Below, piece by piece: positions 1 through 35,117 of a stretch of 35,117 bases of DNA (the stretch's first letter is position 1; every line of letters begins with the position of its first letter). The translations under genes and the position numbers were made by a program. The DNA lies in assembly GCA_025451215.1 (NCBI GenBank), contig JANWKU010000077.1:1-35117 (forward strand), in the 5' to 3' direction. Below the pieces are notes generated by a model. The model was not told the origin of the DNA. It did no database searches and was given only the letters and a program-made list of their open reading frames with translations. The stretch comes from Terriglobales bacterium (lineage in GTDB: Bacteria > Acidobacteriota > Terriglobia > Terriglobales > Acidobacteriaceae).

Positions 1-1059
1 GCGATTGATCTGCACGTCATCGCCTTGGGCCCGCATCTGTCCCCTGAATTCGGCCACACCGGGAAGCAAATCGGAAAGCGTGGTTCGCGAAACTTCACGG
101 CCATCGAATGCCTGCTCAGCTCTGACACCGACATTGGAATGGCAAAAACCCTGGGAACCGCCGTTTTAGGTCTGGCGGATGTTCTCGGCCATCTTCGTCC
201 TGACTTACTCGTACTGGTCGCTGACCGCTACGAAATGCTCGCGCCCGCCAGCGTCGCCCTCACCCTGCGAATTCCCATCGCCCACATTGAAGGCGGAGAA
301 ATCACAGCCGGAGCCATCGATGACGCCGTCCGCAACGCCATCACCAAAATGGCCCACCTGCATTTCGCCTGCACCCGCCGCGCGCAACAGCGCATCCTCA
401 CCATGGGCGAAGAACCCTGGCGCGTGACCTTCAGCGGCAGCTTGTCACTTGACGATCTCCGCCGCGGCAAACTTCTCAGCAAAGCTCAACTGGAACAAAA
501 GCTCGGATTCTCTATCCCGGAAAAATTCATTCTTGCCCTCTATCATCCCGTCACCCTGATGGACAATGAGGTCGAGGAAGCCGCCGAATTTTTCGCCGCT
601 TTGCGTGCTGCTCTGCATCCCATCATCTTCATTTACCCCAATGCCGACGCCGGCAGCCGCCGCATCATCCGCCTCGCCGAAGAATTTATCCAGCAGCGCC
701 CATCATCCAAGCTGCTCATCAACCTGGATCACATGACTTACTTGAGCCTATTAAAGAATGCGAGCGTTCTGGCGGGAAACTCCAGCGGCGGCGTTATCGA
801 ATCCACCTCCCTCGGCATTCCAACTTTGAATATCGGCATCCGCCAGCAAGGACGCGAGCACGCCGCCAATGTCATCAATGTCCCGCCAAACAGAAAAAAG
901 ATTGCCGCCGCGCTCAAACGCGCATTGTCGCCCGAGTTCGCTAAAGCCTGCAGCGGACTCGAAAGCCCCTACGGTGATGGCCGCGCCTCACAACGAATCA
1001 CAAAAATTCTGGCGGAAACAGAATTAGGCCCCAAGCTTCTGTTCAAACGCACCCGGTAA
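1..1059 (+). CDS. neuC: UDP-N-acetylglucosamine 2-epimerase (hydrolysing), NeuC/LegG type, 5' end cut by window
   Basis: This enzyme family converts UDP-GlcNAc, or a related UDP-sugar, to the 2-epimer with release of UDP. It is an early cytoplasmic step toward sialic, legionaminic or similar nonulosonic acids. The frame is open from base 1 with no stop, so the start lies upstream; the TTG at 25 is unlikely to be the true start. The first residues (HVIALGPHLSPEFGHT) match the family's segment that follows the N-terminal Rossmann strand, so only a few tens of residues are missing. Visible family motifs are VADRYEMLAPA, PIAHIEGGEITAGAIDDAVR, ITKMAHLHF and, near the C-terminus, GNSSGGVIES followed by NIGIRQQGR. 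The second glycine-rich motif lies in the nucleotide-sugar binding half. The stop TAA shares its last A with the ATG of the aminotransferase gene, so the two are translationally coupled. The exact substrate cannot be told from this fragment. Confidence 0.9.
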   Translation, partial: AIDLHVIALGPHLSPEFGHTGKQIGKRGSRNFTAIECLLSSDTDIGMAKTLGTAVLGLADVLGHLRPDLLVLVADRYEMLAPASVALTLRIPIAHIEGGEITAGAIDDAVRNAITKMAHLHFACTRRAQQRILTMGEEPWRVTFSGSLSLDDLRRGKLLSKAQLEQKLGFSIPEKFILALYHPVTLMDNEVEEAAEFFAALRAALHPIIFIYPNADAGSRRIIRLAEEFIQQRPSSKLLINLDHMTYLSLLKNASVLAGNSSGGVIESTSLGIPTLNIGIRQQGREHAANVINVPPNRKKIAAALKRALSPEFAKACSGLESPYGDGRASQRITKILAETELGPKLLFKRTR

Positions 1060-2237
1060 TGCGAATGACGAAATTCCACATCCCGCTCGCCCGTCCCGAA
1101 ATTACCGATGCCGACCGCGAAGCCGTTTTGGATGTACTGCGCACGCCAGACCTCAGCTTCGGACCAAAGCTCGTGGAATTTGAAAATGCGGTGGCTTCCT
1201 ATTTGCACGTGGACTATGCGGTTGCGGTCAACTCCGGCACCTCCGCGCTTCACCTGGCTTTGCGGCTCCTCGATCTTCCCGCTGGTTCGGAAGTCATTCT
1301 TCCCTCATTTGCTTTCGCCGCCCCTCTCAACGTTCTGTTGCAGGAAAAACTCACTCCCGTTTTTGTGGATATCAATCCCTCCACGCTTAACCCCACTCCT
1401 GAACTTGTCGAAACCGCGATCACCCCACGAACCAGCGCAATCATCGCCATCCACACCTTTGGCCGCCCCGTTGACGCCGCAAAACTGCGCGACCTTGCCG
1501 ACCGCCGCGGACTTTATCTGATCGAAGATGCCTGTGAAGCATTAGGTTCAGAAATCATGAGTTCAGAAAGCAGTGGCCGCAAAGCCGGTTCTTTCGGACA
1601 CATCTCCGTGCTGGCGTTTTATCCCAACAAGCAAATCACTACCGGAGAAGGCGGCATTCTCGCAACCAATAGCCATGAATTCGCCGACCACGCCCGCCCA
1701 CTGCGCAATCAGGGCCGCGACCCTTCGCTCGATTGGTATCAACAGGCGGAGATCGGCTACAGTTACCGCCTTTCAGAAATGAACTGCGCTTTGGGATTGG
1801 AACAACTCAAGCGGATTGAGTCCATTGTGAAACGCAGGCAGGCTATAGCGGAAATTTACGATCAAAAGCTGGCAAGCATCCCTGAGATCGTGCGCTCCGC
1901 TTTGTCCGCTCCCGGATGCCGCATCAGTTGGTTTGTTTACGTCGTGCAGCTAACACCCAATTTCAATGTCGCCGACCGTGATGCACTCTGCGCCGCACTC
2001 GCTTCGCGCGGTATCGCCACCGCCCGCTACTTCCCCCCTCTGCATTTGCAACCTGTCGCGGCAGAATTGCGCCTGCATTCCCTCCCACATACGGAATTCG
2101 CGGCGGACCGCGTACTTGCGCTGCCGTTTTTCAACCAGCTCACCGAATTCCAAATCAATGAAGTCTGCTTCGCGCTGAAAGAATCTCTCCGCGGATTACC
2201 CACGACGGCGAAGAACGTAAAACAAATTCCCCTGTAG
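1059..2237 (+). CDS. DegT/DnrJ/EryC1/StrS-family PLP aminotransferase (sugar aminotransferase)
   Basis: This is a 392-residue fold-type I aminotransferase of the family that transaminates nucleotide keto-sugars. SGTSAL (about residues 59-64) binds the cofactor phosphate. Asp157 in IEDAC pairs with the pyridine nitrogen. Lys191 in FYPNKQITTGEGG is the Schiff-base lysine. Length and motif order are normal for the family, and the C-terminal RYFPPLHLQP segment is also typical. The start ATG at 1059 overlaps the preceding epimerase stop (TAATG); ATG 1065 is an alternative start. With the NeuC-type epimerase it suggests a pathway to an aminated nonulosonate or a 4-amino-sugar of a surface glycan (inference; the rest of the cluster lies upstream). 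The 3' end overlaps the convergent methyltransferase gene by 42 bases, and both stops look genuine. Confidence 0.92.
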   Translation: MRMTKFHIPLARPEITDADREAVLDVLRTPDLSFGPKLVEFENAVASYLHVDYAVAVNSGTSALHLALRLLDLPAGSEVILPSFAFAAPLNVLLQEKLTPVFVDINPSTLNPTPELVETAITPRTSAIIAIHTFGRPVDAAKLRDLADRRGLYLIEDACEALGSEIMSSESSGRKAGSFGHISVLAFYPNKQITTGEGGILATNSHEFADHARPLRNQGRDPSLDWYQQAEIGYSYRLSEMNCALGLEQLKRIESIVKRRQAIAEIYDQKLASIPEIVRSALSAPGCRISWFVYVVQLTPNFNVADRDALCAALASRGIATARYFPPLHLQPVAAELRLHSLPHTEFAADRVLALPFFNQLTEFQINEVCFALKESLRGLPTTAKNVKQIPL

Positions 2238-2942
2238 TCCTCGGCGCCTGACTTCCCCGCTCCCATAATCCACAAATATCTTCCCCGTAATCTTCAGTCC
2301 AGCCCCAGCAATCAAATTCTCCATCTCTCGCTGCATAAAAACGTGACCATATGTTGTGCAGCCCATTCCGTCCAACTCCCAACTCACAAGCACGTCCCCA
2401 TTACTTTGCGCGGGCGCGAATCGGTCATAGACCATACGCCCCACGGTGCGCCACAACCCATACGCCCCCATGTTGTAGCGATAATTCACGTCCACAAACA
2501 ACACGCCGTCTTGCGACAGCAAACGCGCCAGCTCTCTGAGAACACTCAATCGATCTTGTAGCCGAATGTGCCCCAGCACGTTCCATAAACAGATGATCAC
2601 ATCAAATGATCTTCCCTCCCCAACCGTACCATTCAATGCCTCCGCGCGAATCGGCCATATTTCACACCTGGCATCCGCGCCCCGCAGCATCTTCTCGCTT
2701 GGCTCAAGCAACACAGTTTTATGAATTCCCGCCTCGCGCGCAATCCGGATAGCCCGCCTTCCATCACCCGCGCCAACATCCAGCAGCGATTGCGAGTTGG
2801 CCGGCACTCGAGCAACCACCAACTCCTCTATCTTCCGTAAGTATGCCTCCCTGCGTAGCGAGATCTCTTCAAAGACCGGGGCTATGCGATCATAGGCCGC
2901 TACCGGATCAAGAACTTCGTCGCTGGAATCGTTGGGCTTCAT
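2196..2942 (-). CDS. class I SAM-dependent methyltransferase
   Basis: This 248-residue protein has a Rossmann methyltransferase core. Motif I is SLLDVGAGDGRRAI (about residues 53-66), followed by LLEPSEKML (motif II acidic position) and FDVIICLWNVLGHI (motif IV region). The substrate is not evident. The C-terminal half is consistent with a small-molecule methyltransferase of the UbiE/ubiquinone-like type, but nothing specific is visible. It faces the sugar aminotransferase gene and overlaps its 3' end, so it is transcribed separately from that cluster. The ATG at 2942 begins MKPNDSSDEV; no strong ribosome site was seen in front of it. Confidence 0.82.
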   Translation of the reverse strand: MKPNDSSDEVLDPVAAYDRIAPVFEEISLRREAYLRKIEELVVARVPANSQSLLDVGAGDGRRAIRIAREAGIHKTVLLEPSEKMLRGADARCEIWPIRAEALNGTVGEGRSFDVIICLWNVLGHIRLQDRLSVLRELARLLSQDGVLFVDVNYRYNMGAYGLWRTVGRMVYDRFAPAQSNGDVLVSWELDGMGCTTYGHVFMQREMENLIAGAGLKITGKIFVDYGSGEVRRRGLQGNLFYVLRRRG

Positions 2943-3084
2943 TGCATTGCCGATCGTGGTTTTACCGATCGTCGCTTGCTGATTCTACTTTGAAACGCAT
3001 TCAAGGCAATTGCGAACGCGGCCCAAAGAAAAATCCATTGTTCGTCCCTCGCCCGATTGCGTTATGCTCTTCATCATGCTTTCC

Positions 3085-3495
3085 ATGAAACCTGCGCGCC
3101 ACATTGCTTTTTTGTTCCTACTAATCTCTGGTCTCCTCCTTTGCGCTTCGCCATTGTTCGCCGCCGATACCCCCAACCCTCACGAAGTTCCCAGCGTGGA
3201 CGGAGGCCTGGGGCCTTGCTCCATCGAATTCACAGCCAAAGATTCCACAGGCGCGCCGCTCTACAACGCAAAAGTCCGAGTCCATATCGCGACAGGATTT
3301 TTAGGCGTAAAGAAAACCGACCTTGAAGTCGGAAGCAATGTAGACGGCAAGGCCAAATTCACCGGCCTTCCCAATAAGACCAAATTTCCTTTAGAATTCG
3401 ACGCCCAGCAAGGCGAACTCGCTGGAACATTCTCATGGACGCCAGTCAAGGGATGCACGCCGCTGCAGGAAAATATCACTTTGAAAAAACCATAG
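3085..3495 (+). CDS. small secreted protein with Ig-like/carboxypeptidase-regulatory-like body, unknown function
   Basis: The product has a clear signal peptide: MKPARH is followed by a hydrophobic run ending in ASPLFA, with probable cleavage before ADTPNP. About 110 mature residues follow. The segment IEFTAKDSTGAPLYNAKVRVHI with the later GKAKFTGLP has the alternating pattern of an Ig-like or carboxypeptidase regulatory-like beta-sandwich (inference from pattern only). Two cysteines (in PCSIEF and KGCTPL) could form a disulfide. The start is uncertain. In-frame ATGs at 3064, 3076 and 3085 are all possible and none has a good Shine-Dalgarno. A TTGTTC (about 3039) and a TATGCT (about 3063) lie roughly promoter-spaced just upstream, which would favour 3076 or 3085. 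I do not recognise a named family. Confidence 0.65.
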   Translation: MKPARHIAFLFLLISGLLLCASPLFAADTPNPHEVPSVDGGLGPCSIEFTAKDSTGAPLYNAKVRVHIATGFLGVKKTDLEVGSNVDGKAKFTGLPNKTKFPLEFDAQQGELAGTFSWTPVKGCTPLQENITLKKP

Positions 3496-3544
3496 AATAT
3501 TTGCCTTCGCGATAAACTGAGATAAATCCGGAGACAACGATCAA

Positions 3545-4054
3545 ATGAACCAGCCAAAACTCCCCGAACCATGGTTGCGAGGCACGCTCGCCGAAATCGC
3601 ACCCACGCAGCGCGCCGTTCTCCACGCTCTCGAGGCTGCCCAAGAAGACCTCGACCGCTGGTGCTCCGCGCTCACCGAAGCACAACTCAACGCGCGCCCT
3701 TCGGGAATTGCCCCAGTCGCATTCCACATCCGCCACATCGCCCGCAGCACCGACCGCCTGCTTACCTATGCGGAAGGCCAACAACTCAGCGAACCGCAGC
3801 TTGCGCTGCTTAAAACCGAACTCGATCCCGGAGCCACCTCGCAAACTCTCTTTGACGAACTAAACGCAGGGCTCGCCCAGGCCGCCGCGCGCATTCGCGC
3901 CTTCCATCCGGATCAACTCACCAACTCGCGCCACGTAGGCAAAAACCAACTGCCCACAACCGTCGCGGGATTACTTGTCCACGTAGCCGACCACGCCCAA
4001 CGCCACGTAGGCCAAGCCATCACCACAACAAAAATTGTGACCGCTGGCCAATAA
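3545..4054 (+). CDS. DinB-superfamily protein (DinB_2-like metal-binding four-helix bundle)
   Basis: This 169-residue cytoplasmic protein has the DinB/YfiT four-helix bundle pattern. The likely metal-binding histidines are His61/His64 in FHIRHIARSTDR and His146/His150/His154 in HVADHAQRHVGQ. Family members include thiol-dependent S-transferases (bacillithiol- or mycothiol-type) and many uncharacterised proteins, so the substrate cannot be named. The start ATG at 3545 is preceded by GGAGA at about 3530, a good ribosome binding site. It stands alone, 50 bases after the small secreted protein gene on the same strand, and converges on the lipoprotein gene with only about 30 bases between the stops. 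Confidence 0.8.
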   Translation: MNQPKLPEPWLRGTLAEIAPTQRAVLHALEAAQEDLDRWCSALTEAQLNARPSGIAPVAFHIRHIARSTDRLLTYAEGQQLSEPQLALLKTELDPGATSQTLFDELNAGLAQAAARIRAFHPDQLTNSRHVGKNQLPTTVAGLLVHVADHAQRHVGQAITTTKIVTAGQ

Positions 4055-4085
4055 ACATCGCCGACAAACTCAACCGAAAACGCTA

Positions 4086-5729
4086 TTAGTGCAGCAACCC
4101 GAACACGCCCACTCCGTTCGTGGTTCCCACATAAACCTTCCCGTTTGCGATCATCGGGGTAATGAACTTATTTCCCGCCCCAAAATTGTCGCGTCCTGCG
4201 GCAGCCTGATTGCTGTTGTATAACTCCTTCGACAAATCCGACGCATCATACGCGTGTAATATCGCGGGATCTACATTTTCCGTGACCCACACAATGCCAT
4301 TGCTGCTTTGGTTTGCTGAAATCGAAGGAGTCGCCCCGGGGTATCCAAACGTGGCTGCTGTTTTGCTCTTCGCGGTTGTGGCCAACTTCGCATTCGTGAT
4401 GGGAAACGCTCTCACATTGTCTCCTACGGAACCGTAATAAATCGTGTCGTTGAAATACGCTGGCATGGAAAACACCGAACCGGAAAGTTGCCCTGGAACT
4501 TCCTGATAAATATTGTTCGCATTCGGATTGTACTTTCCCATATCGTCGCGATTGACCACGTAAATATTCGAGTCTTTTCCCGCCCCCACAGCCAGATGCT
4601 TCACATTCCCCGAGGCATCATTCAGGTCCGGCAGCACCACCGTGCCTCCTGAACCCAGATCGATGTCCGTGTCGTTCTCCTGCATCTGGTTCGACATTTC
4701 AAAATAATCCGCGACTTCAATTTGTCCGCCCGTCGTTGAAAGTTTCAAAAAGCCATTCCCAAAATCCCGCTGCGTTGGAAATCCATTTGTATCCAATGTG
4801 CCGTCAAACGTGCCATTGCCATCGAGCACAAAGATGTTGCCGCTGTTGTCAGCGGCAGGTCCTGCTCCCGCCATCCAGATCGCGCCCTCATTCCCGTTCG
4901 GAGTCAAATTCAGCACGCTCTTCTGCGCCAGTGTCGTCGCGTCATAGCTGATCACCCATCCCGTGTACGGACGGTTGTCGCAATGCGATGTCCAGGTCGT
5001 GTAAATGACGCCATTCATCAGTAGCAGCCCGGACCGCTCTTCGTACTGCCCTGGATCAAACACCACTTTGCCGGCGGTGCTGTTGTCACCGGTTCCCGTG
5101 AAGGAAGCTTGGATCGTCGTTGGCCCGCCAAACTGCTCTGCGCCCGTAGTCACATCGAGTGCGTGCAGCCGCTGATGATATCCAGAGCCATCCTTCGACA
5201 TTGCGACTACATAGATCGTCCCGTGCGGTCCAGCGCTTCTGTTGATTACCGGAGTGGCCGTGATCCCGATTTCCGGCACTACCTGCGAACAGCTTCGCGC
5301 ATCGCTCGTAGTCTCCCCCGATTGCAGCATGGAGACCTTCCACAATACCGTTCCATTGTCGGCATCCATCGCATATACGCTGTCATGCTCTGTTACGACA
5401 AACAACACGTTGTGCGTAGCGCCTGCAACGCTCAGCGCGGAAAGATACAACGGCTCGCCATCCACCTTCCCATCCACCGAAAACACCGCGAGCTTCCCGA
5501 AATTAGTGGAGTTCACATTGGCGGGCGTCAGGGTCATCTCGCTCAGGTTCTGTCCCGTGCGCGCATTGTCATTGTGATACGTCACAACGTCCGCGCTACC
5601 GCTGCTCGGCGGCGGATTCGACGGGTCGGGCGGAGGAGAACTCTGCGTGGAGGAAGAAGAACTATGACACCCGACGAAGAAAAACCCGATCAGTATGCAT
5701 GGCAAGAGGACCTTCAGGACAGAACGCAT
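4086..5729 (-). CDS. secreted lipoprotein with PQQ-like beta-propeller repeats
   Basis: The product (547 residues from the chosen start) begins MRSVLKVLLP with a hydrophobic stretch and a lipobox FVGC (Cys21). A low-complexity Ser/Pro linker follows (SSSSSTQSS, PPPDPSNPPPSSGS), and then a long domain rich in beta-propeller-type repeats. Repeats such as VYAMDADNGTVLWKVS and LHALDVTTGAEQFGG are typical of quinoprotein/PQQ-enzyme-like blades. This places it as a lipid-anchored extracytoplasmic protein; whether it binds a cofactor or is only structural cannot be told. The reading frame extends to 5780, but an AAGGAG lies six bases before the ATG at 5729, which decides the start. The opening VVTYHNDNARTGQN is typical of secreted acidobacterial propeller proteins (recollection). 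Confidence 0.82.
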   Translation of the reverse strand: MRSVLKVLLPCILIGFFFVGCHSSSSSTQSSPPPDPSNPPPSSGSADVVTYHNDNARTGQNLSEMTLTPANVNSTNFGKLAVFSVDGKVDGEPLYLSALSVAGATHNVLFVVTEHDSVYAMDADNGTVLWKVSMLQSGETTSDARSCSQVVPEIGITATPVINRSAGPHGTIYVVAMSKDGSGYHQRLHALDVTTGAEQFGGPTTIQASFTGTGDNSTAGKVVFDPGQYEERSGLLLMNGVIYTTWTSHCDNRPYTGWVISYDATTLAQKSVLNLTPNGNEGAIWMAGAGPAADNSGNIFVLDGNGTFDGTLDTNGFPTQRDFGNGFLKLSTTGGQIEVADYFEMSNQMQENDTDIDLGSGGTVVLPDLNDASGNVKHLAVGAGKDSNIYVVNRDDMGKYNPNANNIYQEVPGQLSGSVFSMPAYFNDTIYYGSVGDNVRAFPITNAKLATTAKSKTAATFGYPGATPSISANQSSNGIVWVTENVDPAILHAYDASDLSKELYNSNQAAAGRDNFGAGNKFITPMIANGKVYVGTTNGVGVFGLLH

Positions 5730-5899
5730 AGAGAGCTCCTTAGGCCGGATATGGTGGTTACCGGCTAGATGCGGAATCATCGCTCTCGAAAGCTTACTCC
5801 CGCAGCCGCCGTTTCCGTCGTAAAGGATTTGTCTTTAGGTTTTATGAGAGTGGGAAAGATCGTGCCGCATCGCTCGTGTGGCGCTGGGTCGAAACTGCC

Positions 5900-5921
5900 T
5901 TGAGCGCAGTCGAAGAAACCC
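5900..5921 (+). repeat. dispersed TGAGCG..CGAAG repeat, copy 1
   Basis: TTGAGCGCAGTCGAAGAAAC resembles the sequences at 9894-9918 (TTCTGAGCGTAGCGAAGGAC) and, reversed, at 32703-32728. It lies in the gap between the lipoprotein gene and the next minus-strand gene. The remainder of 5730-5955 holds only the presumed promoter region of the lipoprotein gene; I see no other structure there. Confidence 0.45.
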
Positions 5922-5955
5922 GGCAAACATTCAAAAGGAAGGAAAAACTAAACCA

Positions 5956-6366
5956 TTACTGGCAGCTGACCCGCGAGTTCGCAAACGCGCCATGAGCATG
6001 TTGCTCCGTGCCAAAGCTCATAAGCGACCACCCCACCGTCCGCATGAACTTACTCTGCGATCGCACCAGCCGATGGCTCAGGAACATGGTTCCACCATCC
6101 ACCAGCGCGCTGGCCACATAAAACCTTGCCGCCGTCGGACGCGCGCCATACAACATGGGGCTGCGCACCTCCCCGCATCCTTGCGACACCTGATGCAGAG
6201 TCGTCTCACCATCGGCTATAATGCTCGCGGTATAAGCCCCCGTCATCAGCCAAAAAGCCTTTGGCGTTTGTGCCTTCGGCGCCTCCGGCAAATCCTGCGG
6301 GAACGCAGCCACTGAAAGGAGCGCCAGACAACCGAGCATCGAAAGAGTTTTTGTAAAAGTTTTCAT
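5956..6366 (-). CDS. small exported protein of unknown function
   Basis: The product is 136 residues from the ATG at 6366. It starts MKTFTKTLSMLGCLALLSVAAFPQ, a signal peptide or N-terminal membrane segment. A body with two further apolar stretches follows (KAFWLMTGAYTASIIADGETT and ARFYVASALVDGGTMFLSH), so it may be an inner-membrane protein. Conserved-looking features are DGETTLHQVSQGCGEVRSPMLYGARP and the closing HAHGAFANS. The frame is open up to 6432, but the extra N-terminus is not signal-like and is probably not translated. No Shine-Dalgarno is evident before 6366. I do not recognise the family. Bases 6367-6703 upstream hold the palindromes listed separately. Confidence 0.6.
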   Translation of the reverse strand: MKTFTKTLSMLGCLALLSVAAFPQDLPEAPKAQTPKAFWLMTGAYTASIIADGETTLHQVSQGCGEVRSPMLYGARPTAARFYVASALVDGGTMFLSHRLVRSQSKFMRTVGWSLMSFGTEQHAHGAFANSRVSCQ

Positions 6367-6613
6367 ATTAAGGACTGGCCAGTGTCGTCGAGCTACATAA
6401 GTTGCACAAGTTACTCCAAACACCATCGGCAATTACGATTTAAGGATTACTCCAAGGTTACTGGCTGGCAAGTACCTCATTATGTGACTTTTAACGTCCA
6501 TCGCGCACATGTCTTGGGCCAGTTCGCGCCCCATATTCCCTGGTTTTCCTAATGGTTACCTTCCCCGAAGCTGCAAAACTATTCACCTTTAGACGAAAAC
6601 ATTGAAGCTACCT

Positions 6614-6676
6614 ATGTAGGCGCGATCAATGTAGGCGCGGGCGTCCCGCCCGTGCGGAAGTTCCGAAGGAACTTCC
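6614..6676 (+). repeat. extragenic repeat cluster: 11-bp direct repeat plus two palindromes
   Basis: ATGTAGGCGCG occurs at 6614-6624 and again at 6629-6639. The second copy runs into a GC-rich hairpin (6635-6655: GCGCGGGCG, loop TCC, CGCCCGTGC with one G-U pair). Immediately after it comes a perfect palindrome (6656-6676: GGAAGTTCC, loop GAA, GGAACTTCC). This looks like a REP-type extragenic element. It lies downstream of the alcohol dehydrogenase gene and could also limit read-through into the next minus-strand gene, although no T-run follows it. Confidence 0.6.
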
Positions 6677-6703
6677 AGAAAGGAAGAACTCCCAAGAACA
6701 CCC

Positions 6704-7696
6704 CTACACCACAATCACCGCCGCCCCATCAATCGCATCATTCTTAACCGCCGACAGCGCCTCATTGGCCTGGTCTAATGAGAACTGAGTCACTTTCGGC
6801 GAAAGCCGAATCTCTGCTGCAATTTTGAGGAAATCCCGCGCATCCTCCCGGGTCATATTCGCCACACTGCGCAGTTGCCGCTCTCCCCAAAGCAGCCGGT
6901 CGTAATCAAATTCCGGAATCTTGTCCAGATGAATGGCATTGATCGCCACCACCCCACCCTTCCGCAAACTCGACAGTGCCGCAATCACCACATCGCCACT
7001 CGGCGCAAACGTCACCGCCCGGTCCAGTTCCACCGGAGGCTTTTCCTTTTCACTTCCCACCCACGTCGCGCCAAGCGTTGCCGCAAGTTTCCGGTGCGAC
7101 TCTCCGCGTGTCGCGACATACACCTCGCACTTCCACGCCTTCAATACTTCGATCGCCAAATGCGCCGATGCGCCAAATCCATACAGTCCCACCCTCTCTC
7201 CTTGTCGCACATCCGCCACCCGGAGACTGCGAAACCCAATGATCCCCGCGCACAAAAGCGGCGCCGCGTGCAAATCATCCAGCTCCTCGGGAAGCGGAAA
7301 GACGAAATCCGTTCGCGCCACGGAATACTCCGCATAGCCGCCATTCACCGTATATCCGGTAAACGTTGGCACGTCGCACAAGTTCTCCATGCCACGCTGG
7401 CAATACCAGCACTTTCCGTCCACGCCGCCAATCCAGGAAACGCCCACGCGAGTTCCTACGGCAAGTTCCGCCGGCGCCCCCTTAACAACTTCGCCAACGA
7501 TCTGATGTCCAGGAATCAAAGATTCGCAACGCTGCGGAAGCTCGCCTTCCACAATATGCAGGTCAGTCCGGCACACGCCACACGCCCGCACGCGAATAAG
7601 GACTTGTCCTGCCGCAGGTTCCGGCTGAGGGACCTCCTCGATCTGAAGCGGATGCTTCGAATTCTTCCTTGGCGACCTCAAAACAGCAGCTTTCAT
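6704..7696 (-). CDS. zinc-dependent alcohol dehydrogenase family protein (MDR superfamily)
   Basis: This 330-residue cytoplasmic oxidoreductase has the medium-chain dehydrogenase layout. The catalytic zinc region is Cys42 in GVCRTDLH and His64 in PGHQIVGE. A structural-zinc loop runs GKCWYCQRGMENLC (Cys96, Cys99, Cys107). The nucleotide-binding motif is GLYGFGASAHLA. The GFGASAH form, and DRAVTFAPSG with LLWGERQLRSVAN, match the zinc-binding alcohol dehydrogenase subfamily known as TIGR02822. The usual first structural cysteine is Asp93 here, which may still bind zinc. The start is ATG 7696, because GAGGTGG lies seven bases upstream; the frame also has a TTG at 7702. The substrate is unknown. 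It is divergent from hfq. Confidence 0.88.
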   Translation of the reverse strand: MKAAVLRSPRKNSKHPLQIEEVPQPEPAAGQVLIRVRACGVCRTDLHIVEGELPQRCESLIPGHQIVGEVVKGAPAELAVGTRVGVSWIGGVDGKCWYCQRGMENLCDVPTFTGYTVNGGYAEYSVARTDFVFPLPEELDDLHAAPLLCAGIIGFRSLRVADVRQGERVGLYGFGASAHLAIEVLKAWKCEVYVATRGESHRKLAATLGATWVGSEKEKPPVELDRAVTFAPSGDVVIAALSSLRKGGVVAINAIHLDKIPEFDYDRLLWGERQLRSVANMTREDARDFLKIAAEIRLSPKVTQFSLDQANEALSAVKNDAIDGAAVIVV

Positions 7697-7753
7697 GGCC
7701 AACCCACCTCAAAAGGAACTTTCATCTCTACGCCAATGAAAGTCAACCCTCCG

Positions 7754-7817
7754 ACCTGCGGTGAACCACGCAGGTGCGCAACGACTCACCGGGGACAGCC
7801 GTCGTCGGCTGTCCCCG
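7754..7817 (+). repeat. two hairpins in the adh-hfq divergent gap
   Basis: The first hairpin has arms ACCTGCG (7754-7760) and CGCAGGT (7769-7775). The second is a perfect 12-bp stem: CGGGGACAGCCG (7790-7801), loop TCGT, and its complement (7806-7817). No T-run follows it, so it is more likely a dispersed extragenic hairpin than a terminator. Bases 7818-7960 show no further structure that I can name. Confidence 0.6.
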
Positions 7818-7960
7818 TTAGAGCAGATCGGCAATTATTCGCTCCACTGGAACCGCAGGCCGACGATCCGAACCAAACTGAGCGACTGCTCAATTTCACT
7901 ACTCAGTTGAAAACAGGGCAAGGAAACCGTATTGTTGAAGGGTTGTCTGTATTTTGGACG

Positions 7961-8036
7961 ACAGGGGCCCCTGTACCTAATTTCCCGATGTGTGGCGTTT
8001 TGAGGGAAGCTGTGTTGTTTATAAAAATTAGGAGAG
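7961..8036 (+). promoter_or_regulatory. hfq upstream region: palindrome, possible -10 and ribosome site
   Basis: A perfect 14-bp palindrome ACAGGGGCCCCTGT lies at 7961-7974, about 70 bases before the hfq ATG. TATAAA at 8020-8025 is a plausible -10, with TTTTGA 16 bases upstream as a weak -35. AGGAGAG at 8030-8036 is a strong ribosome binding site nine bases before the ATG. If TATAAA is the -10, the ribosome site would sit at the very start of the transcript, so the true promoter could be further upstream. Confidence 0.4.
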
Positions 8037-8045
8037 ATCGGCACG

Positions 8046-8351
8046 ATGGACAACAAGCCGGCACAAAGTATTCAGGATACCTTCCTTAATACAGCCCGCA
8101 AAGAAAAGACTGGCATCACCATTTATCTGCTCAGCGGCGTCAAGCTGACCGGGCGCATCCGCTCCTTCGATAAATATTCGGTGGTTCTTGAAACCAATAA
8201 CCAGGAACAACTCATCTTTAAGCACGCGATTTCAACCATCGCCATGGGGCGCGGCTCACATGGCCACGGCGAGAGGTCCGTGCCTGTGGCCGCCCATTCC
8301 GCGCCGACCGAACATGCGGCCACCACGAATCCATCGGGAACTGAGGGATAA
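8046..8351 (+). CDS. hfq: RNA chaperone Hfq
   Basis: This Sm-like RNA-binding protein forms a hexameric ring and mediates sRNA-mRNA pairing. The Sm1 region ([20 protein letters not shown], then [18 protein letters not shown]) and the Sm2 region with FKHAISTI (the YKHAISTI equivalent) are clear within the first 70 residues. The remaining 30 residues form a flexible tail rich in His, Ser, Ala and Thr ([22 protein letters not shown]). The total of 101 residues is within the family range. AGGAGAG lies nine bases before the ATG. hflX begins 12 bases after the stop in the same reading frame, so the pair is an operon, the same gene order as in many proteobacteria. Confidence 0.96.
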
Positions 8352-8363
8352 GATATTCGCGGC

Positions 8364-9836
8364 TTGCGTGGTTCTCAATCCAGAAACTCTCTTGTTGCGG
8401 CGGCGCGGCGCCCCGCCCAGCTAGCAGACGACGCCAGTGCGCCTGAACTGAACCGGCTCGCTACTTTGTCAGGAACGAAGTCATCATTATTCAAGACCGG
8501 TTCACCGGGAAAAGAACGCGCCTTTCTGGTCGGCGTCGAGTACCGTAAGCGCGCTCCCAAAAAATCGCTGACTTCCGGCGCGCAGGCTTCTCATGCGGCC
8601 GCAACTTTGGGCGTTTCATCCAAAGCGCCGCCCGTGCCGAAGTTCAGCCCCGAAGAATCACTCGAAGAACTCCGCACGCTCGCGCTAAGCGCGGAAGCTG
8701 AGATCGTTGGAGAATTCCTCCAGTACCGCGACAAACCCGACGCCGCCACGCTTATCGGCAAAGGAAAATTAGAAGAGATCGCCGGGGCCGCGGCTTCTGT
8801 CTCCGCCGACCTCGTGTTGTTCGATCATGACCTCACCGCCTCGCAGCAGCGCAACATCGAAAAGATTGTGGATGTGCGCGTCATTGACCGCACGCAACTG
8901 ATCCTCGACATCTTCGCCCGCCACGCCCGCACCCGTGAAGGTCAACTACAAGTTGAACTCGCGCAGCTCGAGTACATGCTGCCCCGCCTCGCTGGACGCG
9001 GCATCGAAATGTCACAACTCGGCGGCGGAATCGGCACCCGCGGCCCCGGTGAAACTCAACTCGAAACCGACCGCCGCAAAATCCATCGCCGCATCCGCCA
9101 CGTGAAAGACCAAATCGAAAATGTTCGCCGCACCCGCGCACAGCAGCGCCAACGCCGCGAATCCGTTCCCGTGGCCACCATTGCCCTCGTCGGATACACC
9201 AACGCCGGAAAATCCACTCTGTTCAACTCGCTCACCAACGCCGGAGTGCTCGCCTCTTCGCGCATGTTCGCCACGCTCGATCCCACCATCCGCGGTATAA
9301 CCCTTCCATCCAAGCGTCAGGCGCTGCTCTCCGACACCGTCGGCTTCATCCGAAATTTGCCCCACACGCTGGTGACGGCATTCCGTGCCACTCTGGAAGA
9401 AGTCCAACGTGCAGCTTTGGTTCTGCATGTGTCAGACGGCAGCAGCCTGCTCTCAGCCGAGCAGGACGCTCAAGTGGAAAGCGTCCTCAAAGAGTTGGAC
9501 GCCGACTCCAAGCCCCGCCTTCGCATCATGAACAAAATTGACTTGCTCCCGCCGGCGCAAAGAGAGAGTCTGCGCGACGATGCACACACCGTCCACGTCT
9601 CCGCCGCGAAGGATATCGGCATTTCCACTCTGCTCGACCGAATTGACCAAGCCCTCACCGAAGACGCCGTCTCGCGCGTCCGCCTGCGCATTCCGCAAAA
9701 AGAAGGAAAAACTCTGGCCCTGATCGAAGCCCGCGCTCGAATTCATTCCCGCAAATACAAGGACTCGACGGTGGAACTCGAAGTCGACGCCCCAGAGTCC
9801 CTATTGCGCCGCCTGCGAAAATTCGTAGTCAAATAG
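8364..9836 (+). CDS. hflX: GTPase HflX, ribosome-associated
   Basis: HflX is a translational GTPase that binds the 50S subunit and splits stalled or heat-damaged ribosomes. The order is an N-terminal HflX domain (from about ERAFLVGVE to [16 protein letters not shown]), a glycine-rich linker ([24 protein letters not shown]) with a helical arm, and then the G domain. G1 is GYTNAGKST at about residue 276, G3 is [10 protein letters not shown] at about 323, and G4 is NKID at about 389. There is no ATG before the middle of the gene, so the start is non-ATG. TTG 8364, 12 bases after the hfq stop, gives the longest form with about 50 poorly conserved N-terminal residues; TTG 8466 is an alternative. 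No good ribosome site fits either, so coupling to hfq translation is likely. Confidence 0.95.
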
Positions 9837-9893
9837 CAAATCAAATAACCAACGTCAAAAACCAATTTCAAACCGCGCCTCACCCCAAAATTT

Positions 9894-9927
9894 GCCATTC
9901 TGAGCGTAGCGAAGGACCCATGCATCC
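9894..9927 (+). repeat. dispersed TGAGCG..CGAAG repeat, copy 2
   Basis: The core TTCTGAGCGTAGCGAAGGAC with flanks matches, in reverse orientation, the element at 32703-32728. It lies in the 306-base gap between hflX and the GH3 gene. The rest of that gap (9837-10142) is AT-richer non-coding sequence that presumably carries the GH3 promoter, but I cannot place convincing -35/-10 boxes. Confidence 0.5.
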
Positions 9928-10142
9928 CGGCGCTCGCCCCTTGCAAACACCGAACCAAAGAAAGGCCGCAAAAAACCAACACACCGTCCCTCCCCTGCGT
10001 TACAATTCAATCGCCGCCGATTAGAAGATCGATTTTTCACTGTACGGCGCACATAGTCTGGCCCTGTAGCCAGACCCGTCTCAAACGTTTTGGCCACGCA
10101 CATCCATCCCGAAAATTTCATATTCATAAAGAAAAGGCTCAC

Positions 10143-12815
10143 ATGAAATCTCTACTCGTGTCGTTGCTGCTCGCCTGTATGACTGTTTTTTCATTCGCTG
10201 CCGATAAGGCCGCGCCTCCGGTCGTTACCGGCGATGCACGCGTGGACAAGCTCCTCGGCGAGATGACGCTTCAGGAAAAGCTCGCGCTGATTCACGGCAC
10301 GCAGGAAGATCCAAAGGTTTACCAGGGACAGGCCGGATATTTGAATGGCGTGCCCCGGCTGGGAATTCCCGGCCTGCGCTTCGCCGATGGACCTCCAGGC
10401 GTGCTTACACGAGTTCCCTCCGAAGCCGAGTCCGCGACCATGGCCGTAGCCGCCACGTTCAGCGCAAAGGATGCCCAAGACAACGGTGTTGTGATTGGCC
10501 GTGAAGACCGTGCGAATGGGATTGACGTCTCCCTGCAACCGTTCGTCAACATTGACCGCGATCTCGAGTTCAGCCGTGGCTACAACACATTCGGTGAAGA
10601 CCCTTTCCTGACCAGCATGATCGGCGCGGCGGAAATCCAGGGGATCCAATCACAGCACGTCATGGCGCAGGTCAAGCACTATGTCGCTTACGACTCGAAC
10701 AGCGGCAACATTTTCGTGGATGATCAGACGCTGCATGAAGTCTATGTTGCGCCCTTCGACGCAGCGGTAAAGGCAGGCGTGTCTTCCATCATGTGTTCCT
10801 ACAACCGCGTGAACGGCACATTCGCCTGCGGCAACAAAGACACACTCACCACCATTCTCCGTGACCAGATCGGCTTCAGGGGCTTCGTCACCTCCGACTG
10901 GGGCGCGGTCCACGCGGTGAACTTCATCAATGCTGGCCTTGATATGGAGATGCCGGGCGAGGTGAAACTCGGCAACTTTGCGCTTCCCTCATTTTTTGAT
11001 CTCAAGCCGGTTCCGCCTCCTCCGCCACCGAACGCGCTGCGCGACATGATGGCGATGTTTGGAGGACACATTCCCGAAGAGCCTGCTCCCGCCCGCTTTC
11101 GTGCCGGCGACTTTGGCAAGAAGCTCAACCCCGAAAAGATGCAAAAGGCTCTCAACGACGGCACCGTGAGCGAAGCAACCATTACTCGCGCCGCCGGCCA
11201 CGTTCTCTACGAGATCATTCACTTCGGCTACATGGACGGCCAACAGCAACACAACGTCACTCCGCAACCCATCCAGGAAAATGCGAAGATCATCGAGAAG
11301 ACTGGCGAAGACTCCGCCGTTCTCTTGAAGAACGAAGACCATGCATTGCCGCTGAAATCCGATGAACTGAACTCCGTAGTTCTCATTGGCCCAACCGCGG
11401 CGCAAGTGGATGCGATCGGCATCAACGGCGAACGCTCGGTGGGATTGCCTTCGCGGCAGGTGGGCCCGCTCGCCGCAATGGAAAAGATTTCAGGAAACTC
11501 GAACATTCAGTTCGCTTTCGCCGACAACATGAACGGCACAACCATCCCCGCTACCGCGCTCGGCCACGACGGCCAACCAGGACTCCTGCGCAGCGGCGGA
11601 GCCGCGCAACAGACCGATGCGCAACTTAACTTCACGAAAAAGAATGGAAACACGTTGCCGCCCAACTCGACGTTGACCTGGACTGGCACCCTCACGCCAC
11701 CCCACGCCGGAAATTACTGGATCTACCTGCAGGCCATGGGAACCAACGCTACCATTGCGATTGACGGAAAGCCGTTGGCCAGGACAGGCGCATTCCAGGG
11801 CGGCGTTCATGGAGACATTCTGCAAGCCAACCAGGACAATGTAGTGCCCACCCCCGACGGCCTCGACAACCTTCGCCGCGCCGTCGAGCTGACCGCAGGC
11901 CCGCACAAGATTGAAATAAAGACCACGCCAGATAGTTCGGCTTCGCCCGTACAAGTCCGCTTGAACTGGTACACGCCTGAACAACGCCAGGCCGACCACG
12001 ACGCAGCCATCGCCGCGGCAAAAAATGCCAAAACAGCCGTCGTATTCCTGTGGACGCGCCTTCAGCCAGTCTTCGGTCTACCCGGCGATCAAAACAAACT
12101 TGTCGAGGAAGTAGCCGCCGTGAACCCAAACACGATCGTAGTGCTCAACACCAGCCAACCCGTTGCTCTGCCCTGGGTGAATAAAGTAAAAGCCGTGCTT
12201 GAAATGTGGTGGCCCGGCGACGAAGGCGGCTGGTCCACAGCCAACCTCCTGCTCGGTAAGGTAAGTCCCGCGGGCCGTCTGCCCGTGACCTGGGCCAAAA
12301 ATCTCACGGACTATGCCGCAACCGATCCTCAACATCCGGAGCGCAGCGAAAAAGGCGTGGGCGGTAAAACCACATACAGCGAAGGCGTAAACGTAGGCTA
12401 TCGCTGGTTCGACAAACAGAACATTGAGCCTCTGTTCCCCTTCGGCCACGGACTCAGCTACACCACTTTCGCCTACTCTGACTTGAAGGTGGAAAAATCC
12501 TCCGACGGCGGACTAGACGTAACCGTGCAAATCAAAAACACGGGCAACATGGATTCCGATGAAGTTCCGCAGGTCTACCTGGGCGAGCCAGCCAACATTC
12601 CCAACGGTGTACAGGTTCCCGTGAGAGCGTTGGTTGCCTTTGATCGCGTGAACGTGAAAGCAGGCGAGACAAAATCAGTCACGCTTCACGTACCCGAGCG
12701 CCAACTACAGTACTGGTCCACCACCAGCCAAAAGTGGATGACCCCAACCGGCAAGCGGACAGTAAGCGTAGGCGGCTCCTCCCGAAATTTGCCATTGCAT
12801 GAGGAGATTGACTAG
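10143..12815 (+). CDS. secreted glycoside hydrolase family 3 beta-glucosidase with PA14 domain
   Basis: This 890-residue exported enzyme is predicted to release glucose or another sugar from the non-reducing end of beta-glycosides. The signal peptide is MKSLLVSLLLACMTVFSFAA. The GH3 N-terminal barrel runs from about residue 35, with RLGIPGLRFADGPPGV, the KHYVAYDSN segment, and the nucleophile Asp at about 252 in VTSDWGAVH. The GH3 C-terminal sandwich (SAVLLKNEDHALPLK onward) is interrupted by a PA14-like carbohydrate-binding insert (about residues 475-620, with LTPPHAGNYWIYLQA and ATIAIDGKPL). A fibronectin III-like domain closes the protein (SDEVPQVYLGEP to ERQLQYW). PA14 inserted at this place is a known GH3 arrangement. 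A weak AAGG precedes the ATG. No transporter or regulator neighbours it, so the substrate is not narrowed further. Confidence 0.93.
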   Translation: MKSLLVSLLLACMTVFSFAADKAAPPVVTGDARVDKLLGEMTLQEKLALIHGTQEDPKVYQGQAGYLNGVPRLGIPGLRFADGPPGVLTRVPSEAESATMAVAATFSAKDAQDNGVVIGREDRANGIDVSLQPFVNIDRDLEFSRGYNTFGEDPFLTSMIGAAEIQGIQSQHVMAQVKHYVAYDSNSGNIFVDDQTLHEVYVAPFDAAVKAGVSSIMCSYNRVNGTFACGNKDTLTTILRDQIGFRGFVTSDWGAVHAVNFINAGLDMEMPGEVKLGNFALPSFFDLKPVPPPPPPNALRDMMAMFGGHIPEEPAPARFRAGDFGKKLNPEKMQKALNDGTVSEATITRAAGHVLYEIIHFGYMDGQQQHNVTPQPIQENAKIIEKTGEDSAVLLKNEDHALPLKSDELNSVVLIGPTAAQVDAIGINGERSVGLPSRQVGPLAAMEKISGNSNIQFAFADNMNGTTIPATALGHDGQPGLLRSGGAAQQTDAQLNFTKKNGNTLPPNSTLTWTGTLTPPHAGNYWIYLQAMGTNATIAIDGKPLARTGAFQGGVHGDILQANQDNVVPTPDGLDNLRRAVELTAGPHKIEIKTTPDSSASPVQVRLNWYTPEQRQADHDAAIAAAKNAKTAVVFLWTRLQPVFGLPGDQNKLVEEVAAVNPNTIVVLNTSQPVALPWVNKVKAVLEMWWPGDEGGWSTANLLLGKVSPAGRLPVTWAKNLTDYAATDPQHPERSEKGVGGKTTYSEGVNVGYRWFDKQNIEPLFPFGHGLSYTTFAYSDLKVEKSSDGGLDVTVQIKNTGNMDSDEVPQVYLGEPANIPNGVQVPVRALVAFDRVNVKAGETKSVTLHVPERQLQYWSTTSQKWMTPTGKRTVSVGGSSRNLPLHEEID

Positions 12816-12870
12816 CCAGGCTGGCTGGTCCTTTTCGTTTCTTGGCCGAAACTATCTCAACCAAGGTTGC

Positions 12871-12904
12871 CCCACCCTTTTCGCGCTTTTTGCGAAAGGG
12901 TGGG
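12871..12904 (+). repeat. covarying hairpin repeat, family 1 copy 1
   Basis: The arms CCCACCCTTT (12871-12880) and AAAGGGTGGG (12895-12904) pair perfectly. A single bulged T and then CGC/GCG follow, closing a loop GCTTTTT. Copies at 21147-21178 and 21218-21251 have the same CGC-G(T)n-GCG top with different outer arms. Here it lies between the convergent GH3 and nucleosidase-like genes, where it could act as a terminator for either. Confidence 0.7.
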
Positions 12905-12961
12905 AAGCAAACCGCCGAGAGCTTCCCCGCGAGAGTATGAACTCTACGAAATGTCGCCTTC

Positions 12962-14113
12962 TCACTTCTCCGCCGCAATCAGCGCCCAACACACAATCGC
13001 GCTGCAAACCGTGCTCCACCGCCCAAATCCTTTATAGATTTGCGCCGCAAGCTGCGCCTGCTCCTGCAAAGTCCCTTCTGCCTTTATCTGCGGATCCGAA
13101 ACATTCCGCACCGCCAGCCACGGAGGCGCGCCCTGCATCTGGCTGCTGGCCAGCCCCAGCACCGCATCTCCCATCTCTGAAACATCCGCGAGTCCCTGCA
13201 ACTTGTAGTGATCGTCAGACGTATCAAAGCCGAAAAAGTCCGTGGTCATCACGCAATGGCTCAACGCACTGCCCGGCACCACCGCAATTTTCGGCGGACG
13301 CGTGTTGTCCTTCGGAAGCTGCCCGGAATTCGCCGAAAAAAGTTCTTTCGCCTTGGCAAAATATTTCGTGTCAGGCGCTTCGCTTCCGTAGTGCGCGCTA
13401 TGAAACGGCTCATTCTTGAATTTTGAGATGCAATCGAAGCGCACAATCGGACTCACCACCACATCCCCAACTTCAAACTCCGTGCCAATGCCGCCCGCCG
13501 TGCCAGTCGTCAGGACAAGCTTCGGCTGTGTGTCCTCAATAATCTGCTTCCAAACATCCAGGTTCGGCAGCTTCGGCCCATCCTGCGACATGTGCGAGTC
13601 GGACTTGAACACCACCACCTTTTTCCCGCCGATGGTCGTCGTCCAGTACGCGCCCAACCGCTTCGCCTCAATCGCCGGGCACCCGGCCCGCATCTTTTTC
13701 GAGATCGCCGCATAATTACGCGTGTAAGACTTGTAATCGTTGTGCGAATCTTTGCCCGGCGTTAGCACGCGGCTCAGCGCATGCCCCTCATCCACCGTCC
13801 ATGTAACCACCAGAACATCCGCCGCTGGAAGCCGCCCGCCCGTACCAGTGCGGACTTTCGCATCCGTCGCCGGCGTAAGCCCTGCCGGCCACGGAATTTC
13901 TGAGAAGCGTGACAGCCCGGTCGCAGTCGTGAAGGCAAGAAACTCGCGCCCTTCGGTCGCCTCCGAATCAAAGTCAATAATTTCGCGCTGAAAGTCTTCG
14001 ACCCCCGCCGACGGCTTCGCCGCCTTCTTCACCGCAAAGGTTTCGGCAGGAGCAGGCGTCTTAATCGGATCGAACCCAAGATTCCGTTCCGTCCACGCTC
14101 GATCAACAATCAT
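12962..14113 (-). CDS. nucleoside phosphorylase/nucleosidase-like protein (PNP_UDP_1 family)
   Basis: This 383-residue protein has a phosphorylase-superfamily core in its second half. LVLTTGTAGGIGTEFEVGDVVVSP is the base/ribose-binding loop and strand pattern of the family. The later VSEMGDAVLGLASSQ takes the place of the usual purine- and ribose-binding acidic motif, and WLAVRNVSDP closes the core. Related enzymes cleave nucleosides, S-adenosylhomocysteine or futalosine; the substrate here is not identifiable. The N-terminal 90 residues are extra compared with a minimal nucleosidase, and there is no signal peptide. The chosen ATG at 14113 has GAGGTGAG four bases upstream. That ribosome site overlaps a hairpin described separately. 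Confidence 0.72.
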   Translation of the reverse strand: MIVDRAWTERNLGFDPIKTPAPAETFAVKKAAKPSAGVEDFQREIIDFDSEATEGREFLAFTTATGLSRFSEIPWPAGLTPATDAKVRTGTGGRLPAADVLVVTWTVDEGHALSRVLTPGKDSHNDYKSYTRNYAAISKKMRAGCPAIEAKRLGAYWTTTIGGKKVVVFKSDSHMSQDGPKLPNLDVWKQIIEDTQPKLVLTTGTAGGIGTEFEVGDVVVSPIVRFDCISKFKNEPFHSAHYGSEAPDTKYFAKAKELFSANSGQLPKDNTRPPKIAVVPGSALSHCVMTTDFFGFDTSDDHYKLQGLADVSEMGDAVLGLASSQMQGAPPWLAVRNVSDPQIKAEGTLQEQAQLAAQIYKGFGRWSTVCSAIVCWALIAAEK

Positions 14114-14138
14114 TTCTCACCTCATCGAATGGTGAGAA
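14114..14138 (-). promoter_or_regulatory. inverted repeat overlapping the ribosome site of the nucleosidase-like gene
   Basis: TTCTCACC (14114-14121) and GGTGAGAA (14131-14138) are perfect complements with a nine-base loop. In the minus-strand mRNA the arm nearest the ATG contains most of the Shine-Dalgarno (GAGGTGAG). A folded leader would therefore hide the ribosome site, or the repeat could be a DNA operator. The rest of the divergent gap (14139-14380) shows no clear promoter. Confidence 0.5.
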
Positions 14139-14380
14139 ATTAGAGCATAGCGTTACAACCAACTCAAAAGCTTTGCCCCCGTCTCGGATTCAGAAATGAC
14201 AAGTCCTTTGCGTCTCGAATGAACCTATGAACAGCAATGGAGGAAGGAGAATGTAAATTTCTTTGCCTGTCTCACCCGAAAAAGTTTAGACATATTAAGA
14301 ATTTCTGCGCACAGGAGCATTGCAAGGAATCTCTTTCCCCACGATCTCTTCATAGACGACCATCCCTTGAGGTGAAAATT

Positions 14381-15298
14381 ATGGCTCGTGTTCTTTTCGG
14401 GATTACAGTATTTGCCGCAGGGATCACTTTATGCTGGGCGAAGGATCAGCCCTCCCAGACAAAACCAACTCCAACTTCAAGCGCGGCTCCATACCATATC
14501 TCTTTCAAAGAAGGGGAAGCGGTTCCGGGCCTCGGGGAAGTACGTGCGCTTGCCCTTCCATTTGAATGCACGAACGATGGCACCGTCTTTATCGCGATGG
14601 TTCAGCCTCTTGGCGCAGGCAATCGGCCATCAAATCTCGCACCCTTCCAAAATCCTCTGGTTGTAACTTCAATTTCACCATCGCGGGAAGCCCACTCTTT
14701 TCCCCTCAACCAAATCCCTGATCTCTACGACATCACTGATCTTGGCCACTTCGCTTCCGACTCGGAGTTGATCTTTCTGCTTCGCGCAGCCAAGGGCGAG
14801 AATAAGGCGGAGCATCATCTCTATATCGTCAGTTTTAGCCGTAATGGAGAATATGACAAAACTACCCAAGTGGAAGATGATTTTGAAATCTACCAGCTTG
14901 GGGTTTTCCCTTCGGGCAACTATCTCGCATTCGGCTATGACAGAAGTGAGCACGCTCCAGAATTGGCGCTTTTGAAGGACGATGGCACGCTGTTGGAGTA
15001 CCTGCACGTACAGAAGGAGGATGTGCCAAAATCCATGTTGGGGACGCTGAATAACGGTGGCAAAGGGCCCGCAGCTTATATTGCCCCCGTACAGTTCATT
15101 GCGCAAGAACACTCTATTTATCTTGTGCAGTTAAAAACGGACTTTCCCATCCTGGAAGTGAGCGAATCTGGCTCCGTCCGCGCGATTCACCCTAAACTTC
15201 CGGAAGGTCTTCGCATCAGCAGTGTCATTCCCAGCGATGAGCATCTGTATGTCCGCGTAAATGGAGCAACAGATCAGATTAAAGGCGAAATTTATTAG
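14381..15298 (+). CDS. secreted protein of unknown family, amber-truncated paralog of 21448-22524
   Basis: The product begins MARVLFGITVFAAGITLCWA, a signal peptide, then a Pro/Thr/Ser linker and a domain of about 270 residues with many beta-strand-like stretches. The start is ATG 14381, with GAGGTG six bases upstream. The same GAGGTG-ATG arrangement and about 40 upstream bases recur before the second paralog. The two proteins are alike throughout: both have PGLGEVRALALPFECT-type and HSFPLNQIPDLYDITDLGHF segments. This copy stops at TAG (15296-15298), where the paralog has GAG (Glu), losing about 52 C-terminal residues. I do not recognise the family. A secreted sensor or propeller-like protein is possible but unsupported. 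Confidence 0.7.
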   Translation: MARVLFGITVFAAGITLCWAKDQPSQTKPTPTSSAAPYHISFKEGEAVPGLGEVRALALPFECTNDGTVFIAMVQPLGAGNRPSNLAPFQNPLVVTSISPSREAHSFPLNQIPDLYDITDLGHFASDSELIFLLRAAKGENKAEHHLYIVSFSRNGEYDKTTQVEDDFEIYQLGVFPSGNYLAFGYDRSEHAPELALLKDDGTLLEYLHVQKEDVPKSMLGTLNNGGKGPAAYIAPVQFIAQEHSIYLVQLKTDFPILEVSESGSVRAIHPKLPEGLRISSVIPSDEHLYVRVNGATDQIKGEIY

Positions 15299-15454
15299 CT
15301 GGACAGCCAAAGCGGCGAAATTCTGAAAGAGCTTTCCGTGAAGACGGATCAGTCTGGGGATATTGCGTGTGTCAATGGGAACAACTTTTTTTCCTTCAAG
15401 GACGCGAAAGGAAAACTCGTGCCGCTGATCGGCACTGCAGAAGTAGGTAATTGA
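15299..15454 (+). pseudogene. in-frame 3' remainder of the amber-truncated paralog
   Basis: After the TAG at 15296 the same frame stays open for 51 codons to TGA (15452-15454). It reads LDSQSGEILKELSVKTDQ, then IACVNGNNFFSFKDAKGK and LVPLIGTAEVGN. This matches the paralog's C-terminus closely and has one in-frame codon deletion relative to it. The segment therefore shows no decay other than the stop codon. Confidence 0.75.
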
Positions 15455-15506
15455 AACTCGCTCGCGTGGCGCTTAATGATTCTAAGGCAGAGCAGCGTCT
15501 AAGCGG

Positions 15507-15549
15507 GGGTACGTCACTCATTCGCCTCGTTACGGATGAGGACGTGCCC
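15507..15549 (+). terminator. hairpin between convergent genes, possible terminator
   Basis: GGGTACGTCACTCATTCG (15507-15524) pairs with CGGATGAGGACGTGCCC (15533-15549) with two G-U pairs and one bulged A, over a loop of eight bases. It lies between the truncated paralog and the VWA gene, which converge. There is no T-run, so it may instead be a degenerate member of the nearby hairpin repeats. Confidence 0.45.
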
Positions 15550-15572
15550 TGCGCCAAGAGCCAGAAGATCCA

Positions 15573-18290
15573 TCAATTCTTGGTGTCAAGAATGATATTG
15601 GTGCTGGCTCCGAATTTTCGCCAGCCGATGAACTCCGATGAGCTACGCGAACATCCCCATGAACAAATGGAAACATCTGAATTTGTGGGTAGCACGAGTT
15701 TACTGCCGTCGCCAAAGCTAACTTCAGAATAGTCAATAGTCGTCTTCACCTTAGTGATTGGACGATTCAGCATCTCTCCAGTGTCGCGCTCGACGCGCAA
15801 GACCTGCGATGTCGCTTTATCAATCCAGATACTGCCGTGATATTCGGGATACCAGGTCTCATGGTGATTGGCCTCGATATAGAAAGAGTGATTGTCACGG
15901 CCATACACTTTGAATTGAAATACCAAAGCGGGTTTCGAATGGAGTGACTCGTCCTTCTTGGCTTTGATGCTGGCCTTGCTGGATGGCGCGAACACACCTG
16001 CCAGGATATTCGCGAACTCGCCATCGGACCACCCTCCATACGATTCCAGATAAGCCGCGTCCACGGCTTTACCGTCGAGCTGAATGTTTTTGTAATCGTC
16101 GCGCCCGTTACGATAGGTGACTTTTGCAGTGACCGTATCCTTCTGCCGCAGGCTGCCGTTCCACCACGACCGCTTCATGCGTCGGTCGCAAGCGATGTCC
16201 GGCATGTGCGCCTGCATCGTTAGCGCAACATCGCAAACGTTGGTTAGCGCGGAAGCATGGCCGTTTGTTTCTCCAAAGTTCCGACAGTAAGACTCTATTT
16301 GAGACTTGGAGTTTAATTGCGGCACCGCCGATGCCGTGATGGATGGTTCGGGATGGCTCGTTGAAGGGCTTTCTTTCGGGCTGACGCTGATCGAAGCGGA
16401 AGGCGAGTCTGTCGCGATTTCAGTCGCTGTAGTCTGCGAGTGAGTGGGCAACTCATTGGAAGGTTTTTCAACGGATGCCGGAGCAGATTCTTCCTCCTGG
16501 GCCTCGTGAATCGTGAAGGGAATCCCAGTTATAGTCTTAGACTCCAGGGGGACCTCGAGTGTGCCCGCGCTGTTCGATCCAAAGTCATAAATGCCGGTTC
16601 GCATATATAAATCGCCCGGGGGCGCGTCAATATCAAAATGAAATTGCACCCCGGCACTCTGAACCACGGGATACATCTTCGGCTTCAAGACTGTTCGAAA
16701 CGACATCTCCTCCCAATTCAAGGGCCTGCCGTCATGGTCATAGATCAAGACAGAGAATCTTATGTGGCCGTGGCGGATCTCATCAGGCGCAAGATCGAAA
16801 TCCAGATTATTTACTGGAATCACGAAGTCCACGCCGAATCGATTGAGCGGACCGCGCAGCTCTTTGTTCTCGCCAGCGATTCCACGGTGAGAGGTTGGCG
16901 GGGTGTCGGACGGAAGCACTCTGAGGGTGTAAATGACCTGAGTTGAGTCGGGCATCCCTCGTGCCATCAGAGTTTGCAACGGATCGGTTGGCTCCGACTC
17001 GTCCGCTTTCGCTTCTTTTTCCGTGTCTTCGAAATATCCGCGCCTGTAGGCAAGCTTGTAGCGGCCTCCCGCCACGTTCACGCGAATGCGCCTGTAGCGG
17101 CCCTGTGTGCGCTTGTCCGACGGAGAATAAGAAATCCGATAATAATACGAGCCCTGATGTACAGCATCGGCCAACGCTTCCCTCAAGCCATTCGTGTTGT
17201 AAAAAGCCTTGCCTCCTGTGTTCGTCGCGATGTCATCCGCAGCGCTCTGGTTCAAAATGCGGGCTTCATCCTCGTTTACCCTCGACTGGCTCAGGCCTAC
17301 TGAACTTGCCTGAAAGAGTGTGCCCGCTTCGAGTCCCTGCGCCGCAATCGGGTAGACAGCCACTTGCGCCGACGCTAACAGATTTACGGTCTTTTTTATT
17401 TCTTGCCCTAGCCCACTCCCGCTTTCTCCCGCGCTGATTTCGTTACTGTTCATTGCCATCCACTCCCGCGTGGAGGGAAAATCAATCCGGGGAAAAGATC
17501 CCGAAAACCAGATAATGTTCTTGCGTCCTGGAAATACGCTTAAATAGCGCGCCAAGGTTTGCAGAACCTGGAGCGTCACGGACATTTGCGTCGTCATTTC
17601 CGTGGCCCGCGTCTCGCCCAGGAAATTCTGCAACGATTGCATAGCGCCGGCGACATTTTGTCCTGTGCCCCTGCCCAAGTCAGCCATCTGCGCGAGCGCC
17701 TGTTGCTCTACCGCAGCATCTTCACCCGATTGAAGGTGCGGCGCCTGGGGCATTCCTCCCCAGCCCTTGTGATTGAGCGCGGCCAATAGTTGATGAGGAT
17801 CGCTGGTGAATCCTTCCACCATTCGCAACTCTTCCCCCAGCGTAAAAATCGCTAGCCGCGGGCCCGGATCAATGGCCTTCAGGTAATTAATCATCTGTTG
17901 CCGGACCACGGCTTGGTCCTCACTGCGTGTGTTCAGCGCATCCAGCAGAAGAACGTTGACGGAGCCAGAGGGGTCAACCAGCGGAGCGTTTGTGTACGAG
18001 TGTGGAGGCAAGCTCGCGCGCTCACTCGGCGCCCCGACTGGGCCGCCTTGGTGTTCTTCAAAAAAAGTTACGACCTGCGGCTTTCCGTCTTCGGAAATTT
18101 CGAAATCATCCTTTTTCAAACCGATGATTGGGTTGCCGTTTCCATCAGTAACCACTACATCCACTAGAACGGCCTGCACCTTAGCTTTGAAAGTAGGATT
18201 GGAAGTCGCAGGAGCCGGTGCGGTTTGGGAATAAAGAAAAGGAATTGAGCACACAAGCAGGAGAGACCAGAAACTCCGTCGCAAAAACAT
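15573..18290 (-). CDS. secreted VWFA-related acidobacterial protein with extra C-terminal domain
   Basis: The product (905 residues) begins with a signal peptide (MFLRRSFWSLLLVCSIPFLYSQ). The acidobacterial VWFA-related module follows: VQAVLVDVVVTDGNGNP and GLKKDDFEISEDGKPQVV, then a von Willebrand A-like fold starting at NVLLLDALNTRSEDQ. The MIDAS is degenerate (DALNT). A beta-rich middle region and a Ser/Thr/Pro linker (about residues 600-680) lead to a C-terminal domain of about 220 residues with cysteines (SYCRNFGE, LTNVCDVA, DIACDRR, SICSWGCS). I do not recognise that domain. The start is ATG 18290, because GGAGG lies five bases upstream; the frame extends to 18332. Expected location is the periplasm or cell surface; role unknown. 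Confidence 0.85.
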   Translation of the reverse strand: MFLRRSFWSLLLVCSIPFLYSQTAPAPATSNPTFKAKVQAVLVDVVVTDGNGNPIIGLKKDDFEISEDGKPQVVTFFEEHQGGPVGAPSERASLPPHSYTNAPLVDPSGSVNVLLLDALNTRSEDQAVVRQQMINYLKAIDPGPRLAIFTLGEELRMVEGFTSDPHQLLAALNHKGWGGMPQAPHLQSGEDAAVEQQALAQMADLGRGTGQNVAGAMQSLQNFLGETRATEMTTQMSVTLQVLQTLARYLSVFPGRKNIIWFSGSFPRIDFPSTREWMAMNSNEISAGESGSGLGQEIKKTVNLLASAQVAVYPIAAQGLEAGTLFQASSVGLSQSRVNEDEARILNQSAADDIATNTGGKAFYNTNGLREALADAVHQGSYYYRISYSPSDKRTQGRYRRIRVNVAGGRYKLAYRRGYFEDTEKEAKADESEPTDPLQTLMARGMPDSTQVIYTLRVLPSDTPPTSHRGIAGENKELRGPLNRFGVDFVIPVNNLDFDLAPDEIRHGHIRFSVLIYDHDGRPLNWEEMSFRTVLKPKMYPVVQSAGVQFHFDIDAPPGDLYMRTGIYDFGSNSAGTLEVPLESKTITGIPFTIHEAQEEESAPASVEKPSNELPTHSQTTATEIATDSPSASISVSPKESPSTSHPEPSITASAVPQLNSKSQIESYCRNFGETNGHASALTNVCDVALTMQAHMPDIACDRRMKRSWWNGSLRQKDTVTAKVTYRNGRDDYKNIQLDGKAVDAAYLESYGGWSDGEFANILAGVFAPSSKASIKAKKDESLHSKPALVFQFKVYGRDNHSFYIEANHHETWYPEYHGSIWIDKATSQVLRVERDTGEMLNRPITKVKTTIDYSEVSFGDGSKLVLPTNSDVSICSWGCSRSSSEFIGWRKFGASTNIILDTKN

Positions 18291-18614
18291 TTTGCCCTCC
18301 GCGGCGAACTGCACGGTTACAACCAGATCCAACTATCGCGGTTACCCCAGGGTCCAGCTCGCAGCGAGCCTTGTGCGCAAGCCAGAAGTATTTTAGCTCA
18401 AGCCCTGGCAGGTTGTCCTAAAATTATAGGAGATGGGTGGGATTTTTCCTATTGAGGATGGAATCGCAATTCCACTTTTCACTTCAGCCGGGTAGCCCAC
18501 TGTTTGTTTTCTGTTAGCGTCGTTTCAGCGACCAGGGACCATGTCTCTTTCGATTGATCGAATAAACCATCGAGAAGCTTCTGTTTAACTTTTGCCGTTT
18601 CCGCACCTCGATTC

Positions 18615-18635
18615 GCCCCTCTTATGAAGAGGGGC
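18615..18635 (+). repeat. hairpin upstream of the barrel-like gene
   Basis: GCCCCTCTT, loop ATG, AAGAGGGGC is a perfect nine-base-pair stem, ending 64 bases before the ATG at 18700. It could be an operator, a leader hairpin or an extragenic repeat. A TATATT at about 18650 downstream of it could be a -10. The rest of 18291-18614 holds the VWA gene's upstream region and nothing else I can name. Confidence 0.45.
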
Positions 18636-18699
18636 CCATGTCTAGAGGTATATTGCTATGGATGGATTATTTCTTTTTTGAAGTACTGAAGCAGGTGAA

Positions 18700-21030
18700 A
18701 TGAAACCGCATGCAATCTTAACTGCACCCCGGCGGTATATTTTTGCCGCGACAATCATGTTAGTCGGAACAGCTCTCTTCGCTGCTGGCCAGCAGATGAC
18801 CCTTGGGCGAACGCCCGCAGGAGGAGAGATATCGTTCACCCGTGCAGCCTCTGGCGAATGGGGTGTCGAGATCACTGGAGGCCACGCGCCACGCATAGCG
18901 CAGACGCAGCCCGCGGCAATCGAGGTCTACCGCGCCGACGATGATATCCGCGAACACTCCGCTGGATATAAGAGCCTCAGGCGCACCGCGACGGGGATGG
19001 ACGCCGTTGCCGACGTGCCTTCGACCGACGGTGTCATCTTCCACGTACATGACTTTTGGAGCCTGAGCAACGGCGTACTCTCCGTGCGCCGCGAGGTCAC
19101 GGTCCGAGGCAACGCTCCCGGTGGCTTTGCTTCGGCGCTCGACTTTTCTCTCGATAGCGCCATCGGCTGGCCAGACATAAACTTCATGGCGCCCGGCGCG
19201 ATCTACGCTGATCCAACCTACGATGGCGATCGCTCGCCGGGCGGCACGCTGACCTACGCCGCGCGCCGGCTTGTGATGCGTGAAGACATCCTCGCTGCGC
19301 CACTATTTGCGCTCTCGTTTGAAAATGGCGCCTCCATCGCCATGCTCGATCCGCACCCACGCGGCGACACAACCGAAGAAGAGTCAAAACTCACCAAGCT
19401 GGTGATGACCGATGCTCGCATCCAATTCGGAGCCATGGGCGCATGGCAGGCCGCAGACGGCGCTGTCCACTTCGGCTTTCGCTATCCCAGCACCACCACA
19501 GACTTCGGCGGCGGCCGTCCGGCTGGCGCCGCCCCCGTCACTGCGGCCACACTCGCCTCCGCTACTCCAGCACCGCCGGCAACTTCCGCCATCCCGCCGA
19601 AGATGCGCTGGATACGCCGCTACCACCCCATGACCGATGGCTTTACCGACAGCTATGAAATCCGCTTCCGCTTTGGGCAGAACGAATCCTTCCGCGACGT
19701 AACGCGCGACGCATGGCGCTGGGCCTGGGACACACTAAACCCGCCCATTCTTGACCTCGATGTCAATCTTGTCCGCCGCGTGCTGCTCGATCATCTGGAA
19801 GCGCACGCTGCAACGATCGATGGCCGCACCGGCATTCCTTTTGTACTCTCGACCGTAGCGGATCAGAAACAGTGGAACTGGACCATGATCGCGATGGGAT
19901 TCGTCGGCAAAAATCTCGAATGCGCCGACCAGTTGCTACAGGAGGGAGACCGCGACCACACCGAGCGCGGCCAGAAGATGCGTGAAACCGGTCTCGCCAT
20001 CATCGCTTCCATGATCCAGGCGCTGCATTCCATTCCGCTCGAAGCGACGGGCTACGATCTCTCCACCGGTAAGCCATGGGATCACTTCTGGCTCGCGCCC
20101 TGGCTCCGCAATGCAACTGAAGACATGAATACGCTCATGCAGGCCTACCAGCGCGAGCTGGCGCTCGGCCGCCCGCACCCGGATTGGTTGGCGTGGGTCA
20201 AGTCATACTCTGACTGGCTGGTGGAACAGCAGCGGCCCGATGGATCTTTTCCACGCCGCTGGAAGCCGGGCACAAATGAGGTTATGGAGCCCACCGGCAC
20301 CGGCAGCTACAACGTTGTGCCTTTGTTCGTGCTCATGACGCAGATTACCGGCGATCAAAAATATCAGGCATCCGCGTTGCGCGCGGCAGAGTACGTCTGG
20401 TCTACATGGGGCACACGCGGCCTCTTCATCGGCGGCGCCAGCGATAACCCTAACATCACCGACAAAGAGGCTGGCATGTTGAGCCTGAAGGCTTACCTGA
20501 GCCTCTACGACGCCACCAAAAATCCAAAATGGCTTGAGCGCGCCAAAGCGGCTGGTAATTTCGCCGAGAGCTGGATCTGGATATGGAATCTACCAATGCC
20601 CGCCGACGCCGATAACGCACTACTGCACTGGAAGAAAGGCGTGCCAACCGTTGGCCTGCAAGACATCACCGCCGCGAATACCGGCGGCACAGACGAGTAT
20701 CTGGACTGGGCAGTACCATCTTATGCGCGCCTCTACAATGACACGCATGACCCGCACTATCTTGCCGTCGCGCGCGTGCTGCTCATGGACACCAAGTCCA
20801 TGGTCGCGCTGCCCGGGCGGCAGTATGACATGAAGGGCATCGGCTGGCAGCAGGAGAACTTCCGTCTCGGCCCCGGCCCCTCTGGCCGCGGCGTGGGATC
20901 ACACCGCTTCTGGCTGCCATGGGTCCCCGCCAACCACCTGCACGGAATCGTCGGCCTGGACGATTACGATCCGGCCCTGTACAAGCAACTGTCCGCAAGA
21001 CCGGATGCAAAGGGCGCCGCAAAGGAGTAG
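18700..21030 (+). CDS. secreted (alpha/alpha)-barrel-like protein, probable polysaccharide-active enzyme of unknown family
   Basis: This 776-residue exported protein has an N-terminal hydrophobic segment (RRYIFAATIMLVGTALFAAG). A beta-sandwich-like N-terminal third is followed by a helical C-terminal region of about 430 residues. That region has the repeated aromatic and acidic pairs of six-hairpin glycosidase folds: DQKQWNWTMIAMGFVGKN, WLVEQQRPDGSFPRRW, AAEYVWSTWGTRG, DKEAGMLSLKAYLSLYDATK, GGTDEYLDWAVPSYARLY. The layout resembles glycoside hydrolases or lyases with an (alpha/alpha)6 barrel, but I cannot assign a family and the catalytic residues are unknown. An AGGTG lies very close before the ATG at 18700. 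The gene looks more GC-rich and stands alone between the VWA gene and the second paralog. Confidence 0.6.
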   Translation: MKPHAILTAPRRYIFAATIMLVGTALFAAGQQMTLGRTPAGGEISFTRAASGEWGVEITGGHAPRIAQTQPAAIEVYRADDDIREHSAGYKSLRRTATGMDAVADVPSTDGVIFHVHDFWSLSNGVLSVRREVTVRGNAPGGFASALDFSLDSAIGWPDINFMAPGAIYADPTYDGDRSPGGTLTYAARRLVMREDILAAPLFALSFENGASIAMLDPHPRGDTTEEESKLTKLVMTDARIQFGAMGAWQAADGAVHFGFRYPSTTTDFGGGRPAGAAPVTAATLASATPAPPATSAIPPKMRWIRRYHPMTDGFTDSYEIRFRFGQNESFRDVTRDAWRWAWDTLNPPILDLDVNLVRRVLLDHLEAHAATIDGRTGIPFVLSTVADQKQWNWTMIAMGFVGKNLECADQLLQEGDRDHTERGQKMRETGLAIIASMIQALHSIPLEATGYDLSTGKPWDHFWLAPWLRNATEDMNTLMQAYQRELALGRPHPDWLAWVKSYSDWLVEQQRPDGSFPRRWKPGTNEVMEPTGTGSYNVVPLFVLMTQITGDQKYQASALRAAEYVWSTWGTRGLFIGGASDNPNITDKEAGMLSLKAYLSLYDATKNPKWLERAKAAGNFAESWIWIWNLPMPADADNALLHWKKGVPTVGLQDITAANTGGTDEYLDWAVPSYARLYNDTHDPHYLAVARVLLMDTKSMVALPGRQYDMKGIGWQQENFRLGPGPSGRGVGSHRFWLPWVPANHLHGIVGLDDYDPALYKQLSARPDAKGAAKE

Positions 21031-21146
21031 CGCCGCGCAGAACACGAGATCATCATGGAAAACAAAAAGCCGGTGGTCGGCCTCACTTGATAAAGCTGGC
21101 ACTCCTTCTTTAACGTCAGCCTCAGGTCATACAGAAACATGGGTGG

Positions 21147-21178
21147 CCCAGCCTTTCGCGTTTTTTGCGAAGGCTGGG
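21147..21178 (+). repeat. covarying hairpin repeat, family 1 copy 2
   Basis: CCCAGCCTT (21147-21155) pairs with AAGGCTGGG (21170-21178). A bulged T and CGC/GCG close a GTTTTTT loop. The bulge, the CGC top and the T-rich loop are the same as at 12871-12904, while the outer arms differ in a compensating way. Confidence 0.7.
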
Positions 21179-21208
21179 GATGTTCATTCGTCACGTCAGT
21201 TGTCGCTA

Positions 21209-21354
21209 GCCGGGTGCCCCACTCATTCGCGTTTTTTTGCGAATGAGTGGGAGACTTCATGGTTGGCGCTTGTCAATCTAGTTTTGGTGCTGACCAATTT
21301 AATTTCGATACAATCCCACTCAAGCCAAACGAGGGCTTGAGTAGGGCACCCGGC
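21209..21354 (+). repeat. composite extragenic element bounded by an 11-bp inverted repeat
   Basis: GCCGGGTGCCC (21209-21219) and its exact complement GGGCACCCGGC (21344-21354) bound a 146-base unit. Inside lie family 1 hairpin copy 3 (21218-21251: CCCACTCATTCGC, loop GTTTTTTT, and its perfect 13-base complement) and another hairpin (21318-21342: ACTCAAGCC, loop AAACGAG, GGCTTGAGT). Together with copy 2 this fills most of 21031-21447, the gap after the barrel-like gene. The last 90 bases before the second paralog share about 40 bases with the upstream region of the first paralog. Confidence 0.65.
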
Positions 21355-21447
21355 ATCGCCTACTAATACAGTAATCCTAGGTGGCAATACAAGAAATTGG
21401 CTTGATCACGATCTCTATATGGATGACCGTCTCTTGAGGTGAAAATC

Positions 21448-22524
21448 ATGGCGCGTATTTTTTTCGGGATTGCAATATATGTCGCAGCCATCACTCTATG
21501 CTGGGCAAATGATCAGCCATCCCAGACAAAAACAACTCCACCATCAAGTACAGCTTTCTACCGTATTTCGTTCAAACAAGGGGAAGCGGTTCCGGGCCTC
21601 GGGGAAGTGCTTGCGGTTGCCCTTCCGTTCGAATGCACAAGCGATGGAACTGTTTTTCTCACGATGGTCCAGCCTCTAGGCGCAGGTAGTGGGCCAGCAA
21701 ATCTCGCGCCCTTCCAAAATTCTTTACTGGTAACTTCCATTTCTCCATCGCGCGAAGCCCACTCCTTTCCTCTCAACCAAATCCCTGATCTGTATGACAT
21801 CACTGATCTTGGCCACTTTGCTTCTGACTCGGAAGTGATCTTCCTGCTCCGTGCTGCCAAAGGCCAGAACAAGACGGAACATCATCTCTATATCGTCAGT
21901 TTTAGCCGCGACGGAGAATATGAGAAAACGACACGCCTCGAAGATGATTTTGAAATTTACCAAATCGGGGTTTTCCCTTCCGGCAACTATCTGGCATTCG
22001 GCTATGACAGAAGTGATCATTCTCCAAAACTGGCCCTCCTAAAGGAAGATGGCACGTTATTGGAGTACCTGAAGGCAGGGGAGAATGATCTCCCAAAGTC
22101 CTTGTTGGGGACGCTGAACAATAGTGGCAAGGGGTCCGCAGCTTATATTGCCCCCACAGAGTTCGTCGCGCAAGAACACTCCATTTATCTTGTGCAACTG
22201 AAAACTGAATTTCCTCTCTTGGAAATAAGCGAATCTGGCGCGATCCGTGCGCTTCACTTCAAACTGCCTGGAGGCCTTCGCATCAGCAGTGTTATACCCA
22301 GCGATAAGAATCTGTATGTCCGCGTGAATGGGGAAAAAGACCAGATAAAAGACGAGATTTATGAGTTAGACAGCGAAACCGGAAATGTTCTTAAGAAGCT
22401 TACAGTGAGTACCGACCAGTCAGGTTGGGGTATTGCGTGTGTTAAGGGAAATAACTTTTTGTCCTTCAAGGACGTAAAAGGAAAGCTGGTACCGCTGATC
22501 GGGACGACAGAAGCCGGCAATTAA
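21448..22524 (+). CDS. secreted protein of unknown family, full-length paralog of 14381-15454
   Basis: The product (358 residues) starts MARIFFGIAIYVAAITLCWA, a signal peptide, followed by a Ser/Thr/Pro linker (SQTKTTPPSSTA) and a beta-rich domain. The start is ATG 21448, with GAGGTG six bases upstream. The GTG at 21439 lies inside that ribosome site and is not the start. Similarity to the first paralog covers the whole protein and the leader, which indicates duplication of the gene with its upstream sequence. The C-terminus (NFLSFKDVKGKLVPLIG) shows what the amber codon removes from the other copy. Repeated segments such as LFLTMVQPLGA, YLAFGYDRSD and NLYVRVNGEKDQIKDEIYELD suggest a beta-propeller or repeat fold (inference). 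I do not recognise a family. Confidence 0.78.
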   Translation: MARIFFGIAIYVAAITLCWANDQPSQTKTTPPSSTAFYRISFKQGEAVPGLGEVLAVALPFECTSDGTVFLTMVQPLGAGSGPANLAPFQNSLLVTSISPSREAHSFPLNQIPDLYDITDLGHFASDSEVIFLLRAAKGQNKTEHHLYIVSFSRDGEYEKTTRLEDDFEIYQIGVFPSGNYLAFGYDRSDHSPKLALLKEDGTLLEYLKAGENDLPKSLLGTLNNSGKGSAAYIAPTEFVAQEHSIYLVQLKTEFPLLEISESGAIRALHFKLPGGLRISSVIPSDKNLYVRVNGEKDQIKDEIYELDSETGNVLKKLTVSTDQSGWGIACVKGNNFLSFKDVKGKLVPLIGTTEAGN

Positions 22525-22545
22525 ACAGCCCTTCATCATTCGAAC

Positions 22546-22637
22546 GTACATACATTCTTTATCTCATTGATTCGCAGCAACATCATACTATTTCAACCCT
22601 CCAGATTTGTATGTACATTATGTTCCTCAAGGAACAT
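22546..22637 (+). repeat. nested inverted repeats between convergent genes
   Basis: GTACATACA (22546-22554) and its complement TGTATGTAC (22608-22616) are separated by 53 bases. ATGTTCCT-CA-AGGAACAT (22620-22637) follows as a near-perfect palindrome. They lie between two converging genes and could help terminate transcription, although no T-run is present. Confidence 0.45.
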
Positions 22638-22678
22638 CTGTGGAAATCTTTTAAGTGGGGGAGGGCCGTCAGGGAGAG

Positions 22679-23326
22679 TTATACCGGCGCTTCCTCGCGC
22701 TTGATTCCCAGCACGTCCTTGGTGATGTCCTGCGCGTGCTGGCGCTTACGCCTCTCGGGGCCTTTGTAATTCTCAAGCACTCGCACCCGCCGCGCAGGCG
22801 TATTCGTTGGGCCCATGCGAATGATGTGCCCGTTGCGTACCTGGATATAGAAACGAAACCAGTCCGTGCGAAACATGCGTCCCGAGCAGTAAAAATTCAT
22901 GGACGCGGCTACCAAACCCTCGTAGTCCTGCCCGGTGCATGTGATCAGCCGCTTGCCAACGTCCTGCGCCCACGTCATCCCGCCAACCAAAGGATCATTC
23001 AAAAAAGTCCGCTCAAAAGGCACTGCATGAGAAATTTTTCGCAGCTGCATCATCTGCAGCAGCACTGAAATTTTCGCGAGGTTTGTGACGACGATTCGCG
23101 CCTCAGTGGCGGTCACTCGCTCAAGTTTCAGGTGTAGCTCCGGCGACCACTCCCGCTCAAACTCATCGCGGGCCAGGGCCAATCCCTTGTCGGCCGCCTC
23201 AGCGTAGCGCAGAGTCGCACGCGCCAACACCACGCTTAGCAGGCAGCTGATGACCGTCGCGGCCAGCGGGATGAAATCCACGATGCTGGAAACGATGATG
23301 CCGTGAGAGCTGAACCAGCTGTGCAT
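22679..23326 (-). CDS. membrane-anchored protein of unknown function
   Basis: The product is 215 residues. One strong N-terminal membrane segment (about residues 9-38: IIVSSIVDFIPLAATVISCL and on) is followed by a soluble domain that starts with a charged helix (RYAEAADKGLALARDEFEREW). A beta-rich part follows (LHLKLERVTATEARIVVTNL, SVLLQMMQL), then a basic tail YKGPERRKRQHAQDI. The arrangement suggests a cytoplasmic domain tethered to the inner membrane. The ATG at 23326 has AGG about seven bases upstream. I do not recognise the family. It converges with the second paralog and is separated from the TetR gene by about 237 bases (23327-23563) in which I see nothing definite. Confidence 0.65.
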   Translation of the reverse strand: MHSWFSSHGIIVSSIVDFIPLAATVISCLLSVVLARATLRYAEAADKGLALARDEFEREWSPELHLKLERVTATEARIVVTNLAKISVLLQMMQLRKISHAVPFERTFLNDPLVGGMTWAQDVGKRLITCTGQDYEGLVAASMNFYCSGRMFRTDWFRFYIQVRNGHIIRMGPTNTPARRVRVLENYKGPERRKRQHAQDITKDVLGIKREEAPV

Positions 23327-23563
23327 AGGACCTGGCCTTTTTCAGCGCAACTCTTTTGACGCAACCCTTAAATCGCAACCACCATGGCGTGGTTACTAAA
23401 AGTTGGGGGAGGACAAGTCCATGCTTGCGATTCGCAAGAGTTTAGCGGGGGCAGGGTGGGCGCTCCAGATGCGAATGGTACACAGGCAAAAGCCGCGTCC
23501 AGCAAGGCCTTTGGTAATGATTTGATCCGGCAATTCAGGTTATATGGAGGCGAAAAACCTAAA

Positions 23564-24157
23564 TCACCTTGTGTGGCCATAGGCCCTGAAAAAAGCCCGC
23601 ACGACTTCCGCTGCCATGGCGCGGGGCATGGCCGCGGTAGTGCTTTTTTTGCCAACGACAATATACCAATAGAACGCCGGCCCCATGAGCAGCGCCACGC
23701 CGATGGTCATATCAATTTTACGCACGAACTCATGCTGCTTGATGCCGCGCTTGATCAGATTCTTAAGTCGCGTCTGCGGGGGGTCGATCATGCGCGAGCG
23801 CCACTGATCGCCAAATTTTCGGTTGCGCGCGGCATAGCCCATCACGTGGGGCATCATTTGCATCTTCAATTCCTGCTTCGCAACGGCTGGTTGGTAAGTG
23901 AGCGCGTCCACAAAGTCCTGCTGAAGGTCGCCGGACTCAAACCTGGGGGCCTCCTCATAAAATCCGAAAAGATGCGAGAGGGCTTCGAGCGCCAGCGCGT
24001 CTTTGTCGGGCCAGTGCTTGTAGATGGTGGCTTTGCTGACGCCGGAGCGTCCGGCGATGGCGTCCATGCTGGTGGCGTCAATGCCGCCCTCGACGAAGAG
24101 GTCGATGGCGGCATCGAGGACTTTGCCGTGCGCCTTTGCGCTTCTTGTCCTGGCCAT
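23564..24157 (-). CDS. TetR/AcrR-family transcriptional regulator, last gene of the ABC exporter operon
   Basis: This 197-residue one-component repressor has its helix-turn-helix in residues 28-55 (TSMDAIAGRSGVSKATIYKHWPDKDAL). A helical ligand-binding domain follows (ALEALSHLFGFYEE to AAEVVRAFFRAYGH). It starts two bases after the permease stop on the same strand and has no ribosome site of its own, so it is probably translated by coupling. It very likely represses its own operon through the palindrome 25736-25750 in the promoter (inference from position). The ligand is unknown and is probably a substrate of the exporter. An open frame on the opposite strand here is a shadow of this gene. 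Confidence 0.9.
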   Translation of the reverse strand: MARTRSAKAHGKVLDAAIDLFVEGGIDATSMDAIAGRSGVSKATIYKHWPDKDALALEALSHLFGFYEEAPRFESGDLQQDFVDALTYQPAVAKQELKMQMMPHVMGYAARNRKFGDQWRSRMIDPPQTRLKNLIKRGIKQHEFVRKIDMTIGVALLMGPAFYWYIVVGKKSTTAAMPRAMAAEVVRAFFRAYGHTR

Positions 24158-24159
24158 GG

Positions 24160-24906
24160 CTACAACTGGATCCGCGAAAATAAATATGCGCCCGCGGTAA
24201 GAAATGCAGTACCGATGAGGCAGAGCACAATCGTATCCACGCTAAATCCGAATTGGATGTTGGAGATGAGCGCGCCTCTCATGGCATCCACGCCATAAGT
24301 GAGCGGATCAATACGCGTAATAATGACCAACGCTTTCGGCAGGTTCTCCAAGGGAAAGAGCGCGCCGGACAAAAAGAAAATCGGCAGCACCATGAAATTC
24401 ATAATGAGCTGAAAGCCCTGCATGTCCTGCACGATGGAGCCAAACGCGGTGCCCAGCGCGGCGAAGACGATGGCAATGAGCATCATGAACAGCAGCGCGG
24501 GAAAGAAGCTAACCCAGTGGTGCGGACGAAAACCGGCGATGATAGCGACGACGAATACCAGCAATCCCTGAATAACCGCGACGGTTGCGCCTCCGACGGT
24601 GCGCCCGATCATGATTTGAATGCGCGGCACCGGCGCCACCAGAGTCTCCTTGAGGAAACCAAACTGGCGGTCCCAGAGCATCGCGATCCCAGAAAAAACT
24701 GAAGAGAAAAGAATCGTCATGCTGACAACCCCGGGCGCGACAAACTGAAAGTAGCTGCCCTGCCCTGCCTTTTGAAAAACGGGCCCCAGGCCAAAGCCGA
24801 GCGCAAGCAGGTAGAGCAGTGGCTGGCCAAGAGAAGCCGCGATCTGCGCGCGTGAGCGAACATACCGCTTCAGTTCGCGTAGCCAGAGAATATAGATTGC
24901 ACTCAT
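24160..24906 (-). CDS. ABC-2 type transporter permease
   Basis: This 248-residue permease has about six hydrophobic segments (for example LGQPLLYLLALGFGLG, VVSMTILFSSVFSGI, VIQGLLVFVVAIIAGF, LLFMMLIAIVFAALGTAFG, LIMNFMVLPIFFLSGALFP, VLCLIGTAFLTAGAYLF). The ending NLPKALVIITRIDPLTYGVDAMR is the conserved loop of DrrB-type permeases. Together with the ATPase it should form a drug or lipid exporter in the inner membrane. The start ATG 24906 is eight bases after GGAGG, which lies inside the last codons of the ATPase gene, so the two are coupled. ATG 24912 is possible but only two bases from the ribosome site. Confidence 0.9.
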   Translation of the reverse strand: MSAIYILWLRELKRYVRSRAQIAASLGQPLLYLLALGFGLGPVFQKAGQGSYFQFVAPGVVSMTILFSSVFSGIAMLWDRQFGFLKETLVAPVPRIQIMIGRTVGGATVAVIQGLLVFVVAIIAGFRPHHWVSFFPALLFMMLIAIVFAALGTAFGSIVQDMQGFQLIMNFMVLPIFFLSGALFPLENLPKALVIITRIDPLTYGVDAMRGALISNIQFGFSVDTIVLCLIGTAFLTAGAYLFSRIQL

Positions 24907-24908
24907 CG

Positions 24909-25700
24909 TCATTTCCTCCACATCTGCGCGAAACGCCGCAATTGATCTTGCGAGGTCGCGCTTTCATCGCGAATCGTAGAGCCGGTGAGCGCTAGAAACG
25001 CCTGTTCCAGCGATTCGCTGTTTGTCTGCTGCTTTAGCTCCTGCGGAGTGCCCATGGCCACAATCGCGCCGTGGTCAATGATGGCAATGCGGTGGGCCAC
25101 GCGGTCGGCTTCATCCATGTAGTGGGTGGTGAGAAAGACCGTTGTGTTTTCGCTTTCGTTTACGCTCTTCACATGGGTCCAGAGCTGGTTACGCGTCTGC
25201 GGATCGAGACCGAGCGTGGGTTCGTCGAGAAAAAGAATTTTAGGAGTATGCAGAAAGCCTCGGGCGATCTCCAGGCGGCGCTTCATGCCTCCGGAGAACG
25301 TCTTCACGTAATCATTGCGGCGCTCCCAAAGCTCGAACAGCTTGAGCAATTGTTCGGTGCGCTGGACGCGGAGTTTATGCGGCACCTTGTACAGGACTCC
25401 GTGCAGCTCCATGTTTTCGTAGGCGGTCTGCTCGGCGTCAAGGCTGGGATCCTGAAAGACGATTCCGAAGCGCTGACGAGCCTCATTGCGATGGATAGTG
25501 GGATCAAGACCATCGAGTTCAATTTTGCCGCTGGTGGGGTTCAGCAGCGTGGTCAGCATTTTAATGGTGGTGGTCTTCCCTGCCCCGTTGGGGCCGAGGA
25601 AAGCAAAGATTTCGCCTTTTTCGACCTGGAAGGAAATCTTATTTACGGCGGTCAGATCGCCGAAAGTTTTTTCTAGGTTTTCAACCCGGATGGCGCTCAT
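24909..25700 (-). CDS. ABC transporter ATP-binding protein, DrrA-like
   Basis: This 263-residue ATPase has Walker A GPNGAGKT at residues 36-43, signature FSGGMKRRLEIARG at about 137, Walker B ILFLDEPTLGLD at about 154, and the switch histidine in TTHYMDEADRVAHR. It is the first gene of a three-gene operon (ATPase, permease, TetR) and powers export by the permease. The substrate is unknown; DrrA/CcmA/NodI-type pairs export drugs, lipids or antibiotics. The ATG at 25700 follows GGAG by seven bases. The operon promoter and operator lie just upstream. Its last codons (MWRK-stop) hold the ribosome site of the permease gene. Confidence 0.94.
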   Translation of the reverse strand: MSAIRVENLEKTFGDLTAVNKISFQVEKGEIFAFLGPNGAGKTTTIKMLTTLLNPTSGKIELDGLDPTIHRNEARQRFGIVFQDPSLDAEQTAYENMELHGVLYKVPHKLRVQRTEQLLKLFELWERRNDYVKTFSGGMKRRLEIARGFLHTPKILFLDEPTLGLDPQTRNQLWTHVKSVNESENTTVFLTTHYMDEADRVAHRIAIIDHGAIVAMGTPQELKQQTNSESLEQAFLALTGSTIRDESATSQDQLRRFAQMWRK

Positions 25701-25733
25701 GGATCCACTCCGCTGTTTTTAGGGATTTTGTGC

Positions 25734-25781
25734 ATACTAAACGGTTTAGTTTAGTTATGCAAGACTGTTTAGTTATGCAAG
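25734..25781 (-). promoter_or_regulatory. promoter and TetR-type operator of the ABC exporter operon
   Basis: On the minus strand, TTGCAT (25762-25757) is followed after exactly 17 bases by TAGTAT (25739-25734), a good sigma-70-type promoter about 34 bases before the ATPase ATG. A perfect palindrome (arms ACTAAAC and GTTTAGT around one base, 25736-25750) overlaps the -10 and the spacer, the usual place for a TetR-type operator. A 15-base sequence containing TTGCATAACTAAAC occurs twice, 18 bases apart (25749-25763 and 25767-25781), giving extra half-sites. Confidence 0.8.
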
Positions 25782-25793
25782 GCTAAGAAGCGA

Positions 25794-25834
25794 GCGGAGC
25801 TTCGCTCCGCAGGACGGGCGAGGGCGCTCGTCCC
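25794..25834 (+). repeat. GC-rich hairpins between the ORF6N gene and the exporter promoter
   Basis: The first hairpin is GCGGAGC, loop TTC, GCTCCGC (25794-25810). A second, imperfect stem follows (CGAG/CTCG within 25812-25834). They lie downstream of the minus-strand ORF6N gene and upstream of the exporter promoter, and may act as a terminator insulating the two. Confidence 0.5.
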
Positions 25835-25891
25835 CCACGTGAGCCTTGCCGCCTTCCGCCTTTTGCCGTCCCCGCCGGGAGAAATGTGTTT

Positions 25892-26449
25892 TTATTTCTT
25901 TTTGGCGTGGGCTTTCGCTGTCGCAGCGGGAAGCGCGAATCCGATCTTGCGGCGATTGGGTTCGGGGGGCGTCATTAACTCGCGAATAGCTTCGATGAGT
26001 TGCTGGATATCGGAGTCATGAGTTTCCAGGCGGTGTTCGAGTTCGCCTAGTTTGGCCACGATCTTTTGCTTCGACGACAAAGCTTCGCGCATTTGGACGA
26101 AAGCGCGGACGACGAAGATGCTCATTTCCACGGCGCGTTCGGAGTTCAGGACGGTGGCGGCCATGATCGCTCCGTGCTCGGTGAAGGCGTAAGGGAGATA
26201 GCGGCGGCCACCGTAGGTGGAACTTGAGATCACAAATTGTGATCTCAAGTTTTCATATTCAGTCCCTGATAATCGGAACAGAAAATCAGCCGGAAAACGG
26301 TCGGTATTGCGCTTAATTTGCTGATTTAATTGTCTGACCGGGACACCGTAAAGCTCCGCCAAATCCGCATCCAGGATGACTTTTTGACCGCGGATTATCT
26401 GTATTTTTGATTCAGTCTGTCTCACGAGAGCAATGGCTTTTTTATTCAT
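25892..26449 (-). CDS. ORF6N-domain protein
   Basis: This 185-residue protein has the ORF6N domain typical of phage and mobile-element antirepressor-like proteins. It starts MNKKAIALVRQTESKIQIIR, with VILDADLAELYGVPVRQLNQ and NTDRFPADFLFRLSG. The family-defining segment NLRSQFVISSSTYGGRRYLPYAFTEHG begins at residue 67. A helical C-terminal part with SKQKIVAKLGELEHRLETHD and a Lys/Pro/Ala-rich tail follows. The likely role is DNA binding or regulation; it is unproven. The start ATG 26449 has GAGTGA five bases upstream. The coding sequence holds a 31-base palindrome over the conserved motif, and two related palindromes lie upstream. No phage or plasmid genes are nearby. The H1-like gene is divergent from it. 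Confidence 0.85.
   Translation of the reverse strand: MNKKAIALVRQTESKIQIIRGQKVILDADLAELYGVPVRQLNQQIKRNTDRFPADFLFRLSGTEYENLRSQFVISSSTYGGRRYLPYAFTEHGAIMAATVLNSERAVEMSIFVVRAFVQMREALSSKQKIVAKLGELEHRLETHDSDIQQLIEAIRELMTPPEPNRRKIGFALPAATAKAHAKKK
26221..26251 (-). repeat. perfect palindrome inside the ORF6N gene over the NLRSQ motif
   Basis: The arm AACTTGAGATCACAA is followed by one central base and its exact reverse complement (15+1+15). The palindrome starts exactly on a codon boundary and encodes NLRSQFVISS (residues 67-76), the most conserved part of the ORF6N domain. Two related palindromes occur upstream of the same gene. Confidence 0.9.
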
Positions 26450-26462
26450 AGTAATCACTCAT

Positions 26463-26487
26463 TTGAGGTCGCAAAATGCGACCTCAA
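26463..26487 (-). repeat. ORF6N-type palindrome A, upstream of the gene
   Basis: TTGAGGTCGCA, three central As, then TGCGACCTCAA. It lies 14 to 38 bases before the ORF6N ATG, so it covers the leader or promoter region. On the minus strand it reads AAC TTG AGG TCG CAT TTT, then GCG ACC TCA AAT (NLRSHFATSN). Confidence 0.85.
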
Positions 26488-26503
26488 GTTCAAATTTATG
26501 CCA

Positions 26504-26532
26504 ACTTGAGGTCACAATTTGTGACCTCAAGT
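26504..26532 (-). repeat. ORF6N-type palindrome B, upstream of the gene
   Basis: ACTTGAGGTCACAA, one central base and its exact reverse complement (14+1+14). Its centre is 43 bases from that of copy A. On the minus strand it reads as DLRSQIVTSSW, which is the canonical family motif including the following Trp. Bases 26533-26736 hold no other structure I can name; promoters for the two divergent genes must lie in this gap. Confidence 0.85.
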
Positions 26533-26736
26533 CTTAGCCGGAAGTCGCAGTATATCTGCCTTGCGACAGCTTGTTTGTGACGAGTGAACTTCTGATTTCG
26601 TTGAATAAATCGAGAGGGAGTATTCAAAGCGTGCTAAACTGCACCAACTCAAAGGGCTTGCGAGGTCGGCAGCGAGTGATCACTTTCGATTAACCTGACC
26701 TCAGACCTTTCTTGATTGATAGGCTGGAGAGAAAAT

Positions 26737-27000
26737 ATGCCTAAGAAGAGCGGATCTAGCGTTACCGGACACCTGCTGACCACAATCGCAAGAACGGTGG
26801 GCGTGACTGCAGGGATGATCGTGAATAAGACGGCCGAGTTGACGGATGTCGCGGTGCAGGCGGCTGGAGCTACGATCAAAGGCGCGCCGAAGAAGAAATC
26901 AGCGAAGCGGCCCGCAAAAAAGGCATCCCCAACCAAACGCACGACTGCAAAAAAGCGTTCGACCGCCAAGAAACGCTCCAACCCGGCGCAACAAAGCTAA
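26737..27000 (+). CDS. small Lys/Arg-rich histone H1-like protein
   Basis: The product (87 residues) has a hydrophobic/amphipathic N-terminal half (GHLLTTIARTVGVTAGMIV, ELTDVAVQAAGATIKG). A strongly basic C-terminal tail follows, rich in AKK/AKR/PKK triplets (KKKSAKRPAKKASPTKR, TTAKKRSTAKKRS). The tail is like eukaryotic H1 or bacterial AlgP/Hc1-type DNA-compacting tails, so nucleic-acid binding is a reasonable inference. The start is ATG 26737, with GGAGAG about five bases upstream; the frame opens at 26716. It is divergent from the ORF6N gene. Low-complexity tails can also be structural, so the role is unproven. Confidence 0.65.
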   Translation: MPKKSGSSVTGHLLTTIARTVGVTAGMIVNKTAELTDVAVQAAGATIKGAPKKKSAKRPAKKASPTKRTTAKKRSTAKKRSNPAQQS

Positions 27001-27068
27001 ATTATCCGTTGACCGAATACTCATCGAAAGCCGCGTGTGGAACGGAAAGAAGCATGAACAGATCGGCA

Positions 27069-28649
27069 TTACATCTGGGCTTTCCGCAATCGTAGCAGGC
27101 TCAACAAACGCCACGCAGCTGCCGCAAACGCCGCCACGGCAAATCCCCAGATCAGAGAAATAATTTCTACCACCCACGCCGGCGCTTCGCCGACTCTTTG
27201 CAAAACAAACGGCAGAAAATTCCAGGTGGTGATGTGGACGTAGTCCCAAGGGTCCTGGGTCATGGCTTGATTGTTCAACCCCCAGGCGTCCATTTTTCCC
27301 AGGGCGAAGGCAATGATGTTTTTGAAACGCAGGAGGACGACGAAGGTTGGGTGGCCAAGCGTTTCCAGTTGATAAATTTCGAGCGACAACCAGAACGCCA
27401 GTGATGCGACTTGAATGACGGCGCTGATGGCGATGAGCGCCAAGCCTGCTGTCCAGACAACTTTGCCGAGTTCTTTGCGGAAGCGAAGCAGTAATGGGAC
27501 GGAAATGAAGGCAGCCATTTCGGCGGCGGTGGAGACGTAGCGGTCTCCCCAGGCGAAGTCGCCGCTCCAAACGGTGTAGCGGGCGTAGAGGCAGATGTAG
27601 CCGAGAAGCAGCAGAAAAGATGCCGCAATGTACGCTTTTACTTCGGGGAGCAGACGCTTCCATAGCCAAACGGCGAGAACAATGGCGAGGATGATGAGGG
27701 GATCAAAGAGGAAGATGGATTTTTCCGGCGTGATGAGCGGGCCGAGAAATCCGACGTGGAAGGGCGTTTCCCACGGATATTTTGCGGGCAACGTTGGGTC
27801 CTGCAGGCGATGCTCGATGGTGAAGTAATGAACGTAGGTGTTAAAGAAGTTTCCGAAGCGGTGGAACTGGTATAAGCGGTCGAGCAGAAAGAAGACCCCG
27901 TAGACAGGAAACGCTATTTTTGCGTAGCTGAGGAAGCTCTGCCACATGCTTCGAAAGCTGCGACGTTCGAAGCACAAAACCAGTAAGAGGAAAACGCCGC
28001 CGATGGAGACTTCGAGTCCGGTGGTGAGGCGGGTGAGCAGATTCAGGCCGAAGGCGGCGGAGCCGATGAGCAGGGCGCGGCGGTTCCCTTCCCGCAACCA
28101 TTCGTATTGATAGGAGAATCCGATGAGCGCGAGGAGCATGATGTAGTTGTTTTCCATCATGTTCTGCGAGTAGTGAAGGTGCGTGGTGCAGAAAATTAGG
28201 GCGAGCGCGCCGGCGATGGATTCGCGCGAGGTGAACTCCAACTGGCGCAGAAAACGAAAACAAATTAACGCGGTGAGCAGCGAAATTAAAATGTTCGTCG
28301 TGTAGGTGACGAAGATATCGCGTACGGTTGGATCGGTGTCGCCATAGTTGGAAAATATCGGGAGACGGGAAATCCAGGTTCCGACGATGTCGGTGGGCAA
28401 TAGGAGCAGGGGCTGTCCGATGCCGTACCAGTCGTAAAGTTTTCCGCCGCGGCCGTGGACGCCGAACTCGGGATACTCCTGCGGGAAGACTGGCGGCTCT
28501 GAAGTCCAGAAAGAGTGTGCGGTCTGCAGACGGTGCATGGTGTCGGCGGAGCCAAGTTCTCCGGACTGTGCGACGAAGGTGCCCAGGCAAACGACTAGGC
28601 CCAGAAGAATGAGTGGGTCATCGAACCAGCGGCGGGAGTGCGTGTACAT
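27069..28649 (-). CDS. polytopic membrane protein, possible glycosyltransferase-like (PMT/ArnT-type)
   Basis: This 526-residue protein has about a dozen hydrophobic segments (for example LLTALICFRFLRQLEF, IAFALGKMDAWG and the C-terminal IWGFAVAAFAAAAWRLLSLL). The first loop HRLQTAHSFWTSEPPVFPQE with the later GKLYDWYGIGQPLLLLP resembles the extracytoplasmic loop of GT39/PMT-type polyprenyl-phosphate-dependent glycosyltransferases. The evidence is weak, because the catalytic acidic residues cannot be confirmed. The ATG at 28649 lacks a visible ribosome site. The gene is separated from the H1-like gene by 68 bases, and the two converge. Its upstream neighbour is divergent. Confidence 0.7.
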   Translation of the reverse strand: MYTHSRRWFDDPLILLGLVVCLGTFVAQSGELGSADTMHRLQTAHSFWTSEPPVFPQEYPEFGVHGRGGKLYDWYGIGQPLLLLPTDIVGTWISRLPIFSNYGDTDPTVRDIFVTYTTNILISLLTALICFRFLRQLEFTSRESIAGALALIFCTTHLHYSQNMMENNYIMLLALIGFSYQYEWLREGNRRALLIGSAAFGLNLLTRLTTGLEVSIGGVFLLLVLCFERRSFRSMWQSFLSYAKIAFPVYGVFFLLDRLYQFHRFGNFFNTYVHYFTIEHRLQDPTLPAKYPWETPFHVGFLGPLITPEKSIFLFDPLIILAIVLAVWLWKRLLPEVKAYIAASFLLLLGYICLYARYTVWSGDFAWGDRYVSTAAEMAAFISVPLLLRFRKELGKVVWTAGLALIAISAVIQVASLAFWLSLEIYQLETLGHPTFVVLLRFKNIIAFALGKMDAWGLNNQAMTQDPWDYVHITTWNFLPFVLQRVGEAPAWVVEIISLIWGFAVAAFAAAAWRLLSLLRLRKAQM

Positions 28650-28738
28650 TGTTGATGTTAGTGTATTCGAGAGAGCGCGGTAAAAGTGCCGCCGGTAATT
28701 TTTGCAATCGAAAATATTTTATAGACATCGAACTTCGC

Positions 28739-29188
28739 ATGAGTCCTGAAACAGCAAACTTTCGAGCAGCCAATGGCATGGAGCGGGCGTTTAATCGCGC
28801 TTACGGATTTTTTGTCGGGCTGGGCGTTGGATTTTCCTATAGCTATGTGCTGGAAGTCCGCGGACGTAAGAGCGGGAAAAATTGTTCGACTCCTATCAGC
28901 CTGCTGGAGCTTGGAGGCAAGAAATTTTTGGTGGCACCGCGCGGAGAGACGCAATGGGCGCGCAATGCCGAGGCTGCGGGCGAGGTCACGTTGAAGCGCG
29001 GCAGTAAGCGGCGGAAGTATCGGGTGCGTCCTTTGGCTGACGGGGAGAAGCCGGAGATATTGAAGACGTATCTGGACAGCTATAAGGGCGCGGTGCAGAA
29101 ATTCTTTCCGGTGAAGGCGGGATCGCCGGTGTCGGCGTTTGTTGAGCTGGCGGCGCGGTATCCGGTGTTTGAGATTTTTGCGGGGTGA
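28739..29188 (+). CDS. nitroreductase family deazaflavin-dependent oxidoreductase-like protein
   Basis: This 149-residue protein has the split beta-barrel Ddn/F420-dependent reductase pattern: YVLEVRGRKSGKNCSTPISLLELGG, KKFLVAPRGETQWARNAEAAG and VTLKRGSKRRKYRVRPL. Many members use F420H2 or a flavin, but the actual cofactor cannot be told here. The start is chosen at ATG 28739 (MSPETANFRAANGMER) because the N-terminal extension up to 28613 is not family-like; ATG 28775 (MERAFN) is also possible. No ribosome site is visible. A short region (28650-28738) separates it from the divergent membrane protein gene. It converges with the VWA gene across a strong terminator. Confidence 0.78.
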   Translation: MSPETANFRAANGMERAFNRAYGFFVGLGVGFSYSYVLEVRGRKSGKNCSTPISLLELGGKKFLVAPRGETQWARNAEAAGEVTLKRGSKRRKYRVRPLADGEKPEILKTYLDSYKGAVQKFFPVKAGSPVSAFVELAARYPVFEIFAG

Positions 29189-29244
29189 TCCAAATGGGGA
29201 CCAACAACGCCCGGAGGATTCTAGACACAAGATTTCTCGACTTC

Positions 29245-29272
29245 ACAAAAAGGCATGTTCATGCCTTTTTGT
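29245..29272. terminator. bidirectional intrinsic terminator
   Basis: ACAAAAAGGCATG, loop TT, CATGCCTTTTTGT is a perfect 13-base-pair stem with A-run and T-run arms, so it can end transcription from both sides. It sits between the converging deazaflavin-type gene and VWA gene. It interrupts a sequence (TTCTCGACTTC before it, CCGCTCGAAATGAC after it) that resembles the dispersed TGAGCG/CGAAG repeats elsewhere in the window. Confidence 0.85.
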
Positions 29273-29295
29273 TCCGCTCGAAATGACAATATCAT

Positions 29296-30507
29296 TTAGC
29301 GGTCTGAGTAGTATCCGTCTCTGGTTTGAACGGTCAGGTCTTTCTTTTTTGTGGTGAGTTGGATTTTGTGGTATCCGGCGGCCCCGGCTTGCTCCGTGGG
29401 CGTGAATCCTAAGTCATATTGGTTCCGCAGCTCATCTTCAATCTGGCTGTAAATCTGTTCGACGGTGTCTTTTTTGGAGACTTCGAAGAGGCGGCCGCCG
29501 GTTTCTTTGGATATCTGTTCGAGGATTTTCTTTCCGTCCACACGGGCCTCGCGTTGGCGCGGGCCTCCACCACCTCCGGGATATCGTCCTCCGCCGCCGG
29601 GGTAGCCGCCCCCTGGATATCCTCCGCCCATTCCAATATGACGATGGCCGTAGCCGCCGCCGGGGTTGAAGTCTTCATCCTTGTTCTTGAAATAGATTGA
29701 GTAAACGACGGTGTCGGCGCGCTGCGCGGCCTCAACGGCGCTTAGCAACGTTTCCTTGCTGCCGCGGTCCTCCCCGTCGGTAAGCACGATGAGCGCCTTG
29801 CGTCCCTGTTGTTTGCTCATCAGTTCATTGGACGCGAGATAGACCGCATCGTAAAGTTCGGTGCCGCCTCGGTGCATGCGCTGGCGGCCCTGGCCTTGAG
29901 TTGAACCCGGGCCTTGCTCTTGGGGTGAATTTCCTCCGCTGTCGTCATTGGGATCGGAATTCGGGTTCGATTGCGCGATCTGAAGCGAGTGCAGCGCGTC
30001 TTCCAGCTTGGGACGCGATGAGGTTACGTCCTGCAAAAGCTCAACTTCATGGTCGAAGTGGATGAGGAAGGCGACGTCCTTCTCCTGCTTCAGCATCTGG
30101 TCGAGAAATTTGTAGCTGGCGGTGCGCTCGTCATCTAGAACGTTGCGCTGGCTCAGGCTGGTGTCCACGAGTAGCCCCAGAGTGAGCGGCAGATTGCTCT
30201 CCTGCGAAAAATAATGGATGGTCTGCGGGGAGCCGTTGTCGGTCAGGATGAAATCGTCTTTGGTGAGATTTTTGACCAGCGCGCCGTGCTTGTCGCGGAC
30301 CGTAGCCAGCGCGTTCACGACGTTTACTTTTACGGAGACATCGGCTGGCTTGTCGGGCGCGGAGGCTTTGGAAGCTGCGGCGGCAGTCTGAGAGGCGGAA
30401 GGGCTCGGATTACCTGGCGCAGTCTGGGCTATGGCGGTTGAGATTCCTAGTGCAATTAGGCTGGCAATGAAGGCCGCGCGAAGAACAGGCCTTTGCTTCT
30501 TATGCAT
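29296..30507 (-). CDS. secreted VWFA-related acidobacterial protein
   Basis: This 403-residue secreted protein has a signal peptide MHKKQRPVLRAAFIASLIAL ending near AIAQ. The acidobacterial VWFA-related motif follows (VNVVNALATVRDKHG, LTKDDFILTDNGSPQTI), then a VWA domain. The MIDAS is complete (LGLLVDTSLSQRNV, so DTSLS), with ALIVLTDGEDRGSKE later. A Gly/Tyr/Pro-rich stretch (GGYPGGGYPGGGGRYP) lies at about residues 290-320 and is the only low-complexity part. The C-terminal region ends YDLGFTPTEQAGAAGYHK and a beta segment. GGGGAG precedes the ATG at 30507 by about five bases. Unlike the larger VWA protein in this window, it keeps the metal-binding motif. Ligand and role are unknown. Confidence 0.87.
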   Translation of the reverse strand: MHKKQRPVLRAAFIASLIALGISTAIAQTAPGNPSPSASQTAAAASKASAPDKPADVSVKVNVVNALATVRDKHGALVKNLTKDDFILTDNGSPQTIHYFSQESNLPLTLGLLVDTSLSQRNVLDDERTASYKFLDQMLKQEKDVAFLIHFDHEVELLQDVTSSRPKLEDALHSLQIAQSNPNSDPNDDSGGNSPQEQGPGSTQGQGRQRMHRGGTELYDAVYLASNELMSKQQGRKALIVLTDGEDRGSKETLLSAVEAAQRADTVVYSIYFKNKDEDFNPGGGYGHRHIGMGGGYPGGGYPGGGGRYPGGGGGPRQREARVDGKKILEQISKETGGRLFEVSKKDTVEQIYSQIEDELRNQYDLGFTPTEQAGAAGYHKIQLTTKKKDLTVQTRDGYYSDR

Positions 30508-30597
30508 GAATGCTCCCCCATCATGTGTCGGAACGTGATTATGCCGGAAGGGTTGTTAGGGGGAGAGTAAAGATTTGTAAAGGAATCGCGTTCAACG

Positions 30598-31008
30598 CTA
30601 GGCTTCGGAAACGCCGGCTTGTGGGTATCGAGAAATGGCAATATCGATGCCAAGAGACCCCGCCAATTGTAAAAGTTGCGACGGGAAGCGATCAGTTTGA
30701 AAAGGGACGTCGCGTTCCTCAATAGCAAAATCCAACTCAACGCCTTCGATACCGGTGAATGTCCGGAGGCGTCGTATCTCGGCGCTATGCTGGTTCAGGA
30801 ATTGGACTGCATCTTCGACCTGCCGCGCAAGTTCAGAAAAATCAGCGCGGCTGACTTCTAAATTGAATCCCGGAGCGAGCGTCCTTCCTCGCCGGATTTC
30901 ATTGCCCTCGAAGACACGGCACGGTTGAAAAGGAGATTCTTTCAGAAACGCCGCCACATCGAAAATCCTGCCTCTGGCCCGCAATACGCAGCTCACAATG
31001 CAATTCAT
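30598..31008 (-). CDS. small protein of unknown function, weak DUF4279-like pattern
   Basis: The product (136 residues from ATG 31008) starts MNCIVSCVLRARGRIFDVAAFLKES. It continues with a beta/alpha alternation (FQPCRVFEGNEIRRG, GFNLEVSRADFSELARQVEDAV, IRRLRTFTGIEGVELDFAIE). The length and pattern (a Gly-rich early turn, a helix-rich middle, a strand before the end) are weakly like DUF4279/Imm-type proteins, but this is only a guess. The frame extends to 31074, but the extra N-terminus is less protein-like. No ribosome site is visible. It is divergent from the MacA-like gene. Confidence 0.5.
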   Translation of the reverse strand: MNCIVSCVLRARGRIFDVAAFLKESPFQPCRVFEGNEIRRGRTLAPGFNLEVSRADFSELARQVEDAVQFLNQHSAEIRRLRTFTGIEGVELDFAIEERDVPFQTDRFPSQLLQLAGSLGIDIAISRYPQAGVSEA

Positions 31009-31135
31009 TGTACTGGTCGAATTGAAAAATTGGTTGGCGGGACGTCGTAGGTAGGTTGTTACGGGCAAATCCAAATTTCTAAAGCGCGAACGCCCGCAGG
31101 CAGGTAAACTATCAGTTCACCCCCAAAGATTAGGC

Positions 31136-31168
31136 AGGAGGACATTTCCAGGGATGGAAGCGCTATGA
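31136..31168 (+). promoter_or_regulatory. ribosome site with four-codon mini-ORF overlapping the MacA-like start
   Basis: AGGAGG at 31136-31141 is a strong ribosome site, but it is 23 bases from the MacA-like ATG at 31165. A mini-ORF ATG GAA GCG CTA TGA starts at 31154, 12 bases after AGGAGG. Its stop overlaps the MacA-like ATG (ATGA), an arrangement for translational coupling. It may be fortuitous. Confidence 0.4.
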
Positions 31169-32541
31169 CTACTACGCGAAAAATTCTAATTGGCGTTGGT
31201 GCGTTGGTGATCATGCTGATCATTATCGGCGTCTCCATGAGCCAGAGTAATAAGAACGTGTCCACCGTGCAGACGAGCAAGGTGCAGCGCATGGACCTTG
31301 CGTCGGTGGTTAGCGCATCGGGGGAGATTAAGCCGAAGACCTACGTGAATATTGACGCCAACGCCTTTGGCCGGATCATTAAGCTGTATGTGAAAGAGGG
31401 CGACAAGGTGAAAAAGGGCCAGTTGCTGGCGCAACTGGAGAGCGTGCAATCTGCGGCCGATGTGAATGGAGCGCAGGCGGCGCTGCAAGCTTCGCGCAGC
31501 GATGAGATTGCGGCTGAGGCGGCGACGAATACCTCCATGGCCAGCCTGAACAAAGCGAAATCAGACGCGGAAAAGGCGCAACTGGACTGGGAGCGGAGCC
31601 AGGGGCTTTATAAAGCCGGGCTGATTCCGAAATCTGATTACGACACGCAAAAGGCCGCGTGGCAGACGGCGCAGGCTGGGTTGGCGCAGGCGCAGGCTAC
31701 TCTGGCACAGGCCAAGGCACAGCGGGAGTCGGCGGGGCGGCACATTACGCAAAACGAGGCAGACTTGGCGCGGTTTGCGGACGTCCTACAGAAGACGCGA
31801 TACGTTGCGCCGTTTGATGGCGTCGTGACCAGTTTGCCGGTGCGGGAAGGCGAGACGGTGGTGATCGGAATCCAGAATTCGCCGGGCAGCACGCTGATGA
31901 GCATCGCCGATATGTCCATTATTACGGCGGAAGTAGAAATGGATGAGACCGACATTGTGGACTTGAGGCTGGGGCAGCCGGCGGAGGTCAGCATTGACGC
32001 CATTCCTAACAAGACGTTCAAGGCTGTGGTCACTGAAATTGGCGATAACGCAATCGTGCGTTCTACCGGCGTAGCTACATCTCAGCAGACGACTGCCAGC
32101 GATGAGGCGAAGGAATTCAAAGTGGTCGTCACACTGACGAATCCGCCGGAGAATTTGCGTCCGGGACTTTCGGCGACGGCGAAGGTCACGACTGCGTCGC
32201 GAAGCAATGCGCTTTCGATTCCGATTCAGGCTGTGACTGTGCGCAAGCCTTCGGAGTTGCAGCCGGTGAATTCTAAAGGGGCGGTGCAGGCTGCGGCCCC
32301 GGCTCAGGATGCGAAGAGCAATGCGAAGACTGAGATCCAGGGTGTGTTTGTGGTGCGGAACCGCAAGGTGGAATTCGTGCCGGTGAAGACGGGCATTAGC
32401 GGGACTAATGACACTGAGGTTTTGAGCGGGGTGAAAGAAGGGGATGAAATTGTTACGGGGCCTTACAAGGTGCTGCGGGCTTTGCATCCGGGAAATACGA
32501 TCAAGGTGGATAATTCCACGCCTGTGGTTGCTGGGCAGTAA
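31165..32541 (+). CDS. MacA/HlyD-type periplasmic adaptor (membrane fusion protein)
   Basis: This 458-residue protein is anchored by one N-terminal membrane segment (LIGVGALVIMLIIIGVSM). The lipoyl-like half-motif GRIIKLYVKEGDKVKKGQLLAQLES is followed by a coiled-coil hairpin (about residues 95-205, rich in Ala, Gln and Lys). A second half-motif (KTRYVAPFDGVVTSLPVREGE) and beta-barrel/membrane-proximal domains follow (GQPAEVSIDAIPNKTFKAVVTEIG; GVFVVRNRKVEFVPVKTGISG). It would link an inner-membrane ABC exporter to an outer-membrane channel. The nearby MacB-like permease genes are the obvious partners, although they are on the opposite strand and converge with it. The ribosome site is discussed under the mini-ORF. 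Confidence 0.9.
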   Translation: MTTTRKILIGVGALVIMLIIIGVSMSQSNKNVSTVQTSKVQRMDLASVVSASGEIKPKTYVNIDANAFGRIIKLYVKEGDKVKKGQLLAQLESVQSAADVNGAQAALQASRSDEIAAEAATNTSMASLNKAKSDAEKAQLDWERSQGLYKAGLIPKSDYDTQKAAWQTAQAGLAQAQATLAQAKAQRESAGRHITQNEADLARFADVLQKTRYVAPFDGVVTSLPVREGETVVIGIQNSPGSTLMSIADMSIITAEVEMDETDIVDLRLGQPAEVSIDAIPNKTFKAVVTEIGDNAIVRSTGVATSQQTTASDEAKEFKVVVTLTNPPENLRPGLSATAKVTTASRSNALSIPIQAVTVRKPSELQPVNSKGAVQAAAPAQDAKSNAKTEIQGVFVVRNRKVEFVPVKTGISGTNDTEVLSGVKEGDEIVTGPYKVLRALHPGNTIKVDNSTPVVAGQ

Positions 32542-32549
32542 TTTCCTTA

Positions 32550-32602
32550 GGGGCTAAAGCCCTCGTTTTTTGTGGTCTGTGCGGCGCGGCTAAAGCCGTG
32601 CC
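32550..32602 (+). repeat. pair of covarying hairpins, family 2 copies 1 and 2 (first may terminate the adaptor gene)
   Basis: The first hairpin is GGGC-TAAA-GCCC (32551-32562), and CTCGTTTTTTG follows, so it can also serve as an intrinsic terminator for the adaptor gene. The second is GGCGCGGC-TAAA-GCCGTGCC (32583-32602; one G-U pair). Both have the loop TAAA closed by C-G. A second pair lies at 34082-34138, on the other side of the permease gene. Confidence 0.65.
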
Positions 32603-32702
32603 CTTCTCGAAAGTCGGTTTTGCGTTTTTCACATAGGCCTGAGTGATTGGGCTTGGGCATCTGCTGCGAAAGACCAGATATTAGGAATCTTGCTGGTTAT
32701 AG

Positions 32703-32770
32703 GGATTCTTCGCTTCGCTCAGAATGACAGTACGTAGGGATCCTTCGCGATGAATTTGCTCAGGATGACA
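32703..32770 (-). repeat. dispersed TGAGCG..CGAAG repeat, copies 3 and 4
   Basis: The first part, read on the minus strand, is CATTCTGAGCGAAGCGAAGA (up to 32728), matching 9894-9918. A second, degenerate copy follows at about 32738-32770 (minus strand: CATCCTGAGCAAATTCATCG). They lie in the gap between the adaptor and permease genes. Confidence 0.5.
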
Positions 32771-32804
32771 TTGCTCGATTGATTCGTATGTTTACCCGCA
32801 GTCG

Positions 32805-34067
32805 TTACTCGTAGCGTAAAGACTCGATTGGATCGAGGTTCGCGGCTTTCCACGCGGGGTAAATTCCGAAGAAGAGGCCTTCGATGGCCGCGGCGACGAA
32901 ACCGAAGACCCCCCAGAATAGGGACATCCGCGCGGGGAGCGAACTCCAGATTGCCGGGATGATCCAAGTGATGGCTGCGCCGGTGAGGACGCCGATAATG
33001 CCTCCCGCTCCGGTGAGGGCCATTGCCTCAAGCGTGAATTGCAGCAGGATGTCGCGCTTGCGCGCGCCGATGGCTTTGCGGACTCCAATCTCGCGCGTGC
33101 GCTCGGTGACTGAAACCAGCATGATGTTCATGACGCCGACGCCGCCTACGATCAATCCCACGCTGGAAACCGCGAACATGAAAACAAACACCATTCCCGT
33201 GACCTGGTTCCAGACGTCGGAGAGAGAATCCTGGGTGAAGACGGCGAAATTGTCTGGCTTTTCGGGGGCAACTTTACGGCGGCGGCGCAGCAATTCGCGG
33301 ACTTCGTCAATTGCCTGGGGCATGGCGGCGTGAGATTTCGCCTTGATGCTGATCCAGACGTCTTTCAATTCAGGATGCAGCGTGCGGAATGTGCTTAGGG
33401 GAAAGATGATGATATTGTCGTCAGGATTTTTTCCTCCGCCAAAGACCGTCTTGCGTTGTCCCATTACGCCGACGATGGTAAAGAGCTGGCCCTCGACGTT
33501 GATCTCTTTATTTAGCGGGCTTTCACCGGGGAAAAGTTCCTCGGCGGTATCGGAGCCTATGATGATTACGGGCGCGCGGCGTTCGTCGTCAACCTCGCTG
33601 AACCAGCGGCCAGCGGCGACTTGTAGATCGTAAACGTCTTTCCACGAGGCGGTGTCGCCTTCAAGAATTGTGTTTTTCGCCTTGCGCCCTTTGTATTTTG
33701 CGGCAAAAGTTCCCACTCCCAACTGCGGCAGGAAGTAACGAATGCCAGCGGAGACGGCCTGTACGTGGGGCAAATCTTTCATGGCTTCGGCGTCTTCGTA
33801 AGTGAGTTCTTTGCGGGTGCGCATCTCCTGCGTGGGCCGGGAAAAGGTGAAGGGCTCGATGTGATACGCAAAAATAATGTTCGATCCCAGGCTGCTGATG
33901 ACCTGCGAGACGTTGTCATTGAGTCCGCTGACGATGGAGGAAATGGCGATGACGACGGCGACGCCGATCACAATGCCCAGCACGGTGAGCGATGAGCGCA
34001 GCTTGTTGCTGCGGATGGTGTTCATCGCCATGCTGAGAATTTCGCCGTAATCGCGCTTACGCATCAT
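32805..34067 (-). CDS. MacB/FtsX-like ABC transporter permease
   Basis: This 420-residue protein has a first membrane segment near residues 25-45 ([19 protein letters not shown]). A large periplasmic domain of the MacB_PCD type follows ([20 protein letters not shown] and [20 protein letters not shown]), then a C-terminal FtsX domain with three membrane segments. The hallmark is [20 protein letters not shown] just after GGVGV. It has no nucleotide-binding domain, so it needs a separate ATPase that is not visible in this window. The ATG at 34067 gives MMRKRDYGE; no ribosome site is evident. The second permease, upstream on the same strand, is its likely partner or paralog. Confidence 0.9.
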
Positions 34068-34081
34068 AAGAAATTCGTATT

Positions 34082-34138
34082 AGGCACTAAAGTGCCTGTT
34101 TGATTTTGAAGAAGCTACCGCAATGCTGAAGCATTGCG
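34082..34138 (+). repeat. pair of covarying hairpins, family 2 copies 3 and 4
   Basis: AGGCAC-TAAA-GTGCCT lies at 34082-34097 and CGCAATGC-TGAA-GCATTGCG at 34119-34138. The stems are unrelated in sequence but perfectly paired, and each has a four-base T(A/G)AA loop closed by C-G, as at 32550-32602. They lie between the two permease genes. Confidence 0.65.
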
Positions 34139-34218
34139 CCACCCAAAATCGGTTTAACGTGGCTGCCCGTTGCCCAGACACATCCAGAACTATTGATCAT
34201 GTGCTTCTAAACCCGCCA

Positions 34219-35117
34219 TTACATTTCAAAGCGCAACGCGGCAATGGGATCAAGCCGGGCCGCTTTTCGCGCTGGGTAGACTCCAAAAAATACGCCGACG
34301 CTGGCGGAGACGATCAATCCTGAAAATACCGCCCATCCCTTGATGGCGGAGGGCATTCCGATGGCCAGGGTAATTCCCATTGCCAGAGAGATGCCTACGA
34401 GCACGCCCAGTGTTCCGCCTACCAGCGCCATGGTTGCGGACTCGATGAGAAATTGCAGCAAGACATCTTCACTGCGAGCGCCCAATGCTTTGCGGATGCC
34501 GATTTCCCGCGTGCGCTCGGTCACAGAGACCAGCATGATGTTCATGATTACAATTCCGCCCACGACCAGCGACACGGCCGCAATGCCGATCATGGCAATA
34601 AAAAATGTCTGGCTGAAATTTGACCAGATGCTCAGCAGGCTGGAGTTGGTTTCAATATCAAAACTGTCGTCCGAGCCGGGAAGATCATGGCGGCGGGAGC
34701 GCAATGCTACGCGAGCTTCGTCCATTGCGGTATCAAGCACAGGGCCCGCGTTGGCGGATTTGCCGGAGATGGTAATGCTGGCGGCGTGCGCGCCATACTG
34801 CTTGAGGTAAGCTGTGATGGGAATCATGATGTAGTTGTCGAGACTTTGCCCCAGCGTTTTGCCTTTCTTCTTGCCTACGCCGATGATCTGGTAGGTCCAT
34901 CCATCCACGCGGATCTCGCGGCCCAGCGGATCTTCGCCAGGCATCAGGTTATCCACAATGTCGGTACCCACGACCGCGACTGGCGAGCGGTTATTCAAAT
35001 CGGTGGCGTTCAGCATGCGGCCGGAGGTGAGTTCGGTGTCGTAAATCGGCGCCATGGAGGGAGTGATTCCCTGCACGGTTGTGTCATCAATGGACTGCGC
35101 GCCGTACTTCACCTTAC
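34219..35117 (-). CDS. MacB/FtsX-like ABC transporter permease, 5' end cut by window
   Basis: The visible 298 residues cover the second part of the periplasmic domain (LMPGEDPLGREIRVDGWTYQ, GVGKKKGKTLGQSLDNY) and the complete C-terminal FtsX domain with [20 protein letters not shown]. The frame stays open to the window edge, so the true start lies beyond 35117; the GTG at 35112 is not a credible start. The conserved core is nearly identical in pattern to that of the 32805-34067 permease, so the pair arose by duplication. Its mode of action and missing ATPase are as for that gene. The two genes are 151 bases apart on the same strand. Confidence 0.88.
   Translation of the reverse strand, partial: KVKYGAQSIDDTTVQGITPSMAPIYDTELTSGRMLNATDLNNRSPVAVVGTDIVDNLMPGEDPLGREIRVDGWTYQIIGVGKKKGKTLGQSLDNYIMIPITAYLKQYGAHAASITISGKSANAGPVLDTAMDEARVALRSRRHDLPGSDDSFDIETNSSLLSIWSNFSQTFFIAMIGIAAVSLVVGGIVIMNIMLVSVTERTREIGIRKALGARSEDVLLQFLIESATMALVGGTLGVLVGISLAMGITLAIGMPSAIKGWAVFSGLIVSASVGVFFGVYPARKAARLDPIAALRFEM

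Follow-up and report, generated by a model that had tools for sequence, protein, structure and literature searches.

A Palindrome in the Wing Codons of ORF6N Genes as the Probable Recognition Site of the Encoded Proteins

Introduction

An ORF6N gene of a Terriglobales bacterium raises the question of why the codons of a conserved protein motif should form a perfect palindrome. The gene is located at 25892..26458 on the minus strand of the window, which is the whole stretch of 35,117 nt that was analyzed. It encodes 188 amino acids from a GTG start, and the likely start codon is an ATG at 26449. The original prediction was that the palindrome over the motif had two relatives upstream of the gene, and that either the protein recognized the DNA encoding its own conserved segment, as an autoregulator, or the motif DNA spread as a repeat between ORF6N genes.

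ORF6N (PF10543), KilA-N (PF04383) and Rha (PF09669) are annotated as phage anti-repressors or regulators. In the open-access literature, no description of an in-gene binding site was found for any of the three.

Materials and Methods

ORF6N genes were gathered from public genomes, viral contigs, plasmids and phages. The motif was placed in each gene by profile alignment, which includes divergent members. The palindrome score was calculated as arm matches minus twice the mismatches, and codons redrawn synonymously from the same gene were used as the control. Kinship among genes was partly controlled by similarity-matched gene pairs. The related phage regulators Rha and KilA-N were examined as a further control, which proved not to be negative. 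A single-sequence fold prediction gave a pLDDT of 46 and was not used.

Results

The Window Protein

The window protein matched PF10543 with 113 bits against a curated Pfam cut-off of 27.8 (E 7e-33). It also matched the PHROG anti-repressor family phrog_4792 (E 7e-27) and the PADLOC models of the candidate defense gene PDC-S05 (E 5e-53), a candidate by listing, where neither a mechanism nor a DNA site is described. The window gene is the single ORF6N gene of its genome. A sigma-70 scan of 26180-26720 gave one weak match, which lay within the gene and was no better than those in shuffled sequence.

The AlphaFold2 model of the protein had a mean pLDDT of 86.7, with helices at residues 30-37 and 41-50 and short strands at 60-62 and 90-92. 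Residues 41-50 (VRQLNQQIKR; 26309..26338, minus strand) form the second helix of a predicted helix-turn-helix. This segment, with a pLDDT of about 98, is the predicted recognition helix on the basis of the model and of covariation. The palindrome is encoded in a loop of variable length at the place expected for a wing (residues 66-87; 26198..26263, minus strand), and the residues that it encodes were modeled with low confidence (mean pLDDT 64 for residues 71-80). The best structural matches of the predicted fold were Ski/Dachshund, RacA-DNA and MerR, all of them weak (Z ≤ 6.3) and under the level separating true relatives. A Foldseek search with the model gave no match at E ≤ 0.001, and no solved relative was found by a sequence search of the PDB. 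The model suggested that ORF6N is a winged helix-turn-helix protein.

The Palindromes of the Window

The in-gene palindrome AACTTGAGATCACAATTTGTGATCTCAAGTT was found at 26221..26251 on the minus strand. It is perfect over 31 bp, with 15-nt arms and a 1-nt center, and it lies in frame over NLRSQFVISS (residues 70-79), as had been predicted. Both upstream palindromes were also present, neither with an assigned strand. The one at 26463..26487 (type GGTCGC) has 11-nt arms and lies 14 nt before the ATG; its 3-nt center makes it less than fully perfect, contrary to the earlier description. The one at 26504..26532 (type GGTCAC) is perfect, with 14-nt arms and a 1-nt center, and lies 55 nt before the ATG. 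Their centers are 43 nt apart and together they cover 14-83 nt before the ATG, exactly as claimed. In the 3.85 Mb of the bacterium's own genome, the palindrome consensus occurred at just these three places, even with three mismatches allowed.

Repeats of another type, GTTTAGTTATGCAAG and ACTAAACGGTTTAGT, were observed at 25734-25784, before an ABC transporter gene (24909-25700). A TetR-like gene (23564-24157) is nearby, and the repeats look like its operator.

The Palindrome in the ORF6N Family

Over the LRSQ codons, a score of at least 9 was reached by 85% of 251 dereplicated ORF6N genes and by 0.3% of the synonymous reshuffles, and a score of at least 12 by 54% and 0.007%, respectively. Part of this sample was found through the peptide LRSQ and is hence biased; among the 134 genes that came from the family search alone, the figure for a score of at least 9 was 80%. 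The excess over codon-shuffled controls, on which the original prediction had staked its case, was thus found. In nearly every ORF6N gene gathered, an individual version of the palindrome was present, and the lowest-scoring members mostly also lack the LRSQ motif. At five loci (L091, L094, L101, L102 and L110), a second, divergent ORF6N-like gene beside the typical one has neither the palindrome nor LRSQ. In the alignment, many ORF6N proteins share a nearly invariant R-x-IGF motif near the C-terminus.

The distribution of ORF6N is sporadic: 53 of 199 Acidobacteriota genomes and 39 of 148 Bacteroidota genomes have it. Among the control genomes, those of Caulobacter vibrioides and Lactococcus lactis gave an ORF6N match, and that of Escherichia coli a Rha match. 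All nine Bacteroidota genomes with a site also have ORF6N, against the 39 of 148 overall, and comparison of coordinates placed 9 of the 11 Bacteroidota sites inside or just 5' of an ORF6N gene. A few ORF6N-type sites stand away from any ORF6N gene. Exact palindromes of this type, mostly intergenic, were observed in seven viral contigs (L339, L342, L345, L346, L347, L350 and L353) with no ORF6N gene in the examined piece; they are possible regulated targets. Two such palindromes also lie near apparent type I restriction genes at L242, where the examined piece likewise holds no ORF6N gene. In Treponema saccharophilum pTS1 (L399), an ORF6N gene is flanked by the methylase and specificity genes of type I restriction. 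In two tiny Segatella copri plasmids (L394, 4140 bp, and L409, 2955 bp), a replication gene and an ORF6N gene are the sole annotated genes, and each of these ORF6N genes has the in-gene palindrome in a second reading frame.

Conservation as DNA

The two arms of the palindrome change together even where the amino acids change. The symmetry is kept in genes that encode LRSQxVTS, LRSQxATS, LRFQxGTS, LRLQxATS, WRSQFVTSN, LNRSQFATGS and others. Position 4 was Watson-Crick paired in 98.6% of genes, compared with 39.5% after partner reshuffling, and arm positions 7, 8 and 13 covaried like position 4. In a separate clade, an identical DNA core occupies the equivalent place in the domain and is translated in another frame, so that it reads LITNCDKL or VVANCDHL. 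The results support well that the in-gene site is conserved as DNA, and they suggest that the LRSQ motif, recorded as a conserved feature of the protein, is for the most part the imprint of a DNA site.

Correspondence between the Site and the Recognition Helix

For 214 genes, the mutual information of the site bases with the protein columns outside the motif was calculated. It pointed to residues 46 and 43 for position 4, residue 46 for position 5, residue 42 for position 7 and residue 87 for position 8. Helix residues 42, 43 and 46 covaried with site positions 7, 4 and 5, and in gene pairs matched for similarity wing residue 87 covaried with positions 8 and 9. In class A, G stood at position 4 with E46 (73/73), A with Q46 (94/102) and C with R46 or K46 (23/23). 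At position 7 of the same class, G stood with K42 (109/110), and for R42 the base was mostly A. In gene pairs matched for overall similarity, these columns again stood out far above background; the excess for residue 46 was +0.84 against a background of 0.02 ± 0.11.

The same correspondence was seen in silent codons. The Ser73 codon was TCG in all 71 genes with E46 and TCA in all 95 with Q46 (Fisher 1e-48), and Ser codons elsewhere in the same genes had no link to residue 46. The silent codons of Arg72 followed residue 42 in the same manner, as did the Cys codons of the other-frame clade with residues 46 and 42. It is difficult to see why a silent codon should track a residue 27 positions distant unless the helix recognizes that DNA.

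The code also held beyond the genes from which it was derived. It was followed by 62 of 68 and 56 of 64 half-sites in 37 genes outside the derivation set, from further phyla, and in the other-frame clade by 38 of 40 half-sites at position 4 and 38 of 40 at position 7. Paralogues of one genome differ in site type, and each fits the site of its own gene. In Parabacteroides distasonis (L404; NZ_OY725801.1, 59598-61331), three ORF6N genes stand in a row and all three in-gene sites fit at position 4; a code residue at 42 is absent from two of the proteins, and at position 7 the site of the third gene fits in just one of its halves.

The window protein has Arg42 and Gln46, for which the code predicts ATCAC half-sites. 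Its in-gene site fits fully, with A at position 7 for Arg42 and A at position 4 for Gln46. Neither upstream copy has the base expected of the self-type at position 7: GGTCAC fits at position 4 and misfits at position 7, and GGTCGC is likewise not of the predicted self-type. Taken over the family, this site-helix covariation would place the binding site of the protein within its own gene, as in an autoregulator with an intragenic operator.

KilA-N and Rha

The KilA-N and Rha samples were smaller than that of ORF6N and came mostly from viral contigs. Among 41 KilA-N genes, 83% had a score of at least 9 compared with 3% of controls, and the palindrome lay over F-N-x-x-E-F-x-x. The KilA-N sites were very varied, such as TTTTAATTGTACCGAATTCGGTACAATTAAAA and TTTTAACATGGTGGAATTCCACCATGTTAAAA. 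Among 55 Rha genes, a palindrome of at least that score was found over N-F in 51% compared with 1.3% of controls.

In both families, site positions 7, 5 and 4 covaried with helix residues n, n+1 and n+4, which are 42, 43 and 46 in KilA-N and 23, 24 and 27 in Rha. This geometry is the same as that of ORF6N residues 42, 43 and 46. Common to the three families were R or K with C at position 4 and K with G at position 7; at position 5, G for D and T for N were further preferences shared by Rha and KilA-N. The pattern covers the whole ORF6N family and extends to KilA-N and Rha, an extent that had been missed by the original prediction, and all three families share both the in-gene palindrome and the contact geometry.

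Upstream and Tandem Copies

Upstream copies of the palindrome were detected in 49 of 231 genes; a downstream segment of equal length gave 8, and shuffled sequence gave none. Among the relatives of the window gene, 16 of 28 had one. The upstream copies fitted the code of their owner in part, with 62 of 108 and 70 of 100 half-sites against permutation means of 49 and 50. The upstream copies foreseen for homologous genes were thus real, but about four fifths of the genes had no detectable one, so classical operator repression cannot be general. The upstream copies are secondary, perhaps operators of weaker effect, perhaps sites for other members of the family or leftovers from a former specificity. 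The distances between upstream and in-gene sites had no significant helical phasing (Rayleigh p 0.14-0.59), which leaves DNA looping between them unsupported.

Tandem copies were observed as well. At L075 (1500-2342) and L076, a single ORF6N gene contains two tandem palindromes, both in frame; the 3' copy agrees with the code of that gene and the 5' copy is of another type. The 5' sites of the two loci differ from each other and are largely symmetric. Two tandem in-frame sites were also found in each of L108 and L122, and three intergenic sites adjoin an apparent ORF6N relic at L239.

Discussion

From these comparisons it is highly probable that the ORF6N protein recognizes the palindrome that the wing codons form within its gene. 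This half of the original prediction is strongly supported by the code of residues 42, 43 and 46, by the silent codons and by the second reading frame, whereas its other half, autoregulation, is what we infer from them.

Each of the explanations that dispense with recognition by the encoded protein has something in its favor. A contact between residues 46 and 76, with the palindrome as a by-product of codon choice, would account for the covariation of residue 76 (A, V or G) with residue 46. It was refuted by the silent codons of Ser73, Arg72 and the other-frame Cys, and synonymous reshuffling gave no palindromes; a constraint on the protein only has a negligible probability. Many sites have one core across phyla, which would suit a different host protein as the reader. 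Such a factor can hardly be the answer, since the paralogues of one genome differ in type and each matches its own site and helix. The palindrome could also fold as a hairpin in the messenger, and several of the upstream copies are found near the start codon. However, G-U pairs were not favored (19 G-T against 55 A-C mismatches at positions 2-13), and a match to recognition-helix residues is a pattern of protein-DNA contact, which makes the hairpin very improbable. The upstream copies, the tandem in-frame copies and some of the intergenic ones are what a mobile repeat spreading between ORF6N genes would leave. Against this, the copies were not dispersed independently of the gene, as those of a REP-like element are: the three copies of the own genome are all at the window gene, and the Bacteroidota sites are mostly at ORF6N genes. 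The sites also change by compensatory steps and match the helix of each gene. The spreading of motif DNA, the second alternative of the original prediction, was therefore not borne out and is most unlikely.

A different question is whether self-recognition, if real, serves a purpose other than autoregulation, such as exclusion or cross-control between related elements, recombination, defense or counter-defense. The upstream sites, like the 5' member of the in-frame double sites at L075 and L076, are often not of the owner's type, as expected if other family members act there. The family is listed by PADLOC as a candidate defense gene, and ORF6N genes can be plasmid-borne, neighbors of integrases or flanked by type I restriction genes. 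For recombination, however, distances left and right of the palindrome correlated as well as those within each half, without a break, and a hot spot at the palindrome was rejected; nothing ties the site to cleavage or integration. Such other uses are possible but rather unlikely. Negative autoregulation is the likeliest use of self-recognition, and the sequence comparisons favor it to a modest degree.

The preferred reading is that ORF6N, presumably as a dimer, binds a palindromic site, some 27 bp long, in the DNA that encodes its own wing loop. In the cell, this binding would limit transcription of the gene, either by blocking elongation or jointly with a promoter-proximal copy where one is present. 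The in-gene operator would accompany its gene through horizontal transfer and function at any new location, in keeping with so sporadic a distribution. As a whole, the explanation by a dimer that recognizes the in-gene palindrome and limits its own transcription is probably correct.

Operators inside coding sequence are known from lac O2 in lacZ and the gal internal operator in galE. These resemble the ORF6N site as dyad-symmetric sites in coding DNA, for which a role in transcription is proposed here. They differ in that the site lies in the gene of another protein and has left no family-wide protein motif, whereas the ORF6N site lies in the wing codons of its presumed binder, shapes a motif and coevolves with the recognition helix. 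For some replication initiators, the coding gene also contains the origin; examples are phage lambda O with its iterons and pT181 RepC. The likeness is that the protein binds DNA inside the gene encoding it, as predicted for ORF6N; their sites, however, are replication origins, and nothing indicates a replication role for solitary chromosomal ORF6N genes.

It is likely that a winged-helix superfamily of ORF6N, KilA-N, Rha and possibly more carries its own target in the wing codons. Its conserved motifs would be mainly footprints of DNA sites that coevolve with the recognition helix, and one shared code (n, n+1 and n+4 to positions 7, 5 and 4) would let the target be read from the gene. Conserved protein motifs are usually read as protein function; the ORF6N motif is instead explained by a DNA site apparently read by the same protein, and the constraint shows itself at silent codons and in more than one reading frame. 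ORF6N is thereby a clean natural system for protein-DNA coevolution. A large group of uncharacterized regulators from phages and bacteria gains, from sequence alone, both a predicted target and a code of specificity, by which their function becomes testable.
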